From contig NZ_CP104003.1 of assembly GCF_025231485.1 (NCBI RefSeq), forward strand, positions 1,798,001 to 1,862,000: a DNA stretch of 64,000 bases. The letters run 5' to 3'. Under the pieces are notes generated by a model, which was given only the letters and a program-made list of their open reading frames with translations, had not been told where the DNA came from and did not search any database. Of the stretch, positions 1 to 64,000 are shown one piece after another. Positions within the stretch are counted from its first letter, which is position 1; each line of letters begins with the position of its first letter. Position numbers and translations under genes: made by a program. Source of the DNA: Salinirubellus salinus. Lineage in GTDB: Archaea; Halobacteriota; Halobacteria; Halobacteriales; Haloarculaceae.

Positions 1-500
1 GCCCACGACTCGGGCGTCCACGAGACGGTATCCTCGTTGTAGACGTAGGCGTGCGCGCCGTAGGCGACCGGGACGCCGACCTCGGCCATCTGGTACTGGC
101 GGAGGTTGGACTTGATACCGCCCGCGTTGGAGAGGTCGTCGTACGCGACCGGGACCCAGAGGTCGTCCTGCTGGCCGCGGTAGTTGGTCCGGCCGACGCC
201 GACGGTCACGTCGAACGGCGGGTCGTCGGCCGGTGACTGGCGGATCTTCGAGAGGATGCCCTGCCAGTTGCCGGTGACCTCGAGTGTGTTGCCCGTCCGG
301 TCCTCGTACAGGGGCTTGATCCGTTCGCGGAACACCGTCTCGTTCGTCCCGCTCCAGACGGAGACCCGGAGCGTCTCCCCGCCCGCGGAGCCGAACACGC
401 TCGAACAGCCACTCAGTGCCGCCGTCGTCGCCGCCCCACCGGCGGCGAGGAGACCGCGTCGACTGACCGTACGAGACCGCGCCGCGTCTCGGTCTGTCAT
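1..500 (-). CDS. Extracellular solute-binding lipoprotein, partial (C-terminus beyond left edge)
   Basis: The reading frame starts at an ATG complement at 498-500 and is still open at base 1, giving the first 166 residues. The N-terminus has a twin-arginine signal (SRRG near residue 14), a short hydrophobic stretch and a haloarchaeal lipobox (LSGC, Cys32). This predicts TAT export and lipid anchoring on the outer membrane face. The mature part (LRVSVWSGTNE, then YEDRTGNTLEV) looks like spermidine/putrescine- or iron-type ABC transporter binding proteins. That family delivers small cationic or anionic ligands to a permease. The permease and ATPase genes would lie to the left, outside the window. 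The substrate cannot be assigned from this fragment. Confidence 0.8.
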   Translation of the reverse strand, partial: MTDRDAARSRTVSRRGLLAAGGAATTAALSGCSSVFGSAGGETLRVSVWSGTNETVFRERIKPLYEDRTGNTLEVTGNWQGILSKIRQSPADDPPFDVTVGVGRTNYRGQQDDLWVPVAYDDLSNAGGIKSNLRQYQMAEVGVPVAYGAHAYVYNEDTVSWTPESW

Positions 501-549
501 CAGCCGTCTGTAGGGGCGAGCGCGACTAAAACGGCGGGAAAGCGGCACC

Positions 550-1056
550 CTAGCCGCCGGCAGCGTCGGGGTCGGGGCGCACCGACAGCGCCCACGCCCG
601 GCGGAGCGAGGGGAGCACCGCGAGCACCCCCGCGGCGAGGAGTACGAGGTTCGCGCCCGGGTGTCGGGCGGCCACGAGCGCCAGCGTGTACTCGGTGGCG
701 ACCAGCGGCGCGAACGGGCGGATCCCCATGGGCGTGAGGACGTCGCCGAGCAGGTGACCGAGGACGCTCAGGACGCCCAGCAGTGAGGCGAACCGGGCAG
801 CGTCGTGCCCGGGGCGTCGGCTGGAGAGCCGCCACACCAGCCAGAGCACGGCACCGAGACAGAGCGCGGCCCACACGGTGTGGGTCGGACCCCGGTGTGC
901 GAGCGGGAGGTACAGGTCGATATCGGGGAGTGCGGCGAGGAGGAGCATCGTCACCGTCCCGCCGAGGGCACGGCCGGGGTGGCCGGTCCGGCACAGCACG
1001 TACGCGAGGGGAGCGAACAGGAGCAGGGCGACGCCGATGTGTCCCGCCAGATACAT
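550..1056 (-). CDS. YdjM/DUF457-type membrane-bound metal-dependent hydrolase homologue
   Basis: The protein has 168 residues with about four to five hydrophobic segments. It starts MYLAGHIGVALLL, and the His in GHIG is typical of the YdjM/DUF457 family. Two further family signatures are present: PDIDLYLPL (acidic metal-ligand cluster) and HRGPTHT. A later GHLLGDVLTPMG repeats the His/Asp pattern. Family members are described as putative membrane hydrolases, but no substrate is established. I chose the ATG at 1056 because the family begins just before the GH motif; a longer upstream frame exists but has poor composition. The gene is divergent from the P450 gene. Confidence 0.8.
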   Translation of the reverse strand: MYLAGHIGVALLLFAPLAYVLCRTGHPGRALGGTVTMLLLAALPDIDLYLPLAHRGPTHTVWAALCLGAVLWLVWRLSSRRPGHDAARFASLLGVLSVLGHLLGDVLTPMGIRPFAPLVATEYTLALVAARHPGANLVLLAAGVLAVLPSLRRAWALSVRPDPDAAGG

Positions 1057-1244
1057 TCTCGTCCAGAGGAGTCGGGGGAGCCACGATAATTGTACGGTGG
1101 CCGTACAGAAACTGAAGCCACTCACCGGCGAGGAAGTTTCTCCGCGAGGCCGTGAGCCGAACCCGCCGAGGACGGTGGTCCGGACCGCCGAGGGGTCCCG
1201 CGCGTCGTCCGGGGCCCCCCGTGCACTCCCCGGAATGTAGCGGC

Positions 1245-1252
1245 AATATTTA
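1245..1252 (+). promoter_or_regulatory. TATA-like element of the P450 gene
   Basis: AATATTTA stands alone in a GC-rich spacer, about 25-30 bases before the ATG at 1277. This is the spacing expected for a leaderless haloarchaeal transcript that begins at or next to the start codon. Confidence 0.5.
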
Positions 1253-1276
1253 CGTGGCGACTGCTAACAGTCACGG

Positions 1277-2878
1277 ATGGCATACCCGTACCCGGACGGC
1301 ACGCCCGGCGAACCATCGCTCCGGGGGGTGCTGGAACTGGTCCCCGACCTGGTGAGCAGTGACCCGACGGCGGTGGCCGTGAAGCTCCGTGACAGACACG
1401 GCTACGTGGTCCGCATCCCAGGGCTCCACCCCGCGCTCGACGCTGGCGTCTACCTCGTCACCCACCCCGACGACGTCCAGCGCATCCTCCAGACCGCGCC
1501 GAACGATTTCGGCCCGCTGGACGTGCCCGGCGCCCACGACTTCGGGAAGGTGGTGGAGAACAGCATCGTCAGCCTGAGTGCCGAGGACGGCAGTGACGCG
1601 TGGACCCAGCGGACCCGGATGCTCCACCCGGAGTTCACCGAGCGGGCGATGTACCGGCACGTCCCCGCGATGGTCGAGGAGACGCTCGCGTCGCTCGCGG
1701 CGTTCACGAACCCGGCCGCCGAGTCCGTGGGGTCGGCGGGGAGTCGCGTGCACACGCCGGACGGGGCGGTCTCGCTCCTGCCGGCGATGCGACGGCTCTC
1801 GCTCCGACTGCTCGGCGTCTCGCTGTTCGGGGCGGACGTCCGGGCCCACGAGGCGCAGGTCATCGACGCCGTCGACACGCTCCGGGCGGCGTTCAAGCGC
1901 CGGCAGGTGAACGTCGTCACCGGCCGTCTCACCCGCCACCTGCCCGAGGAGTTGCACTTGCCGGCGTTCCTCGGCGACCGGGTCGGCGACCCCCACATCC
2001 GTCTCGGCACGCGCACCGAGCGTGAGGTGTACGACGCGCTCGACGCCCTCGTCGGCGCGGCCGACGCAATCGCCGGGCGGCGCGAGTCGACGCCGCGCGC
2101 GTTCGACGACGGCCTCGCGACGTGGCTCGTCCGGCCCGACCCGGTGACGGGCGACGTCCTCTCACCGGACACCGTCCGACAGGAGATACTCGGCCTGCTC
2201 ATCGCGGGCCACGCCACCACGAGCGCGGCGCTAACGTGGGCGTTCTACCTGCTCGCGAGTCGGCCGGCCGTCCAGGAGCGGATCCACGCGGAGGCCCGTG
2301 GGACCGACCTACTGGCGTCGCTGGAGCGGGTCCGCGAGGAGGCGGCCGCCGGGGACGCCGACGTCGACCCGCGCTCGGACACCGAGGCGGGGGCCGCGTT
2401 CCTCGACGCGCTCCCGTACACCCGGCAGGTGTGGCAGGAGACGCTGCGGCTCTACCCCGCGCTCCCCATCTTCGGGCGGACGACGAAGCGCGAGGTGGAG
2501 CTGGGTGGCGTCGAACTGCCCGCGGGGTCACACCTCCTCGTCAGCCCGTACGTCACCCACCGCGACCCGGCGTTCTGGCCGGACCCGGAGCGGTTCGACC
2601 CGGACCGGTTCGCGGACGGCGAGGAGCACACCCCGTTCGCGTACTACCCGTTCTCGGGCGGGCGACACGCCTGTCTCGGACGCGAACTGGCGACGACCGA
2701 GGCGCTGGTGGTGCTGGCGACGACGCTGGCCACACATCGCGTCGAGTTCGCCGACCACGACGCGGGGATGGGTCCCCACCCGGATTCGGCGGCCTACGAA
2801 CCCGCGGTGGACGTGGACTCGGCCATCAACCTCCAGCCGGACGGGGACGTGGCCGTACGGTTCGTCCCCCGCGACTGA
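1277..2878 (+). CDS. Cytochrome P450
   Basis: The 533-residue protein carries the three P450 hallmarks in order. These are an I-helix oxygen-activation motif AGHATTS near residue 309, the K-helix ExxR pair in ETLRLYP at 388-391, and the heme loop FSGGRHACLGRE with the thiolate Cys466. It should be a soluble heme monooxygenase using ferredoxin-derived electrons; the substrate is unknown. It is longer than the usual 400-460 residues. The extra length includes a Ser/Gly-rich insert near residues 155-165 and an Ala/Asp/Glu-rich insert before the K-helix, near residues 345-370. No redox-partner gene lies beside it. The start is supported by the TATA element at 1245-1252. Confidence 0.93.
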   Translation: MAYPYPDGTPGEPSLRGVLELVPDLVSSDPTAVAVKLRDRHGYVVRIPGLHPALDAGVYLVTHPDDVQRILQTAPNDFGPLDVPGAHDFGKVVENSIVSLSAEDGSDAWTQRTRMLHPEFTERAMYRHVPAMVEETLASLAAFTNPAAESVGSAGSRVHTPDGAVSLLPAMRRLSLRLLGVSLFGADVRAHEAQVIDAVDTLRAAFKRRQVNVVTGRLTRHLPEELHLPAFLGDRVGDPHIRLGTRTEREVYDALDALVGAADAIAGRRESTPRAFDDGLATWLVRPDPVTGDVLSPDTVRQEILGLLIAGHATTSAALTWAFYLLASRPAVQERIHAEARGTDLLASLERVREEAAAGDADVDPRSDTEAGAAFLDALPYTRQVWQETLRLYPALPIFGRTTKREVELGGVELPAGSHLLVSPYVTHRDPAFWPDPERFDPDRFADGEEHTPFAYYPFSGGRHACLGRELATTEALVVLATTLATHRVEFADHDAGMGPHPDSAAYEPAVDVDSAINLQPDGDVAVRFVPRD

Positions 2879-2948
2879 GCGGCCGGCGCGACGACGGTGG
2901 CCGTCGCTCGACGGGTGGCGACCGCGAGAACGAGCTGCGCCGACCGGT

Positions 2949-3152
2949 TCAGAGTGTCTCCTCGAGCGGCACCGCGTGGGCCGCGTCGATGGAGATCCAC
3001 TGCGTGTACATCCGCTCGAGGTCGTCCTCGGGGAAGAACGTCACCTCGTTCGGTCGGTCGGCGTCGTCGACGACGCAGGTGATATCGTACCGCGGGAACT
3101 CTGCGTACAACCCCTCACTCTGCCCATCAGCACCACGTTCGGTCGTGCTCAT
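2949..3152 (-). CDS. Small haloarchaeal protein, possibly DUF7511-like
   Basis: This 67-residue acidic protein (MSTTERGADG...) has an ATG preceded by a GGAG ribosome-binding sequence. The central part (ITCVVDDADRPNEVTFFPED, then TQWISIDAAHAVPLEE) resembles small haloarchaeal proteins with a conserved D-R-P and W-I-S pattern; I recall these as DUF7511 but cannot verify it. No function is known. It lies alone between the P450 gene and dys, on the strand of dys. Confidence 0.65.
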   Translation of the reverse strand: MSTTERGADGQSEGLYAEFPRYDITCVVDDADRPNEVTFFPEDDLERMYTQWISIDAAHAVPLEETL

Positions 3153-3258
3153 CTCCTATCTCCCCTCCGTATCGCCCACATATAGACCTCCGGCCCCGAT
3201 TATCAGCCGATAGAACCGAAAAGGATGTCGTGCCTCGCACGCGCCCCGCCGCCGTCGG

Positions 3259-4323
3259 TCACTCCAGCCGGTCGAGCGCGCCCGCGACGACCAGCGGCAG
3301 GGTCACGGTGGCGTCGCCGTACACCGAGACGTTCCGGGCCTCCTTGCGGAGTTTCCCCCACGAGCGCGCCTCGTCCAGCGTCGCGCCAGACAGCCCCCCG
3401 GTCTGGGGTGGGTCCATCGTCAACTGGACCGCGAAGTCGTACGCACCCGGCGTCACGAGCATCGTCTGGAGGACGTAGTTCTTCGGCACGCCGCCACCGA
3501 CCACCATCGCGCCCGAGCGCTCGGCGTCGTACGCGAGGTCGTTCAGCGCGGACATGTCCGCCAGCGCGTCCAGCGAGAACGGGGCGACCTGCGAGCGGAG
3601 CCACGCCTGCAGCCCCAGCACGGAGTCCTGGATGGCGGGGACGTGGACCGGGACGTCACACTCGTACGCGGCGGCGGCGATGCCCGCGTCCTCCTCGACG
3701 CCCTCGCGCTCGTTCACCTCGGCGTTCGCACGCCCGAGTTCGGCGACGAACTCCGCGATGGAGACCGTGCCGTCGACGCCCTCACCCTCACCCTCGCCCG
3801 CGCGTTCCTCGACGACCGGGAACACCTCCTCGCGCAGGTGTGACTCGAACAGCGCGAAGTGCTCCTGCGGGAGGTAGACGTTGTAGATGCGGTCGACCTC
3901 CTCGTCGCGCAGCTGTTCGTCGTGTTCGCGCATCGACTTGCCCGGCTGCTCGTCGCGGCCGTGGTGGTGTTTCCCGCCGATGGCCTCGATGCTGTCGTGG
4001 GTCAGGTTCGCGCCCGTCGTGACGAGCGCGTCGACGTGGCCGTCCCGGATGAGGTCACTCACGATGCGGCGCATCCCGGCGGGGACCATCGCGCCCGCGA
4101 GGCCGAAGAAGACGGTCACGTCGTCGTCGAGCATCTCGGCGTAGACGTCGACGGCCTCGTGGAGGTCCGCCGCGCCGATGCCCGCACGGCCGTACTGTTC
4201 GACCAGTTCGGCGACGGTCATCCCCGCGCGCACCTCGGCGTGACCCACCGGGTCCTCGTGGAACTCCTCGCGGTGGGGGTCGTGGTGTCCGTGGCCGTCT
4301 CCGTCCGCGGCGTCGTCGGTCAT
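3259..4323 (-). CDS. dys: Deoxyhypusine synthase
   Basis: The 354-residue protein matches deoxyhypusine synthase throughout. It has VTTGANLTHDSIEAIGG (NAD-binding strand and loop), EVDRIYNVYLP, and the active-site region GGGVPKNYVLQT, with the likely catalytic Lys at 281. The enzyme transfers an aminobutyl group to a Lys of archaeal initiation factor aIF5A; in Haloferax the donor is reported to come through agmatine. The first 30 residues are His/Asp-rich (GHGHHDPHREE) and look like a disordered halophilic tail. Another acidic Gly/Glu-rich loop (GEGEGEG) lies at 176-182. The gene is single and is not in an evident operon. Confidence 0.95.
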   Translation of the reverse strand: MTDDAADGDGHGHHDPHREEFHEDPVGHAEVRAGMTVAELVEQYGRAGIGAADLHEAVDVYAEMLDDDVTVFFGLAGAMVPAGMRRIVSDLIRDGHVDALVTTGANLTHDSIEAIGGKHHHGRDEQPGKSMREHDEQLRDEEVDRIYNVYLPQEHFALFESHLREEVFPVVEERAGEGEGEGVDGTVSIAEFVAELGRANAEVNEREGVEEDAGIAAAAYECDVPVHVPAIQDSVLGLQAWLRSQVAPFSLDALADMSALNDLAYDAERSGAMVVGGGVPKNYVLQTMLVTPGAYDFAVQLTMDPPQTGGLSGATLDEARSWGKLRKEARNVSVYGDATVTLPLVVAGALDRLE

Positions 4324-4424
4324 ACCCGGCGTCGGTCGCCGGGCGGATTGAAAGGCCCGGTTCGGGCCGGGCGGACGACCCCGACGCCACAGAGAACAAG
4401 CCCCCGTGGGTGGTAGCGTCGTGT

Positions 4425-4808
4425 ATGCCCATCGGACCCGACGAGTGGGAGACGGGCCGCACCGCGGCGGCCGACGACAGCGGCAGCGCCGTCAAGGACC
4501 GCCTCCACGAGTTCCTCGAACTGAACCGGGGGAAGGCCTACACCGCCGACGAACTGGCGAAGGTGTACGCCCGGGAGATCGCCGGGGACGCCATCGCGGG
4601 CGAGGACCCCGCGAAGAACCAGCTCGACGCGCCCGACCACACCACCTTCCAGCGGTTCCTCGGCCGCCTCAGCGAGACCGTCTTCAGACGCTCGGGGACC
4701 GTCGACGCCGCGCTCCGCGAACTCGAGGCGGAAGGCGCCATCGAGTCGAAGGTGGTCGAGACGAGCGACGGGACCCGCACCTACTACCGGGTACGCGACG
4801 CCGAGTGA
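4425..4808 (+). CDS. Haloarchaeal winged-helix-like protein of unknown function
   Basis: The 127-residue protein starts at the ATG at 4425 (MPIGPDEWETG); a GTG five codons upstream in the same frame is less likely. The region after residue 25 (VKDRLHEFLELNRGKAYTADELAKVY) and the end (VDAALRELEAEGAIESKVV, then TYYRV) have the helix-turn-helix plus beta-wing pattern of a winged-helix domain. This suggests a DNA-binding or protein-interaction role, which is inference only. It is divergent from dys across a 100-base spacer. Confidence 0.7.
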   Translation: MPIGPDEWETGRTAAADDSGSAVKDRLHEFLELNRGKAYTADELAKVYAREIAGDAIAGEDPAKNQLDAPDHTTFQRFLGRLSETVFRRSGTVDAALRELEAEGAIESKVVETSDGTRTYYRVRDAE

Positions 4809-4842
4809 AGAAGGCGATACGATACCGCGACCGCACCGTGGT

Positions 4843-5229
4843 TCAGTCGCTCAACGACGTGTACTTGACGCCCTGCTGGCCCACGAAGATGAGCAGCAAC
4901 GCGAACGCCGCGACGACGAGCCACCGGCCGGTCTGCGAGGTGACCGCGCCGACGGACATGTCGAGCAGTCCGAGGCCGACCGCCTGACCGAGCGCGAACA
5001 GGAACAGCGTGAACCCGACGAGGACGATGCCCCCGCGGATGAAGCCGTTCGCGAACCAGTCGGTGAGGCCCCGACCGCGTCGCCCCTGTGGCTGCTGGCC
5101 GCCCTGCTGGGCGGCCGGCTGCTTCCCGGCCCCGGACTGCTGGGCCTGTCCGCCGTTCCCTCGCTGACCGTCGGCACCGCCGCCCGGCTGTCGCTGGTCG
5201 TCAGTCTGACCGCGGTTGTCGTGGGACAT
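4843..5229 (-). CDS. Small membrane protein with Gln/Gly-rich N-terminus
   Basis: This 128-residue protein has a hydrophilic N-terminal half that is very rich in Gln, Gly and Asn (for example QAQQSGAGKQPAAQQGGQQ). Two hydrophobic helices follow (GGIVLVGFTLFLFALGQAVGLGL and WLVVAAFALLLIFVG). The low-complexity part is probably disordered and cytoplasmic. No enzyme motif is visible. I placed the start at MSHDNRG because the in-frame extension upstream has poor coding character. Confidence 0.7.
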   Translation of the reverse strand: MSHDNRGQTDDQRQPGGGADGQRGNGGQAQQSGAGKQPAAQQGGQQPQGRRGRGLTDWFANGFIRGGIVLVGFTLFLFALGQAVGLGLLDMSVGAVTSQTGRWLVVAAFALLLIFVGQQGVKYTSLSD

Positions 5230-5339
5230 CGGTATCGCGTCTCTCCGTACGACGGGTGCCCGACTTACTCCCCGGGCGCTAAGGACCGTTGCAGCCCGGG
5301 GACACTTATGACGGGGGAGGCGACAGACCGTCCCGTCCC

Positions 5340-5660
5340 TCAGCTGTACCCGCGCCAGCGGTAGCCACACTCGGTACACTTGAAGAAGCGCGTCGGCGGT
5401 TCGTCCGCGCTCCCGGTCTGCTTGATGGTGTACCACGCCTTCTCAGTGCCGCACTTCTCGCAGCGCACCTCGGCGGTCGGCTTCCCCTCGTCGGCCGCCT
5501 CCGGGTCCGACTCGATGACGTCGTCGAACGTCTGTTCCTCGGTGGACTCGTAGCGCTCCGAGAGGTCCGCCTCCTTGCGCTGGGTGGCGCCACACGACGA
5601 GCAGACCATCTCCTCGCCGTCGGCGTGCATCAGCGAGCCACACTCGTCACAGAACTGCAT
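5340..5660 (-). CDS. tfs: Transcription factor S (archaeal TFIIS-like RNA cleavage factor)
   Basis: The 106-residue protein has two zinc ribbons joined by an acidic linker. The N-terminal ribbon is CDECG...CSSCG (as in RpoM/RPB9) and the C-terminal ribbon is CEKCG...CTECGYRWR. The C-terminal ribbon normally carries an acidic D-E pair that reaches the polymerase active site; here it is DEPPTRFF. TFS stimulates transcript cleavage by backtracked archaeal RNA polymerase. Length and both Cys sets match the family. A TATA-like element at 5684-5691 suggests a leaderless transcript. Confidence 0.95.
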   Translation of the reverse strand: MQFCDECGSLMHADGEEMVCSSCGATQRKEADLSERYESTEEQTFDDVIESDPEAADEGKPTAEVRCEKCGTEKAWYTIKQTGSADEPPTRFFKCTECGYRWRGYS

Positions 5661-5683
5661 ACCCTCGGCTCCGGCTTCGAACG

Positions 5684-5691
5684 ACTAAAGC
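5684..5691 (-). promoter_or_regulatory. TATA-like element of tfs
   Basis: Read on the minus strand this is GCTTTAGT, centred about 27 bases before the tfs ATG at 5660. It fits a leaderless haloarchaeal promoter. Confidence 0.45.
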
Positions 5692-5718
5692 GCGGCTACT
5701 CGGGTGCCCCGACCCGAC

Positions 5719-6249
5719 TCACTCCCGCGGGTCCGTGGTCGACTCCTCGGGGTCCGGGTACGCCTCCAGGTCACGACGCCACTCCACCACCGGACAGTCG
5801 GCCACGCGGAAGTGCTCCACGTCGACGAGTTCGAGTATGTCGGTCCCGGGGTGCTCGCAGGCCGTCTCGGGGGGCGTGGTGAAGTAGCGACACCCCTCGC
5901 AGTACCGCCGCTTGGAGACCACCACCTCGTCGCGGTCAGGGACCGCCTCGGCGGCCGCCCCATCCGGCGTCCCGACGGCGTCCGCCGTGGTCTCCACCCC
6001 CTTCCCCTCGAGGACGCGGTCGACCACCTCGGCCTCGTCGTCGAGTTCGTCGCGGTCCATCGCCTCGAAGAGGTCGTCGTCCGTCGCCGGCGTCCGCTCG
6101 CCGAGCGGCGCGTCCTCGAGTTCGGCGAACGGGTCCGAGTCCACCTCGGCCTCGACGTCGCCGAGTTCCACGAACGGATCGAACTCGCCCTCGCCCTCGC
6201 GCTCCTCCTCCTCCTCGCGCCCGCCGTCCGGGTCCGTCCCGTCACTCAT
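5719..6249 (-). CDS. Haloarchaeal acidic protein with C-terminal Cys cluster
   Basis: The 176-residue protein has a very acidic N-terminal 100 residues (a long Glu run, then DPFVELGD and DPFAELED). It ends in a compact domain, RRYCEGCRYFTTPPETACEHPGTDILELVDVEHFRVADCPVV. The Cys/His set C-x2-C, C-x-H and C could bind one zinc. The function is unknown. The start overlaps the end of the preceding coiled-coil gene by 8 bases, so the two are translated from one mRNA and probably act together. Confidence 0.75.
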   Translation of the reverse strand: MSDGTDPDGGREEEEEREGEGEFDPFVELGDVEAEVDSDPFAELEDAPLGERTPATDDDLFEAMDRDELDDEAEVVDRVLEGKGVETTADAVGTPDGAAAEAVPDRDEVVVSKRRYCEGCRYFTTPPETACEHPGTDILELVDVEHFRVADCPVVEWRRDLEAYPDPEESTTDPRE

Positions 6250-7069
6250 CGCTCACACCTCCGGGGCCGACGAGTCGGGGCGAACTGAACATCCCGCCGC
6301 GGCCCTCCAGCCCGCCGAACGGTGCGCTACAGTGGGGGCAGGCGGCCTCCGGGAGCAGCGAGAGGTCGACGGGAGCGCCACAGGCCCCGCAGTCGGCCGA
6401 CGCGATGCGCTCGCGGGCGGCCTGTCGTTTGATGTCGACGAGCGTCGCCTCGCGGGCCGCGACGGGGGTGGGCCGCTGCGTCGTCGTGGCCTCGGCCTCT
6501 GCCGCCCCCTCGGTCGGGGTCCGTTCCTCGCGGAGGGCGACGACGGCGTGCGCGACACGGGTGAGCTTCGTCTCCACGTCGTCCAGTCGTTCGTCCAGTC
6601 GGACGGCCGTCTCGGCGTGGGCCTGGAGCGACTCGCGGACCGCTTCGAGGTCCGCGTCCTCCACGGCGGGGCCCTCGCGCTCGAGCGACTCGACGTCGTC
6701 GCGCAGGTCGCGGACCGTCGCCCCGAGTTCGTCGACCTGCGCCCCGAGCGACGCGAACTGCTCCTCGGGGACCTTCGTGTCCGTCTCCTTCTTGAGTTGG
6801 ACGACTCGGCGTCGTACGTCGTCCAGTTTCCGTTCGACGTCCTCGTCGTACTGGTCGAGACGGTGGTTCACCAGCGGCACCACCCGGTCTTCGACCAGCG
6901 ACTCCACCGCGTCCTCGTCCGTGGTCGCGTCGCGGTACGCCGAGAGTAGCGCGAGCAGGAGCTCCTCGCGGTCCATCCCCGACCCGGCGGCCCGCTCGGA
7001 GAGCCACTCCTCGAGGGGCGGTGGAACGACGACCGACACGGTCCGTCCCTCGGACGGTTCACTCGCCAT
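6242..7069 (-). CDS. Coiled-coil protein with RHH-like N-terminus and C-terminal zinc ribbon
   Basis: The protein has 275 residues from the ATG at 7069; a GTG three codons upstream is possible. The first 45 residues (RTVSVVVPPPLEEWLSERAAGSGMDREELLLALL) resemble a CopG/Arc ribbon-helix-helix. A long predicted coiled coil (about 65-185) follows, and the C-terminus holds CGACG...CPHC, a likely zinc ribbon. The layout suggests a DNA- or protein-binding scaffold; the target is unknown. It is the first gene of a two-gene operon with the acidic Cys-cluster protein. The promoter at 7096-7101 fits a leaderless start. Confidence 0.75.
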   Translation of the reverse strand: MASEPSEGRTVSVVVPPPLEEWLSERAAGSGMDREELLLALLSAYRDATTDEDAVESLVEDRVVPLVNHRLDQYDEDVERKLDDVRRRVVQLKKETDTKVPEEQFASLGAQVDELGATVRDLRDDVESLEREGPAVEDADLEAVRESLQAHAETAVRLDERLDDVETKLTRVAHAVVALREERTPTEGAAEAEATTTQRPTPVAAREATLVDIKRQAARERIASADCGACGAPVDLSLLPEAACPHCSAPFGGLEGRGGMFSSPRLVGPGGVSDE

Positions 7070-7095
7070 CACGTTCACGTAGTCGGGAGAGACGT

Positions 7096-7101
7096 TTAAA
7101 C
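7096..7101 (-). promoter_or_regulatory. TATA-like element of the coiled-coil operon
   Basis: TTTAAA is palindromic and lies 27-32 bases before the ATG at 7069 on the minus strand. This is the position expected for a leaderless transcript. Confidence 0.45.
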
Positions 7102-7135
7102 GTTCACACGGATTTCGAGCGCGGATTCGGCGGCG

Positions 7136-7972
7136 TCAGCGTATCTTGCGCACGTCGCTGATGTCGAGGCCCGCGTCCCCGATCTCCGTCTCGAACCGGA
7201 CGATGTTCTCCTCCTCGATGCGCGAGAGGACCCCGCGGAACTGCTTGACGACCATCGTCCGTGCCCGTGCGGAGCCGCCGGACTCCCACTCGAAGAGGAG
7301 TGTCCCGTCGGCCGCGTCGATGAGCTGCCCGTGCTGTTCGTCGGTGAGCGTCTCGTGGTTCACGTGGACGAGGATGAGGCCACCCCACTCGTAGGCGGCC
7401 CGCGAGATCCCCTTCAGCAGGACCGGGATGTCGTTCCAGGTCAGTTCGTCGCCGCTGGAGGCGATGAGGTCGGTCAGCGAGTCGAGGACCACGACGTTGC
7501 CGCTGGCGTGTTCGGTCAGCCGGTCGCCGAGCGCCTCGGGCACGGAGTTCCGGTCCGAGTTGGCCCCCAGCCCGGTGATGGTGGCGGCCTCGGAGGTGTA
7601 CCACTCGCGGGGGACCGGCGAGATGCGGAAGTACTCCGGCGAGAGGTCGTGGAACGTCACGTTCGAGAGGCCGCTGTCGACGAGTTCCTCGTCCATCGCG
7701 AGTTCCATCTCGTTGCGGACCTGCCGCTCGTCGGTCGTGAACGAGACGTAGTGGACCGCTCCGGGCCCCTCGGCGGCCGGTTCGAGCCCCCCGTAGTAGA
7801 GGTCGAACAGGTCGGGATCGCTCCCGATGAGTCCGTTCATGACGGTGCTGGTGTAGGTGAACTCGCGGGCGCCGGCACCGGCCTCGCCCGACAGCAGGAC
7901 GACACTCCCGGCCGGCGCGCCCCCGCCGACGGTGGTGTCGAGCCGACGGATTCCGAACGGGATGCGCTGCAT
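7136..7972 (-). CDS. KaiC/RecA-superfamily ATPase-like protein (haloarchaeal HTR-like)
   Basis: The 278-residue protein begins MQRIPFGIRRLDTTVGGGAPAGSVVLLSGEAGAGAREF, the layout of a KaiC-like domain. Its P-loop reads GEAGAGARE, without the usual Lys-Ser/Thr, so ATP hydrolysis may be lost. A Walker-B-like strand (NVVVLDSLTDLI) and a later LILVHVNHETLT follow. Haloarchaeal relatives are often annotated HTR-like and lie near signal-transduction genes. This gene is divergent from the six-PAS histidine kinase across 92 bases, which suggests a functional link. The start is at the ATG just before QRIPFG. Confidence 0.8.
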   Translation of the reverse strand: MQRIPFGIRRLDTTVGGGAPAGSVVLLSGEAGAGAREFTYTSTVMNGLIGSDPDLFDLYYGGLEPAAEGPGAVHYVSFTTDERQVRNEMELAMDEELVDSGLSNVTFHDLSPEYFRISPVPREWYTSEAATITGLGANSDRNSVPEALGDRLTEHASGNVVVLDSLTDLIASSGDELTWNDIPVLLKGISRAAYEWGGLILVHVNHETLTDEQHGQLIDAADGTLLFEWESGGSARARTMVVKQFRGVLSRIEEENIVRFETEIGDAGLDISDVRKIR

Positions 7973-8064
7973 ACACCCCGCTCGGTGGCCGACCGACAAA
8001 AAACCGTGAGTCGGACCGTCGACCGTTGCGATACGCTGATACCGTGGACTCGCGAGGGAGTCGC

Positions 8065-11000
8065 ATGGAGAGTACGGACCGGACCGTCTCCCCGTCGGGA
8101 CGGCCGAGTGAGCTGACCGTCCTCCACGTGGAGGACGACCCGGCCTTCGCCGAACTCACGCAGATCAACCTGGAGCGGGCACGGGACTCGCTGACCGTGG
8201 TGTCGGAGACGGACCCGGAGGCGGCCCTCGAGTGGCTGGAGACGGCGGGTGTGGTGGACACCCCACCGGTCGACTGTATCGTCAGCGACTACCAGATGCC
8301 GCGGCTGGACGGCATCGAACTGCTCCGGGCGGTCCGCGAGCGGTACCCCTCGCTCCCGTTCGTCCTCTACACGGGGCAGGGGTCAGAGGAGGTGGCGGCC
8401 GACGCGTTCGCCGCCGACGCCACCGACTACCTCCGGAAGGACTCGGGCAGCGGAGCGGCCGAGGTGCTGGCGAACCGCATCGAGTCGGCCGTCACCGTCG
8501 AGAGCCGGCGGTCAGACTACCGCGAACTGTTCGACGTGGCCGGCGACGGCATCCTCGTCCACGAGACGAGCGGCGGCCGTATCGTCGACGCGAACCCGGC
8601 GTTCTGCGACCTCGTCGGCTACGAGCGCGAGCAACTGCTCGGGATGGGCGTCGGCGATTTCAGCGCCGATACCCCGGAGTACGATGCCGAGGCCGCCGCC
8701 GCCCGCATCGAACGGGCCGCCACCGGCGGGCCCGAGACGTTCGAGTGGGTCGTCCGGCACGCCGACGGGCAGCTCGTCCCGGTGGAGGTGACGCTCACGC
8801 GGGCGGCACTCGGCGGCACCGAGCGCGTCGTCGCGCACGTCAGGGACGTCTCCCGGCGGCGCGAGCAGGAACGCCGGTTCGAGGCCATCTTCAACGGGAC
8901 GTTCCAGTTCATCGGCCTGCTGGCACCCGACGGGACGCTCCTCGAGGCGAACGACACGGCCCTCGAGTTCGGCGGCGTCGAGGAGACAGCCGTGGTCGGC
9001 CGGCCGCTCTGGGAGGCCCCGTGGTGGGCCGGCGACGACGAACGGGTCGCCGAACTCCGTCGCGCCGTCGAGCGGGCCGCAGCCGGCGAGTTCGTCCGGT
9101 ACGACGTAGAGGCCGAGGGCGTCGACGGGCCGGCCGTCATCGACTTCTCGCTGAAGCCGGTCCGGGGCGAGGGGGGCGAGGTGGCACTGCTCATCCCGGA
9201 GGGGCGGAACGTGAGCGACCTGCGGCGGACCGAGGCGGCGCTCAGGGAGAGCGAGCAGCGCTACGAGCGCGTCGTCGAGAACGTCCGGGACGTGGTGTTC
9301 GAGACGGACTCCGAGGGGCGGTGGACCTACCTCAACGACGCGTGGGAGGTGGCCACCGGCCACGAGGTGGCGTCGACGCTCGGCGAGCCCTGTCTGGAGA
9401 GCGTCCACCCGAGCGACCGCTCGCGGGGGGAGTTCGCGCCACTCCTCGCCGGCGAGGCCGACGTCGGCCGCCAGGACCTCGAACTGCAGACCGCCGACGG
9501 CGAGACGGTCTCAGTCGAGGTGTTCGCTCGCGCGGTGCGGGGCCCCGACGGCGAGTTCCAGGGGACCGTCGGCGTCCTCCGCGACGTGACCGACCAGCAG
9601 GACCGCGAGCAGGCGCTCTCGCGGCAGAACCAGCGGCTGAAAGCCGCCTACGAGCGCCTCGACGAGGGGTACTACGCCGTCGACGAGGACTGGACCATAA
9701 CCTACTGGAACGACCGGATGGTCGAGCGGACTGGCCTGGACCCGCCGGAGGCCGTTGGGCAGTCGCTCTGGGACGCCGTCCCGAGTTTCGTCGGCACGGA
9801 GTTCGAGATCTACTACCGCGAGGCGATGGCGGCCCAGCGCTCGGTCTCGTTCGAGGGGTTCGACGAGGCGTTCGACCAGTGGGTCGAGGTCCGGGTCTAC
9901 CCCTCGTCAGACGGGCTCTCGGTCTACTCGCGCGACGTGAGCGAGCGCAAGGCCCGCGAGGACGAACTCGCGCGGATGCGCGACCTGCTGGACATGGCGC
10001 AGGAGCTCGCCGGCGTCGGCGGTTGGGAGTACGACGTCCGGACCGGCGAGGGCCTGCTCACGACCCAGACGCGGGTCATGTTCGGCGTGGACGACCTCCC
10101 CGAAGGCTGGGCGCCGACGATGGACACGGTCGCCCGGCGGTACCACGAGGACGACCGCGAGGAGTTCCGGTCGGCCGTGCGCGCGGCGCTGGACGACGGC
10201 ATCCCGTTCGACCTCGAACTCAGGCTCGCCGAGACCACCGCCGACGGCGACCCGCGCTGGGTGCGACAGATCTGTCAGCCGGTCTCGATGGGCGGCGAGA
10301 CGGTGCTCCTGCGCGGGACGGTGCAGGACGTGACCGAGCGTCACGCCTTCGAGCGCCGACTCCGCAGCCGCGAGCGCGAGATCCGTGAGGAGCGGGCGTT
10401 CACCGACTCGCTGCTCGACGCGCTCCCGGACCCGTTCTACCTGTTCGACGCCGGCGGGTGGCTGGCGCGCTGGAACGAGACGTTCGGCGAACGGACGGGT
10501 TACGCAGACGCGACGCTGGCCGGGATGCACGTCCTCGATTTCGTCCCGCCGGCGGACGCCGACCGGGTGGAGGCGTGGCTCGACGACGTCGCCGACGGCC
10601 GGACCGCCACCGTCGAGTCCGCGCTCGTCACCGACGACGGCGAGCACCTCCCCCACGAGTTCAACGCTTCGCCGGTCTACGACGGGCATGGCCGCGACTA
10701 CGGGCTGGCGGGTGCCGCCCGCGACATCTCCGCACGGGTCGCGCGCGAGGCCGAACTGGAGCGACAGAACGAGCGGCTGGAGTCGTTCACCTCCATCGTC
10801 AGCCACGACCTGCGCAACCCGATGGCGGTGATGCGCGGTGCCCTGGAGAGTGCCGAGGCAGACCCGGAGAGACTGGACCGAGCCCGTCGAGCGCTCGGCC
10901 GGATGGAGACGCTCGTCGACGACCTGCTCACGCTCTCTCGGCAGGGCGAGGACGTGGGCGAGACGATGGGCGTCGACCTCGAGTCCATCGCGCGGCGCTC

Positions 11001-11424
11001 GTGGGGGCTGGCCGACACCGGCGAGGCTGACCTCATCGTCGAGGGGACCGTCGCGCTGCTGGCGGACCCCTCGCGGCTCACGCAGGCGTTCGAGAACCTC
11101 TTTCGCAACGCCGTGGAGCACGGCTCGCAGGCTCGGCAGGACGCCATCGAACACGGGAGCGACGACGCCGACGCCGAGGTCCGCGTCGGCCCGCTCCCCG
11201 ACGGCGACGGCTTCTACGTGGCCGACGACGGCCCCGGCATCCCACCGGAGCGGCGCGACCTCGTGTTCGAGCACGGCTTCACCGACTCGCCCGACGGGAC
11301 GGGGTTCGGCCTCGCCATCGTCCGCTCCATCGTCGAGGCACACGGGTGGACGGTCTCGGTCACCGAGAGCGAGACCGGCGGCGCCCGCTTCGAGGTGCGC
11401 GGCGTCGAGCGGGCCGGCCAGTAG
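8065..11424 (+). CDS. Receiver / multi-PAS sensor histidine kinase
   Basis: The 1119-residue protein has an N-terminal receiver domain (HVEDDPAF, phosphoacceptor Asp75 in CIVSDYQMPR, Lys125). By my count six PAS domains follow, several starting with the typical RYE/RFE helix (for example QRYERVVENVRDVVFETDSEG). The end is HisKA (IVSHDLRNPM, His914) and HATPase (FENLFRNAVEHG, DDGPGIPPE, GTGFGLAIV). No transmembrane helix is evident, so it should be cytoplasmic and sense an intracellular or redox signal. The receiver-first order suggests it is itself a phosphorelay target. I chose the ATG at 8065 next to the receiver domain. Confidence 0.93.
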   Translation: MESTDRTVSPSGRPSELTVLHVEDDPAFAELTQINLERARDSLTVVSETDPEAALEWLETAGVVDTPPVDCIVSDYQMPRLDGIELLRAVRERYPSLPFVLYTGQGSEEVAADAFAADATDYLRKDSGSGAAEVLANRIESAVTVESRRSDYRELFDVAGDGILVHETSGGRIVDANPAFCDLVGYEREQLLGMGVGDFSADTPEYDAEAAAARIERAATGGPETFEWVVRHADGQLVPVEVTLTRAALGGTERVVAHVRDVSRRREQERRFEAIFNGTFQFIGLLAPDGTLLEANDTALEFGGVEETAVVGRPLWEAPWWAGDDERVAELRRAVERAAAGEFVRYDVEAEGVDGPAVIDFSLKPVRGEGGEVALLIPEGRNVSDLRRTEAALRESEQRYERVVENVRDVVFETDSEGRWTYLNDAWEVATGHEVASTLGEPCLESVHPSDRSRGEFAPLLAGEADVGRQDLELQTADGETVSVEVFARAVRGPDGEFQGTVGVLRDVTDQQDREQALSRQNQRLKAAYERLDEGYYAVDEDWTITYWNDRMVERTGLDPPEAVGQSLWDAVPSFVGTEFEIYYREAMAAQRSVSFEGFDEAFDQWVEVRVYPSSDGLSVYSRDVSERKAREDELARMRDLLDMAQELAGVGGWEYDVRTGEGLLTTQTRVMFGVDDLPEGWAPTMDTVARRYHEDDREEFRSAVRAALDDGIPFDLELRLAETTADGDPRWVRQICQPVSMGGETVLLRGTVQDVTERHAFERRLRSREREIREERAFTDSLLDALPDPFYLFDAGGWLARWNETFGERTGYADATLAGMHVLDFVPPADADRVEAWLDDVADGRTATVESALVTDDGEHLPHEFNASPVYDGHGRDYGLAGAARDISARVAREAELERQNERLESFTSIVSHDLRNPMAVMRGALESAEADPERLDRARRALGRMETLVDDLLTLSRQGEDVGETMGVDLESIARRSWGLADTGEADLIVEGTVALLADPSRLTQAFENLFRNAVEHGSQARQDAIEHGSDDADAEVRVGPLPDGDGFYVADDGPGIPPERRDLVFEHGFTDSPDGTGFGLAIVRSIVEAHGWTVSVTESETGGARFEVRGVERAGQ

Positions 11425-11494
11425 CGCCGCCGCGTCGGCTTGGCTTGGCGCCGGGCAACGCGAGGCTCAATCCCGAAGCGTGCGTCCTGGTGGC

Positions 11495-11788
11495 ATGGCC
11501 CTCGAAGACACCCCCTACGACGACGTCGTCTACGTCGTCGACCTGGCTGTCGGCCGTGCCGCCGCCGGGGACACAACCGGCGTGCTGACGCTGGTCGACG
11601 CCGCGCTGGAGCGACTGGCGCGGATGCCCTACCCCGGTCTCCTGCGCGAGGCACGACTCGCCGGCACGGACGCCGCCGACAGCGCACGCCTCGGTGACTT
11701 CGAGCGGGCAGCCCAGTCGCTCTGGCTGTTCAGACACGTGGTCGAGGACGCCGCCCGCCTCGAGTACCAGACGCTCCTGACCGCCTGA
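11495..11788 (+). CDS. Small haloarchaeal protein of unknown function
   Basis: This 97-residue, largely helical protein (MALEDTPYDDVVYVVDLAVGRAAAGDTTGVLTLVDAALERLARM...) has normal haloarchaeal composition and ends TLLTA. The repeated Ala/Leu/Glu pattern suggests a helical bundle. It follows the histidine kinase in the same direction after a 70-base gap and converges with the APC permease. No motif was recognised. Confidence 0.7.
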   Translation: MALEDTPYDDVVYVVDLAVGRAAAGDTTGVLTLVDAALERLARMPYPGLLREARLAGTDAADSARLGDFERAAQSLWLFRHVVEDAARLEYQTLLTA

Positions 11789-11845
11789 GCGCCGAGAACA
11801 CGGGGATCGGGATGGGAGGAAGAGGGGTTCGGTCCCGCTCTCGCG

Positions 11846-14080
11846 TCAGTCCAGCCCGAACAGTCGCTCGCGGAGCGAGCGCTTGCGGGCCTTCTCCGCC
11901 AGCAACACGGAGCAGTCCACGTCGTCGACCACGTCCATGACGAGCGAGCCACGGACGAGTCGCGAGAGGAGGCCACGCTCGGTGGCCCCGAAGACGACCA
12001 TCGTCGCGTCGACAGCCGCGTTCTCGATGGCCGCCTCGACGTCGCCCGTCTCGACCCTGAGCCGTGCGTCCGCGAGGTTGTGTCCCTCGGCCCACTCGCG
12101 GAGGAACGCCTCGCCCTCGGCCTCGTCGTCGGCGACGTGCAACAGCGTCACCTCGCTGTCGTACTCCGACTGGAGGTGACGTGCGATGACGGCAGAGAGG
12201 TCCGAGTCGGGACCGCCCGCTGTCGGGACGAGCACCCGGTCGGTCTCGAAGCCGCGGTCCTTCAGGACGAGGAAGTCACACGGCACCGCCTCGGTCATCT
12301 CGCCGATGCTCCCCTCGACGCGCGAGCGGTCGCCCGGCCCCCAGCCCATCACGGTGAGGTCCGCGTCGTACTGCTTGGCCGCGGCGTAGATCTCCTCCAC
12401 GCCGCGGTGCGTGACGACGGTGTGTGTCTCCACCTCGACGCCGAACGTCTCGGCGTCGCGGCGGGCGTTCTCCAGCAACTCGCGGGCGCCCGGGTCGAAC
12501 TCCTCGATGTTCGCGGCTCCCGAGGCGAGCGCGGTCTGGTCGGGCACCTGCACGGTGTGGACCGCGACGACCTTCCCACCCTCCTGCTTGGCGATGGCCG
12601 ACGCGAGCGAGATGAGGTCCTTCTCGGTCTGCGGGTTCGAGAGCGCCACCATCACGCGGTACTGGCCACCGTCGGGCTGGACGGCGGAGACGGCGTCGAC
12701 GGCCGAGGCCGGCATCTCCTCCGAGCGCGAGAGGACGTACTCCGAGAGGACGCCCCGTTCGGTCGCCTGCGAGCGGGCGTAGCCGACGTACCAGAGGACG
12801 GCGAAGAGGACGAACGCCGCGCCGACGGCGATGACGAACCGCGGCTCGATGAACGCGATGAGCGCGGCCGACAGGATGGCCCCGAGTATCGGCGTGAACG
12901 GGTAGAACGGGACGGTGTACGACGGTTCGTACTCGACCACGTCCGTCTCGCGGAAGACGATGAGCGCGACGTTGAGCAGGGCGTAGATGATGAGGTGGAG
13001 GATGCTCCCGAGCGTCGAGAGCGTGCGGACGTTGCCGAAGAGGATGAACACGAGGATGAACGCGCCCGTCAGCGCGATGGAGCGGTACGGCGTCCCGAAC
13101 CGGGGGTGGATCTCGTTCAGGTCCGGCGTGACGATGCGGTCACGGCCCATCGCGAAGTTGATGCGCGAGGAGGCGAGGATGGAGGCGTTCGCCGACGAGG
13201 CCGTCGCCAGCAGGCCGCCGACCAGCATCGCGATGGCGCCGACCGGCCCGATGATGATGCGGGCGACCTCGACGACGGCGATCTGGTCGTCGCCCAGCCC
13301 CGCGATGAACCCCTGTTCGACCGCCGCGCTCATCACGAACAGCACGAGCGCGTAGATGGCGGTCACGATGAGGACGCTCCCGATGACCGCCCGTGGGAGG
13401 TTCCTGCCCGGGTCCTTGATCTCCTCGGCGACGCTCGTGATCTGGACGAACCCGAGGTACGAGACGAAGATGAACCCCGTCGTCGTCACCATCGGGCCCA
13501 GCCCCTGCGAGGCCGGGAGGTTCGCCGTGTCGGCCCGGAGCGCGCCGATGACCGTGAACACCGCGAGGATGGCGACCAGGACGACGACGATGACGTTCTG
13601 GAGGCGGCCGGTCTCCTTCGCGCCGATGTAGTTGATGCCGATGAACAGCGCCGCGCCGACGAGCGCGACGAGCTTCAGGTACGAGAGTTCGACCACGACG
13701 AGGTCGATGCTCCCCTGCAGGCCGAAGATGGCACGGATGTACTCGCCGAACCCGACCATGTAGAACGCGGAGGCGAACGCGAGGCCCATCCAGTTTGCCC
13801 ATCCGGCGACGGAGCCGAACAGCGGCCCGAGCGAGCGGTTGACGTAGTAGTACGCGCCGCCGGATTTCGGCATCGCGGTGCCGAGTTCAGACGCGGAGAG
13901 GGCCGTCAGCAGGGCGATGGCCCCGCCGAGGACGAACGCGCCGACCGCGAGCGACCCGGCCTGCGCGATGGCGGCACCCGGCAGGACGAAGATCCCCGCC
14001 CCGATCATCGTCCCGACGCCGATAGTCAGGGCGGCGAGCGGGCCGAGGTCCTTGGCGAGTTCTTCCGTGTCGCCGCTCAT
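11846..14080 (-). CDS. APC-family amino-acid permease fused to two UspA domains
   Basis: The 744-residue protein has an N-terminal APC transporter of about 12 transmembrane segments (residues 10-430), starting LTIGVGTMIGAGIFVLPG, the unwound substrate-binding helix of this family. Two universal-stress-protein domains follow, near 470-610 (YRVMVALSNPQTEKD) and 615-735 (DRVLVPTAGGPDSD). The second has GATERGLLSRLVRGS in place of the ATP-binding loop. The USP domains probably regulate the transporter from the cytoplasm; the substrate is probably an amino acid or cationic amine. Its ATG overlaps the stop of the upstream uspA gene, so the two are co-translated. Confidence 0.9.
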   Translation of the reverse strand: MSGDTEELAKDLGPLAALTIGVGTMIGAGIFVLPGAAIAQAGSLAVGAFVLGGAIALLTALSASELGTAMPKSGGAYYYVNRSLGPLFGSVAGWANWMGLAFASAFYMVGFGEYIRAIFGLQGSIDLVVVELSYLKLVALVGAALFIGINYIGAKETGRLQNVIVVVLVAILAVFTVIGALRADTANLPASQGLGPMVTTTGFIFVSYLGFVQITSVAEEIKDPGRNLPRAVIGSVLIVTAIYALVLFVMSAAVEQGFIAGLGDDQIAVVEVARIIIGPVGAIAMLVGGLLATASSANASILASSRINFAMGRDRIVTPDLNEIHPRFGTPYRSIALTGAFILVFILFGNVRTLSTLGSILHLIIYALLNVALIVFRETDVVEYEPSYTVPFYPFTPILGAILSAALIAFIEPRFVIAVGAAFVLFAVLWYVGYARSQATERGVLSEYVLSRSEEMPASAVDAVSAVQPDGGQYRVMVALSNPQTEKDLISLASAIAKQEGGKVVAVHTVQVPDQTALASGAANIEEFDPGARELLENARRDAETFGVEVETHTVVTHRGVEEIYAAAKQYDADLTVMGWGPGDRSRVEGSIGEMTEAVPCDFLVLKDRGFETDRVLVPTAGGPDSDLSAVIARHLQSEYDSEVTLLHVADDEAEGEAFLREWAEGHNLADARLRVETGDVEAAIENAAVDATMVVFGATERGLLSRLVRGSLVMDVVDDVDCSVLLAEKARKRSLRERLFGLD

Positions 14081-14568
14081 GTGGTGTCCTCGTCCGCGTC
14101 GGCGCCCGTGGCGTCAGCGTCGTCGCCTACCGGTTCGGGGGCGTCGTGGACGGGGAGCGAGACGACGGGGCGGTCGGCCTCCGTCACCAGTCGGAGTGCC
14201 ACGTCGCCGGTCAGGAAGCGGACGAGCCGGCCCCCCTCGCGCGGGGTGAAGACGATGGCCGAGGCGTCGTGGTCGCGAGCGGCCGCGAGCAGCGTCTCGA
14301 CCACGTCGGTCCCGTAGCGAACCTCGGTCTCGACGGATCCCAGTCGCTCGCGGAGTATCTCGAAGCCGGCTTCGGCTTCGGCTTCGACGCCCTCCATCGG
14401 GGCCTTGTCGACGGCGCCGCCGGCCTTCTCGACGACGCTCACCGCCAGCACCTCGCCGTCGGCGTAGGGGGCGAACGCGCGGGCGGTCTCCTCGGCGTCC
14501 TCGTCGTTGGCGACGGCGACGAGCGGGCGCGAGAGCAGGTCACGGTGACGGTCGCTGTCGGCGGACAT
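14077..14568 (-). CDS. Universal stress protein UspA
   Basis: The 163-residue UspA fold starts LSRPLVAVANDEDAEETARAFAPYADGEVLAVSVVEKAGG, and a DASAIVFTPREGGRLVRFLTGDVALRLV loop stands where ATP-binding members have the G-x2-G-x9-G-S/T motif. The C-terminus is an acidic tail. The stop overlaps the start of the APC-USP fusion (ATGA), so the stress protein and the transporter are made together. I chose the ATG at 14568; a GTG three codons upstream is also possible. Confidence 0.85.
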   Translation of the reverse strand: MSADSDRHRDLLSRPLVAVANDEDAEETARAFAPYADGEVLAVSVVEKAGGAVDKAPMEGVEAEAEAGFEILRERLGSVETEVRYGTDVVETLLAAARDHDASAIVFTPREGGRLVRFLTGDVALRLVTEADRPVVSLPVHDAPEPVGDDADATGADADEDTT

Positions 14569-14637
14569 CTCAGCCACCCCTCCGGGATAGTCGAGACTCC
14601 GTCGGCAGTTGGTCCATACGCATCCTCACTCCGCCAC

Positions 14638-14650
14638 ACCGTTTAACGGT
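14638..14650. promoter_or_regulatory. Palindrome with TATA-like core between uspA and trkA
   Basis: ACCGTT-T-AACGGT is a perfect 6-base inverted repeat around a single T. It contains GTTTAAC and lies between the divergent uspA and trkA starts. It could be a shared TATA element or an operator. Confidence 0.35.
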
Positions 14651-14724
14651 TCGTGTCCGGGGGGCCTCGCGATGGAAACCGACTTGTCGGGTCCCACCCA
14701 CCGGCGTGGCATGGAGGGGTCCCG

Positions 14725-16071
14725 TTGCGCGTCGTGATCGTCGGTGCCGGGGAGGTCGGCTCCAGTATCGCCGCCAGCCTCGCGTCCAGTCACGAGGTCG
14801 TGGTCATCGACAACGACCCGACACGGGTCGACGAACTCACGTACGACCTCGACGTCCTCGCCATCCACGGCGACGGCACGGACGTCGACGTCCTGCAGGA
14901 GGCCGGCATCGGCGACGCCGACCTCCTCATCGCCAGCACGGACGACGACCACACCAACATCGTCATCTCGGGCACGGCGAAGGCCTGCTGCTCGTCGTTC
15001 ACCATCGCCCGCGTGAAGAAGCCCCAGTACCTGCGGACGTGGGAGCCGAACCAGGGCGCCTTCGGCGTCGACTTCATGGTCTGTACGGACCTGCTCGCCG
15101 CCGAGACAATCGTCGGGGTCATCGGCCTGCCGACCGCACAGGACGTGGACCTGTTCGCCGACGGTATCGTCCAGATGACGGAGTTCGTCATCCCGGAGGA
15201 CTCGCCGGTGGCCAACCAGACGGTCCGGGAGGCCGACCGATTCGACTCGCTCACGTTCGCCGCCATCATCCGCGAGAACGGCGACGAGCGCGACCGCATC
15301 ATCGTCCCGTCCGGCCAGACCGTCATCGAGCCGGGCGACGAGGTGGTCGTCATCGGCTCGCCCGACTCGACCCGCGAGTTCTCCTCGTCCATCGCGCCGG
15401 AGGAGGAGCGTCCCCGCGAGGTGGTCATCGTCGGGGGCGGCGAGATCGGCTATCAGGTCGCCCGCCTGCTGGAGGACCGCGGCTTCTCGCCGCGGCTCGT
15501 CGAGCGTGACGAGGAGCGGGCGCGCTGGCTCGCCGAGAACCTCCCGGGGACGACCGTGCTCCAGTCCGACGCCACCGACCGCGCGTTCCTCGACCGCGAG
15601 AACGTGGGGATGGCCGACGTGTTCATCGCCACGCTGGAGAACGACCAGCAGAACCTGCTGGCGACGCTGCTCGCGAAGCGCCTCGGCGCGGACCGGGCCG
15701 TCGCCATCGTCGACACGGGCGAGTTCGCCGACCTGTTCGAGGAGGTGGGGGTCGACGTGGCCGTCTCGCCGCGCGACGCCACCGCCGAGGAGATCACGCG
15801 GTTCACCCGCGCACGCCGCGCCGAGAACGTCTCCATCATCGACGGCGACCGGGCCGAGGTGATGGAGGTCGAGGTGGACACGGACTCGGCCTTCGCCGGC
15901 CGGCCCATCCGCGAGGTCGCCGCGGACCTGCCCGAGGGCGTCGTCGTGGGGGCCATCACCCGGAACGGGACGCTCATCACCCCGCGCGGTGACACGGTCA
16001 TCGAGGTCGGCGACCACGTCGTCGTGTTCGTCGACAGTGACGCCGTCGAGGAAGTCAACGCGATGATATGA
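14725..16071 (+). CDS. trkA: Trk potassium uptake protein TrkA
   Basis: The 448-residue protein has two repeats of a TrkA-N Rossmann domain plus a TrkA-C domain. The first nucleotide loop is VIVGAGEVGSS at the N-terminus and the second is VIVGGGEIGYQ near residue 235. It binds NAD(H)/ATP at the cytoplasmic face and gates TrkH. The start is a TTG at 14725 giving RVVIVGAGEVGS. A GGAGGGG ribosome-binding sequence lies at 14713-14719, 5 bases upstream, and no ATG is available nearby. The stop overlaps the ATG of trkH (ATGA), so the first trkH is in the same operon. Confidence 0.93.
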   Translation: MRVVIVGAGEVGSSIAASLASSHEVVVIDNDPTRVDELTYDLDVLAIHGDGTDVDVLQEAGIGDADLLIASTDDDHTNIVISGTAKACCSSFTIARVKKPQYLRTWEPNQGAFGVDFMVCTDLLAAETIVGVIGLPTAQDVDLFADGIVQMTEFVIPEDSPVANQTVREADRFDSLTFAAIIRENGDERDRIIVPSGQTVIEPGDEVVVIGSPDSTREFSSSIAPEEERPREVVIVGGGEIGYQVARLLEDRGFSPRLVERDEERARWLAENLPGTTVLQSDATDRAFLDRENVGMADVFIATLENDQQNLLATLLAKRLGADRAVAIVDTGEFADLFEEVGVDVAVSPRDATAEEITRFTRARRAENVSIIDGDRAEVMEVEVDTDSAFAGRPIREVAADLPEGVVVGAITRNGTLITPRGDTVIEVGDHVVVFVDSDAVEEVNAMI

Positions 16072-17543
16072 GGGTGGACTGGCGGACGGTCCTCGCGCTG
16101 GTGGGGACCGTCCTCCAGGCGCTGGCCGGGCCGCTGGTCCTCTCGGCGCTGGTCGCGTTCGGCTACGCCGAGTCACCCGTCCCGTTCCTCCTCCCAGCGG
16201 CGCTCGCGCTCGGCGTGGGGCTGGTGTTCGCGCGCCTGCCGAGTCGCGACATCGGCATCCGCGAGGCGTTCCTCGTCGTCGCGCTCGTCTGGCTGGCCGT
16301 CGGGACCGTCGGCGCGCTCCCCTTCCTGCTGGCCGGCACGGGCGTGTTCGCCAACCCGGTCGACGCCGCCTTCGAGTCGATGAGCGGCATCACCACCACG
16401 GGCGCGACGGTGGTCGTCGACTTCGACGCGCACGCTCGGTCGTTGCTGTTCTGGCGTGCCCTGCTCCAGTGGATGGGTGGGCTGGGCATCCTCGTCCTCG
16501 CGGTCGGTCTACTCTCCCAACTCGACGTCGGTGGCGCCCAGTTGATGGAGACGGAGACCCAGACCCAGGACGTCACGAAGCTCACCCCCCGCATCGAGGA
16601 GACGGCCCGGCTGCTGGGGAGCCTCTACCTCGGGCTGACGGCGCTACTGGTGGTCGTCCTCCTCGTACTGAACGTCGTCGGCCTCGGGCCGAACATGGAC
16701 CCGTACAACGCCGTCACCCACGCGCTGACGACAGTGTCGACGGCGGGGTTCTCGCCCGAGCCGGCGAGCGCTGGGGCGTTCAGCCCGGTCGTCCAGTGGG
16801 TGCTCGTCGCGTTCATGCTCGTCGGGGCGACGAACTTCGTCCTGCTCTACGCCGTGACGCGGGGGCGGCCCCGTCGCCTGTTCCAGAGCGAGGAGTTCCG
16901 GTTCTACCTCGGCGTCCTCGCGGGTGGGAGCGCGCTCGTCGCGCTCGTCCTCGCCGTCGACGGGGAGTTCGGGAGCGTGGAGGCCACCGTCCGCCACGCC
17001 ACGTTCCAGGTGGTGAGCATCGTGACGACGACGGGCTACGCGACGGTGGACTTCGACCTCTGGTCGCCCGCGGCGAAACACCTGCTGTTCCTCGGGATGT
17101 TCGTCGGCGGGATGGCCGGGTCGACGACGTGTTCGCTGAAGGCGTTCCGGTGGCTGGTCGTCGCCAAGACGCTCCGGCGTGACCTGTTCACCGAACTCCA
17201 CCCCGAGGCCATACGGCCGGTCCGGGTCGGCGACCGTATCGTCGACGAGGGGACCGTCCGTGACGTGAACGCCTACGTGCTACTGGGGCTCGTGGGGTTC
17301 GCCCTACTGACCGTCGTCGTGGTGGTCCAGACCCGGGGGACGGGCGTCGGCGAGTTCGAGGCGATGGGCATCGCCGCCTCGACGTTCCTCAACATCGGGC
17401 CGGCGTTCGGCGCCGCCGGACCGTACGGGAGTTACGCGAGCCTGCCGACGACGACGAAGTGGGTGCTGGTGGTGCTGATGTGGGTGGGCCGTATCGAGAT
17501 CGTCCCGGTGCTGGTCGTGCTGACCCCGGAGTTCTGGCGCTGA
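16068..17543 (+). CDS. trkH: Trk potassium transporter membrane subunit TrkH (copy 1)
   Basis: The 491-residue membrane protein has four pore repeats. The filter loops read SGITTTGATV, TTVSTAGFSPE, SIVTTTGYATV and TFLNIGPAFG, so each keeps the conserved Gly. The loop after repeat three reads GGMAGSTTCSLKAFRW. The second TrkH here and most family members have GST-GGG-LK at this place, the region that gates the pore. The C-terminus ends LTPEFWR. It overlaps trkA by 4 bases and should form the TrkAH complex for K+ uptake. Confidence 0.92.
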   Translation: MRVDWRTVLALVGTVLQALAGPLVLSALVAFGYAESPVPFLLPAALALGVGLVFARLPSRDIGIREAFLVVALVWLAVGTVGALPFLLAGTGVFANPVDAAFESMSGITTTGATVVVDFDAHARSLLFWRALLQWMGGLGILVLAVGLLSQLDVGGAQLMETETQTQDVTKLTPRIEETARLLGSLYLGLTALLVVVLLVLNVVGLGPNMDPYNAVTHALTTVSTAGFSPEPASAGAFSPVVQWVLVAFMLVGATNFVLLYAVTRGRPRRLFQSEEFRFYLGVLAGGSALVALVLAVDGEFGSVEATVRHATFQVVSIVTTTGYATVDFDLWSPAAKHLLFLGMFVGGMAGSTTCSLKAFRWLVVAKTLRRDLFTELHPEAIRPVRVGDRIVDEGTVRDVNAYVLLGLVGFALLTVVVVVQTRGTGVGEFEAMGIAASTFLNIGPAFGAAGPYGSYASLPTTTKWVLVVLMWVGRIEIVPVLVVLTPEFWR

Positions 17544-17605
17544 GACCGGCGACGGTGGCCACCGACCCTCGGTACGGTTCCTTCCCGGGCCGGAACGGTG
17601 GATTG

Positions 17606-19246
17606 ATGCCACGCCCACGATTGGCACCTGACGTGTTACCGCTGCTCCCCGACGGCGGCACCCGTGGGCTCCGTGTCGACTGGCGGGCCTCCATGAGTCT
17701 CGTCGGGACGGTGCTGAAGTTCCTCGCCGTCCCGCTGCTCGTGCCGCTCGCGGTGGCGGTCTACTACGGTGCCGACGTCCCCACCTTCGTCGTGAGCGTC
17801 GTCCTGACGTTCGGCGTCGGGGTGGCGATGGAGCGGCTCGACCCCGACCCGGACATCGGCGCCCGCGAGGGGTTCCTGATGGTGGCCGCGACGTGGCTGT
17901 TCGTGAGTTTCATGGGCGCGGTCCCGTACCTGCTGGCGGCCCACGGCGTGCCGATGGTGTTCGAGGCCACCTCGCCGACCTCGACGCTCGGCGACCCGGT
18001 GAACGCGCTGTTCGAGTCGATGAGCGGCGTGACGACGACCGGGGCGACGGTGATGGGCGACATCTCGTTCGACACCCACTCGCACGCCATACTGCTCTGG
18101 CGACAGCTCAGCCAGTGGCTCGGCGGGATGGGTATCGTCGTCCTCGCGCTGGCCATCCTCCCCGAGCTGTCGGTCGGTGGTGCCCAGCTGATGGAGGCCG
18201 AGGCGCCCGGCGTCGGCATCGAGAAGCTCACTCCCCGTATCGCCGAGACCGCACGCGTCCTCTGGCTCATCTACTTCGGGCTGACGCTGCTCGAGATCGG
18301 CATCCTCTACGGGATGCACGTGGCCGGCCCGCTCGTCGGCTGGCCGGACCTCGCGCCGAACATGACGCTCTACAACGCCGTCGCGCACGGCCTGACGACG
18401 ATGCCGACCGGTGGCTTCTCGCCCGAGGCCGAGTCCATCGCCGCGTTCTCCGGGGCGGTCCAGTGGGTCGTCATCCCGTTCATGTTCGCGGCAGGGACGA
18501 ACTTCGCGCTGTTCTGGCGGGTGTTCAGCGGGAAACCGCGCAGGCTGTTCGAGGACGCCGAGTTCCGCGCCTACTTCGGCATCGTCGGCATCTTCACCGC
18601 TGTCCTCGCCGGGATGCTGTTCACCGGGATGGCGCCCGTGCTCGACCTCGGCGGCGTCACGCAGGGGAACTTCGAGAACTCGCTCCGACAGTCGGTGTTC
18701 CAGGTGCTCGCGATGGTGACGACGACGGGCTACGCCACCAGCGACTTCGCCCAGTGGGGGACCGCGGGGAAGTACTTCCTCCTGTTCGCCATGTTCGTCG
18801 GCGGCTCCGGTGGCTCGACCGGTGGAGGCCTCAAGATCATCCGCTGGATGGTCATCCTCAAGTCCGCCCGCCGCGAGCTGTTCACGACCGTCCACCCCGA
18901 GGCCGTCCGCCCCATCCGACTCGGCGGGCACGTCATCGACGAGTCGGCGGTCCGGGGTATCTACGCCTTCACCCTCATCTACTTCCTGCTGTTCGGCGTC
19001 TCGACCGTGTTCATCGTCGTCGCCGGGGGCACGGGGGACGAGACCCTCACCGTGCTCGAGGGGATGAGCGCGGCGGCCTCGACCATCGGCAACGTCGGGC
19101 CGGGGTTCGGTGACCTCGGACCGTTCGGCTCCTACCTCTGGTTCCCGGACGTCTCGAAGCTCCTGATGGTGTTCCTGATGTGGGTCGGCCGGCTGGAGAT
19201 CATCCCGGTCCTCGTCCTGCTGACGGGCGGCTACTGGCGCTCGTAG
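17606..19246 (+). CDS. trkH: Trk potassium transporter membrane subunit TrkH (copy 2)
   Basis: This 546-residue paralogue of the preceding gene has pore loops SGVTTTGATVM, TTMPTGGFSPE, AMVTTTGYATS and TIGNVGPGFG, and the canonical glycine-rich gate loop GGSGGSTGGGLKIIRW. Its N-terminus is longer (MPRPRLAPDVLPLLPDGGTRG) before the shared LRVDWRASMSLVGTV segment. It lies 62 bases after copy 1 in the same direction and presumably shares the single TrkA. The different gate loop suggests different ion affinity or regulation. Confidence 0.9.
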   Translation: MPRPRLAPDVLPLLPDGGTRGLRVDWRASMSLVGTVLKFLAVPLLVPLAVAVYYGADVPTFVVSVVLTFGVGVAMERLDPDPDIGAREGFLMVAATWLFVSFMGAVPYLLAAHGVPMVFEATSPTSTLGDPVNALFESMSGVTTTGATVMGDISFDTHSHAILLWRQLSQWLGGMGIVVLALAILPELSVGGAQLMEAEAPGVGIEKLTPRIAETARVLWLIYFGLTLLEIGILYGMHVAGPLVGWPDLAPNMTLYNAVAHGLTTMPTGGFSPEAESIAAFSGAVQWVVIPFMFAAGTNFALFWRVFSGKPRRLFEDAEFRAYFGIVGIFTAVLAGMLFTGMAPVLDLGGVTQGNFENSLRQSVFQVLAMVTTTGYATSDFAQWGTAGKYFLLFAMFVGGSGGSTGGGLKIIRWMVILKSARRELFTTVHPEAVRPIRLGGHVIDESAVRGIYAFTLIYFLLFGVSTVFIVVAGGTGDETLTVLEGMSAAASTIGNVGPGFGDLGPFGSYLWFPDVSKLLMVFLMWVGRLEIIPVLVLLTGGYWRS

Positions 19247-19345
19247 GCCGTTCACGCCGTGAACGGTCGTCCAGAGTATGCCAGCCAACTGTTATGATTG
19301 CCGGCGCGAACTGGCGGCCACGACCGGACCTCCACGGAGACAGGA

Positions 19346-19594
19346 GTGTGGAGACGGGCGGGGATTCAGCCGGCGACGCGTGCCGTCCACGCCGCGTGGC
19401 TCCCCCACGAGACGAGCGACGGCACGCGCTACTTCAAGACGTTCTTGGGGCTGACGACCAGCGGGGCGTTCTACGAGGGGAACGCGGAGGGCCACCCGGA
19501 GCTGACCTGTCTCGAGACGCTGCGGGCCGTCAACCACGTGGTGCGCTCGTGGCTGGCGCCGAACCCGGAGACGACCATCGGGGACCAGCGCTGA
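19346..19594 (+). CDS. Small haloarchaeal protein of unknown function (GTG start)
   Basis: This 82-residue protein from GTG 19346 reads VWRRAGIQPATRAVHAAWLP, then YFKTFLGLTTSGAFYEGNAEGHPE and ETLRAVNHVVRSWLAP. GGAG at 19336-19339 gives correct ribosome-binding spacing. The composition is haloarchaeal, but no family was recognised. An upstream ATG at 19278 in another frame reads MPANCYDCRREL and could be an older N-terminus lost by a frameshift. Confidence 0.5.
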   Translation: MWRRAGIQPATRAVHAAWLPHETSDGTRYFKTFLGLTTSGAFYEGNAEGHPELTCLETLRAVNHVVRSWLAPNPETTIGDQR

Positions 19595-19598
19595 GCCG

Positions 19599-20081
19599 TC
19601 ATCGGAGGGTGGCCGCCCCGAACGGCGTGCGGAAGCGGTCACACCAGACGCCGACGCCCCGGTAGTCGGCGGGGTCGACGTCGCCCGGGATTCGCTGGAG
19701 GAACGTCCCCTCGACGGTCGACTCGCCGCCGTCGGCGCCACCGTCGACGAGGATGCGACGCCCCGCGGCGATCTCGGCGCCCGTGTCGGGGTCCTCGGCT
19801 GGCGTCAGGTAGACGAAGACGTCCGGCCCCTGCTCCTGGTCGTAGTCGACGAACCGGAGGTAGTGCTCGCCGTCGAGTTCGACCAGCTGGACGCGGCCGG
19901 AGACGTCGTGCCCGGCCTTCCCCTCGAAGCGACCCTCGGAGAGGACGACGGCCCCCTCGGGGAGCGGCGTGTCCACCGCCTGCGTCGACGCCTCGGCGGC
20001 GAAGAAGACGTCGAAGACGAACACGCCACCCACCACGGAGAGGGCGGCCACACCGAGTGCGACGACGGTCCGGTTCTGCAT
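19599..20081 (-). CDS. DM13-domain protein with N-terminal membrane anchor
   Basis: The 160-residue protein has an N-terminal hydrophobic helix (VVALGVAALSVVGGVFVFDVFFA) followed by one DM13 domain. The signatures are GRFEGKAGHDVSGRVQLVELDGEHYLRFVDYDQEQGPDVFVYLTP and the C-terminal VWCDRFRTPFG with the conserved Cys. DM13 is a cytochrome-like or beta-sandwich domain proposed to act in redox or metal reactions at the cell surface. The protein should face outside the membrane. It is alone, converging with the small GTG-start gene. Confidence 0.85.
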   Translation of the reverse strand: MQNRTVVALGVAALSVVGGVFVFDVFFAAEASTQAVDTPLPEGAVVLSEGRFEGKAGHDVSGRVQLVELDGEHYLRFVDYDQEQGPDVFVYLTPAEDPDTGAEIAAGRRILVDGGADGGESTVEGTFLQRIPGDVDPADYRGVGVWCDRFRTPFGAATLR

Positions 20082-20205
20082 GCCACTCGGTGGCTCCCGG
20101 AGGCTAAAGCCGTTCTTCGAGGTCGGACTAGAATCTCGGCCGACTGCCCACCGAGTGTGTCACGAGTCGGAGCACACGGCCAGTCCGGTCCCGTCGGCTC
20201 CGCCC

Positions 20206-20385
20206 CTAGGAGAGGTCGTAGTGGACGGCGTCGTCCGACCCGCACGAAGGACAGGATACCGGGGGCGGCGAGAGCGTGGTGCCGCAGTCGCGGCACTCCA
20301 CGTAGGGGTCGGACCGGCGGCCACCGAGGACGAGTCGCTGGACGAGTGTGTGCACGTGTACCGAACAGTCTACCCTCCGAGACAT
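20206..20385 (-). CDS. 59-residue zinc-ribbon protein
   Basis: This short ORF starts at the ATG complement 20383-20385 and ends at TAG (20206-20208). The second half reads DPYVECRDCGTTLSPPPVSCPSCGSDD, a complete C-x2-C...C-x2-C zinc ribbon, and the first half is basic and Val/Leu-rich. Haloarchaea carry many such micro-zinc proteins. It lies between the DM13 gene and mnhG, on the same strand as both. Confidence 0.65.
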   Translation of the reverse strand: MSRRVDCSVHVHTLVQRLVLGGRRSDPYVECRDCGTTLSPPPVSCPSCGSDDAVHYDLS

Positions 20386-20445
20386 TGTTACCGACCGAGT
20401 GATCCGGTCACGTCGGGTGGATACCCGGGACGGGCCGACGCGGCG

Positions 20446-20868
20446 TCACCGCTCGGTCTGGTCGGCGCCCTCGCGCGTGGGGTCGTCGACGCCCTCGCCG
20501 CCGGGCCAGGTGACGTCGCCCCAGAAGTCAACGCCCATCCGCTGGGCCGCACGCGAGATCATGTGCGCCCCGGTCGGCGCGGTGAGGAACAGGAACAGGA
20601 TGCCGACGAGCGAGACGAGACCGGCGCCCTGCGGGCCGAAGTGGACGAACCCGGCGAGGAAGACGCTCGCGGCGCCGAGCGTCGTCGCCTTCGAGGTGGC
20701 GTGCATCCGGTTGTAGACGTCCGGCAGTCGCAGGAGTCCGACGGCACCGACGCCGAGGAAGAACAGGCCGACGAGGACGAGCGCGATGGTCACAGCCGTG
20801 CGGACAGGGCCACCACCGGGCGTGGCGCCGCCACCGTCGGCGACCAGAGGGACGAGGAGGTCCATCAT
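20446..20868 (-). CDS. mnhG: Na+/H+ antiporter subunit G
   Basis: This 140-residue protein has three hydrophobic helices and the MnhG signature GAVGLLRLPDVYNRMHATSKATTLGAASVFLA, followed by FLTAPTGAHMISRAAQRMG. It is the last gene of the seven-subunit Mrp complex, which exchanges Na+ for H+ across the membrane. Its ATG overlaps the stop of mnhF by 4 bases. The C-terminal tail is acidic and specific to haloarchaea. Confidence 0.92.
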   Translation of the reverse strand: MMDLLVPLVADGGGATPGGGPVRTAVTIALVLVGLFFLGVGAVGLLRLPDVYNRMHATSKATTLGAASVFLAGFVHFGPQGAGLVSLVGILFLFLTAPTGAHMISRAAQRMGVDFWGDVTWPGGEGVDDPTREGADQTER

Positions 20869-21149
20869 TCGATGATATCACCTTCCGTCACGTAGCGGGC
20901 GACGGTGATGGTGCTGATGAAGCCGATGATGGTCAGGACGAGCGCCACGTCGATGAAGAAGCCGCTGCCGGAGTCGATGGCGAACAGCACCGCGATGGCG
21001 ACGACGGTGGTGCCGATGGTGTCGAGGGCGACCACGCGGTCGGGCGTCGTCGGCCCACGGATGACGCGGTAGCCCGCGAGCAGGGTCACGACGATGGCGC
21101 CGAGGATGCCGAACAGGACGACGTCGCCGAGCAGTCCCTCAGCGGCCAT
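20865..21149 (-). CDS. mnhF: Na+/H+ antiporter subunit F
   Basis: This 94-residue protein has three transmembrane helices and the family motif RVIRGPTTPDRVVALDTIGT. The start is set at ATG 21149 (MAAEGLLG), which overlaps the end of mnhE by 11 bases; a GTG at 21158 is the alternative. MrpF is a small subunit needed for assembly of the antiporter. Confidence 0.92.
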   Translation of the reverse strand: MAAEGLLGDVVLFGILGAIVVTLLAGYRVIRGPTTPDRVVALDTIGTTVVAIAVLFAIDSGSGFFIDVALVLTIIGFISTITVARYVTEGDIIE

Positions 21150-21822
21150 CGGACTCACCTCCCGTGTCGTCGGCGGGAGCGACCGTGCCCTCCTCGTCGG
21201 CGGCGGTCGCTCCAGCGACGGTGGCCCCGCCGTCGGTGGCCGCGTCGGGCTCGGGCGTCTCCGGGCCGGGGCGGCGCGGCACCTCCAGACTCGGGTCGCG
21301 CCCCTCGAACATGACGAGCGCGTAGTCCTCCCACCGGCGGATGGGCGCGAGGACGCTCTCGCGGTCCTTCGCGGAGATGGCGTGGACGTAGAGCGTGTTC
21401 GTCTCCGCGTCGTGGTCCATGGTGAGGGTGCCGGGCGTGAGGGTGATGGAGTTGGCGATAGTGGTGATGGCGACGTCGCTCTCGACGCGGAGGGGGACCG
21501 CGACCACCTCGGGGTCGATGGGGAGCGACGGGGCGAGCACGCGGTAGGCCACGTCGACGTTCGCGGTCAGGAGCTCCCAGAAGAACGTCACGAGGTACGC
21601 GAGCGCCGCCGGCACCACGCGGATGCTCTGGTCGACGGCAAGCTGGTCGGCGAAGTACCGCCGGATGGCGAACGCGACGGCGAGGCCGACGACGAGACCG
21701 ATGAGGAACTCGCCGGCGACGTTCCGGAGCGTCGCATCGAGCGTCGGGCCGGCCTCCACGCCACGGACGAACAGCCAGAGGACGGCGAGGGCGAGCCCGG
21801 AGAGCGGCCACTTGCGGGTCAC
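21139..21822 (-). CDS. mnhE: Na+/H+ antiporter subunit E
   Basis: This 227-residue protein has an N-terminal membrane part, then the MnhE core VTFFWELLTANVDVAYRVLAP and NSITLTPGTLTMDHDAETNTLYVHAIS. A long disordered acidic tail (about residues 180-227) exceeds bacterial homologues of about 160 residues. It starts with GTG at 21822, overlapping the stop of mnhD by 4 bases (GTGA). Confidence 0.92.
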   Translation of the reverse strand: MTRKWPLSGLALAVLWLFVRGVEAGPTLDATLRNVAGEFLIGLVVGLAVAFAIRRYFADQLAVDQSIRVVPAALAYLVTFFWELLTANVDVAYRVLAPSLPIDPEVVAVPLRVESDVAITTIANSITLTPGTLTMDHDAETNTLYVHAISAKDRESVLAPIRRWEDYALVMFEGRDPSLEVPRRPGPETPEPDAATDGGATVAGATAADEEGTVAPADDTGGESDGR

Positions 21823-23462
21823 TCACCACCACCTCCGTGGCCGCCACTGCCGGTGTCGCTCGGGACGAACCGGTCGGGGTCCACGGCCTCGACGTAGGCG
21901 TCGACGTCGAGGGCGGCCTCGGCGGCGGCGTTCGCCGCCCCCACGAGCGGGTCGAAGCCGACGCCGAGGGCGACCACCGACACCGCCAGCACCACCGTCA
22001 CGCCGACGAGGACGCCGTTCCGGGAGGCGCCGATGACGTAGTCCGTCGGCCGGCCCCAGAACGCCTGGTTCCACGCGCGCGTGACGTACGCGATGGTGAG
22101 GATGGCGCCGCCGAGCGCCACGGCGAGCCCGAGCGTCGACCCGGCCCGGCCGGCCACGTCGAAGACGAGGAACTTGCCGAAGAAGCCGGTCAGCGGCGGG
22201 ATACCGACGAGGGCGAGCCCACCGACGAAGAAGGCCGCCGAGAGCACGCGGTCGTGTTCGCTCAGCCCGCCGAGTTTCGGCAGTTCGCACGTCCCCGTCG
22301 CCGTCCGCACCGCGCCGCTGACGAGGAAGAGGAGCGACTTGGCGAGGCCGTGGTTGACGGCGTAGACGAGCGCCGCGGCGACGCCGAGCGCCCGGAGGTC
22401 GGGCACCGTCGCGGCGACGGCGAGCGGCAGGACGACGAACCCGATCTGGCCGATGCTGGAGTAGGCCAGCAGACCGTCCATGTCGTCCTGCCAGACGGCA
22501 CCGAAGCCGCCGAGGAAGATGCTGGCTGCGGCCATCACGAACAGGACGGGCCCGAAGAACGCGAGGAACCCCTGGCCACCGATACCGGGGAACGAGACGG
22601 GGACGGTGGCGGCCGCGAACACCATGAAGTAGAGGCGGACGATGGCGTAGATACCCACCTTCTTGACGACGCCGGCGAGCATCGCGGTGACGGGTGCCGG
22701 CGCCGCCCGGTAGGCCGCGGGCACCCAGAACTGGAACGGGACGATACCCGCCTTCAGCGCGAAGACGGTCAGCAGGACGGCCGAGAGCCCGAGGACGGGC
22801 GCGGGGTCGATGCCGAACGCGGCGGGGTCGGCGAGCCGGCGGGCCATGTCGGCCATGTTGAGCGTGCCGATCGTGGCGTAGAGCCCACCGATGGCGAGCA
22901 GCATCACCGCGCTCCCGAGCAGGTTGAGCACCGTGTAGAGCAGCGCCGCACGGGTCTGTGCCGGCCCGGAGTAGAACACGACGAGGACGTACGAGGACAT
23001 CAGCATCACCTCGAACCAGACGAAGAGGTTGAAGATGTCGCCGGTGAGGAACGCGCCGGTGACGCCGACGACCATCAGGTGGTAGAGGGGGTGGTACGCG
23101 AGTCGCTGGTCGCGCTGGTCGACGAACTCGAGCGAGTAGACGAGCGCCGCCAGCGAGACGACGGCCGCCAGCCCCAGCATCAGCACCGAGAGCGCGTCGG
23201 CGACGAGCGTGATGCCGAACGGGGCGGCCCAGTCGGACACCTGGTAGACGAGTCGACCCTCCGCTGTGACGCGGACGGCGAGGAAGAGGACGGCCACGCC
23301 GTAGGCACCCGCACCGAGGAGCGAGACACCCTGCTGGGCACGGGGGTAGACGCGCGTTCCGAGCGCGAGGATAGCCGTCGAGAGCGCCACGAGCAGCGGG
23401 ATGACCGGCGCCTGTGCGGCCAGCGTGCCCGCGAGGGACGCCTGCAGGGCGAGTTCAGTCAT
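21819..23462 (-). CDS. mnhD: Na+/H+ antiporter subunit D (proton-translocating)
   Basis: The 547-residue protein is related to the NuoM/NuoN antiporter subunits, with about 14 transmembrane helices. Signatures are DIFNLFVWFEVMLMSSYVLV, with the conserved Glu of TM5, ALKAGIVPFQFWVPAAYRAAPAPVTAMLAGVVKKVGIYAI, with the TM7-8 Lys residues, and AYSSIGQIGFVVL. It is one of the two large ion-translocating subunits of Mrp. It overlaps mnhC by 8 bases and mnhE by 4 bases. The C-terminus is His/Gly-rich (GGHGGGGE). Confidence 0.94.
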   Translation of the reverse strand: MTELALQASLAGTLAAQAPVIPLLVALSTAILALGTRVYPRAQQGVSLLGAGAYGVAVLFLAVRVTAEGRLVYQVSDWAAPFGITLVADALSVLMLGLAAVVSLAALVYSLEFVDQRDQRLAYHPLYHLMVVGVTGAFLTGDIFNLFVWFEVMLMSSYVLVVFYSGPAQTRAALLYTVLNLLGSAVMLLAIGGLYATIGTLNMADMARRLADPAAFGIDPAPVLGLSAVLLTVFALKAGIVPFQFWVPAAYRAAPAPVTAMLAGVVKKVGIYAIVRLYFMVFAAATVPVSFPGIGGQGFLAFFGPVLFVMAAASIFLGGFGAVWQDDMDGLLAYSSIGQIGFVVLPLAVAATVPDLRALGVAAALVYAVNHGLAKSLLFLVSGAVRTATGTCELPKLGGLSEHDRVLSAAFFVGGLALVGIPPLTGFFGKFLVFDVAGRAGSTLGLAVALGGAILTIAYVTRAWNQAFWGRPTDYVIGASRNGVLVGVTVVLAVSVVALGVGFDPLVGAANAAAEAALDVDAYVEAVDPDRFVPSDTGSGGHGGGGE

Positions 23463-23859
23463 CGCTCACCTCCCGTGCGGTCTCCCCGTCGCCGACGCGT
23501 GGCGGCGCGTCGTCGTCGAGGAACGAGAGGCCACGCATGTCGATGGTCCCCTGCTCCTCGTAGACGCGGTAGGTCAGGACGAGCGCGAACGCCGTCGTCC
23601 CGAAGCCGATGACGATGGCGGTGAGGACGAGCGCCTGCACCAGCGGGTCGACCGTGCTCGCCGCGCCACCGCCGTGACCGAGGACGGGCGCCGTCCCCGC
23701 GCCGGTCGCGCCGAAGCCGACGGTGACGAGGTAGACGTTGGCCGACTGCGAGATGATGACGACACCCCAGACGACGCGGACCACGTCCCGTCGGAGGACG
23801 AGGAAGGTACCGACGGCGAACAGCGTGCCGAGCGCGAGGGCGAGGACGAACTCAGTCAC
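23455..23859 (-). CDS. mnhC: Na+/H+ antiporter subunit C
   Basis: This 134-residue homologue of NuoK has three transmembrane helices: LALALGTLFAVGTFLVLRR, VVIISQSANVYLVTVGF and ALVLTAIVIGFGTTAFALVLTYRVYEE. It starts with a GTG at 23859, preceded by GGGGTGG five bases before. The conserved helix-2 Ser-Asn region is intact. The soluble tail is longer than in bacteria. Confidence 0.92.
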   Translation of the reverse strand: MTEFVLALALGTLFAVGTFLVLRRDVVRVVWGVVIISQSANVYLVTVGFGATGAGTAPVLGHGGGAASTVDPLVQALVLTAIVIGFGTTAFALVLTYRVYEEQGTIDMRGLSFLDDDAPPRVGDGETAREVSDD

Positions 23860-23911
23860 GGCGACCACCCCGTGACAACCCCCACGCTCGCGGGGGCTCG
23901 CGTGGACTCGG

Positions 23912-24385
23912 TCATTCGGCACCCACCACCGCGAGGATCGTGAGGAGGGCCCCGACGACGACGAAGTAGACGCCCATGTCGAACATGAGCGCGCTCGCCA
24001 CCTCGAGTTCCTCGTAGAGCGGGACGTGCTCGAGGAACACGACCCCCTGGGTGAGGAAGGGGAACCCGAGCAGTATCGAGCCGAGGCCACCCACCACAGC
24101 GATGGCGAGGCCGACGGTGAACGCTCGGGAGTAGGCCGCGGTCGGCCCCCGGAGGATGGCGATGGGGAAGCCGTCGGGGTGCCGGACGAGCGAGTCACCC
24201 ACGCTGTCGATGCCGTAGATGACGTACAGCAGCGCGAACGCCGTCGCGGTCAGCACGCCCGCGATGAAGCCGCCACCCGGGAGGTTGTGTCCCTGCAACA
24301 GCAGGGCGACCGAGACGAGGACGATTATCGGGACGACCGTCCGGGTGACGGTCCGGGCGATGACGGTGGTGTCGCGCTCAGTCAT
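23912..24385 (-). CDS. mnhB: Na+/H+ antiporter subunit B
   Basis: This 157-residue protein has four transmembrane helices and the MnhB signature LLLQGHNLPGGGFIAGVLTATAFALLYVIYG, followed by FDMGVYFVVVGALLTIL. The ATG at 24385 overlaps the end of mnhA by 8 bases. A 52-base gap separates it from mnhC, the only real gap in the operon. Confidence 0.93.
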   Translation of the reverse strand: MTERDTTVIARTVTRTVVPIIVLVSVALLLQGHNLPGGGFIAGVLTATAFALLYVIYGIDSVGDSLVRHPDGFPIAILRGPTAAYSRAFTVGLAIAVVGGLGSILLGFPFLTQGVVFLEHVPLYEELEVASALMFDMGVYFVVVGALLTILAVVGAE

Positions 24386-26918
24386 CGCTGGCACCCCCGT
24401 TGTGTGCGCTGGCGGGCGCGTCGACCTCGCCCGCGGCCGTCTCGCTGTCGGGGCGGTCCTGTCCCCGCCCGCGCCCGCGCATGGCGACGAGGACGAGCAC
24501 CGAGAGGGCGGCCATCGCCACGACGGAGATCTCGCCGAGCGTGTCGAACGCCCGGAAGTCGACGAGGATGACGTTCACCACGTTCCCTCCACCGCCGGCG
24601 TCGAAGAAGAACGGGCCGTGTTCGGCCGGGACCGGGGCGGTCTCGAGGAAGTAGCGGTAGATGGGGTCGTCCGGGCTGGCGCCGGTGGCGAGGAGGACGG
24701 TGAAGAACACCGCGACGCCGACGGTGCCCGCGACGAGGACGTCCTGGATCCCCTCGCGGCGCCCGATGTCGCCGTAGTACGCGGGCAGGCGGTCGAGGAC
24801 GAGCAGGAAGATGACGAGCAACAGCGTCTCGATGACGAGCTGTGTCAGCGCGAGGTCGGGCGCGCTCGCGAGCACGTAGAAGACGGCGACCATGAACCCG
24901 AGGATGGAGAGGGTGAGCACGCCCGCGACGTGCGAGGGAGCGCCGACGACGGCGAACGCGCCGACGACGGCGACGAGGAGGACGAAGACGATGGGGAGTG
25001 CGACGTTGATGCCCTCGAAGGCGGGGAGCGCCGCGCCGGTGGCGACGTAGCCCGCGAGAGCGAGGCCCGCCACGGAGAGGAGGTAGGCCTGTGCGTAGGT
25101 GCGGAACAGGCCGGTCTGGACGTAGCGGTCGACGAGCGCACCGCCGCGCCCGAACGCGGCGACGGTCCGGTCGTAGTACCAGTCGGGGCTCGTGACCGGC
25201 ACGGCCATCGCGCGGAGGACGGCGCCGTGGAGCAGGTCGTACTGGGTGTAGGCGGCCGCGCCGAGCACGATGGTCAGGAGACTCATCCCGAGGTACGGCG
25301 TCGGGTCGAGGAGTTTGACCAGCGAGAGTTCGAGCGCGTGTGCCTCGACGCCGGGCGGGAGCGCCGACTCGAAGGCGGACTGGACGATGGCGTCGATGGC
25401 CAACTGCGGGACGAGGCCGACGGCGAGTGCGATGGCCGCGAGGAGCGCGGGCGGGGCGAGCATCGCGACCGGGGGTCGGTGGACGTGCCCGAGCGCGTCG
25501 GGCTTCTCGCCGAAGAACAGCGAGAGGAACTTCATCGAGTAGAGGAAGGTGAACACGCTGCCGAAGACGGCGACGGCGGGGTAGAGCCAGAAGATGCCAC
25601 CCTCGGCCTCGGCGACGTAGTAGGCCGTCTCGAACAGGAGTTCCTTCGACCAGAAGCCGTTGAACGGCGGGACGCCGGCCATCCCGAGCGCGGCGATGGC
25701 GGTGATGCCGGCGACGATGGGCATCTCCTCGCGTAATCCGCCGAGTTCGTCGATCATCCGCGTGCCGGCCTCGTGGGCGATGATGCCGGCGACGAGGAAC
25801 AGCGTGGCCTTGAAGATGGCGTGGTTGAAGATGTGGAAGGCGCCGGTCTCGGCGCCGAGTTCGACGCCCGCCGCGCCGCCGAAGCCGAAGCCGGCGACGA
25901 TGAGCGAGAGGTGCGACGCCGTCGAGTACGCGAGCAGTTCCTTGATGTCGGTCGCGCCGACGGCGAGGATGGCGGTGACGGTCATGGAGAACAACCCGAG
26001 CGTGGCGAAGACGAGCATCCAGTCCGGCGTCGGGAGTTCGGGCAGGAACAGCGGCCGGACCCGGCCGACGAGGTAGACGCCGGCCTTGACCATCGTCGCG
26101 CTGTGGAGGAACGCCGAGACGGGCGTGGGTGCGGCCATCGCGTTCGGGAGCCAGCCGTGGAACGGGACCTGTGCGGACTTGGTGATGGCGCCCATCCCCA
26201 CCAGCAACATCGTCGGGACGAACAGGCCGGAGGCGGTCAGGGCTTCGCGCATCAGGTCGGCGTTGCCGATCATCGACTCCAGCATCACGGTCTCGCCGGT
26301 GAGGGTCACGGCCTCACCGCCGACGAGGGTGAAGGTGCGGCCGATCTCCGTACCGCCCGCGACGAACGCGAGCAGGAGGAACCCGACGAGCATGAACAGG
26401 CCGCCGGCGACGGTGATGAGCATCGACTTGCGGGCCGCATAGCCCGACTCCGGGTCGCGCTGGTGGTGGCCGATGAGCAGGAACGAGGTGACGGAGGTGA
26501 ACTCCCAGAACATGAACAGGGCGACGAGGTCGGCCGCCAGCGCGACGCCCACCATCGACCCCATGAACGCGAGCAGCGTGGCGTAGTACTTCAGCAGTCC
26601 CTCCTCGCCGTGCATGTAGCCGGCGGAGTAGGTGAAGACGAGCACGCCGACGCCGCTGGCGAGGAAGGCGATGAGGAACGCGAGGCCGTCGAGGTAGAAC
26701 GTGAGCGAGACGCCGAGTTCGGGGATCCACGGGACGTGGACGGCCCCCTCGACGCCGGCGACGAACTGGCTGGCGAGCAGGCCGAACGTGCCCAGCGCGA
26801 CGGCCGCCGCGTAGTAGGCGGTCCGCTCGCCGAGGAGACGGTAGACGAGTGGCGTCAGCGCCGCCCCGACGAAGGGCAGCGCCAGCGCTCCGAGCACGAC
26901 GAGGGGACTCGGTTGCAC
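24378..26918 (-). CDS. mnhA: Na+/H+ antiporter subunit A
   Basis: The 846-residue largest Mrp subunit is homologous to NuoL. Signatures are FWEFTSVTSFLLIGHH (conserved Glu), ITKSAQVPFHGWLPNAMAAPTPVSAFLHSATMVKAGVYL (Lys and His of the ion path) and FNHAIFKATLFLVAGI. The C-terminal part (LALTQLVIETLLLVIFLLVLDRLPA) is the MrpA-specific DUF4040/MrpB-like extension. It starts with GTG at 26918 (MQPSPLVV). It is the first gene of mnhABCDEFG, all read leftward. The operon exports Na+ and helps pH homeostasis. Confidence 0.94.
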   Translation of the reverse strand: MQPSPLVVLGALALPFVGAALTPLVYRLLGERTAYYAAAVALGTFGLLASQFVAGVEGAVHVPWIPELGVSLTFYLDGLAFLIAFLASGVGVLVFTYSAGYMHGEEGLLKYYATLLAFMGSMVGVALAADLVALFMFWEFTSVTSFLLIGHHQRDPESGYAARKSMLITVAGGLFMLVGFLLLAFVAGGTEIGRTFTLVGGEAVTLTGETVMLESMIGNADLMREALTASGLFVPTMLLVGMGAITKSAQVPFHGWLPNAMAAPTPVSAFLHSATMVKAGVYLVGRVRPLFLPELPTPDWMLVFATLGLFSMTVTAILAVGATDIKELLAYSTASHLSLIVAGFGFGGAAGVELGAETGAFHIFNHAIFKATLFLVAGIIAHEAGTRMIDELGGLREEMPIVAGITAIAALGMAGVPPFNGFWSKELLFETAYYVAEAEGGIFWLYPAVAVFGSVFTFLYSMKFLSLFFGEKPDALGHVHRPPVAMLAPPALLAAIALAVGLVPQLAIDAIVQSAFESALPPGVEAHALELSLVKLLDPTPYLGMSLLTIVLGAAAYTQYDLLHGAVLRAMAVPVTSPDWYYDRTVAAFGRGGALVDRYVQTGLFRTYAQAYLLSVAGLALAGYVATGAALPAFEGINVALPIVFVLLVAVVGAFAVVGAPSHVAGVLTLSILGFMVAVFYVLASAPDLALTQLVIETLLLVIFLLVLDRLPAYYGDIGRREGIQDVLVAGTVGVAVFFTVLLATGASPDDPIYRYFLETAPVPAEHGPFFFDAGGGGNVVNVILVDFRAFDTLGEISVVAMAALSVLVLVAMRGRGRGQDRPDSETAAGEVDAPASAHNGGASDD

Positions 26919-27460
26919 GGGCTATCCGACCCACGGGCGCGACTTAGGTGTTCTCAAAGCCGGTCGCCAACCCGCCGCCCAGGCTACCGTGTGAGTCCGT
27001 GCGCGCGAGGTGCCGAGCCGGTGTCGCGACCCCCTCCGACGCACCCCCATATAAACCCGCACCCTGAGGTGAGTGTGTAACAACCCATTTAGCCGGCCTC
27101 GACGGGGGTGAGCGGACCGGTGACCGACCGTTCGGCGTTCGAGAGGGTCGAACCCGGCACAGAGCGGCGATTCGGACATTCTGTACGCGCTCTGAAATCG
27201 CGTGAGAAAGTCTCAGAGACCGTTTTCGGACCTTAATGTAGACTTAGCACTGGCGTGGGGCGTCTGACGTTTGGTGAACTCCCCTCAACCTTTATGTGCT
27301 CGTCAGTGTACGTCGGAATTACGCGACCCGGGCAGAAGACGGCGGGCACCGGCGCGCTGGGCTGGCCTCAACCTCCCCGTGCGCCAGTACGGGTACCACT
27401 GTGGTGCGCGGTGTCATAATCCTGCCGGCCACGGAGCCCAACGGGCGCGGAAGGAAAACA
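26919..27460. other. Divergent intergenic region mnhA / pilin, with promoters
   Basis: This 542-base stretch has no convincing gene. An AT-rich patch at 27047-27053 (CATATAA) could serve mnhA on the minus strand. CTTTATG at 27290-27296 is a good TATA box for the pilins and would give a leader of about 140 bases. A second AT-rich patch lies at 27229-27245. In-frame codons extend upstream of the pilin ATG but do not look coding. Confidence 0.5.
27290..27296 (+). promoter_or_regulatory. TATA-like element of the pilin pair
   Basis: CTTTATG is preceded by C/A-rich bases and is the strongest TATA match before the pilin ATG at 27461. It implies a long untranslated leader, unlike most promoters here, which would leave room for post-transcriptional control. 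Confidence 0.4.
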
Positions 27461-27892
27461 ATGGATATCAAGAACATCTTCACGGACGAGGACGCGGTGT
27501 CGCCGGTCATCGGCGTCATCCTGATGGTGGCCATCACCGTCATCCTCGCCGCCGTGATCGGCACATTCGTGCTCGGACTCGGTGACCAGGTACAGAACAA
27601 CGCGCCGCAGGCGACTTTCAGCTTCGACTACAATAACTTCGATGGGTCAGATGGTAGTGTCGTCGTAACCCACGACGGCGGTGATACGTTCAACAGCGAA
27701 AACACGCAGTCGCTGACGGTGAACGCTGATGGAAGTGAAATTGGTGACTTCAATGTCGCTACCAACGACATATCGGCCGGCGACTCCGCAACCACGAGTG
27801 CTATTAGTGGCGGCACAGAGGTCCGCGTAATCTGGACCTCCGCCAACGGCGGTAACACTGCAACCGTCGCCTCTGGTACCACCCCGAGCTAA
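27461..27892 (+). CDS. Archaeal type IV pilin (copy 1)
   Basis: This 143-residue protein has the PilA N-terminus [35 protein letters not shown] short charged leader is followed by the PibD cleavage region and the long hydrophobic helix that builds the pilus core. A Gly after the helix leads into a hydrophilic, Asp/Thr/Ser-rich head (residues 57-120) and a conserved end, [17 protein letters not shown]. Such pilins form adhesion pili. I chose the ATG at 27461 because the preserved leader peptide of the family is this short. The next pilin starts 3 bases after the stop. Confidence 0.9.
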
Positions 27893-27895
27893 ACA

Positions 27896-28342
27896 ATGGA
27901 TATCAAGAACATCTTCACGGACGAGGACGCGGTGTCGCCGGTCATCGGCGTCATCCTGATGGTCGCCATCACGGTGATTCTGGCGGCCGTTATCGGCACA
28001 TTCGTGCTCGGTCTGGGTGACCAAGTGCAGAACAATGCGCCGCAGGCAACCTTCAGCTTCGATTACACCGAGGACGGATCCACCGCTGACTCCTACGAAG
28101 TCGTGGCTACCCACGACGGTGGCGACACGTTCACCAACGAGAACACGAACAGCCTTGTCGTTCAGGGGACGGACGATAGTTCGGCCACCATCAGCGAGGC
28201 CTTCGGGCTTTCCGGTGGCGTGAGCGCTGGCGATAGCGCTACGCTAAACGGCGCGGGTGACGGCACCGACGTCCGCATCATCTGGACCTCGGCCAACGGC
28301 GGCAACACCGCGACCGTCGCGTCCGGAACCGTCCCGAGCTAA
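27896..28342 (+). CDS. Archaeal type IV pilin (copy 2)
   Basis: This 148-residue tandem paralogue of copy 1 has an identical first 57 amino acids, and the first 68 DNA bases are also identical. The head (about 58-125) is unrelated in sequence, and the final 20 residues again match ([17 protein letters not shown]). The same AAACA precedes both ATGs. It is co-transcribed with copy 1, so mixed pili are possible. The pattern suggests duplication followed by diversification of the exposed part, perhaps by gene conversion at the ends. Confidence 0.9.
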
Positions 28343-28345
28343 ATA

Positions 28346-28361
28346 GAGCCACTCTCGGCTC
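28346..28361 (+). terminator. Possible terminator after the pilin pair
   Basis: GAGCC-ACTCTC-GGCTC forms a 5-base stem just after the stop of pilin 2. It is followed by a pyrimidine-rich run with several Ts (28362-28373), which fits an archaeal T-rich terminator. Confidence 0.4.
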
Positions 28362-28417
28362 GTTTCTTCCGTTTATCACCCGCCGAGTGACGACTCCCCG
28401 TGCAGAAGTCACGATGC

Positions 28418-28424
28418 CTTTATC
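28418..28424 (+). promoter_or_regulatory. TATA-like element of the secreted-protein gene
   Basis: CTTTATC is centred 28 bases before the ATG at 28449, the arrangement for a leaderless transcript. It separates this operon from the pilins. Confidence 0.5.
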
Positions 28425-28448
28425 AGATGACTGACCAACGCTAATCCA

Positions 28449-28952
28449 ATGCAAGCCGGTCGGCTCGCCGCGACACTCACCGTCGCCGTGGTCCTCGTCA
28501 CGTCCCTCCTCTCCGGTCCGCTCGTCGGTGCGGCGGACCTCTCGCCCGCACCAGAGGTAGACGACTCGTTCGGCCCCGGACAGGGGTCGATGAACGTCAC
28601 TGTCCACTCGGTGCCCGACGAAGCCAGACTCGTCCAGTCGGACTTCGGCGCAGGTGCGTACTTCCTCCGGCTGGACTCGGCCGACGTGACCCTCTCGAAC
28701 GTGGTCGGCCAGCCAATCCTCGTCTACAAGCTCCGCGTCTCCGGACTCGTCTTCGTCAGTTCGCGCAACACCTTCGTCACGGAGGCCGACGAGGGACGGA
28801 TGACCGTCCCCTTCGCCGAGGACACCGTCCAGCGCGAGCGGGTGAACGAGAGCGTGGAGGAGTACCCCGCCGAGATCGTCGTCGGTGTCCTCGCCAACGA
28901 CGAGGAGCGAGTCGTCCACCGGACGAACGTCACCGTCGAGGTGAAGCGATGA
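28449..28952 (+). CDS. Secreted haloarchaeal protein of unknown function
   Basis: This 167-residue protein has a clear N-terminal signal peptide (RLAATLTVAVVLVTSLLSGPLVGAADL). The mature part is rich in Val, Asp and Glu (NVTVHSVPDEARLVQSDFGAGAYFLRLDSADVTLSNVVG) and looks like an all-beta extracellular domain. Several N-x-T/S sites are candidates for N-glycosylation. No family was recognised. Its stop overlaps the start of the next membrane protein (ATGA), so the two are co-translated and probably cooperate at the cell surface. Confidence 0.75.
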   Translation: MQAGRLAATLTVAVVLVTSLLSGPLVGAADLSPAPEVDDSFGPGQGSMNVTVHSVPDEARLVQSDFGAGAYFLRLDSADVTLSNVVGQPILVYKLRVSGLVFVSSRNTFVTEADEGRMTVPFAEDTVQRERVNESVEEYPAEIVVGVLANDEERVVHRTNVTVEVKR

Positions 28953-30865
28953 GCACGCCGTCGCTCGACAGCGAGCAGTACGAGAGCACCCGCGAAGAGG
29001 TGACGGCGACGCTCAAGTCCGTGGGCCGAAGCCTGTTCGGCGACCGACTCGGGCTCACGCTGTTCCTCGCCAGTGTCCTCCTGTTCGCACTCTGGTGGGC
29101 CACCGCCGTCCGAATCAACGACAACTACACCATCGCCAACACGCTCGTCGCACTCCTCGACGGCCAGCTCCACCTCGAGAGCGCCCCCTACTTCCAGCAC
29201 TTCTACGGCCCGGAGGACCGCTTCAACACGCCCGGGATGCACCTCGTCGACGGGAAGCTCTACGGCCGGAACTACGGCCAGCTGTTCTTCGCGCTCCCGT
29301 TCGCCGCCGCGTTCCGTGGCATCTTCACCGTCTTCGACCCGCGGCTCGCCGTCGCGGGGCTGTGGAGTCTCGGCCTGCTCGCGCTCGCCTACACGGTCGG
29401 CACGCAGGTCGAGCGCCCCGACCTGTTCACCGTCGCTGGCTCGGTGCTCGCACTGGCCGCGTTCGGACTGAACGTCGCACTGGCCACGGACCTCGACCCG
29501 ACGAACGCGGCGCTGATGGGTCTCCAGCTCTCGACGATGGTCGCCGCGGCGTTCGTGGGCGTACTGGGCTACCGACTGGTCGCCGAACTCTACGACCGAC
29601 GACTCGGGCTCGCCGCGGGCGTCACGCTCGTCCTCGCCTCGCCCGTCGCGTACTGGGCCGACCTCCCCAAGCGCCACACCGTGACCGCGCTGTTCGTGAT
29701 GTGCGCGCTCTACACGCTGTATCGGTCGCGAACGGCCGACTCCGACACCGAGGCGTTCCGTTTCCGCGCGCTGAGTTACGTCTGGCCGGGGTTGATGGCG
29801 TGGACGCACGCACCCGAGGGGGCGCTGCTCCTCTTCGCCGTCGGCGTGGCGGACTTCGGGACGCGTGGACTCCGTGGCCTCGACGTGCGGCAGACCGCGA
29901 TGCTCGGTGGCGTCGTGCTCTGCTCGCTGGTGCCGTTCCTCCTCACGAACTACGCCATCTCCGGCAATCCGGTGCTCCCGCCGCGATTCCTCCCGGACTA
30001 CGGCCCGGCCGTCTCGTCGCTGGTGGGGACGAGCGCCGACGGCGCGGGCGGGGCTGGTGGGGCCGCCGCGGGCAACGCCGCGGCCACCGCCGCGGCGAGC
30101 AACGGCCCCGGTCTCTTCAGCATCGCACGCAGTGCCGCCTTCCGCGTCGCCGAGGGGTTGCTCCGGCCTCTCACCGACCCGACGTCCGTCTACCAGACGT
30201 TCGTCCGGAGCGGCTACATCGACGGCGTGAGCGTCAACAACGGCGCGCAGGCCATCGACCTCTCCGTGCTGGAGAGCATGCCGCTGCTCGGCGCGTTCGT
30301 CGCCGCCCCCGTCGTCGTGGGCCGGTACGTGCGGCGTTCGGGCACCAGTCTCCGCGCGTCCCTCGACCGACCCGTCGCCGTCCTCGACGTGTTCGCGCTC
30401 GTCTACACGCTCGGGATGCTCGCGCTCTACCTCCCGAGCCTCCCCATCCACGCACAGGTCACCGTCCGCTACCTCCACCCCATCTACGTCCTCGGGCTCT
30501 ACGCCGTCGTCCGGTTGCCGGCGGTCCGCCGAATCGTCGCCGAGCGTGGCCGTCTCCTGACGTGGACGTTCCTCGCGAGCGTGTTCGTCGGTGGGCAGTT
30601 ACTGCTCGCGGGCCTCGTCCTCGTCGACGCGAGCGTCGGCGAGTCCGCGCAGGCCCACGCGCTGTTGAACCTCGCGACGGCCGGGCTGGTCGCCGCTGTC
30701 GTCCTCGGTCTGACGGTGCTGGACAGCGACGACCCGCGGGCACTCGCGGCGGGGGCGATCTCGCTCGGGCTCGCCGCGGCGGCGACGGCAGCGTTCGTCC
30801 TCCTCTCGCGGCTGTATCACGTCACGAGCGGCGAGTTCCTGTTGCCGCTGGTGCCAGTGTTCTGA
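28949..30865 (+). CDS. Multi-pass membrane protein, GT-C glycosyltransferase-like
   Basis: This 638-residue protein has about 11-13 transmembrane segments. An early extracellular loop ([57 protein letters not shown]) resembles the acidic first loop of GT-C (family 39/ArnT-like) transferases. A low-complexity Gly/Ala loop lies near residues 360-385. The assignment to GT-C is an inference from layout, not from a catalytic motif I can prove. It is coupled to the secreted protein before it; glycan transfer to a surface protein would fit. Confidence 0.6.
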
Positions 30866-30917
30866 CCATCCCGTCCCGTTCCATCAGGCTTTAGCACCGG
30901 CCACCCGCACCGGCGAC

Positions 30918-31487
30918 ATGGACCAACTCGTCGAGTCGCTGCGGAACACGCCCGTCATCCAGAAGGGAGAGTACCACTACTTCGTCCACCCCATCAGCGA
31001 CGGGGTGCCGATGCTCGAGCCCTCGCTCCTGCGCGAGGTCGTCATCAAGATCATCCGGAAGGCCGACCTCGAGGACGTCGACAAGATCGTCACGCCACAG
31101 GCGATGGGCATCCACATCTCGACGGCCGTCTCGCTGATGACCGACATCCCGCTCGTCGTCATCCGCAAGCGCCAGTACGGGCTGGAGGGCGAGGTGGCGC
31201 TCTCGCAGGTCACCGGCTACTCGGAGTCCGAGATGTACGTCAACGACGTGAAGCCGGGCGACCGCGTGCTCGTCCTCGACGACGTGCTCTCGACCGGCGG
31301 CACCCTGAAGGCCATCACCGGCGCGCTCGACGAGGTCGGTGCCGAGGTCGTCGACGTCGTCGCCGTCATCAAGAAGGAGGGCGGCGAGAACGAACTCGAA
31401 GGGACCGACTACGAGGCCAAGACGCTCGTCAACATCCGCATGGACGGCGACGAAGTCGTCATCGTCGACGAGCAGGGCGACGGCTAG
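30918..31487 (+). CDS. hpt: Hypoxanthine/adenine-type phosphoribosyltransferase
   Basis: The 189-residue protein has the PRPP-binding motif [17 protein letters not shown] near residue 117 and a preceding [17 protein letters not shown] loop. It matches the haloarchaeal HGPRTase-like family, which catalyses purine base plus PRPP to nucleotide. The start at ATG 30918 gives [14 protein letters not shown], as expected. Base specificity cannot be decided from sequence alone. It is transcribed after the GT-C-like gene but likely independently. Confidence 0.88.
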
Positions 31488-31557
31488 TCCGTCTCCCGAC
31501 CGGGACTGGCACAGGCCAATGGCAGGCTGATACGTCCGCCGCGCGTCCGGTGGACCG

Positions 31558-32127
31558 ATGGTGTCGTTCCTCCTCGTCTACGCGACCGGTGAAGGACAGA
31601 CCACGAAAGTCGCGACGCGCATCGCCGACGCGCTCGCCGAGCGCGGCCACGAGACCACGACGGTCGAACTCGGCGGCGGGGGCGGGGCCGACGTCGACGT
31701 CGAGGCCCACGACGCGGTGCTCGTCGGTGCCTCCATCCACATGGGCAAGCACCAGAAGGCCGTCCGGCGGTTCGTCGAGTCACACCGGGAGGCGCTCGCC
31801 GGGAGACCGACGGCGTTCTTCCAGGTCTCGCTCTCCTCGGCCACCGACGAGGGCGCTGCCGAGGCCGCCGAGTACGCCGAGGAGCTGTTCGAGCGGACCG
31901 ACTGGCACCCCGACCGCATCGGGCTCTTCGGCGGCGCCCTGCGCTTCTCCGAGTACGGCCTCCTCACCCGGTTCATGATGAAACGCATCGTGAAGGAGAA
32001 CATGCCAGACGTGGACACCGGGACTGACACGGAGTTCACCGACTGGGCGGACGTGGACGCGTTCGCCAACGACGTCGCCGCGTTCGTCGAAGGCAGACTG
32101 GGTGTGGTGCCGCCGCGAGCCGACTGA
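31558..32127 (+). CDS. Flavodoxin-domain protein (HemG-like)
   Basis: This 189-residue protein has an N-terminal FMN phosphate-binding loop (LLVYATGEGQTTKVATRIADAL). An EAHDAVLVGASIHMGKHQKAVRRFVESHREAL segment is typical of menaquinone-dependent protoporphyrinogen oxidase HemG and relatives, and the C-terminal part includes FGGALRFSEYGLLTRFMMKRI. It should be a cytoplasmic or membrane-associated flavoprotein. A role in heme synthesis is possible but unproven; no other heme gene is in the window. Confidence 0.8.
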   Translation: MVSFLLVYATGEGQTTKVATRIADALAERGHETTTVELGGGGGADVDVEAHDAVLVGASIHMGKHQKAVRRFVESHREALAGRPTAFFQVSLSSATDEGAAEAAEYAEELFERTDWHPDRIGLFGGALRFSEYGLLTRFMMKRIVKENMPDVDTGTDTEFTDWADVDAFANDVAAFVEGRLGVVPPRAD

Positions 32128-32865
32128 CCGAGTCCCGGCGGCGACCGCTCCTCGCGTCGACGGACACTCAGCAAACGCCGGACACAGCAGCCAGAGACCG
32201 CCACGGCGACGTTTCCAGTTTCGAGTCGGTGAATCGAAGTCCTGCAGCACCGAATCGGACACACAGAATCCGAGTTGAAACGGCTCGAGAGGCACAGAGA
32301 GTCCCTCTCCAGTCCGCTCCGACCACTGACACCCACAATATCTCCCGGAGTATCACTATCGTGAATGGCCGTGTCCGAGTGTCTCAGGCTCGCCAGCGCG
32401 TCGAAACGGAGCCCACGGGAGCTATCGATATCCGAGGGGGGTCACCGACCGTGCTCGTGCGTCAGGGAGTCGACGTCGCCCACCGAGACATGAAAGGGAC
32501 GTTGACAGCCACGAGGTGTCCCCAGACGACCGGATTCGTACACTGCAAATCCGCGAGACAGGCCGCCCCGCATCGTTCACCCACCGCTCGGCACGGTGTC
32601 TCTCTCGGGGATTCAACTCGGTGTTCGAGGCTGGAGGCGACTGTAGACGGTTTATCTCGGCCGGAGCCGCTCTCGTTCGCCTGGAGCCGTGTGTCCACAG
32701 CCATCGTCCGAGCCTTTCGTTCACGTCTCCTCGCGGCTCATCGTGCGAATTCGTGGGGACACTCGGCTCTGCCGCCCGAATCCGAGTGTTCGTATCACCG
32801 GTGAGAACCACGGTTCAGCAACGAGCGTCCCAGCTCCAGAGCGGGAGATAGATATCGGTGGTCGG
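32128..32865. other. Gene-poor, lower-GC stretch next to tnpB
   Basis: These 738 bases have lower GC than the flanks and only short ORFs on both strands, with Arg/Ser-rich, non-haloarchaeal composition. I see no protein I would call. The part next to tnpB (32720-32865) is where its guide RNA would be encoded. The rest may be decayed DNA from earlier insertions. Confidence 0.5.
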
Positions 32866-32878
32866 CTACGCAGCCGAC
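32861..32878 (-). ncRNA. Hairpin at the tnpB 3' end, probable omega-RNA (sotRNA) stem
   Basis: GTCGGCT-4 nt-AGCCGAC is a perfect 7-base stem spanning the tnpB stop codon. In haloarchaeal IS1341 elements, sense-overlapping RNAs cover the 3' end of tnpB; in IS605 systems such RNAs guide TnpB. The true RNA would extend in both directions, and its guide would lie to the left of this hairpin. Confidence 0.4.
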
Positions 32879-34095
32879 TCATCGGCGGACTCCTCCTCGG
32901 ACCCGACTGGGTAGGGGTGGAACGCCCCATTCGGATTCACCGTCCCCGATTTCAGGGCACACCGACGGGTGCCCGTCCGTGACGACGACTGTTGGCCGCC
33001 ACGGACCGCTCGCATCGCGACGTTCTTCGCGGCGTTGTAATCCGCATTCGCACTCGCGCCGCACTCCAGACACCGGAACGTCGCTCTATCCCTCCGGTTG
33101 GACTGGTCGCAGTACCCACACTCGGCACACGTTCGTGAGGTTCCTCGCGGTGCGACGAAGACCACCTCGATTCCCTCGCTTTCGGCCTTGTACTCGACGA
33201 ACCGGGCCAGCGCCGCGTACGCCCAGTAGTGCGAGAACTCGGCTCGGGAGACCAGACACTGGATGCTGGAGAGGTTCTCCAGCGCGATGATCGAACAGTC
33301 GTAGCGAGAAGCCTCGTCCACGATCGCCCGAGACACCTCGTGCAACCGATTCCGGATGTACCGGCGTTCCCGGCTCCCGAGACGCTCGACGATTAGGTGC
33401 GCAGCACGACTCCCGACCCGTTCGAGTGAACGCCGACGCTTCGCGTGCTCGCGACAGACGTGTGCCAATTCACGGCCCGAGAAGAACCGCGCCGTGCTCG
33501 TCACCGCGATATTCTCGACACCGAGGTCGACTCCGAGAACCGCTCCGTTCCCGGCAGTCTCCACCGTGCTCAGCGGCCGACGGAACCCGAGGTGGAGTCT
33601 GAGCTCTTCATCACGGAGTGACAGGGTACTCTCCGTCAGCGACCACGCCTCGTCCTCGAGGAACTGGTGCTGATACCCCTCCCCATCGCTCGGCAAGCAC
33701 AGGTCACACCGGACTCGACCCTCGACCGTCGCGAGCGAGACCGTCCCGTCGTCGAACAGCGAGAGACACCGCGCATCGTACGTCAGCGTTGGCGCGCGGA
33801 AGCGTGGCTTGCTCGTCGGGAGCCCCTTCTCACGGCGATCCGCACACGTCTTCAGCGCGGACGCGACCTGTTTCGTCACGAGAATCGCGTGTTGACTGCC
33901 CAGGTCAGTCTGCTCTCGAATGGCGTCGTACGCCATCGACTGGATCGTCCGCGCATCGGTCGTGTGTGGCCACGCACACTCGGTCGCCAGTCGGCACGCC
34001 TCGTGCCAATCCGAGAGCGTCCGCTCCAGCAGCGCTCGGGCTTCCTCGCTCGCGCGCAGGCGCTTCACCGCCGTTCGGTACTCGTAGTCGGCCAC
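32866..34095 (-). CDS. tnpB: RNA-guided endonuclease TnpB (IS200/IS605 family)
   Basis: The 409-residue protein has all three RuvC acidic residues: Asp190 in GVDLGVENIAV, Glu273 in IIALENLS and Asp352 in NADYNAAKNVA. It also has an intact zinc finger (Cys323, 326, 342, 345; CAECG...CLECG). The N-terminal half is helical, as in TnpB. It therefore looks catalytically competent. TnpB cuts DNA next to a target-adjacent motif with its omega-RNA and helps element survival. The start is GTG at 34095, the only start codon before an in-frame stop; it sits inside a palindrome. No tnpA is present. Confidence 0.9.
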   Translation of the reverse strand: MADYEYRTAVKRLRASEEARALLERTLSDWHEACRLATECAWPHTTDARTIQSMAYDAIREQTDLGSQHAILVTKQVASALKTCADRREKGLPTSKPRFRAPTLTYDARCLSLFDDGTVSLATVEGRVRCDLCLPSDGEGYQHQFLEDEAWSLTESTLSLRDEELRLHLGFRRPLSTVETAGNGAVLGVDLGVENIAVTSTARFFSGRELAHVCREHAKRRRSLERVGSRAAHLIVERLGSRERRYIRNRLHEVSRAIVDEASRYDCSIIALENLSSIQCLVSRAEFSHYWAYAALARFVEYKAESEGIEVVFVAPRGTSRTCAECGYCDQSNRRDRATFRCLECGASANADYNAAKNVAMRAVRGGQQSSSRTGTRRCALKSGTVNPNGAFHPYPVGSEEESADESAA

Positions 34096-34108
34096 GAGGC
34101 CTCGTGGC
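34091..34108. repeat. Perfect 18-base palindrome at the tnpB left end
   Basis: GCCACGAGGCCTCGTGGC is its own reverse complement and overlaps the GTG start of tnpB. It could be the left-end hairpin used by IS605-type elements or an operator of tnpB. Confidence 0.5.
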
Positions 34109-34158
34109 GCGTGCTGGTATTTGAACTCTCGCCGGAGCGGTCAAGATATCTAATTTGG

Positions 34159-34200
34159 GCCGAAACGTCACAGAGCAGGCTTTAGAGAGTTTGTTTCGGC
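34159..34200. repeat. Inverted repeat downstream of tRNA-Met
   Basis: GCCGAAAC (34159-34166) and GTTTCGGC (34193-34200) are 8-base arms with a 26-base loop, immediately 3' of the minus-strand tRNA. They may end or process the tRNA transcript. Confidence 0.4.
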
Positions 34201-34205
34201 AAAAG

Positions 34206-34280
34206 TAGCGGGAAGAAGATTTGAACTTCTGATCTCCGGGTTATGAGCCCGGCGGAATCTCCTGGCTATCCCATCCCGCT
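34206..34280 (-). tRNA. Initiator tRNA-Met (CAT)
   Basis: The 75-base cloverleaf on the minus strand has acceptor AGCGGG/CCCGCTA, with the A1:U72 pair expected of an archaeal initiator. The anticodon arm is CCGGG-CTCATAA-CCCGG, with the three G:C pairs typical of initiators and anticodon CAT. The T arm is AGAAG-TTCAAAT-CTTCT. There is no intron and no encoded CCA. Confidence 0.93.
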
Positions 34281-34348
34281 ACCTCTTCGTAATCCGACGC
34301 GCCGTTTAAGGGTTGTGATGCGGTTCCCGTCCGGGAGTTCTCCCCGTG

Positions 34349-34849
34349 TCAGTTCGTCTCGTGGACGCGCCAGGTGACGAGCGACTCGGTGACGTAGTTG
34401 ACGAGCATCCCGAGCCCGATGCCACAGAGCGAGGCCACCAGCAGCCAGAGGTCGACGCCGAACGCCGAGAGGTCGACGAACAGCGCCCGGTAGACGAACG
34501 AGAACACCACCAGCTGGACGGCGATGCCGGCGACGCGGACGAGGTTGGAGGTGAGCAGTCGTCGGAGTCGGCTCGTCCCCCCGCCGTCGGCGCTCCGGAA
34601 CGTCCAGTTGTCGTTCAGCAGGAACATCACGACGATGGCCGTCTCGATACCGAGTGCCTTCGCCACCTCCGGGGCGAGGTGGGGGACGCCGAGGAAGCCC
34701 GCGAGTGTGGCGGCCAGCCCGAGTTCGGAGCTGAGCAGGAGGACGGCGTTGTCGCAGACGGCGCCGACGACGCCGACGGAGGCGAACTGGCCGAAGCGGA
34801 CGACCGAGAGGAGCGACCGGAGCTGGTCGCCGATGGACTGGGTGCTCAT
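34349..34849 (-). CDS. GtrA-family membrane protein
   Basis: This 166-residue protein with four transmembrane helices has the GtrA signature VRFGQFASVGVVGAVCDNAVLLL and a conserved MFLLNDNWTFR. GtrA proteins are proposed to flip or handle lipid-linked sugars in O-antigen and wall glycan synthesis. One base separates it from the GT2 gene before it, so the two form an operon. The ATG at 34849 gives MSTQSIGDQLRS, near the expected family length. Confidence 0.87.
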   Translation of the reverse strand: MSTQSIGDQLRSLLSVVRFGQFASVGVVGAVCDNAVLLLSSELGLAATLAGFLGVPHLAPEVAKALGIETAIVVMFLLNDNWTFRSADGGGTSRLRRLLTSNLVRVAGIAVQLVVFSFVYRALFVDLSAFGVDLWLLVASLCGIGLGMLVNYVTESLVTWRVHETN

Positions 34850-34850
34850 C

Positions 34851-35612
34851 TCACTCGCGCTCCACGAGTGCCGTCTCCTCTCGCGCCCGCGTCGCCGGCG
34901 GCGGGGAGCGGTCACCGATGCGTTTCGCCCGGTGGCGGACGACGAACAGCGCCCGACCCATGTCGAGCGTCGTCCGCACGGGGTCGACAGTCGATTCGGG
35001 GGCGTCCTCCCACTCGATGGGGACCTCCCTGATGTCGAGGTCGAGCGCACCCGCCACCGCGAGCAGTTCGACGTCCCACGCGAACCCCGGCTCGTAGAGG
35101 TGCGGTCTGACCCGCTCCCACGCGGCCGTCGTGATGGCCTTGGCGCCACACTGGTAGTCGTAGAGCTTCGCCGCCAGCAGCCGGCGGGCGGTCCACGCGA
35201 AGGCGTCGCCGAGCCGCCGGCGAGCGAACGTCTGGTGGCTCAACACGCGTGCCTCGGGGTGACGACGGGAGCCGGCCGCGACGTCGGCGCCGTCGAACAC
35301 CGCCTCGACGACGTGGGCGGCGTACTCCGCGGCGGTGCTACCGTCGGCGTCGACGAACAGGAGGTACTCCACGTCCGGCGCCAGCGCCTCGAAACCGGCG
35401 GTGATAGCGGCACCCTTGCCCCGGCGCTCGGGGGAGACGGACACCTCCGCGGGGAGGGACTCGAGCGCGTCGACCACGTCCGGGTCGGGGGCGTCGACCT
35501 CGATCCGGATGGTGGCGGGCGCCAACCGCTCGTCCAGCCCACGGACGTACGTCGAGAGCAACTCGACGTCCGGCTCGTAGGCCGGGACCACCACACCCAA
35601 GCTACCACTCAT
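34851..35612 (-). CDS. Glycosyltransferase family 2, dolichyl-phosphate sugar synthase-like
   Basis: The 253-residue GT-A protein has VVVPAYEPDVELL (nucleotide-binding start), YLLFVDADGSTAAEY (DxD-type metal motif) and the DPM1-type block LYDYQCGAKAITTAAWERV. The end lacks membrane helices. It likely transfers a sugar to dolichyl phosphate on the cytoplasmic face for S-layer N-glycosylation. A perfect 7-base hairpin lies upstream at 35646-35661. The partner is GtrA. Confidence 0.88.
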   Translation of the reverse strand: MSGSLGVVVPAYEPDVELLSTYVRGLDERLAPATIRIEVDAPDPDVVDALESLPAEVSVSPERRGKGAAITAGFEALAPDVEYLLFVDADGSTAAEYAAHVVEAVFDGADVAAGSRRHPEARVLSHQTFARRRLGDAFAWTARRLLAAKLYDYQCGAKAITTAAWERVRPHLYEPGFAWDVELLAVAGALDLDIREVPIEWEDAPESTVDPVRTTLDMGRALFVVRHRAKRIGDRSPPPATRAREETALVERE

Positions 35613-35645
35613 TGCTCACCTACACCGTGCGCCGGGAGAAAAGCC

Positions 35646-35661
35646 GTTCGCCTCGGCGAAC
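35646..35661. promoter_or_regulatory. Hairpin/palindrome upstream of the GT2-gtrA operon
   Basis: GTTCGCC-TC-GGCGAAC is a perfect 7-base inverted repeat 34 bases before the GT2 start. It may be an operator or an mRNA leader hairpin. Confidence 0.35.
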
Positions 35662-35824
35662 GCGTTAGGGTAAGATTAGTCAATACTTCTGAGAGAAAAC
35701 GGATACGGCGAACCGGTCGGACACTCGGCAGTCGGCGGGCGGACGCCGTCGGGCGGCAGACGCCAGGTGACGGCCACGAGAGAGGTCACAAGGGATATAG
35801 GGACCCGCTCCCGTCTTCGCGGTA

Positions 35825-38182
35825 ATGGAGTACGGCCTCGTCGTCGTCTGGGCCGCGACGTACCTCGCGCTCGCACTCGCCGCCCTCCCGCTGTGTGGCG
35901 CACTGTTCCCTCGCTTCCCCGACCGTGGCGCCGCCTTCGCCCTGCCCGTCGCCCTCGCCGTCCTCGGCGTCGTGGGCTACCTCGTCGGTCACCTCGCCTT
36001 CGGGTGGCCCGCACTCGTCGCCGGGCTCGTCGTCCTCGTGGCCGGGTCGTACCTCGTCGGCGAGCGTGCCGACGCCGACCTCGACTACCGCGCGTTCGCC
36101 GAGTCGAGCGCCGTCTTCGTCCTCGCGTTCGTCCTCCTCGTCGCGGTGCGTGCCGTCGACCCTGCCGTCCACCCCATCGGCGGCGAGAAGTTCCTCGACT
36201 ACGGCCTGCTGCGATCGCTCCTGCGGGCGCCGGTCCTCCCGCCCGAGGACATGTGGTTCGCCGGCGAGCCGGTGAAGTACTACTACGGCGGACACCTGAT
36301 CACGGCGCTGCTGACCGATCTCACGTTCACCGCGCCGCGCTACGCCTACAACCTCGCGCTGGCGGGGTTCTACGCCACCGTCGTCACCGCCGCCTACGGG
36401 CTCGCCGGAGCCATCGCCGACGACTATGGCGTCTCGAACCGGCTGGCCGCCGGCCTCGGCGCGTTCTTCGTCGCGCTCGGAGCGAACCTCTACACCGCCG
36501 CTCAGACGCTCCTCTGGCTGCTCCCCGAGGGGCTCGCCGGGACCGTCGCGGGCGCCGTAGGCCTCCCGCAGTCGGCGCTCGCGTGGCGCCCCACCGAGTT
36601 CTCCTACTGGTCGGCGAGTCGCGTGATGTCCTCCGAGCCCGCGAATCCCGACGCCTTCGCGCTCATCACGGAGTTCCCCATCTTCGCGTGGCTCAACGGC
36701 GACCTCCACGCACACATGACGAGCACGGGGTTCCTCCTGCTCGTCGCGGCCATCTGTCTCGCCTACTGGCGGACCCCCGCCGAGGCGCTCATGCGCCGGC
36801 GACTGCTCGTCTTCGGCGCGGTGCCGCCGCTGGCGGGCCTCGTCGCGGTCGTCAACACCTGGTCGTTCCCGACGGTGCTGGGCGTGACGTGGCTCACGCT
36901 CGCGTTCGCACCCGCCACGCCGCTGTCGCTGTTGCCCCCACGGCTCGCCGACCTGGTGCCCGAGCCGGCCCGGGCGGACGGGAGCGGTGACTCCAGAGCG
37001 GACGGCGGGGTCGCGCTCACCGGCCGCCAGCTCCTCCGCGAGGAGCTCACCCGGACCGGCGGGGCGCTCGTCCTCGCCGCCGGCCTCGCCCTGCTGGGTC
37101 TGCTCTGGTCGCTCCCCTTCTGGCTCGGGACCGCCTCCGGCCGCTCCGTGGGCGTCGTCCCGGGCGTCAACCGGAGCGCGCTCGGCGGCCTCCTCCTCGT
37201 CCACGGTGGCTTCCTCCTCGTGTTCGTCCCCTACGTCGCCCGCCGCGGACTCGTGGCGGTCTCCCAGCCGTACCTCACGCTCGCGACCGTCGTGCTGTTC
37301 TCGCTGGCGGCGTGGTCGTTCGGCTTCGCCGGCCTCGCGCTGTTCGCCCCCCTGCTCGTCACCGGCTGGTATCTGCTGCGGACCCGGACCGACGCCGGCT
37401 TCGAGACGCTCCTGATGATCGGCGGACTTGGCATCGTCCTGCTCGTCGAGTTCCTCTACGTCGTCGAGGAGGCCGGCCCGGGTCGCCTCAACACCGTCTT
37501 CAAGACCTACGCACAGGTGTGGATGCTCTGGTCGGTCGCGGCGGGCGTGATGCTCGCGCGCCTCACCGCGGTCGGCCGTGACTCGCTCCCCGCGTTCGTC
37601 GGCCCGGACCGTTCGTGGCGCGTCGCGGGCGCCGTCCTCGCGGTGGTCCTCGTCTTCTCGACGGGCCTGTACGCCGGCTTCGCGCTCCCGCAGCACTTCG
37701 AGCGCGGCAGCGCCACCGCCAACGAGGTGGGCCCCACTCTCGACGCGGTCACGTTCGTCGGTATCCAGCACCCGCGCGAGGCCGAGGCCATCGGCTGGGT
37801 CGACTCGCTCTCCGGGACGCCCACCATCGTCACCGCCGCCCCCGGTGGCTACCGGTGGGACCCCTCGACCGGGAGAGGGGCGTCGGCTCCCGCCTCGCTG
37901 ACCGGGGTGCCGACCGTCGCCGGGTGGTACCACGAGCGGGGCTACCGCGGCGGCGAGGTGTTCGCCGCGCGCGTCGACGACGTCGAGACCATCTACACCG
38001 GGTCGGAGGCCGAGCAGGCCGCCCTGCTCGCCGAGTACGACGTCCAGTACGTCTACGTCGGCCCGGCCGAGCGCAACCGCTACGGCTCCATCACCGTCAC
38101 GGACAACGCGGGCGTCACGGTGGCCGAGTCGTTCGACGCGGTGACCATCTACCGCGTCGACCAGTCGGCGCTGGCGGGCTGA
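35825..38182 (+). CDS. DUF2298 multi-pass membrane protein (probable GT-C transferase)
   Basis: This 785-residue protein has about 16-18 transmembrane segments. Signatures are the GGEKFLDYGLLRSLLR motif (about 119-134), PPEDMWFAGEPVKYYYGGHL (139-157, the YYY motif) and EPANPDAFALITEFPIFAWLNGDLHAH. DUF2298 proteins have a GT-C-like layout and are thought to glycosylate or transfer glycans outside the membrane; the substrate is unknown. A soluble C-terminal domain (residues 640-785) follows. It is divergent from the GT2/GtrA pair, which fits a surface-sugar neighbourhood. GATATAG about 28 bases upstream suggests a leaderless start. Confidence 0.85.
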   Translation: MEYGLVVVWAATYLALALAALPLCGALFPRFPDRGAAFALPVALAVLGVVGYLVGHLAFGWPALVAGLVVLVAGSYLVGERADADLDYRAFAESSAVFVLAFVLLVAVRAVDPAVHPIGGEKFLDYGLLRSLLRAPVLPPEDMWFAGEPVKYYYGGHLITALLTDLTFTAPRYAYNLALAGFYATVVTAAYGLAGAIADDYGVSNRLAAGLGAFFVALGANLYTAAQTLLWLLPEGLAGTVAGAVGLPQSALAWRPTEFSYWSASRVMSSEPANPDAFALITEFPIFAWLNGDLHAHMTSTGFLLLVAAICLAYWRTPAEALMRRRLLVFGAVPPLAGLVAVVNTWSFPTVLGVTWLTLAFAPATPLSLLPPRLADLVPEPARADGSGDSRADGGVALTGRQLLREELTRTGGALVLAAGLALLGLLWSLPFWLGTASGRSVGVVPGVNRSALGGLLLVHGGFLLVFVPYVARRGLVAVSQPYLTLATVVLFSLAAWSFGFAGLALFAPLLVTGWYLLRTRTDAGFETLLMIGGLGIVLLVEFLYVVEEAGPGRLNTVFKTYAQVWMLWSVAAGVMLARLTAVGRDSLPAFVGPDRSWRVAGAVLAVVLVFSTGLYAGFALPQHFERGSATANEVGPTLDAVTFVGIQHPREAEAIGWVDSLSGTPTIVTAAPGGYRWDPSTGRGASAPASLTGVPTVAGWYHERGYRGGEVFAARVDDVETIYTGSEAEQAALLAEYDVQYVYVGPAERNRYGSITVTDNAGVTVAESFDAVTIYRVDQSALAG

Positions 38183-38266
38183 GGCGGACCGAGACCGGCA
38201 CAGGGGCCCGCCGGGAGCCGACGGGGAGTAGAAACCTTCTAATGCGTTTGCCACACACCTGCGGGT

Positions 38267-38728
38267 ATGGACACGTTCGCCCTGGCGACCGGTGACCTGT
38301 TCTCGCTGTTCGGGCCGGTCGATACGTATCTGGCGCCGTACATCACGTACGTGCTGCTCGGACTGCTCGTCGTGAACATGGTGTTCCGGGCCGTCGAGTA
38401 CAACCAGCACGTCTCACAGGCCGAGGATGGGGGGGCCGACGCGCTCACCCGCAATGCCGGCCGCGTCGCCACCAACTTCCTCCTCGTGGTCGGGTCGTTC
38501 TACTACCTCACCGTGGAGCCGCACGGCGGGATGGTGTTCTCCGTGCTGTTCCTCGGCGTCTTCATCACCGACCTGTTCGAGTTCGAGTCCCGGAAGGTCG
38601 AAGCCCGCCGTGGCATCCCCATCGAGCGGCCGAAAGGCGCCATCGCCGCGTCGTTCCTCAGCCTGCTCTACATCGCCTACCAGACGCTGTTCTTCGTCAT
38701 CGCGCCGGTCTGGAACGGAATCGTCTAA
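38267..38728 (+). CDS. Haloarchaeal four-helix membrane protein of unknown function
   Basis: This 153-residue protein has hydrophobic segments at about 25-40, 66-84, 89-107 and 128-150. A conserved-looking FRAVEYNQHVSQAEDGG loop and KVEARRGIPIERPKGAIAASF lie between helices. I recall similar proteins in most haloarchaea but cannot name the family with certainty. It stands alone, followed by two hairpins before the converging NAD-kinase-like gene. Confidence 0.7.
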   Translation: MDTFALATGDLFSLFGPVDTYLAPYITYVLLGLLVVNMVFRAVEYNQHVSQAEDGGADALTRNAGRVATNFLLVVGSFYYLTVEPHGGMVFSVLFLGVFITDLFEFESRKVEARRGIPIERPKGAIAASFLSLLYIAYQTLFFVIAPVWNGIV

Positions 38729-38750
38729 CGCCACCACTGTTTCCTCGTCG

Positions 38751-38813
38751 GGTGCCCGCTTCGCGGGCACCGCTCCTCGCAGGAACTGGACGAAAACTGC
38801 GCCGCTCGCGGCG
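38751..38813. terminator. Two strong hairpins between convergent genes
   Basis: GGTGCCCGC-TTC-GCGGGCACC (38751-38771) has a perfect 9-base stem. CGCCGC-TC-GCGGCG (38800-38813) has a perfect 6-base stem. They lie between converging genes and may limit read-through from both sides, although T-runs are weak. Confidence 0.4.
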
Positions 38814-38868
38814 GGTGAGTGTCCTCGACGACACCGCACTGCCCCGCGACAGTCAGCTGCCTGCCCGG

Positions 38869-39612
38869 TCAGTCGAAGAATCCCAGACTCTCCTCGACGA
38901 CGGCCAGCGTCAGACTCCCGTCGCGGCGAATCCGGAGTCGCTCGCCCGCCACCACCAGACCCGAGGATCGGCCGTCGGCAAGCAGTTCGACGGGTGTCTC
39001 GTCGCGTTCGACCCGGAGGCCGACGCTGTCCTCGTCGAGCACCCACGAGTCGACGTTCGTGGCGAACGGCGAGATGGGGATGACCGACACCACGCCCGTG
39101 CCGGGGGCGACGACCGCACCGTCGGCCGCGCGGGCGTACCCCTGTGACCCGGCCGGCGTGGCGACGACGACACCGTCCGCCCGGAAGCTCTGGACGCGCT
39201 CCGCACCACACCAGACGGTGTACTCCGAGATTCGGGCCGGTTCGTCCGTGACGAGCATCAGATCGAACAGGGCCACCGTCTCGCCGAGCGGCGTCACCGC
39301 ACGGAGGAGCGGCCGCTCGACGGTGTCGAACGCGCCGCGCACGAGGTGGGTGACGGCGTCGACGCCGAGTGCCGGGACCGACCGGAGCGCCGCCCCCGCA
39401 CCGAACGGGAGCACCGGCACGTCCACCCCGGCACGGACGAGGTCGACCACCGCGGGTTCGCCGGCCGCGACCACCACGTCCGGGTCACTCTCGAGGACCG
39501 ACCGAGCCTCCCCCTGGACCGTCTCGACCCCGCGGTCGACGAGCGCGTCGACGACGGCCGGGTGCTCACCGGCCACGCCGACGACACCCGCGCCCTCCGA
39601 CGGTCCGTCCAT
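38869..39612 (-). CDS. NAD kinase-like protein with altered active-site loop
   Basis: This 247-residue protein matches the C-terminal beta domain of NAD/NADH kinases: VVATPAGSQGYARAADGAVVAPGTGVVSVIPISPFAT. The diagnostic GGDGT motif of the N-terminal domain is replaced by AAGEPAVVDL (50-59), so the catalytic Asp is missing. The domain is also about 30 residues shorter than in active enzymes. It may be an inactive regulator or have another substrate. I started at the ATG at 39612 (MDGPSEGAG). It is upstream of, and distinct from, the polyprenyl synthase on the same strand. Confidence 0.75.
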   Translation of the reverse strand: MDGPSEGAGVVGVAGEHPAVVDALVDRGVETVQGEARSVLESDPDVVVAAGEPAVVDLVRAGVDVPVLPFGAGAALRSVPALGVDAVTHLVRGAFDTVERPLLRAVTPLGETVALFDLMLVTDEPARISEYTVWCGAERVQSFRADGVVVATPAGSQGYARAADGAVVAPGTGVVSVIPISPFATNVDSWVLDEDSVGLRVERDETPVELLADGRSSGLVVAGERLRIRRDGSLTLAVVEESLGFFD

Positions 39613-39695
39613 ACTCGGCTCGTCGGACCGCCCCGGCAAAAGCCTGCGGGATACGCCGCTCGCCGGGGGGGCTCGGGCCGGTCGGCCGGCCGCCC

Positions 39696-40757
39696 TCAGA
39701 CCTCCCGGTCGACGACGAAACGGGTGAACTCCGCGAGGCGGTCCGCGCCCGCCTCCGTCAGGTCGGCCTCGTCGAGGTGCGCCCGCGCGTCGGCCGCGAG
39801 GTCGGCCGCGAACTCGCGGGCGTACTCGACGGCACCGGCGTCCTGCAGGATCTCGATAGCCTCGAGGACCTCCGCGTCGGTGTTCGTCTCGGCCTGCAGG
39901 AGGGACTCCAGCCGGGCCGCGGTCTCCTCGTCGACGCGGTTGGCCGCGTGGATGACCAGCAACGTCTTCTTCCCCTCGCGGACGTCGTTGCCCAGCCCCT
40001 TGCCGAACTCGCCGCCGTGTTCCATCGCGTACTCCACGTCGAGGATGTCGTCGGCGATCTGGAACGCCACGGACATCGACTCGGCGTAGCGGGCGACCGC
40101 CTCCTCGCTCGCCTCGTTGTCGGTGACGGTGGCGGCGAGCCGGGCGACGATGCGGCCCAGACACCCGGTCTTGCAGGCACACATCTCGAGGTACTCCGAC
40201 TCGGTCACCTCGACGGCGGTCTGGTTGTGCCAGACGATGTCCATCCCCTGGCCGAGGTGGGTCCGGTTCAGCTCGTGCATCAGCATCTCGTAGGCCGCGA
40301 GGCGGCGCTCGGCGGGGAGGTCGGCGGGGTTCCGCGTGACGACCTTCAGCGGCAGGAAGTACATCGCGTTGCCGGCGTTCAGCGCCACATCGGTACCGTA
40401 GACGTGGTGGAGCGCCTCGCCACCTCGACGCATCGTCGCGCCGTCCTCCACGTCGTCGACCACGATGGTCCCGTTGTGGAGTATCTCGGGGATGCAGGCG
40501 TACTCCAGGTACCGCTCGGGGTCGTCGTCGAACGCCTCGACGAGCATCAGGAACAGCACCGCTCGCCACCGCTTGCCGCCCCGGTCCAGCAGCTCCCAGA
40601 TGGGGTCCGAGAGCGCCCGCTGGACCGCCTCGGCGTCGTACTCGTAGGTAGGGGCCCCGAAGAACTCCGCGAGGTACTCCGTGGTGACCTCCCGCGGGAG
40701 GAGCTCGGCTATCGTTGCGTCCACGGCGGGCCGCCACTCCGCGAGGGTCTCGCGCAT
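39696..40757 (-). CDS. idsA: Polyprenyl (geranylgeranyl/farnesyl) diphosphate synthase
   Basis: The 353-residue protein has both aspartate-rich motifs, DDVED (101-105, followed by GATMRRG) and DDILD (236-240), plus GGKRWRAVLF near 60 and GKKTLLVIH near 262. It condenses isopentenyl diphosphate with allylic diphosphates for archaeal lipids and quinones. The residues before the first motif (GTIVV) are small, consistent with a C20 or longer product, but chain length is not certain. It is on the minus strand, divergent from the M28 peptidase. Confidence 0.93.
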   Translation of the reverse strand: MRETLAEWRPAVDATIAELLPREVTTEYLAEFFGAPTYEYDAEAVQRALSDPIWELLDRGGKRWRAVLFLMLVEAFDDDPERYLEYACIPEILHNGTIVVDDVEDGATMRRGGEALHHVYGTDVALNAGNAMYFLPLKVVTRNPADLPAERRLAAYEMLMHELNRTHLGQGMDIVWHNQTAVEVTESEYLEMCACKTGCLGRIVARLAATVTDNEASEEAVARYAESMSVAFQIADDILDVEYAMEHGGEFGKGLGNDVREGKKTLLVIHAANRVDEETAARLESLLQAETNTDAEVLEAIEILQDAGAVEYAREFAADLAADARAHLDEADLTEAGADRLAEFTRFVVDREV

Positions 40758-40886
40758 ATCTCGGCCAGCCACCCGGAAGGTAAAAAGGCTGTCTTGCACG
40801 TCCGGCGTGTGACTCGCCGGCAGACGCCCCACGGGCGGGGGACCCGGTTGCCCAACACCTATGCTGAGCGCGCCCGCCCTCACCGT

Positions 40887-42197
40887 ATGACCGACCACGA
40901 CTGGATCGCGGACACCTTCACGAGCGACACCGGCTGGAGCCACCTCGAGACGCTCGTCGACATCGGCGACCGGATGGCCGGGAGTCCGGGCGAGCGCGAG
41001 GCGGCCGAGGCCACCCGCGACGCACTCGACGCCGTGGGTGCCCGCGACGCCCACCTCGAGGAGTTCGACGTCCAGGGCTGGGTCCGAGGCGACTCCCGCA
41101 TCGAGGCCGGCGACACCGAACAGGCGTGCATCGCGCTCCCGCGCTCGCCCGCCGGCGAGGTGACCGGCGAACTCGTCGACGTGGGCTACGGCCTCCCCGA
41201 GGACTTCGAGGACGCCGACCTCTCCGGGAAGGTGGTGATGGCCGCCTCGAACGTCCCCTCGTGGTACGACCGGTTCGTCCACCGCCGCGAGAAGTACTAC
41301 TACGCCGTGCAGGCGGGCGCGGCGGCGTTCGTCTTCCACAACCACGTCGAGGGCTGTCTCGCGCCCACGGGCTCGGTGGGGACCGAGGACGCCCCCATCG
41401 GCGACGTGCCCGCCGTCGGCGTCTCGAAGGAGGTCGGCGCCCGCCTCCGCCGCCGCTTCGAGGACGACGAGGTGACCGTCGCCGTCGACTGCGAGGCGCC
41501 CGACGCCACCAGTCAGAACGTCCACGCCGACCTCGGGCCGGACACCGAGGAGTGCGTCCTCCTCACCAGCCACGTCGACGCCCACGACATCGCCGAGGGC
41601 GCGATGGACAACGGGGCGGGGACGGCCGTCGTCGTCGAGGTGGCGAAGGCGCTCGCGGCCCGCGAGGACGACCTCGACACGCGCGTCCACGTCCTCGTCT
41701 ACGGTGCCGAGGAGGTCGGCCTCGTCGGCTCGCACCACGACGCCGACGTTCGCGACCACGGCTCGATCGAGGGCATCGTCAACAACGACGGCGTCGTCCG
41801 CGGGCGCACGCTCAAGCTCTACACCCACGGGTTCGACGGTCTCGAATCGGCCGCCGAGACGGTGGCAGAGCGGTTCGACCACCCCGTGAACACGACGCCC
41901 CGACTCGGGCCGCACTCGGACCACTGGCCCTACGTCCAGTGGGGCGTCCCGGGCATCCACGTGATGAGCGAGACGGGCGACGAAGGCCGTGGCTGGGGCC
42001 ACACCCGCGCGGACACGCTCGACAAGCTCGAGTCGAGGGACCTCCGCGAGCAGGCCATCCTGCTGACGGAACTCACCGTCCACCTCGCCGATTCGGCGAC
42101 GGCGGTCGAACACCGCGACCCCGAGTCCATCGCCGAGCAACTGGAGGCCGAGGACCTCGCGCCCGGGATGAAGGTGACCGGCGACTGGCCGTACTGA
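40887..42197 (+). CDS. M28-family zinc aminopeptidase with PA domain
   Basis: The 436-residue protein has the M28 metal set in order: His-x-Asp in TSHVDAHDIAEG, Asp in MDNGAGT, Glu-Glu in YGAEEVGLVGS, Asp in VNNDGV and His in PHSDHWPY. A protease-associated region (KVVMAASNVPSWYDRFV to VPAVGVSKEVG) lies before the second half of the metal domain. No signal peptide is seen, so it is probably cytoplasmic, although many M28 enzymes are exported. It probably cleaves N-terminal residues from peptides. Confidence 0.9.
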   Translation: MTDHDWIADTFTSDTGWSHLETLVDIGDRMAGSPGEREAAEATRDALDAVGARDAHLEEFDVQGWVRGDSRIEAGDTEQACIALPRSPAGEVTGELVDVGYGLPEDFEDADLSGKVVMAASNVPSWYDRFVHRREKYYYAVQAGAAAFVFHNHVEGCLAPTGSVGTEDAPIGDVPAVGVSKEVGARLRRRFEDDEVTVAVDCEAPDATSQNVHADLGPDTEECVLLTSHVDAHDIAEGAMDNGAGTAVVVEVAKALAAREDDLDTRVHVLVYGAEEVGLVGSHHDADVRDHGSIEGIVNNDGVVRGRTLKLYTHGFDGLESAAETVAERFDHPVNTTPRLGPHSDHWPYVQWGVPGIHVMSETGDEGRGWGHTRADTLDKLESRDLREQAILLTELTVHLADSATAVEHRDPESIAEQLEAEDLAPGMKVTGDWPY

Positions 42198-42237
42198 AGC
42201 CGCAAGACACACACGGGGGGCACCGATTGGTCCGCCC

Positions 42238-43119
42238 ATGCGAGCCCTCCTCCTGCTCGTCTGTGGGTGCTGTCTGCTCGCCGGCTGTGGCGGCCTCGTG
42301 CCCCACGACGGGCCCGCCTCCCCGACCTCCGAACCGACGGTCACGCCCGCACCCGTCCCCGACGACAGCGCGCCCGTCGTGCTCCCCGGCGTCGGTGCGG
42401 ACGGTCCGAACGAGACCGAGCGGTTCCGGGCGGTCAACCACGAGGCGTTCGAGAACACCTCGCTCCGGACCCGGACGGTCTTCCAGCTGGAGACCGTCGA
42501 CGACGGGTCGCCGCTCGCGCGCGCCATCACCACCCGACGGGTCGAGAACTCGACGACGATGCGGTTCGAGTTCCAGCAGTACGCTCCCGACCTGGGCGAG
42601 TACGCACCGACCGACGTCTCCGTGTGGGTCGGTCCCGACGCGGCCTTCGAGCGGGTAGAACAGCACGGCGGGACCACCGTCACCCAGCGGCCGGCGAACC
42701 CGCGGGACGTGCGCCGCGTGGTCCGTCCCGACCCCGAGCCGCTCGTCGAGACGCTGGGCTCGACGACGCTCCGACGGGAGGACCGCTACACGGTCGACGG
42801 CGAGACGTGGTACGTCCTGACCGGCGAGCGTGACCGACTCCCGGCGTTCGTCGACCGGGTGGAGACGACCGAGAACCGCGACGTGACCCTCACCGCGAGG
42901 GTGGACGCCACCGGCGTCGTCCGTGCGTTCGTCATCGAGTGGCGCGGCGAGTTCCGGGACGAGGCGGTGTGTGGGACCTACGCGGTCCGCCTCCAGCAGG
43001 TGGGTGACGTCACGGCCCCGCGGCCGACGTGGGTCGAGCGTCTGCACGAAGCGACGCCGACACGGGACACCACCGCGCCGGGGACGCCGACACCCAGCTC
43101 GGCGCGGGACGGCCGTTAA
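42238..43119 (+). CDS. Haloarchaeal lipoprotein (DUF7537-like)
   Basis: This 293-residue protein begins with a signal peptide and lipobox (LLLVCGCCLLAGCGG, lipid Cys17). A Pro/Thr-rich linker and a beta-rich domain follow (NTSLRTRTVFQLETVDDGS, TVDGETWYVLTGERD, VTLTARVDATGVVRAFVIEWRG). Many haloarchaea have such proteins in several copies; I recall the name DUF7537. Its likely site is the outer face of the membrane. Function unknown. Confidence 0.78.
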   Translation: MRALLLLVCGCCLLAGCGGLVPHDGPASPTSEPTVTPAPVPDDSAPVVLPGVGADGPNETERFRAVNHEAFENTSLRTRTVFQLETVDDGSPLARAITTRRVENSTTMRFEFQQYAPDLGEYAPTDVSVWVGPDAAFERVEQHGGTTVTQRPANPRDVRRVVRPDPEPLVETLGSTTLRREDRYTVDGETWYVLTGERDRLPAFVDRVETTENRDVTLTARVDATGVVRAFVIEWRGEFRDEAVCGTYAVRLQQVGDVTAPRPTWVERLHEATPTRDTTAPGTPTPSSARDGR

Positions 43120-43144
43120 GGTCACAGCGCCCCTCCAGGGCGGT

Positions 43145-43942
43145 ATGGACAGCCAAGTCCACCTGCTCGACCGCGGACGCATCCAGGCCGACCTGAACTT
43201 CGTCCTCGACGGGAACGTGGTCGCCACCGCGAGCGACCCGAACCCGGACCTCGAGTACGGCGAGTTCGCGGTCTGGAACCTGCTGGTCGACCACCCCGAG
43301 GGGCTGGTGCTGTGGGACACCGGCTCGCACCCCGAGTCGGCAGAGGGCTACTGGCCCGCGCCGCTGTTCGAGGCGTTCGCGCACCACGACGCCGGCGAGC
43401 GCGACCTCGACACCGCCCTCTCCGAGCGCGGCTACGCGGTCGACGACGTCGACGCCGTCGTGATGAGCCACCTCCACCTCGACCACGCCGGTGGGCTCCA
43501 CCGCTTCGCGGGGACAGACGTGCCCGTCTACGTACACGGCGAGGAACTCAAGTTCGCGTACTACTCGGCGAAGACAACCGAGGGGTCGGTCGCCTACTGG
43601 GCGCCGGACTTCGACCACGAGCTGAACTGGCAGGTCGTCCACGGCGACCGGACGCTGTTCGACGGGTTCGAGTTGCTCCACCTGCCGGGGCACACCCCCG
43701 GGCTGCTGGGCGCCGAGATCGAGACGGTCGACGGCCCCCTGCTCGTGGTCGGCGACGAGGCGTACATGGAGGCGAACTACGAGGCCGGCCAGTCGATGGC
43801 CTCCTCGCTGCTCTGGGACAACCGGGCGTGGTTCGACTCGCTCCAGCGGCTGCGCGAGCGCGAACGCCGGACGGGAGCGGACGTGCTCCTCGGACACGAC
43901 CCGTCGATGCTGGAGCGCTACGGCGACGGCTGGCTCGCCTGA
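43145..43942 (+). CDS. N-acyl homoserine lactonase-family metallo-beta-lactamase fold hydrolase
   Basis: This 265-residue MBL-fold protein has the complete dinuclear zinc set: H109-L-H-L-D113-H114, His183 in LPGHTPG, Asp204 in VVGDEAYM and His251 in LLGHDP. The overall order and the NLLVDHPEGLVLWDTGSHPE start match AiiA-like AHL lactonases. Substrates in archaea are not established; lactone detoxification or quorum interference are possible. It follows the lipoprotein gene after 25 bases. Confidence 0.85.
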   Translation: MDSQVHLLDRGRIQADLNFVLDGNVVATASDPNPDLEYGEFAVWNLLVDHPEGLVLWDTGSHPESAEGYWPAPLFEAFAHHDAGERDLDTALSERGYAVDDVDAVVMSHLHLDHAGGLHRFAGTDVPVYVHGEELKFAYYSAKTTEGSVAYWAPDFDHELNWQVVHGDRTLFDGFELLHLPGHTPGLLGAEIETVDGPLLVVGDEAYMEANYEAGQSMASSLLWDNRAWFDSLQRLRERERRTGADVLLGHDPSMLERYGDGWLA

Positions 43943-43955
43943 GCCCCCGAGCAGA

Positions 43956-44672
43956 CTACGACGGTCGCCACTCGCCGTCGAAGCCGGCGAGCCCGCGGAC
44001 CCTGACCTCCGGCGTCGACTCGGTCGACGCGGCCGTCGGCGTCGCCTCCGACCCGGTGGCCGGTCCGGGGTCGGCGTGCGCATCGCCAGCGGCGTCGGCC
44101 TCGACCCCATCGGCGTCCGGGGCGCGTAGGCCGACCTCTCCGTCGAACAGCTGGACGAACGTGCGGAAGGTCTGTTCCGTGTGCGACCCCTCGTCGATGG
44201 TGTAGAGCCCGACGCCCTCCGAGCGCCGGACGTGAGCGGTCAGCACGGAGAGGAAGCGGAACACGGGCGCCTCGTCGGCGTAGACGAGGAGCGTCGAGAT
44301 GGAGTCGACGACCACCACCGGCGAGTCCGCGTCCGCGAGGAACCGCGAGACGGGCATGCTCACGCCGGTCAGGTCGGCGGGCGAGGAGACGGTGCTGACG
44401 GGACCGACGGGGTCGGTCCGTCCCGGCGAGCAGTCGACGACGGCGACGTGCCCGGCCGCGAGGAGTCGCTCCGGGAGCGACCGGGCACCGGACGTGGCGG
44501 TCACGACGAGGACGTCGCGGCCGGCAGTCGCGGCGGCCGTCGCCACGTCGACGACGAACGCCCGCTTGCCGACCAGCGGGCCGCCGGAGACGAGGAGGTT
44601 CTCACCCGTCGTGTCGGCGAGCGCCGCGCTCGTCGACTCACGGCCTGCCGCCCGTCCGCTAGCCTCACTCAT
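43956..44672 (-). CDS. RecA-like (KaiC/DUF7504-type) protein
   Basis: This 238-residue protein has a P-loop-like NLLVSGGPLVGKRAFVVDVA and a Walker-B-like strand PVVVVDSISTLLVYADE. GVGLYTIDEGSHTEQTFRTFVQLFDGEVGLR resembles the end of KaiC-like domains. Unlike the ATPase at 7.1 kb it keeps the Gly-Lys. The C-terminal 50 residues are disordered and acidic. Such proteins in haloarchaea are linked to signal transduction; a specific partner is not visible. I chose the ATG at 44672 rather than the longer frame. Confidence 0.72.
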   Translation of the reverse strand: MSEASGRAAGRESTSAALADTTGENLLVSGGPLVGKRAFVVDVATAAATAGRDVLVVTATSGARSLPERLLAAGHVAVVDCSPGRTDPVGPVSTVSSPADLTGVSMPVSRFLADADSPVVVVDSISTLLVYADEAPVFRFLSVLTAHVRRSEGVGLYTIDEGSHTEQTFRTFVQLFDGEVGLRAPDADGVEADAAGDAHADPGPATGSEATPTAASTESTPEVRVRGLAGFDGEWRPS

Positions 44673-44783
44673 GCCGCAATCTGTCACGACTCTCGGAGTG
44701 TCATCATATAGAACTTGTGACGAGGGCATCCGGACGTCTGACGCGAGCCTGGAGGCCGGGGCAGGCGTGACGGACGCGCCCGT

Positions 44784-47333
44784 TCAGGCCGGTGTCTCGC
44801 CGTCGCCGCCGGACTTCTCGGCCGGCGCCTCGGCCGCGGCGGGCTCCGTCGTCCCGGACTCGGGGGCGGCGGCGCCGCCGCCACCGTCGAACACCCGTGC
44901 CCAGACGACGAGCGTCGAGGGGAGCACGAGCAGCGACGAGACGAAGGCGTAGAACACCGAGAGCGCGGCCAGCAGGCCGAACTGGCCGATAGCCGGGAAC
45001 ACCGAGAGGACGAGCACGCCGATGCCGAACACCGTCGTCAGCATCGACCCCGCGAGCGCACCGCCCGTCCCTCGGACGGTCCGTTCGAGCGCGGTGAACA
45101 GGTCGTACTCGTGGTACTCGTCGGCGAACCGGTGGACGACGTGGACCGAGTAGTCGATCCCCAGGCCGATGGTCAGCCCGAGGATGGTCGCCGTGAACGC
45201 GTTGAACGAGATGCCGGCGAGTCGCATCGACCCGGCGACGAGCGCCACGGTGACGACGATGGGGAACAGGTTCGCCAGCCCCAGCGACGGGCGTCCCTCC
45301 AGCACCCAGTAGATGAACAGGAGGAACACGGCCGTCCCCGCGAGTGCGACGGCGAGGCTCGTCAGCGCCGACTGCAGGATGAGGTCGGAGATGGCCTGGA
45401 ACACGACGGTCCCGCCGGTGGCGGTGGCCGCGAACCGGAAGTTCCCCTCCAGCTCCTGCGCGTCGGCGGTGGTCTCGGCCTGCGTGGCGTCCGCCTCGAC
45501 GGAGTAGATGATCTGCGTCGAGCGGTAGTCCTCGGTCAGGTACTCCCGAGCCTCGCCGGCCGACGAGGAGGCGAACAGGTAGTCGTACACCTGTTCGAGG
45601 TTGTCGTCCGGGATGCCGTTCCCGTTCGCGTCGTTCCGCTGGACGAGGTCGCGGAACTCGGGGTCGCTCGCGGCCCGCTGTTCGATGACCGAGATGATGC
45701 CGGTCGCCTCCGCCTGCCCGTTCGACCGGACGAACGAGTCCGGCGGGTCCTCGCCGGCGCGATGGATGCTCTCCAGCGCGCTATCCTCGCGCAACGGCCC
45801 CTCGACGTACATGATGACCGAGGCCGACTGACTGACCGCGAACTTCTCTTCGAGGAAGTTCAGGTCACGGGTGACCGTGTACTCGCTGGGCTTGAACGGT
45901 TCGGGCAAGGACTGGAGGTACGCCGGGTTCTCCTCCGGCGGCAGGAAGTCCTCGTTCGTGAACGAGGTGTCGATGTCAGTGGCGTAGACGCCCGCACCGG
46001 CCGAGACGGCCAGCATCAGGAGGACGAACACGACCGGGGCGCGGCGGGCGATACCGACGCCGCCGGTGAGCGCCCGACCGAACGCCGACCCCTCCTGGCC
46101 CAGCGGCGTCTGGGAGAACGTCGGGATGGGGTACTTCTGTCGTGCCCGGTCCAGCGACACCTTCGCCGCCGGCAGGAACACCCCGAAGATGAGGAAGGTG
46201 AACACGATACCGACGCTCGCGACGATACCGAAGTCCGAGATGGGCGGCAGCGCCGAGGTGAGGTTCGCCGAGAACCCGATGACCGTCGTCCCCGTGACGA
46301 TGAAGAACGCGACGAGCAACTGGTCGGTCGCGGTGGTCATCGAGTCGTCGATGTCGTAGCCGAGCACCCGCTCCTCGCGGTAGCGATTCACCGCGTGGAT
46401 ACCGAAGTCGATACCGACCGCCAGCAACAGTGGCGGCACCGCGATGAGGATCTGGTTGAACGGGATGCCCGCCAGCCCCATGAACCCGAACGTCCAGACG
46501 ATGGTCATCAACAGACAGAACAGCCCCAGCAACAGGTCCATCAGGTCGCGGTAGGCGACCACGAGGAACAGGAAGATGAAGAACACCGCCGCGGGGATGA
46601 CGATGATGAGCGAGTCGCCGATGACGTTGCCGAACTCCGCGGAGATGATCCCGTTCCCGAACACACGGATGTCGCCGTCGACGGTGCTCGTGATGTACTG
46701 CGCGCGCAACTGGATGGGCGTGAGCGGCGAGCTACCGCCCTGTCCGGCCGACTCGGAGACGCCACCGGGGAGTTCGTGCGTGACGACGCCGATGGTCGCC
46801 GAGGCGCTCGCTGCCTCACGGTTGTAGTCCCTCGAGACCAGCCCACGGATGCCGCCGCGGTCGTCGGCCTGCCGGACCGCCCGGTCGATCTGGCCGGGCG
46901 TGGCCCGCTCGATGGCGGCGATCTGCTGTTCGAGCGTCGTCGCCGACGGGTCGAGCGTCCGAGCGACGATGCTGGCGACGCCGGAGGTGGAGTCGACCCG
47001 CAGCCCGTCGGCGTCCTGCAACCGCTGCTGGACCTCCAGCATCCGCAACATCTCGCGTTGCGAGAGGACGTTCTGGCCCGTCTGGATGAGCTGTGTGCTG
47101 CCGGTGTCGGTGCTGAACGACGGCCCGAACTCGCGCTGGACGTCCTCGAACGCGCGCTGGGCGGGGACGTCCTGGGTGAACCCCTCGGTCCCGGCGTCGG
47201 TCGAGACGTTCGCCAGCCCCCCCGCGAAGATCGCCGTCAGGACGAGGAAGACGACGACGATTCGCTTGGGATGGTTGACGATCTGGTCGTCCGCCGCGTC
47301 GATGAACCGCTGGTAGTCGACAGGCCCGGCCAT
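44784..47333 (-). CDS. RND-superfamily MMPL-type exporter (HAE3-like)
   Basis: The 849-residue protein has 12 transmembrane segments in two halves of 1+5. Each half has a large extracellular loop and a conserved permease core (VPPLLLAVGIDFGIHAVNRYREE and ILGLTIGLGIDYSVHVVHRFADEY). The Asp residues in these helices are the proton-relay positions of RND pumps. MMPL/HAE3 proteins export lipids or hydrophobic compounds. The ATG follows the stop of the repeat protein without a gap, so the two are one transcription unit. Confidence 0.92.
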   Translation of the reverse strand: MAGPVDYQRFIDAADDQIVNHPKRIVVVFLVLTAIFAGGLANVSTDAGTEGFTQDVPAQRAFEDVQREFGPSFSTDTGSTQLIQTGQNVLSQREMLRMLEVQQRLQDADGLRVDSTSGVASIVARTLDPSATTLEQQIAAIERATPGQIDRAVRQADDRGGIRGLVSRDYNREAASASATIGVVTHELPGGVSESAGQGGSSPLTPIQLRAQYITSTVDGDIRVFGNGIISAEFGNVIGDSLIIVIPAAVFFIFLFLVVAYRDLMDLLLGLFCLLMTIVWTFGFMGLAGIPFNQILIAVPPLLLAVGIDFGIHAVNRYREERVLGYDIDDSMTTATDQLLVAFFIVTGTTVIGFSANLTSALPPISDFGIVASVGIVFTFLIFGVFLPAAKVSLDRARQKYPIPTFSQTPLGQEGSAFGRALTGGVGIARRAPVVFVLLMLAVSAGAGVYATDIDTSFTNEDFLPPEENPAYLQSLPEPFKPSEYTVTRDLNFLEEKFAVSQSASVIMYVEGPLREDSALESIHRAGEDPPDSFVRSNGQAEATGIISVIEQRAASDPEFRDLVQRNDANGNGIPDDNLEQVYDYLFASSSAGEAREYLTEDYRSTQIIYSVEADATQAETTADAQELEGNFRFAATATGGTVVFQAISDLILQSALTSLAVALAGTAVFLLFIYWVLEGRPSLGLANLFPIVVTVALVAGSMRLAGISFNAFTATILGLTIGLGIDYSVHVVHRFADEYHEYDLFTALERTVRGTGGALAGSMLTTVFGIGVLVLSVFPAIGQFGLLAALSVFYAFVSSLLVLPSTLVVWARVFDGGGGAAAPESGTTEPAAAEAPAEKSGGDGETPA

Positions 47334-49628
47334 CTACGGACGCCGTCCTCGGACGGCGAACGCGACACCACCGAGGAGCAGGACGGCCGCACCGATGCCG
47401 AGGCCACCCACGCCGAACGGGACCGTCGAGAGGATGCCGCCACCCTCGCGGGCGGTCACCGAGACGGGGATCTGGTAGGTGTCCGAGAGCTTCGTGTCAC
47501 CGTCGGGTTCGGTGTACTGGAAGTCCATCGAGACGGGGTAGTCCTTCGCGGTGGCCGATCCCGCGGCCGAGATGGAGAACACCAGCGTGCGACTCTCGCC
47601 CGCTGGGATGCTGTCGACGAACGCCTCGTCGTCGTCGACGGTGATGGGCGAGTCGGCGAACAACTTCGCCGTCACGTCGGTGAGCTCCTGCTCGCCGTTG
47701 TTCGTCACCGTGATCTCCATCGTGGTCGAACTCCCGGCCTGGACGCTGACGTTCGAGTCGACGTCGAACACCTGGCGCTTCGGCCCGATCTCGTGGCGGG
47801 CGTACAGCGGGTCGGACTCGCGGGCTTCACCGTCCCCGTCGTCGTACTGCAGGCGGTAGGTGAACTGCCGGGGACCGTCGCGGGCCTCGGAGGACACCTC
47901 GACCGCGTACTCGAACGGGACGGACTCGCCGGGCGCGAGGTCACCGACCGCGTACTCCGTCTCGGGCGTGTCCACGTTCGCGCTCACGGGCTGGAGTACC
48001 AGCACCGCGTTCTCGATCTCGCTGGGACCGTCGTTGACGAGTTCACCCGAGAGCGTGCCCTCGTCACCGACACGGAGCGTCGCGTCCGTGTTCGCGAGCG
48101 AGAACGACTGCTCGGGCGCGGGCGTCACCCCGACGGTGACGGCCGCCGACTGCGCGTCGGTGCCGTCGGCGTCCTCGTAGGCGACCGTCGTGTCGACCGT
48201 GTAGGTCCGGTTCTCGGCCGTCGGCGCGAACGTGGCCTCGACGGTCACCTCGCGCGACTCGCCGGGGGCCCACTCCCCGACGAACGAGGAGGCCGACGGC
48301 GACCCGCCGAACGTCAGCCCGGCGTTGCTCGACTGCAGCGAGACGGTGGCGTCCGAGAGGGCCCGCTCGCCGGTGTTCGTCATCGTGAGCGTGAGCCGGC
48401 CACTGTCACCGGCGCTGGCGGTCACGTCGGTCACCTCGGCGGCGAACGTCTGCTCCGGGGCCGGGACGACGGAGAGCGTCACGGGGGCCGCGCTGGCGGT
48501 GCGCCCGTCCGGGCCGGTGTACGACACCGTCGCGTCGACGGTGAAACTGCGGTTCTCTGCGCTGGGTGCGAACGTGGACTCGACGGTCACCTCGCGTGAC
48601 TCGCCCGGCGCCCACTCCCCGACGAACGAGGAGGCCGACGGCGACCCGCCGAACGTCAGCGCGGCGTTGTTCGACTGGAACGCGACCGAGGCGTCCTGCA
48701 GGGTTCGGTCGGCGGTGTTCGTCAACTCGACGGTGAGCCGGCCGGTGTCGCCCGGCGCGGCCGTCGTCGAGACGGTACGGGTGGTGAACGTCTGCTCGGC
48801 GGCCGGGACGACCCCGAGCGAGAGCGTCTCCTCCTGCGGGACGCCGTCGCCGTCCTCGTAGGAGACGGTGCCGGCGAGCGCGAGCGGGCGGCGCTCGGCG
48901 TCGCCACCGACGCGGGCGGCGAACGTGAAGTTCCGCACCTCGCCGGCTTCCCACTCGCCGACGTAGGACTCGGCGCTGGGCGACCCGCCGAACGTCAGGT
49001 CGCTGTTCTTCGACTGGAGGGCGAACGAGGCGTCCGAGGCGGCCTCGTTCCCGGTGTTCTCCACGGCGACGACGACCTCGCCGGTGCCGCCGACGGGCGC
49101 GTCGGTCTCCGAGGAGACCACCTCGAACGTCGCCTGCTCGGTGACGCGGATGGTCACGTCGATGGTCTCGGTGACGGTCTCCTGAGACTGGACACGGTTG
49201 GGTGGGTCACCGGCGATCTGGTTCGTGTACGAGTAGGAGACCTCGACCGGCACGTCGTAGGTGCCCGGCTTCGCGTCCGCGTCGACGTGGATGTCGAACT
49301 GGGCGGGCACGGGCGCCTGCGTGCCGACCGAGCCGACGGCCACCTCGCTGGTCTGCACCTCGATCGGCGCGTCACCCGCGGACATCTCTAACGTCGTGCC
49401 ACGCGCGGTGGTGACGACGCTGCGCTCCGTGGGGATGGTCTGTTCGACGAGGTCGGCCTCGCCGCTGTTGACCACGTTGACGGTGAGCGTCGTCGACTCA
49501 CCGGGGGTCACCCGGTTGTCCGACAGCACCAGCGAGATGTCCGGTTCCCCGCGCGTGATGGCGGCGGCGGGCGTCGGGACGACGAGCATCGCGACCAGCA
49601 ACAGGACGGCGACGGTCCGGAGCTTCAT
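47334..49628 (-). CDS. Secreted repeat protein of the COG1361 (NEW3/S-layer-like) type
   Basis: The 764-residue protein has a signal peptide (AVLLLVAMLVVPTPAAA), a first beta domain, and three tandem repeats of about 113 residues each. All three repeats share the block LTFGGSPSA...VGEW, followed by a closing VxPAPEQTF-type strand. A further beta domain, a C-terminal transmembrane helix (PFGVGGLGIGAAVLLLGGVAFAV) and RGRRP anchor come next. The repeats look like Ig or NEW3 domains and probably shape an extracellular stalk. It is the first gene of the MMPL operon, so it may be the external partner of the exporter. Confidence 0.85.
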   Translation of the reverse strand: MKLRTVAVLLLVAMLVVPTPAAAITRGEPDISLVLSDNRVTPGESTTLTVNVVNSGEADLVEQTIPTERSVVTTARGTTLEMSAGDAPIEVQTSEVAVGSVGTQAPVPAQFDIHVDADAKPGTYDVPVEVSYSYTNQIAGDPPNRVQSQETVTETIDVTIRVTEQATFEVVSSETDAPVGGTGEVVVAVENTGNEAASDASFALQSKNSDLTFGGSPSAESYVGEWEAGEVRNFTFAARVGGDAERRPLALAGTVSYEDGDGVPQEETLSLGVVPAAEQTFTTRTVSTTAAPGDTGRLTVELTNTADRTLQDASVAFQSNNAALTFGGSPSASSFVGEWAPGESREVTVESTFAPSAENRSFTVDATVSYTGPDGRTASAAPVTLSVVPAPEQTFAAEVTDVTASAGDSGRLTLTMTNTGERALSDATVSLQSSNAGLTFGGSPSASSFVGEWAPGESREVTVEATFAPTAENRTYTVDTTVAYEDADGTDAQSAAVTVGVTPAPEQSFSLANTDATLRVGDEGTLSGELVNDGPSEIENAVLVLQPVSANVDTPETEYAVGDLAPGESVPFEYAVEVSSEARDGPRQFTYRLQYDDGDGEARESDPLYARHEIGPKRQVFDVDSNVSVQAGSSTTMEITVTNNGEQELTDVTAKLFADSPITVDDDEAFVDSIPAGESRTLVFSISAAGSATAKDYPVSMDFQYTEPDGDTKLSDTYQIPVSVTAREGGGILSTVPFGVGGLGIGAAVLLLGGVAFAVRGRRP

Positions 49629-49689
49629 GCGGCGGTCACCCGTGGGTCGACGGTGAAGGGCATCGTACCCCCACTCACTCGGGGGACCA

Positions 49690-49697
49690 GTATAAGC
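49690..49697 (-). promoter_or_regulatory. TATA-like element of the repeat-protein/MMPL operon
   Basis: AGTATAAG on the plus strand (CTTATACT on the minus strand) lies about 65 bases before the ATG at 49628. It is the only AT-rich element in that half of the spacer. Confidence 0.45.
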
Positions 49698-49784
49698 CCC
49701 GGTGCACTCCGGCCCGGTTCATCGGCGTTCCCCCTGCCCCCCCACCGTGTCGGGATGACGGTCGGCGGGCCCGCTCGGCCCCCG

Positions 49785-49802
49785 ACCGAACGAACGTTCG
49801 GT
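49785..49802. promoter_or_regulatory. TetR operator, copy 1
   Basis: ACCGAAC-GAAC-GTTCGGT is an inverted repeat with perfect 7-base arms. The 16 bases GAACGAACGTTCGGTA (49788-49803) are repeated exactly at 49813-49828. The site sits between the divergent TetR gene and the repeat-protein/MMPL operon. Confidence 0.7.
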
Positions 49803-49812
49803 AATCACGGCT

Positions 49813-49828
49813 GAACGAACGTTCGGTA
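49813..49828. promoter_or_regulatory. TetR operator, copy 2, next to the TetR promoter
   Basis: This second exact copy of GAACGAACGTTCGGTA begins 25 bases after the first. It abuts TTATGTA (about 49832-49838), the likely TATA box of the TetR gene. Binding here would block TetR's own transcription. Its position upstream of the MMPL operon promoter allows control of both directions. Confidence 0.7.
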
Positions 49829-49893
49829 GGGTTATGTACTTTCCGACCTGTCAGTACGACAGGAATCCGACGCGACCGTGTCGGCCCGGCCAC

Positions 49894-50526
49894 ATGAGAG
49901 AGGACCAACCCTTCGACGACGAACCCGCCACGACCGAGGAGCGCATCATGCACGCGACCTACGAGATGCTCGGTCGGCACGGGTACGCGGGCCTCTCGAT
50001 CGGGCGGATCGCCGAGGCGGCCGACCTCAGCAAGTCGTCGGTCTATCACTTCTACGACGACAAGGAGGACCTGCTGGTGGCGTTCCTCGACGGGATGCTC
50101 GAGTGGTTCCGGGGGCAGTTCGCCCAGGATCCCGAGGAGGATCCGGTGACGGCGTTACGCGAACAGGCCCGGAGCGTCGTCACCGGCGTCCCGCCGGGCG
50201 CACCGGCCCCCGTCGACGAGGACGGCGTCCCGTTCGGCCCGTTCGTCGAGCTCCGGGCGCAGGCCATCACGGACCCGGCGTTCCGCGAGCGGTTCACGCG
50301 CATCGACGCGCTGTTCCGACAGGAACTCGCGGAGGTCGTCGCCCGCGGCATCGAGGACGGCGTCTTCCGCGAGGTCGACCCGGACCGGACGGCCGAACTC
50401 CTGTTGACGCTGTTCATGGGGGTCGTCCTCCGGCGCTCGACGGCCGACGGGCTCGACACGGACGGTCTGACGGCCGAGCTGGAGCGACTGTTCGAGACGT
50501 ACCTGTACGCCCCGGACGCTCAGTAG
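49894..50526 (+). CDS. TetR-family transcriptional regulator
   Basis: This 210-residue protein has an N-terminal helix-turn-helix (YEMLGRHGYAGLSIGRIAEAADLSKSSVYHFYDDKEDLLVAFLDGM) that is fully typical of TetR. A helical ligand domain follows. The start is ATG 49894 (MREDQPFDD), not the upstream frame. It is divergent from the repeat-protein/MMPL operon with two identical operators between, so it most likely represses exporter synthesis until a compound binds. Its stop overlaps the converging DICT gene by 7 bases. Confidence 0.9.
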   Translation: MREDQPFDDEPATTEERIMHATYEMLGRHGYAGLSIGRIAEAADLSKSSVYHFYDDKEDLLVAFLDGMLEWFRGQFAQDPEEDPVTALREQARSVVTGVPPGAPAPVDEDGVPFGPFVELRAQAITDPAFRERFTRIDALFRQELAEVVARGIEDGVFREVDPDRTAELLLTLFMGVVLRRSTADGLDTDGLTAELERLFETYLYAPDAQ

Positions 50527-51257
50527 GACTCGACCAGCCCGTAGGAGGTGTTGAGGTAGTCGATGATCCAGTCGACGGTGTCGGGGTCGTACGTCCAGAA
50601 GCCGTAGAACGTGCGCGGTTCGCGCTCCTCGGCGAGCAGCGCACACTTGTTCACGTCGACGCCGCCGCCGTCGTAGACGACGAACCACGAGGTCTCGATC
50701 TCGCTCGAGCGCTCGACGTGGATGGTGAGGTCGGTGTCGTGGCGGGGGACCTCGGCGTCCGGGTACGCGTAGGCGTGGACGTCGAGGCGTTCCTTCTCCG
50801 CCAGCCGCTTGTAGACGTCCATCTGGTCGTCGAGGATAGAGAGCATCTGGAAGCCGGCGTGGAGCTGGCCCTTGCCGAGCCGCCACGCGCGGTCTTCGAT
50901 CTCACGGGAGGCCGCCACCATCTGCCCCGTGTCGTAGGACGTGAACATCGTCTCGTCCAGGTGGTCGAGGATGGGGCGGTACGAGCCCTCCTCGAACTCG
51001 GGGTCGTTGGGGTCGGCCTGCGAGAGGATATCGTCGATGCTCGCGGCCGTGACGAACTGGTCGTCCGCCTCGGGCGTGTCCTTCGAGAGCACCGCGAACC
51101 CACCAGGGCGTCCTGACTCCGTCCGCTCGTGTTCGACTGTGAGGTTTCTGTCGTGGAACCGCTCGCGGACCGCGGCGACGGTCTCCTCGTCGGCGTTGAA
51201 GACGGTGAGCGTCTTCTCGTGGCTCTCGACGCCGGCGATGAGTTCGGTCAGAGACAT
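50520..51257 (-). CDS. DICT sensory domain protein
   Basis: The 245-residue protein matches the haloarchaeal DICT domain family. It starts MSLTELIAGVESHEKTLTVFNADEETVAAV, has a central MFTSYDTGQMVAASREIEDRAWRLGKGQLHAGFQML, and ends in TWFV-like and TFYGFWTYDP strands. DICT domains are proposed to sense signals and often precede GGDEF or histidine kinase outputs. Here the domain occurs alone, which is common in haloarchaea. It converges with the TetR gene. Confidence 0.85.
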   Translation of the reverse strand: MSLTELIAGVESHEKTLTVFNADEETVAAVRERFHDRNLTVEHERTESGRPGGFAVLSKDTPEADDQFVTAASIDDILSQADPNDPEFEEGSYRPILDHLDETMFTSYDTGQMVAASREIEDRAWRLGKGQLHAGFQMLSILDDQMDVYKRLAEKERLDVHAYAYPDAEVPRHDTDLTIHVERSSEIETSWFVVYDGGGVDVNKCALLAEEREPRTFYGFWTYDPDTVDWIIDYLNTSYGLVESY

Positions 51258-51420
51258 CCCTGTTCAGTCGAACCGTCGATACTCACCTTTATAGTTCCTG
51301 CGGCGGCGTGGTCCAACATTCGGTCGCCAGACGGAGGTCAGAGACCCCGAGGCGTCCGTCCCGTCCCCCCGACGCCGGGGCCCGCTCGCTGGGCACGGCG
51401 AGATAGGGTCGCCGGCCCAC

Positions 51421-51505
51421 CCGCCGTATTAATACACATACTTCACGATTAATGTCTGCTATAGACTAGCAAACTCTTTAGTCTGCCCGCCGCCTCCCTC
51501 CGATT
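51421..51505 (+). promoter_or_regulatory. AT-rich promoter region of porAB
   Basis: This is the longest AT-rich patch between host genes in the window. It contains the palindrome TATTAATA, the inverted repeat AGACTA (51463-51468) / TAGTCT (51479-51484) and a TATA-like CTTTAG at 51476-51481. The last fits a start of transcription near 51505. The inverted repeat overlaps the TATA box and could be an operator. Confidence 0.45.
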
Positions 51506-51532
51506 ATGCTCAGTGCGGGTGACAGCAGATGA
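51506..51532 (+). CDS. Eight-codon leader ORF overlapping the porA start
   Basis: ATG at 51506 opens a frame coding MLSAGDSR. Its TGA (51530-51532) overlaps the porA ATG (51529-51531) as ATGA. If translated it would couple termination to porA initiation. It may also be a chance ATG in the leader. Confidence 0.25.
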   Translation: MLSAGDSR

Positions 51533-53424
51533 CCGACGAGGAACTCGTCTGGCGTATCGCCGGGGGGTCCGGCGACGGCATCGATTCGACGAGTCAGAAC
51601 TTCGCCAAGGCGCTGATGCGTTCCGGGCTGGACGTGTTCACGCACCGTCACTACCCCTCGCGCATCCGCGGTGGCCACACCTACGTGGAGGTACGCGCGG
51701 CGGGCGAGGACGTCGCCTCACGCGGCGACGGCTTCAACTTCCTGCTCGCGCTCGGTGACTCGTTCGCCCGGAACGAGCGCGAGGGCGCCATCTACGGCGA
51801 CGAACGCGCCAAGCCGCTCTACGAGAACCTCGACGAACTCCGCGAGGGCGGGGTCGTCGTCTACGACGAGGGCCTCCTCTCTGCGGACGACGCCGAGGAC
51901 TTCGAAGCGCGCGCCGAGGAGAACGACTGGCACGTCTACCCCGTCGACCTCCGTGGGATGGCTCGCGAGCGCGGGCGCGAGGTGATGCGCAACACCGCCG
52001 GTGTCGGCGTGACCGCTGCGCTGCTCGAGTACGACCTCGACGCCGTCGAGGACCTCATGCGAGGCCGGATGTCCGGCGACGTCCTCGAGGCCAACCTCGA
52101 CATCCTCGAGTCGGCCTACGAGGCCGCCACGGAGTTCGAGTTCACGCACGACCTCCGGATGCCGACCGGCGAGCACGACGAGGAGCAGGTACTCGTCAGC
52201 GGGTCGAACACCATCACCTTCGGCGCCATCGACTCCGGCTGTCGGTTCATCGCCGGCTACCCGATGACCCCGTGGACGGAGGTGTTCACGCTGATGAGCC
52301 AGTACCTCCCCGACATGGGCGGTATCTCCGAGCAGGTCGAGGACGAGATCGCCGCGGCGGCGCTCGCCCTCGGGGCCTCCCACGCCGGCGTCAAGGCGAT
52401 GTCCGGCTCCTCGGGCGGCGGGTTCGCGCTGATGTCCGAGCCCCTCGGCCTCGCCGAGATGACCGAGACGCCCATCGTCCTGCTGGAGTCGATGCGGGCC
52501 GGGCCCTCCACGGGGCTGCCCACGAAACCCGAGCAGGCCGACCTCGAACACGTCCTCTACACGAGTCAGGGCGACTCGAACCGCGTCGTCTTCGCGCCTG
52601 GCGACGCGATGGAGGCCTACGAGCAGACCCGCGACGCGTTCCACTTCGCCTACGAGTACGGGATGCCCGCCATCGTCGTCTACGACCAGAAGCTCTCGGG
52701 CGAGCTAAAGAACGTCCCCGCGTCGTTCTTCGACCGCGACCCCGACCCGTCGCTCGGGGCGACGCTCACGGAAGACGAGATCGCCGAGGCCGCCCACCAC
52801 CACTCCGGGAAGTTCGAGCGCTACACCCACGACTCGGAGACCGGCGCGGCCCCGCGCTCGGTGCCCGGCCAGCGGGGCGGGCGCTACCTCGCCTCGGGGA
52901 ACGAACACCACCCGACCGGCCACATCAGCGAGGACCCACACAACCGGGTCACCCAGATGGACCGCCGGATGCGGAAACTGACGTCCGTGCGTGCCGAACT
53001 CGACGAGCGCGACCACGAGGCGTCGAACCAGACCTACCACGGCCCCGACGACGCCGAGTACGGCATCGTCACGTGGGGGTCCAACCAGGGGACCGTCCGA
53101 GAGGCCGTCGACCGGCTGAACGACGCCGGCCACTCGGTGAAGATGCTCTCGGTGTCGGACCTCGCGCCGTTCCCCGCGACGGAGGTGACCGAGTTCCTCG
53201 AGTCGGTCGAGAGCGCCCTCGTCGTCGAGATGAACGCGAGCGGGCAGTTCAAGCGGCTCATGCAGGGCGAACTCGGTCGCTTCGGCGAGCTGCTGACGAG
53301 CTTCCTGAAGTACAACGGCGAACCGTTCGAACCTCGCGAGATCGTCGAGGGGTTCGAGTCGATGGCGAACGGCGAGGACGTCCACGGGGACGACACCCGC
53401 CTCGTGCGGGCGGCAGGTGACTGA
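51529..53424 (+). CDS. porA: Pyruvate:ferredoxin oxidoreductase, alpha (gamma-alpha fused) subunit
   Basis: The 631-residue protein has an N-terminal gamma domain (LVWRIAGGSGDGIDSTSQNFAKALMRSGLDVFTHRHYPSRIRGGHTYVEVR) fused to the alpha domain (FIAGYPMTPWTEVFTLMSQ, VEDEIAAAALALGASHAGVKAMSGSSGGGFALMSE). A C-terminal transketolase-like part follows. The length equals the halobacterial PorA I remember (631) rather than KorA (about 585). It oxidises pyruvate to acetyl-CoA, passing electrons to ferredoxin. The stop is 2 bases before porB. Confidence 0.9.
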   Translation: MTDEELVWRIAGGSGDGIDSTSQNFAKALMRSGLDVFTHRHYPSRIRGGHTYVEVRAAGEDVASRGDGFNFLLALGDSFARNEREGAIYGDERAKPLYENLDELREGGVVVYDEGLLSADDAEDFEARAEENDWHVYPVDLRGMARERGREVMRNTAGVGVTAALLEYDLDAVEDLMRGRMSGDVLEANLDILESAYEAATEFEFTHDLRMPTGEHDEEQVLVSGSNTITFGAIDSGCRFIAGYPMTPWTEVFTLMSQYLPDMGGISEQVEDEIAAAALALGASHAGVKAMSGSSGGGFALMSEPLGLAEMTETPIVLLESMRAGPSTGLPTKPEQADLEHVLYTSQGDSNRVVFAPGDAMEAYEQTRDAFHFAYEYGMPAIVVYDQKLSGELKNVPASFFDRDPDPSLGATLTEDEIAEAAHHHSGKFERYTHDSETGAAPRSVPGQRGGRYLASGNEHHPTGHISEDPHNRVTQMDRRMRKLTSVRAELDERDHEASNQTYHGPDDAEYGIVTWGSNQGTVREAVDRLNDAGHSVKMLSVSDLAPFPATEVTEFLESVESALVVEMNASGQFKRLMQGELGRFGELLTSFLKYNGEPFEPREIVEGFESMANGEDVHGDDTRLVRAAGD

Positions 53425-53426
53425 CA

Positions 53427-54362
53427 ATGAGTGTATTCAGTGCGATCGGCGAGGAACGTGAGGTCGACCAGAACGAGTACACGCCCGGCATCGAGCCACA
53501 GGCGACGTGGTGTCCGGGCTGCGGTGACTTCGGCGTCCTGAAGGCGCTGAAGGGGGCGATGGCCGAGCTCGGCCGCGACCCCGAGGAGGTCCTGCTGGTG
53601 ACCGGCATCGGCTGCTCGGGCAAACTGTCGTCGTACTTCGAGAGCTACGGCTTCCACTCCATCCACGGCCGCTCGCTGCCGGTCGCGCGGGCCGCCAAGC
53701 TCGCGAACCCCGGCCTCGAGGTCGTGGCCGCGGGCGGCGACGGCGACGGCTACGGCATCGGCGGCAACCACTTCGTCCACACCGCCCGGGAGAACCACGA
53801 CCTGACCTACATCGTCTTCAACAACGAGATATTCGGGTTGACGAAGGGCCAGACCTCCCCGACGAGTCCGAAGGGCCACAAGTCCAAGACCCAGCCCCAC
53901 GGCTCGGCCAAGGACCCCATCCGGCCGCTCTCGATGGCGCTCACCGGCGGGGCCTCCTACGTCGCCCGGACGGCGGCGGTCAACCCCAACCAGGCACAGG
54001 AGATCCTCGTCGAGGCCATCCAGCACGACGGGTTCTCCCACGTCGACTTCCTCACCCAGTGTCCGACGTGGAACAAGGACGCCAAGCAGTACGTCCCCTA
54101 CGTCGACATCCAGCAGAACGAGGAGTACGACTTCGACATCACGGACCGCAAGCAGGCGGCCGAGGCGATGTACGAGGCCGAGGGCGCACTCTACGACGGG
54201 ACCGTCCTGACGGGACGGTTCTACCACGACGAGAACCGCCACTCCTACGGCGACGAGAAGCGCTCGGTCGGTGAGATGCCGGAGACGCCGCTGGCGGAGC
54301 GCTACTTCGACGAGGAGTACGAGTGGGAGCGGAGCTACGACCTGCTCGGCCCGCACAAGTAG
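53427..54362 (+). CDS. porB: Pyruvate:ferredoxin oxidoreductase, beta subunit
   Basis: The 311-residue protein has the TPP-binding motif GGDGDGYGIGGNHF...VFNNEIFGLTKGQ. The four Cys that hold the single [4Fe-4S] cluster are WCPGCGDFG, GIGCSGK and LTQCPTWN. It forms the alpha-beta complex with porA, the ferredoxin-linked route characteristic of haloarchaea in place of pyruvate dehydrogenase. A 2-oxoglutarate substrate is less likely, given the alpha-subunit sequence. Confidence 0.92.
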   Translation: MSVFSAIGEEREVDQNEYTPGIEPQATWCPGCGDFGVLKALKGAMAELGRDPEEVLLVTGIGCSGKLSSYFESYGFHSIHGRSLPVARAAKLANPGLEVVAAGGDGDGYGIGGNHFVHTARENHDLTYIVFNNEIFGLTKGQTSPTSPKGHKSKTQPHGSAKDPIRPLSMALTGGASYVARTAAVNPNQAQEILVEAIQHDGFSHVDFLTQCPTWNKDAKQYVPYVDIQQNEEYDFDITDRKQAAEAMYEAEGALYDGTVLTGRFYHDENRHSYGDEKRSVGEMPETPLAERYFDEEYEWERSYDLLGPHK

Positions 54363-54546
54363 CCCACGGTCCCGACCGCGGCTTCTTTCGACCTGTCCGA
54401 CGGCACCGAGCGGTGTGCGAGTCGCGGCACACACGAGCCAGCACCGCACGGCGAAGCGGTCGTCCCTTCCCTCCCCCGCCGGGAGCGGCCTCCCTTGCCC
54501 GTCCCGAAAGCACCATGGCCGACGCGCCGCTCCGTTCGACTAACGA

Positions 54547-55548
54547 ATGCCACGGGTCACGGTGTCCGCGGGCGCGCGGGTCCACGCGGGGTTCTCGAAC
54601 CTCTCGCTGGCGCGCGAGCGCCTCTACGGCGGTGTCGGCTTCGCCCTCGCGGAGCCACGCGTGACCGTCACCGCGACCCCCGCGGAGTCGGTCGACGCCG
54701 ACGCCCCCTTCGCCACCTACGCCGAGCGTGCCTGCGACTGCCTCGGGGTCGCCGGTGCCGACGTGACCGTCGCGGAGCGACTGCCGCGACACGTCGGCCT
54801 CGGCTCCGGGACCCAGTCGGCGCTCGCCACCTACGCCGCCATCGCGGCGGCGCACGGACGCACCCCCCGACCGCGCGCGCACGCCCCAGCGCTCGGACGG
54901 GGCGGCCGCTCGGGCGTCGGCGTCGCAGCGTTCGAAGCCGGCGGCTTCGTCCTCGACGCCGGCCACCCGACGGAGCGGTTCACCACCGACCCGCCCGCGA
55001 CGGGCGAGTGGCGCGTCCCCGCCGTCTCCGCCCGGCACGACCTGCCCGAGACGTGGCGGGTCGTCCTCGCGCTCCCCGAAGCCGACCCCGGCCGCCACGG
55101 CGAGGCCGAGGACGAGAGCATGCGCGCGGTGATAGAGCGGGCCGACCCGACCGTGGCCGGGGAACTCGCGTCGCTACTCGTCGGCCGCCTCCTCCCCGCG
55201 GCCGCGGAGGGCCGACTCGACGCCTTCGGCGACGCGCTCGCGGCGTTCGGCCGCCTCAACGGCGCGTGGTACGCCGACGTGCAGGGCGGGGTCTACCGCC
55301 CGCCGGCCGGCCGGCTCGTCGAGACGCTCGCGGACTCGCCCGCCGTCGTCGGCGCCGGCCAGTCCTCGTGGGGGCCCGCGGTCTGGGCGCTCACCGACGC
55401 CGAGCGGGTCGACGCGGCCCGCGGCGCCGCCGCGGACGCCCTCGCCGACCTCGACGCCCCGGGCCGCGTCCTCGTCACCCGGCCCACGAACGAGGGGGCA
55501 CACGTCGACGAAGCGACTGGATCGGGGACCGCTCAGCGCGACTTGTAG
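54547..55548 (+). CDS. beta-Ribofuranosylaminobenzene 5'-phosphate synthase-family protein
   Basis: The 333-residue protein has the GHMP-fold start TVSAGARVHAGFSNLSLARERLYGGVGFAL and the nucleotide/PRPP loop PRHVGLGSGTQSALATYAAIA. GRGGRSGVGVAAFEAGGFVLDAGH is also characteristic of RFAP synthase. In methanogens the enzyme starts methanopterin synthesis from PRPP and p-aminobenzoate. Haloarchaea use folate-type C1 carriers, so the role here is unclear. The C-terminus overlaps the converging rhodanese gene by 16 bases. Confidence 0.87.
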   Translation: MPRVTVSAGARVHAGFSNLSLARERLYGGVGFALAEPRVTVTATPAESVDADAPFATYAERACDCLGVAGADVTVAERLPRHVGLGSGTQSALATYAAIAAAHGRTPRPRAHAPALGRGGRSGVGVAAFEAGGFVLDAGHPTERFTTDPPATGEWRVPAVSARHDLPETWRVVLALPEADPGRHGEAEDESMRAVIERADPTVAGELASLLVGRLLPAAAEGRLDAFGDALAAFGRLNGAWYADVQGGVYRPPAGRLVETLADSPAVVGAGQSSWGPAVWALTDAERVDAARGAAADALADLDAPGRVLVTRPTNEGAHVDEATGSGTAQRDL

Positions 55549-55973
55549 TCCCGCTGTTCGACGTCGACCGTCTCGTAGCCGGCCGCCTCCCACGCCGTGA
55601 ACCCCCCGTCGAGGTGCGCGACGTCTCCGTAGCCCATCTCCTGCAGTCGTTTCGCCGCCAGCGCCGAGCGGCCCCCTTCGTTGCAGTAGAGCACGTAGCG
55701 GCGCTCGGGGTGGAAGTACTCCTTGTAGTAGACAGTGTCCGGGTCGGCCCAGAACTCCAGCATCCCGCGGGGCGCGTGGTGCACGTCCGGGATGGACCCC
55801 TCGATCCACACCTCGCGGATGTCGCGGACGTCGAGGACGACGAACGCCTCGTCGTCGCCCCGTTCGTCCAGCTCGGCCCGGAGGTCCTCGACCGTGAGGA
55901 CCTCGACGTGTTCCTCGGCTCGCTCGGCCATCGTCCACGCCCGCACGTCCGGTTCCAGTTCGAAGTCGGCCAT
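55533..55973 (-). CDS. Rhodanese-domain sulfurtransferase
   Basis: This 146-residue single rhodanese domain has LDVRDIREVWIEGSIPDVHHAP (substrate-side loop) and the catalytic loop YCNEGGRS with Cys97. The family carries persulfide sulfur on this Cys. The insert GMLEFWADPDTVYYKEYFHPE is long for a minimal rhodanese and may recruit a partner. The ATG at 55973 gives MADFELEPDVRAW. Confidence 0.88.
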   Translation of the reverse strand: MADFELEPDVRAWTMAERAEEHVEVLTVEDLRAELDERGDDEAFVVLDVRDIREVWIEGSIPDVHHAPRGMLEFWADPDTVYYKEYFHPERRYVLYCNEGGRSALAAKRLQEMGYGDVAHLDGGFTAWEAAGYETVDVEQRDYKSR

Positions 55974-56046
55974 GGCGCCTCTGGTCCCCCCCGGCACAAG
56001 AAGCTTCGCCGCGAGAGTGAAGTACGGCGCCGCGGTACTGGAGACG

Positions 56047-56406
56047 ATGACGGACCACGACGGCGTCGAGGCACGCTCGGTCGGCGGCCACCCCGTCAAC
56101 GGTGTCGCCGTCGGCCCCGAGACCCGGTGTGCCCACTGGGCCAGCGACCGTGACGTCGTCGCCATCCGCGCACCGTGCTGTGGGGTCTACTACCCCTGTG
56201 TGGCCTGTCACGAGGCGCTCGCTGACCACCCGCTCTCGCCCATCCCCGAGGCCGAGTTCGACGACCCCGGCGTCCTCTGCGGGGTCTGCGGGACGGCCCT
56301 CACGGTCCGGGCGTACCTCGACGCGGAGCAAGCCTGTCCGGTCTGCGACGCGGCGTTCAATCCGGGCTGTGCGACCCACTACGACCGCTACTTCGAGGGG
56401 TTCTGA
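56047..56406 (+). CDS. CHY-type zinc-finger protein
   Basis: This 119-residue protein has a His/Cys set typical of CHY zinc fingers: CAHWASDRDVVAIRAPCCGVYYPCVACHE, then CGVCG...CPVCDAAFNPGCATHY. It should bind two to three zinc ions. In eukaryotes CHY fingers occur in ubiquitin ligases; in archaea they are stand-alone and their function is unknown. The start at 56047 follows GGAGAC. Confidence 0.85.
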   Translation: MTDHDGVEARSVGGHPVNGVAVGPETRCAHWASDRDVVAIRAPCCGVYYPCVACHEALADHPLSPIPEAEFDDPGVLCGVCGTALTVRAYLDAEQACPVCDAAFNPGCATHYDRYFEGF

Positions 56407-56496
56407 GTCGGACCGGTGGCGACACCCGAACTGGGTCGGTACCGTCGAGCGCGTCGACCGATGCCTTATCACCCGAGAGGTCACACCTCCGGACAG

Positions 56497-59148
56497 ATGA
56501 CGAGACAGGGGGTGGACCTGACGGCCGTCCCGGGCGTCGACGACGCACGGGCGGCCGGACTGCGGGCCGCCGGGTTCGAGACGGTGTACGACGTGGCCGA
56601 CGCGGACGGGTCGGCACTCGAACGCGCCGACGGCGTCGAGGCGTGGCTGGTCCCCGGTCTCAGACAGGCCGCGAAGGAACGCCGTGGCGACCTCGACACG
56701 GTGTTCGTGGCCGTCGCGGCCGAGACGCGGGCGACCCGCGACGAGGTGTTCGACGCCTTCGCCGCGTTCGCCGCCGACCCCGGTCCGTTCGCCACGAAGG
56801 TGCAGGCCCTCCACGCCCGCTTCGGCGAGGTCGGCAGTTCCATCTTCGACCTCGAGACGCGTGAGACCACCCTCGACGCGCTCTACCCGTTCTTCCGCGC
56901 CGGGTTCGAGCGCGTCGAGGACGTGGCCGACGCCTCGGTGGCGGAGCTGGCCGCGACGACCGACGTCGACCGGGCGACCGCGGGGGCGGTCCGCGAGAGT
57001 GCGCTCGCACACCTCGGCCGCGAGGAGCCAGCGCCACCGGCGCCCGAACCGGAGGGAGCAGAAGAAGAGGAGCCGGACACTACGGACCGGGCCGGCCGGG
57101 ACGAGGCCCTCGCGCTCCTCCGGGCGGGCGTCGGTTCGGACGCCGAGTTCCGGCCGGACCAGTGGGAAGCCATCGACGCGCTGGTCAACGACCGCGCCCG
57201 CCTCCTCCTCGTCCAGCGGACCGGGTGGGGCAAGAGCTCGGTCTACTTCATCGCGACGCGACTGCTCCGGGCACGGGAGGCCGGCCCGACGCTCATCGTC
57301 AGCCCGCTGCTGGCGTTGATGCGCAACCAGGTCGCCGACGCCGCCGCGGAGTTCGACCTCCGGGCCGAGACCATCAACTCCAACAACGAGGACGAGTGGG
57401 AGGCGGTGACCCGATCCGTCGTGGAGGGTACCTGTGACCTGCTGCTCGTCTCCCCCGAACGGCTCGCCAACCGTGAGTTCCAGCGTCAGGTCCTCGGCAG
57501 GATGGAGGGGACGTTCGGGATGCTCGTCGTCGACGAGGCCCACTGCATCTCCGACTGGGGCCACGACTTCCGGCCGGACTACCGCCGCATCCGCGACATC
57601 ATCGCCCGCCTCGACCCCGAGGTGCCGGTCGCCGCCACCACGGCCACCGCGAACGACCGCGTCGTCGACGACATCACCGACCAGCTCCCCGAACTCAGAG
57701 TGCTCCGCGGCTCGCTCCTGCGCGAGTCGCTCCAGTTGCAGGCGATGGACCTCGGGAGCCGCGAGCGCCGCCTCGCGTGGCTGGCGGAGAATATCGACGG
57801 CGACGGCCACTCCGGCATCGTCTACTGTCTGACCGTGCGCGACGCCGAACTGGTCGCCTCGTGGCTCACGAGACAGGGGCTCGACGTCCGCACCTACCAC
57901 GGCGGTCTGGACGGCGAGGAGCGCCGCGAACTCGAACGGCTGTTGCTCGAGGACGAGGTCGACGCGCTCGCGGCCACCAGCGCCCTCGGGATGGGGTTCA
58001 ACAAGCCCGATCTCGGCTTCGTGATCCACTTCCAGCGCCCGCCGAACCTCATCCGCTACTACCAGGAGATCGGTCGGGCGGGGCGGAACCTCGACCGGGC
58101 GACCGCCGTCCTCCTCGCCGGCGAGGGCGACGACGACATCGCCGAGTACTTCATCGAGAGCGCGTTCCCGAGCCGAGAGGCCTTCGAGGCCGTCCTCGAG
58201 GCCGTCGAGGCGAACCCGGACACCGTCCACCAGTGGAACGTCTACCAGCACGTCGAGGACGTGCGGACCGGGACCGCCCGCACGTGTCTGGACATCCTCG
58301 ACGTCGAGGGTGCCATCTCGCGACGTGAGAACGGGTTCGTCCGCACCGAGGAGCCGTGGCACTACGACGGCGAGCGCTACGAGGCCATCACCGAGCAGCG
58401 CTGGGCGGAACTCGACCGCATCGACCAGTTCGTCGGGACCGACGCGTGCCTGATGCGGTTCATCGCCGCGGAACTCGACGGCGAACTCGAGGCCGACTGT
58501 GGCCGGTGTGCGAACTGCCGTGCCGACGACGTCGTCCCCCGGACCGTCGAGGACGAGTCGCTCGTGGAGGCCGCCGTCGACCACTTCCGTGCCGAGGGCC
58601 GGAGCGTCCTCAGCCCCCGGAAGATGACCTACACCGAGGCCGGACGCCGGACCGCCATCGACGACGACCGGCGACTCGAACCGGGCCGGGCGCTCTCCGC
58701 GTGGGACGACCCCGCGTGGGGCGACCGGGTGCAGGCCGGTGTCGAGGCCGGCCGGTTCGACGACGACCTCGTCGCGGCGGCCGCCGACCTCGTCCGGGGG
58801 GACTGGAACCCCGACCCCGCGCCCGAGTGGGTCGCCGCGGTCCCCTCCGCCTCGACACCGGGACTGGTCGAGGGGGTCGCCCGCCGACTGGCGGCCCGAC
58901 TCGACCGCCCGTTCGTCGACTGCGTGGCGCAGGTCGGCGAGAAGGCGTCACAGCGCGACGTCTCGGGCAGCACCGAGCAGTGTGCGAACGTCCGAGGCGC
59001 GTTCGCCGTGGACGGCCGCGTCCCCGATGGGCCGGTGCTCCTCGTCGACGACACCGTCGGCTCGCGGTGGACGCTCACCGAGGTCGGCGGACTGCTGCGA
59101 GAGGCCGGGAGCGGAGCCGTGTACCCGCTCGCGCTGGCCCGACGCTGA
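56497..59148 (+). CDS. recQ: RecQ-family helicase with N-terminal HhH and C-terminal phosphoribosyltransferase-like domains
   Basis: The 883-residue protein begins with two helix-hairpin-helix regions (LTAVPGVDDARAAGLRAAGFETVYDVADAD; ATTDVDRATAGAVRESAL). The helicase core follows, with GWGKS (Lys246), DEAHCISDWGHDFRP (Asp346), TATAND and QEIGRAGRN. A RecQ zinc site comes next (CGRCANC, near 668). The end contains a phosphoribosyltransferase-like block (QVGEKASQRDVSGSTEQCANVRGAF, then VLLVDDTVGSRWT near 850), as in ComF-type proteins. It should unwind DNA 3' to 5'; the added domains suggest control by nucleotides or damage. The ATG at 56497 (MTRQGVDL) is preferred. Confidence 0.92.
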   Translation: MTRQGVDLTAVPGVDDARAAGLRAAGFETVYDVADADGSALERADGVEAWLVPGLRQAAKERRGDLDTVFVAVAAETRATRDEVFDAFAAFAADPGPFATKVQALHARFGEVGSSIFDLETRETTLDALYPFFRAGFERVEDVADASVAELAATTDVDRATAGAVRESALAHLGREEPAPPAPEPEGAEEEEPDTTDRAGRDEALALLRAGVGSDAEFRPDQWEAIDALVNDRARLLLVQRTGWGKSSVYFIATRLLRAREAGPTLIVSPLLALMRNQVADAAAEFDLRAETINSNNEDEWEAVTRSVVEGTCDLLLVSPERLANREFQRQVLGRMEGTFGMLVVDEAHCISDWGHDFRPDYRRIRDIIARLDPEVPVAATTATANDRVVDDITDQLPELRVLRGSLLRESLQLQAMDLGSRERRLAWLAENIDGDGHSGIVYCLTVRDAELVASWLTRQGLDVRTYHGGLDGEERRELERLLLEDEVDALAATSALGMGFNKPDLGFVIHFQRPPNLIRYYQEIGRAGRNLDRATAVLLAGEGDDDIAEYFIESAFPSREAFEAVLEAVEANPDTVHQWNVYQHVEDVRTGTARTCLDILDVEGAISRRENGFVRTEEPWHYDGERYEAITEQRWAELDRIDQFVGTDACLMRFIAAELDGELEADCGRCANCRADDVVPRTVEDESLVEAAVDHFRAEGRSVLSPRKMTYTEAGRRTAIDDDRRLEPGRALSAWDDPAWGDRVQAGVEAGRFDDDLVAAAADLVRGDWNPDPAPEWVAAVPSASTPGLVEGVARRLAARLDRPFVDCVAQVGEKASQRDVSGSTEQCANVRGAFAVDGRVPDGPVLLVDDTVGSRWTLTEVGGLLREAGSGAVYPLALARR

Positions 59149-59196
59149 GGCGTCGCCGCGACGAGGCCTGCTCCGTGGCACCCGGCGGAGCCGACC

Positions 59197-59826
59197 TCAC
59201 GGACTCGCACGCGAGGTGGGTAACAACAGGAAGAACACGAACGGGGAGACGAGGACGACCACCTCGCCGAGCAGCCACGCGTCGTGGAAGAGGACACCGA
59301 ACGAGGGCGGGAGCCCGAGGATGCCGTGCCGGAGTGCCCACTCGCTGGTCGCACCGATCAGGAACAGCGCCACACCGAACAGGACGCTCACGAGCACCAG
59401 TCGCCGGTAGGCACGCCGGTCGATGCCGCCCGGCGTGCTCCCCTGACTCCCGACCCCGACCGGGTAGAGCGGGCGCTCCCCGCGGTGCCGGAGTGACGAG
59501 AGCGTCGTCGCCCCCGACTCCACGCCGACGGCCGCCTCCGGGTGCCGCCGGAAGAACGGCAGGTCACGGTGGTCCGTGACCCCCTCCACACACTCGGCGT
59601 CGTAGTGCCGCCGGTCGCACCGGAGCCAGGTGTGGCCGTAGCCACCGCCACCGTCCTCCAGTATCTCGACCGCCACGTCGTCGCCCACTCGCTCGGCCAC
59701 CGTCCGGGCCACGTACTGGCAGTAGTGGAGGTTGATGTCCCGCGCGTCCGCGACGCGTGGGCTGACGGGTTCGGCGAGCAAGCGGTCCCGAACCTCGCGG
59801 AGGGTGCGGGTGAGCTCCGCCGCCAT
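59197..59826 (-). CDS. Membrane protein with N-terminal Cys/His domain, function unknown
   Basis: This 209-residue protein has a cytoplasmic N-terminal half (INLHYCQYVARTVAERVGDDVAVEILEDGGGGYGHTWLRCDRRHYDAECVEGV). The Cys, His and Asp/Glu spacing recalls a transglutaminase-like or papain-like fold, but I cannot confirm it. Two transmembrane helices follow (VLVSVLFGVALFLIGATSEW; GEVVVLVSPFVFFLLLP). The start is at ATG 59826. Convergent with recQ. Confidence 0.68.
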   Translation of the reverse strand: MAAELTRTLREVRDRLLAEPVSPRVADARDINLHYCQYVARTVAERVGDDVAVEILEDGGGGYGHTWLRCDRRHYDAECVEGVTDHRDLPFFRRHPEAAVGVESGATTLSSLRHRGERPLYPVGVGSQGSTPGGIDRRAYRRLVLVSVLFGVALFLIGATSEWALRHGILGLPPSFGVLFHDAWLLGEVVVLVSPFVFFLLLPTSRASP

Positions 59827-59918
59827 AGTGTGCCAATACGTGTCATATCGTGTAAACGGTGTCGCTGGCGCTCGTCCCGGTCGCACGCCCGCCCGACGAG
59901 CGGGAGTGTCGTCACTGG

Positions 59919-60002
59919 CTACCGTGGAGAAGGCGAGAAGAGGACGTCCTCGATGTCGGTCTCAGTCGCCGAAGACCTGCCGCGTGTTTGCGGTTTTGCC
60001 AC
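59919..60002 (-). pseudogene. Possible 3' tail of a host gene cut by the integrated element
   Basis: From the stop TAG at 59919-59921, reading upstream on the minus strand, the frame gives VAKPQTRGRSSATETDIEDVLFSPSPR, with GC and codon usage of the host. The frame ends at a TGA at about 60009-60011, just where composition drops to that of the mobile element. It could be the remnant left when the element inserted into the end of a gene. It is short, so chance cannot be excluded. Confidence 0.4.
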
Positions 60003-60016
60003 CCATTGTCACCCAG

Positions 60017-60023
60017 TTTTATG
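60017..60023 (+). promoter_or_regulatory. TATA-like element of the integrase operon
   Basis: TTTTATG is centred about 27 bases before the ATG at 60047. GGAG at 60034-60037 sits 9 bases before the same ATG. Confidence 0.5.
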
Positions 60024-60046
60024 TGGGTTGCTAGGAGTCTATGTGT

Positions 60047-60715
60047 ATGAGTCGGAGCGAAAGAATTAGTGTTCGGGTGACCCCGGAAAGGAAGACGAAA
60101 TGGGAGTCAGTTCTAGCTGAATCGAACGAGTGGCACAACATGACGCATCTCGTCGTTCAAGCAATTGAAAACGAGATTGGTGAGCCGCAACGAACCGGGC
60201 CTCGTGCTGAAGGTGAGACGGTGGCGGCTGAAGTCGACTTGGGGCCGGTGCTGGACCGACTTGATGGAATAGAGGAAACGATGGGGGACATGGGTGACCG
60301 CCTTGACGACATCGACGTGAGGGTTGACGATAGCGACGCAATCCTGAACATTGCGACGGATATTATGGGGATTTTGCCCACGGTGAACTCGTCGGATGAA
60401 CTTGAGCGCCCGCGTGACGTGGATGATGGCCGTCCGGTTGGAGACCGCATAAAACGGAGTGGGGGTGAGGCGTTCGTTTTGGAGTGGGCGAAGGAGACGT
60501 ATGATTACCCGGGGCACTTGGTAACGAGGGGGCTGGACAAACTTGTCGCGGAAATGGGGCAGTTCGAATCCTACACCCGGGAACCGGATTACTCGGAGGA
60601 GTACGTTGAGGACCCTGAAACAACGGAATACGAGCGTGAAGCGGAACTGACGCCGGGTGAAGCGTCTATGGAATCACCGTACCCTATGACGCAGTATTAC
60701 CGGGTGCAGGACTGA
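60047..60715 (+). CDS. RHH-like and coiled-coil protein, integrase partner
   Basis: This 222-residue protein starts MSRSERISVRVTPERKTKWESVLAESNEWHNMTHLVVQAIENEIG, which looks like a ribbon-helix-helix DNA-binding unit. A short coiled coil (VLDRLDGIEETMGDMGDRLDDIDVRVDD) and an acidic C-terminal part with EWAKETYDYPGHLVTRGLDKLVAEM follow. The ATG at 60047 has a correctly spaced GGAG and TATA box; the ATG two codons upstream is less likely. The stop overlaps the integrase start by one base (TGATG). It probably assists or regulates recombination. Confidence 0.75.
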   Translation: MSRSERISVRVTPERKTKWESVLAESNEWHNMTHLVVQAIENEIGEPQRTGPRAEGETVAAEVDLGPVLDRLDGIEETMGDMGDRLDDIDVRVDDSDAILNIATDIMGILPTVNSSDELERPRDVDDGRPVGDRIKRSGGEAFVLEWAKETYDYPGHLVTRGLDKLVAEMGQFESYTREPDYSEEYVEDPETTEYEREAELTPGEASMESPYPMTQYYRVQD

Positions 60716-61740
60716 TGGACCGCGAAAAGTATGAGGACCGGTATCCGGAGCCGGACGCCGGTATTCTGTGGGAGTTTGAGCGGGATAAAAAGGCAACCAA
60801 TATCGACACGTCTGCCCGTGTGTGGGCTTCTGGAGCGCGAACTTTTGCGACTTGGTTGCATGAGAACGAGGATACGGGGATACTGGAAGCGTCAGCGCGA
60901 CAAGTCAGGCGGTACTTTGCCCACGTTTCAGAGAAGTACGCGATAAACACGCAGGGAGGTAAATACCACGGTGTTCAACACCTCTACGAGTGGCTCGTGA
61001 ATACTGAGCAACTCGGTGAGAACCCTGCGGAACGGTGGTCACGGGAAGCCCTTGGGATCGGTGTCCCTACGGAAAGAGAAGAACGGGAGCAAGCGGCTGA
61101 GGACGACGACTCGTATTACTGGTTGTCGAAGTCAGAAGTGGAGCTTCTCTGGGAACGCGACAACTTACCCGGACCGCGCCTGCGTAACGAGATCGCCGTG
61201 AAGCTACTGTGGTACACAGGTCTCAGAACTGAAGAACTGGCGTCTGTCCGCATTGAGCCGGACGATGAGCACAGTCTCGGTCTATTTCGTGACGAAGGCC
61301 GTATTCGGGTGGCCAACGCCAAGGTGTCCGGTACTCGTGACGTGTGGTATCCTCGTGAACGGCTCGAACTATTGCTCGCGGATTGGCTGGATTTCGGTGG
61401 GCGTGACGCCTTGAGTCCGTACGCTGAAGATTCGCAGTACCTGCTCGTGACGGACCAGTCGGAGCGGATGCGTCCGTCACATATCAGTCGGATAGTCAAG
61501 AACGCGGCTCAGAACGCGGGGATAAACGAAGTTGTTGACCGGGATGTGAATGGAAAAAATCGCTGGAAGGTCCGGGGGCACGTTATGCGTCACTCAATGG
61601 CCACGTATCACGCTAATATTTTGGGCACGCCAATCCCGGTGCTCGCAGACGCACTTGGGCACCGAAAGCTGACGACGACAAGACGGTATATTCACGAGGA
61701 TGAGAGTGCGGTTCGGAAGGCGATGCAGCGCGTGGATTAG
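60715..61740 (+). CDS. Tyrosine recombinase/integrase
   Basis: This 341-residue protein has an N-terminal SAM-like core-binding domain (about 35-110). The catalytic domain has Arg171 in YTGLRTEELAS, the HxxR box H289-V-M-R292 followed by HSMATY, His316 in LGHRK and the nucleophile Tyr325 in TTRRYIH. All catalytic residues are present. It should integrate and excise the element; no attachment site was identified. Co-translated with the RHH protein before it. Confidence 0.93.
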   Translation: MDREKYEDRYPEPDAGILWEFERDKKATNIDTSARVWASGARTFATWLHENEDTGILEASARQVRRYFAHVSEKYAINTQGGKYHGVQHLYEWLVNTEQLGENPAERWSREALGIGVPTEREEREQAAEDDDSYYWLSKSEVELLWERDNLPGPRLRNEIAVKLLWYTGLRTEELASVRIEPDDEHSLGLFRDEGRIRVANAKVSGTRDVWYPRERLELLLADWLDFGGRDALSPYAEDSQYLLVTDQSERMRPSHISRIVKNAAQNAGINEVVDRDVNGKNRWKVRGHVMRHSMATYHANILGTPIPVLADALGHRKLTTTRRYIHEDESAVRKAMQRVD

Positions 61741-62054
61741 TCGGAGTTGAGGAGTTCTTCTAGTCGGTTCACGACTTCTTCTTCCGTAATCGTCTCATCT
61801 TCTTCGTTGACGACTTTTGACACGATCCCCATGGTTGCGTTGTCCATGAGAGAGGTTGTGATGTCGTCGGGTTTGTCCGTATCTGTCAGCATGAGTCGGG
61901 TTCCGAGTCCGTCGTAGTTTTCGCGCACTAGGGCGTCTTCTTCTTTGATTCGTCGAATGGATTCCTGCACGGCGTCCGTGTATTCGGGCCACGGGGCAAC
62001 GTCACCGACAATCTCGTTTTGGTATTCTGAGCGTGTGAGGTACGGGTTGGTCAT
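61737..62054 (-). CDS. Small acidic protein of the integrated element
   Basis: This 105-residue protein (MTNPYLTRSEYQNEIVGDVAPWPEYTDAVQESIRRIKEEDALV...) is rich in Glu, Asp and Thr and probably helical. Its end overlaps the end of the integrase gene by 4 bases, tail to tail. No motif recognised. It may regulate excision, as do small antiparallel genes near integrases elsewhere. Confidence 0.65.
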   Translation of the reverse strand: MTNPYLTRSEYQNEIVGDVAPWPEYTDAVQESIRRIKEEDALVRENYDGLGTRLMLTDTDKPDDITTSLMDNATMGIVSKVVNEEDETITEEEVVNRLEELLNSD

Positions 62055-62165
62055 GCGTTAATCGTGGTGTGATTGTACGGTAAAACTGTGGATTTCGTGG
62101 GTGGCTGAACGGTGGGGGAGTATTGTGACGGGTTTGAGTTTGAGGTTGGGCCGGGTGATGAGGAG

Positions 62166-62324
62166 ATGAGTGTGCAGGAGCGGGTGACAAGGTTGGAGCA
62201 ACAGGTGGAACGTATATGGGAGAACATTGCGAGGATGCGTGGGGACTTGCGGACGGTAAGGGACTTGGAGGAGCAGGTGGAAGTGTTGGAGGAAGAGTTG
62301 GAGGGCCGGGCGGGGGCCGTGTGA
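62166..62324 (+). CDS. Short coiled-coil protein of the element
   Basis: This protein of about 52 residues (MSVQERVTRLEQQVERIWENIARMRGDLRTVRDLEEQVEVLEEELEGRAG) forms one continuous heptad coiled coil. GAGGAG directly before the ATG is too close for this start. A GTG two codons later, or a GTG at 62112, are alternative starts. Probably a multimerisation or adaptor peptide. Confidence 0.5.
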   Translation: MSVQERVTRLEQQVERIWENIARMRGDLRTVRDLEEQVEVLEEELEGRAGAV

Positions 62325-62402
62325 AGAGGATTTTATCCGGTGTGACTACCGGGGGTTGAGTCGGTTATTCGCGTGATGTTAGCCTTGCGTGCTCGAACAA
62401 GG

Positions 62403-62409
62403 TTTAAAT
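62403..62409 (+). promoter_or_regulatory. TATA-like element before the zinc-ribbon gene
   Basis: TTTAAAT is centred about 21 bases before the ATG at 62427 and about 40 before the second ATG at 62445. It is consistent with a leaderless or short-leader transcript. Confidence 0.45.
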
Positions 62410-62426
62410 GGGTACGGTGTTAAGTT

Positions 62427-62819
62427 ATGACAACGACAATAACAATGTCTAGTAAAAACCAAGCATCACTATCCGACTGGAATCAGCCAGATTCAGGAGG
62501 TGACACAGACGAACAGCAGAATGAACAACCAGTCGCGTTCACCGACTACTCAGAAACCGGTGACACCGACGTGGAAACAGTTTGTCGTCATTGTGGGCGT
62601 GAGGCCATGCACGACTCAGCACGGATTCTGACGCCTGACACGGGACGTTACGCTGGTGAATTACACGGGTGCTACGCTTGCAGGACGCAAGAGGAGATCG
62701 ACTCTTACGCCGGGATGCCCGGCCCGCACTCAGGCGCAAATTCGGAGAACGCTCGCGCAGACACTTATGAAGGCAGTCGGATGCACAAAGGAGCCACGGA
62801 GGTGGCGGGTGATGATTAA
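62427..62819 (+). CDS. Zinc-ribbon protein of the element
   Basis: This 130-residue protein has an N-terminal disordered part (Ser/Gln/Asp-rich) and a zinc-binding region VCRHCGREAMHDSARILTPDTGRYAGELHGCYACRTQEE (C-x2-C...C-x2-C). The C-terminal tail is disordered. Its TAA overlaps the ATG of the nuclease-like gene by one base, so the two are translated together and likely act together. ATG 62445 (MSSKNQ) is an alternative start. No family recognised. Confidence 0.7.
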   Translation: MTTTITMSSKNQASLSDWNQPDSGGDTDEQQNEQPVAFTDYSETGDTDVETVCRHCGREAMHDSARILTPDTGRYAGELHGCYACRTQEEIDSYAGMPGPHSGANSENARADTYEGSRMHKGATEVAGDD

Positions 62820-63508
62820 TGTCGTCTACGGAGTCTGGTGGCGAACCGTCAGTTCGGCCACTTTCTGAGGTGCTGGATTCCCGGGTGCCGCTTGACGTTT
62901 ACTGTCCAGAAGTCGAACTGACTGAAGGTGAACTCGACGCAATCGAGAAACTTGCTTACGGGCGAAACGATACCGGCTACAACCAACGAGGGGGTGGTAC
63001 GGTGTACGGCTCGCAGGAGATGGGTAACCGTTCGCGTGGGATTCATCAAACCGGACTACTCGGGGAAGCGTTGGTAGCGAAGTATTACAACGGCAACATC
63101 GATGGAATCGACAAGACTCTCACTTGGACCGGTGACGATGGCGTGGATATAGTGTTTGAGCGCGAAGACCGTGACATAGCCGTAGATGTGAAAACCGTGG
63201 ACTGGGGCTTCGAGAAGGGTAGTGTCCCGTATCTCAAGGTTAAGGCCTCCAAGTTTAACGCTCAAGAAGTTGACCTGTATATTCTCGTCGAAAAGACGGG
63301 TAAGCAGTCGGGCCGAATCATTGGCCACATCGAGCCGGAAGACCTCGTGGAGCAGGGGTACAAGTTGGAGCGCGGGGAGGACATCGAGGACCACCCTGAC
63401 TTTGACGCTGAGCAGTACGAGGGACGCACGTCGTTTGCTGGGTACGTGACTAATCTGGTTGCTGATCCGGCGCTTCTGACGCTTGCGAAGCCCGCTGACG
63501 AGTTGTAG
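62819..63508 (+). CDS. PD-(D/E)XK nuclease-like protein of the element
   Basis: This 229-residue protein shows the core of a PD-(D/E)XK fold. Glu83 lies in a helix (TGLLGEALVAKYYNGN), Asp110 in TGDDGVDIVFE, and D123-x-K125 in IAVDVKTVDWG, followed by a strand and helix (YLKVKASKFNAQEVDLYILVEK). The arrangement is the same as in restriction endonucleases and VRR- or Mrr-like nucleases. It is co-translated with the zinc-ribbon protein. No methyltransferase or other restriction-modification partner is visible in the part of the element shown. The nuclease assignment is inferred from motif order. Confidence 0.65.
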   Translation: MSSTESGGEPSVRPLSEVLDSRVPLDVYCPEVELTEGELDAIEKLAYGRNDTGYNQRGGGTVYGSQEMGNRSRGIHQTGLLGEALVAKYYNGNIDGIDKTLTWTGDDGVDIVFEREDRDIAVDVKTVDWGFEKGSVPYLKVKASKFNAQEVDLYILVEKTGKQSGRIIGHIEPEDLVEQGYKLERGEDIEDHPDFDAEQYEGRTSFAGYVTNLVADPALLTLAKPADEL

Positions 63509-63622
63509 AGCGGTTTGGGGTTCTTTCGGATTTTTCTAATTCCGCATAAGGGAGAGTCATTTAAACCGGCTGATACCTGATATTTTGGTAAGGACAAGTA
63601 GTCCATAGAAGCCTCCCTAACC

Positions 63623-63655
63623 GTCGCGGACGAGTTGACTCGTTGACTCCGCGAC
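63623..63655. repeat. Nested inverted and tandem repeat before the Cys-rich gene
   Basis: GTCGCGGA (63623-63630) and TCCGCGAC (63648-63655) are perfect 8-base arms. The loop contains a second palindrome, CGAGT-TG-ACTCG (63631-63642), and two tandem copies of GTTGACTC (63634-63649). It lies 31 bases before the next ATG, so it may be an operator or an mRNA leader structure. Confidence 0.5.
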
Positions 63656-63685
63656 TGCCCCCTCTGACGAGTCACATCTGCAACT

Positions 63686-64000
63686 ATGCACTCAACAGCA
63701 GCCGCTCAAACCGATGGTGAACTGACTCATGACTGCGAAGACTGCGAAGAATGCCATCTATGTGATTGGGATTCTCGGTGTCAATCCTGTACGACTTGCG
63801 AGTCGTGTGAGTGTCCGTCTGAAGACGCTAACACGGTGTTACAATGGTTTGAGCGTAGGCGTGAGATATGTATCAACTGCTTCAGGATACAACGGTACGG
63901 GCAGACTGAGCGCGGTCACGTCGAAGACGAAACCGGGCACTTGTATTCGGATTTGTTCCACAGTGAGTGTGGTGTTGGAAGTCAAAGCCCGGCCACCGTT
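63686..64000 (+). CDS. Cysteine-rich protein, partial (runs off right edge)
   Basis: The open frame starts at ATG 63686 and has 105 codons to the window edge. The N-terminal part has an unusually dense Cys array (HDCEDCEECHLCDWDSRCQSCTTCESCECPSED). A second set, CINCFRIQRYGQTERGHVEDETGHLYSDLFHSECG, follows. At least 14 Cys in the first 100 residues predict several zinc sites or a metal-binding cluster. Lower-GC codons match the element. No family recognised; the C-terminus is missing. Confidence 0.65.
   Translation, partial: MHSTAAAQTDGELTHDCEDCEECHLCDWDSRCQSCTTCESCECPSEDANTVLQWFERRREICINCFRIQRYGQTERGHVEDETGHLYSDLFHSECGVGSQSPATV

Follow-up and report, generated by a model that had tools for sequence, protein, structure and literature searches.

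Predicted TetR operators between a TetR-family gene and a repeat-protein/MMPL exporter operon in the haloarchaeon Salinirubellus salinus

Between a TetR-family gene and the divergent genes for a repeat protein and an RND exporter, the genome of Salinirubellus salinus carries the same short inverted repeat twice, which raises the question whether these repeats are operators, which protein would bind them and which of the two transcription units they would control. The window, meaning the whole 64,000-nucleotide stretch that was analysed, corresponds to C1:1798001-1862000 of the 4.38-Mb, two-contig genome and contains the following features at this locus:

44784..47333, minus strand: MMPL-family RND exporter, 849 aa, starting at the base that follows the repeat-protein stop codon
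47334..49628, minus strand: repeat protein, 764 aa, with NEW3 (NPCBM_assoc)/CARDB Ig-like repeats
49785..49802, no strand assigned: predicted operator site 1, ACCGAACG-AA-CGTTCGGT, overlapping the 16-mer at 49788-49803
49810..49828, no strand assigned: predicted operator site 2, GCTGAACGAACGTTCGGTA, including the 16-mer at 49813-49828, with weaker outer symmetry
49893..50526, plus strand: TetR-family regulator, probable start ATG 49893

Since the MMPL gene begins right after the stop codon of the repeat-protein gene, both genes probably form one operon. The repeat protein has, as judged by eye, a signal-peptide-like N-terminus and a C-terminal hydrophobic segment. The exporter scores 85.8 bits against the MMPL family (PF03176, gathering score 20.5), and its top NCBIfam match, HAE3 (TIGR00921), is nevertheless below the cut-off (246.1 bits against 351.9). 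Among the relatives of this exporter, the best titled ones are mostly from Halobacteria; the gene pair is also found in archaea outside the order, in G133, and archaeal titles were seen throughout the 80 loci that represent the best 80 of 422.

The regulator belongs to the TetR family by its helix-turn-helix domain (46.1 bits against PF00440, gathering score 24), and its C-terminus matches the BetI-type TetR_C_6 family (45.6 bits, threshold 27). Full-length models for BetI (TIGR03384, 34.6 bits against a cut-off of 201.3) and FadR (NF053878 of NCBIfam, 30.3 bits against 200) did not recognise it as a member, and a phmmer search with the single TetR sequence returned none of the solved TetR chains, including FadRSa, at E values up to 0.001. 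The open frame also holds an earlier ATG at 49834, within an AT-rich box; with numbering from ATG 49893, the ten best TetR matches start within query residues 1-7. At its other end, the gene overlaps tail to tail (50520-50526) with a DICT-domain gene on the minus strand (50520-51257).

Both copies of the 16-mer GAACGAACGTTCGGTA that the earlier note had described are present at 49788-49803 and 49813-49828, 25 bp from start to start, and their inverted repeat is confirmed. A third perfect match does not occur anywhere in the genome, so that the proposed genome search revealed no wider regulon. Six places in all match with up to two mismatches, and with up to three mismatches the window contains five matches, a number that none of 100 shuffles reached (mean 0.78). 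A better unit than the 16-mer is the 18-bp palindrome of site 1, with 8-bp arms around a central AA and all eight arm pairs matching: the sole perfect genome match of ACCGAACGNNCGTTCGGT is site 1, and site 2 read in the same register (49810-49827) has two mismatches to ACCGAACGNNCGTTCGGT. The centre of the relatives' consensus (AACGTT) lies two bases to the right of the site-1 centre; the two readings overlap, and both sites allow two overlapping symmetry centres. A separate inverted repeat, CCTGTC-AGTAC-GACAGG, is located between the sites and the tetR start (49847-49863) and is unlike the operators.

Conservation of the sites beside TetR genes

For the comparison, 116 related genomes were searched with the TetR and MMPL proteins and 99 stretches upstream of MMPL genes were taken, leaving out MMPL matches below about rank 100, one partial match and one match at a contig edge. 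Together with the window, and apart from L134 and L139, which could not be oriented, this gave 98 loci: 26 TetR-linked ones including the window, with a TetR-like gene beyond the repeat protein, 58 operons with a repeat protein and no TetR neighbour, and 14 without a detected repeat protein, which are in neither group. As the stretches cover the upstream side only, a TetR gene downstream of the MMPL gene would be missed.

Simple word counting already recovered GACTGAATATTCAATC with up to three mismatches in 21 of the 26 TetR-linked regions, as compared to three in each of three Markov shuffles. The consensus TGAAYGAAYRTTCRTTCA, which was formed partly on these same regions and on further loci, so that the count is not independent of it, occurs at the same tolerance in 23/26 intergenic regions in which a TetR gene follows the repeat-protein/MMPL operon and in 2/58 operons without a TetR neighbour (shuffles at three mismatches: 0.00% and 0.09%, respectively). 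The three TetR-linked loci without a site are L132, L121 and L126, the latter two being weak TetR matches. In 40 further TetR loci (L160-L199) that were not used to fix the consensus, 17 upstream regions carry the site and 23 have none within about 450 bp at three mismatches; the corresponding controls gave 3/2000 shuffles and 2/277 other segments of the same loci.

A set of named genomes, partly overlapping the 26, shows the site in 25 of 28 TetR-linked operons, a number that includes L218, probably a false TetR call. In this set 10/80 loci lacking a repeat-protein or MMPL match were left uncounted, a simple check detected two exact duplicates of earlier loci, and many of the 28 share a genus with earlier loci or with one another; such congeners are frequent among all loci, and the counts therefore overstate independence. 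Operons without a divergent TetR gene carry the site in 9 of 42 cases. Five of these are Haloferax loci (L235, L236, L240, L267, L276), in which the site is upstream of the repeat protein and a TetR-like gene follows downstream of the MMPL gene on the same strand; the other four (L230, L259, L262, L285) have neither a divergent nor a downstream TetR gene in the stretch examined.

The closest TetR homologue (L140, 54% identical) has no site even at four mismatches, and its MMPL match starts about 2 kb from the TetR gene. The 25-bp tandem arrangement recurs in L056, L058 and L061, and L141 has a 26-bp tandem. Near a TetR gene, L168 (33-3554) and L141 (238-3675) encode MMPL proteins with 1173 and 1145 aa, whose C-terminal extension had no match in Pfam; these two stretches yielded no repeat-protein match.

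The earlier note had made its proposal depend on the motif being conserved upstream of orthologous tetR genes, and this is what the partly overlapping sets show (23/26 and 25/28). A short palindrome in the shared region that is conserved together with the regulator, as expected of a TetR operator, is thus found here. That the repeats are due to chance or form a structural element, such as a hairpin or the end of a mobile element, and regulate nothing appears exceedingly improbable, because conservation beside TetR genes is far above that in shuffles and other segments and the symmetry at the window sites stops at the site edges. What such an explanation can draw on are the matches elsewhere: a looser consensus finds 11 places in the genome, namely two here, two at a paralogous operon, C1:2100300, C1:2042095 and five unlinked places without known TetR link (one of them C1:2155144). 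The match at C1:2100300 (L201:4792-4827) is inside a longer inverted repeat with 17/18 arm pairs, perhaps related to a mobile element, and a similar, less symmetric match is found at C1:2042095 (L200:4596-4613). The reversed-pattern controls for these searches were not CpG-matched and are not used as probabilities.

Recognition helix and operator type

Besides its mere presence, the type of the site largely follows the recognition helix of the linked TetR protein. In all 12 site-bearing loci with a DLSKS[ST] or SVSKST helix, the two variable letters are exclusively C/G (up to four mismatches), and seven further DLSKST loci of the named-genome set bear CGAACGAACGTTCGGT sites. With KSxSL-type helices, 34 of 38 site-bearing loci have neither C nor G at these letters, the four mixed cases being L068, L154, L162 and L183. 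L168 also breaks the rule, other helix types are mixed, and L140 has a DLSKSS helix yet no site. The association is what one would expect if the linked TetR protein read the site directly; we regard it as support and not proof, because of the relatedness among the DLSKS proteins and the contribution of shared ancestry.

Conservation beside tetR and the tracking of the recognition helix together make the two repeats very probably operators of a TetR protein. The genome holds five matches to this TetR, and a second repeat-protein/MMPL operon (C1:2137146-2141930) faces a DUF7575 protein and a TetR gene of its own; its region (C1:2135927-2141930, L208:5428-11431) contains two related sites of the same kind near both divergent starts. 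One of these paralogues rather than the neighbour might therefore bind the window sites. We consider this very unlikely, as the C/G-type sequence agrees with the helix type of the neighbour, the site sequence occurs nowhere else in the genome as a perfect copy and the sites of the paralogous operon, beside their own TetR gene, differ from those in the window.

From these data we lean slightly towards a more general rule: a large group of TetR repressors in Halobacteria, many of them encoded beside RND/MMPL exporters, may use a common operator code with the half-site GAAYGAA, whose Y/R letters would be set by the recognition helix (C/G for DLSKS[ST], T/A for KSxSL), and with either one operator per divergent promoter or a tandem around the operon start. 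In the lineage of the window, the operon side is doubled and the tetR side has no site. No operator code common to haloarchaea turned up in the literature searched, nor did titles and abstracts of the open-licence PMC literature yield a paper on these operators or on TetR control of this operon. If the code is true, genome sequences would directly reveal which genes many haloarchaeal TetR proteins control, and the TetR inducer would open the substrates of repeat-protein/MMPL exporters to testing.

Promoter geometry and the proposed control

Which of the two transcription units the sites would control depends on the promoter elements around them:

49690..49696, minus strand: TATA-like CTTATAC, a rival box nearer the operon, seen by eye
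49830..49844, minus strand: probable BRE/TATA of the exporter operon, GGAAAGTACATAACC
49832..49838 and 49839..49844, minus strand: TATA-like TACATAA and BRE-like GGAAAG

The earlier note had one repeat abutting the TATA box of the TetR gene. An AT-rich box at 49832-49838 does adjoin site 2, but the relatives assign it better to the divergent minus-strand operon, and it thus seems to read better as TATA/BRE of the operon than of tetR. In operon direction, GGAAAGTACATAACC is followed at once by site 2, and in many relatives, too, an AT-rich box immediately precedes the operon-side site, which in several of them occupies the position of site 2. Upstream of the operon-side site, AT content averages 0.66 at -15 to -3 versus 0.46 at -45 to -16 over 23 de-duplicated loci, several of the sites chosen for this analysis being weak or lying on the wrong side (L069); the AT-richest hexamer falls at -14 to -8 in only 12/23 loci. 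If the box is the TATA/BRE of the operon, the start would be near 49810, between the two sites, and both sites would therefore flank it. The repeat-protein ATG follows the rival box CTTATAC after about 65 bp, and a TATA-like TTTATATCCC is similarly placed in L052, again by eye; if these were the real promoters, the sites would be 90-130 bp upstream and direct blocking would fail. A scan for sigma-70-type promoters, the wrong promoter type for an archaeon, gave no match.

We consider it quite probable, judging from the DNA, that the TetR protein represses the exporter operon by occupying its promoter and that a ligand relieves this repression; the kind of control is ordinary TetR repression. 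The computed basis consists of the sites, their conservation with this type of tetR and the association between helix type and operator type. A dimer of the adjacent TetR would bind each palindrome, with site 2 lying downstream of the probable TATA box and ahead of the predicted start (~49810) and site 1 just past this start, and the bound dimers, perhaps cooperatively in view of the 25-bp pair, would stand in the way of RNA polymerase, so that the exporter stays unexpressed. Release of TetR from the DNA would come from a small hydrophobic or amphiphilic ligand, possibly a substrate of the exporter.

Autoregulation, the other half of the control that had been proposed, is less settled than control of the operon, which is the better supported half (23/26; 25/28). 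Some members of the group probably do regulate their own tetR, since a site stands 26-30 bp ahead of the aligned TetR start in 12 of the 26 TetR-linked loci. In the window, no such site is found at up to four mismatches, and the same applies to the two closest TetR homologues (L140, L141). The sites could still mainly serve autoregulation, if TTATGTAC (49832-49839) is the TATA box of tetR and the operators upstream of it block access of TFB/TBP, or one box could serve both directions. For this speak the tetR-side sites in 12/26 loci and the box itself, which would give a fitting leader of about 30 nt and, by eye, has no AT-rich competitor between the sites and ATG 49893; inspection by eye also found no good separate tetR promoter in the window. 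However, the plus strand has no BRE-like A-rich stretch before the box, whereas GGAAAG precedes it on the minus strand, with similar stretches in L057, L059, L060, L084 and L089, and the tetR-start site is absent at this locus. We hold autoregulation as the main role to be a tenable but somewhat less than even prospect. With repression of the operon, the archaeal exporter and its surface repeat protein become a testable system, in which a compound that frees TetR would hint at the exporter cargo.

Comparison with known systems

The gene arrangement resembles the bacterial AcrR and MtrR systems, in which a TetR gene is found beside an RND exporter and the operator is in the promoter region. Likewise, tetR adjoins an RND exporter here and the predicted operator is in the promoter region; the differences are that the exporter is MMPL/HAE3-like, that it is paired with a NEW3/CARDB repeat protein and that the promoter is archaeal. 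For the operator itself, Bacillus FadR, also of the TetR family, presumably binds TGAATGAATANTCATTCA, which we take to be close to the T/A-type haloarchaeal sites; its target genes, as we assume, differ from the exporter operon. The FadR model, at 30.3 bits against its cut-off of 200, does not class the window TetR as a FadR.

Among archaeal regulators studied so far, the nearest that we found is FadRSa of Sulfolobus acidocaldarius, a TetR protein with a 16-bp motif of dyad symmetry and a site just downstream of a start, that of its own gene, for which a dimer of dimers on one operator is also reported (PMC6449355). FadRSa is described as acyl-CoA responsive and as repressing a lipid cluster of 23 genes mostly from sites more than 130 bp away from promoters; for its own gene, TBP/TFB binding is stimulated by FadRSa and action at a later stage is proposed (PMC6449355). 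The likeness is one of motif length, dyad symmetry and site position, and the target differs, being a lipid cluster for FadRSa (PMC6449355) and an exporter operon here. The same source also mentions paired dimers of the QacR type (PMC6449355). The two overlapping centres of each site in the window are reminiscent of QacR in their sequence symmetry, and the haloarchaeal locus has, in addition, two separate palindromes 25 bp apart.
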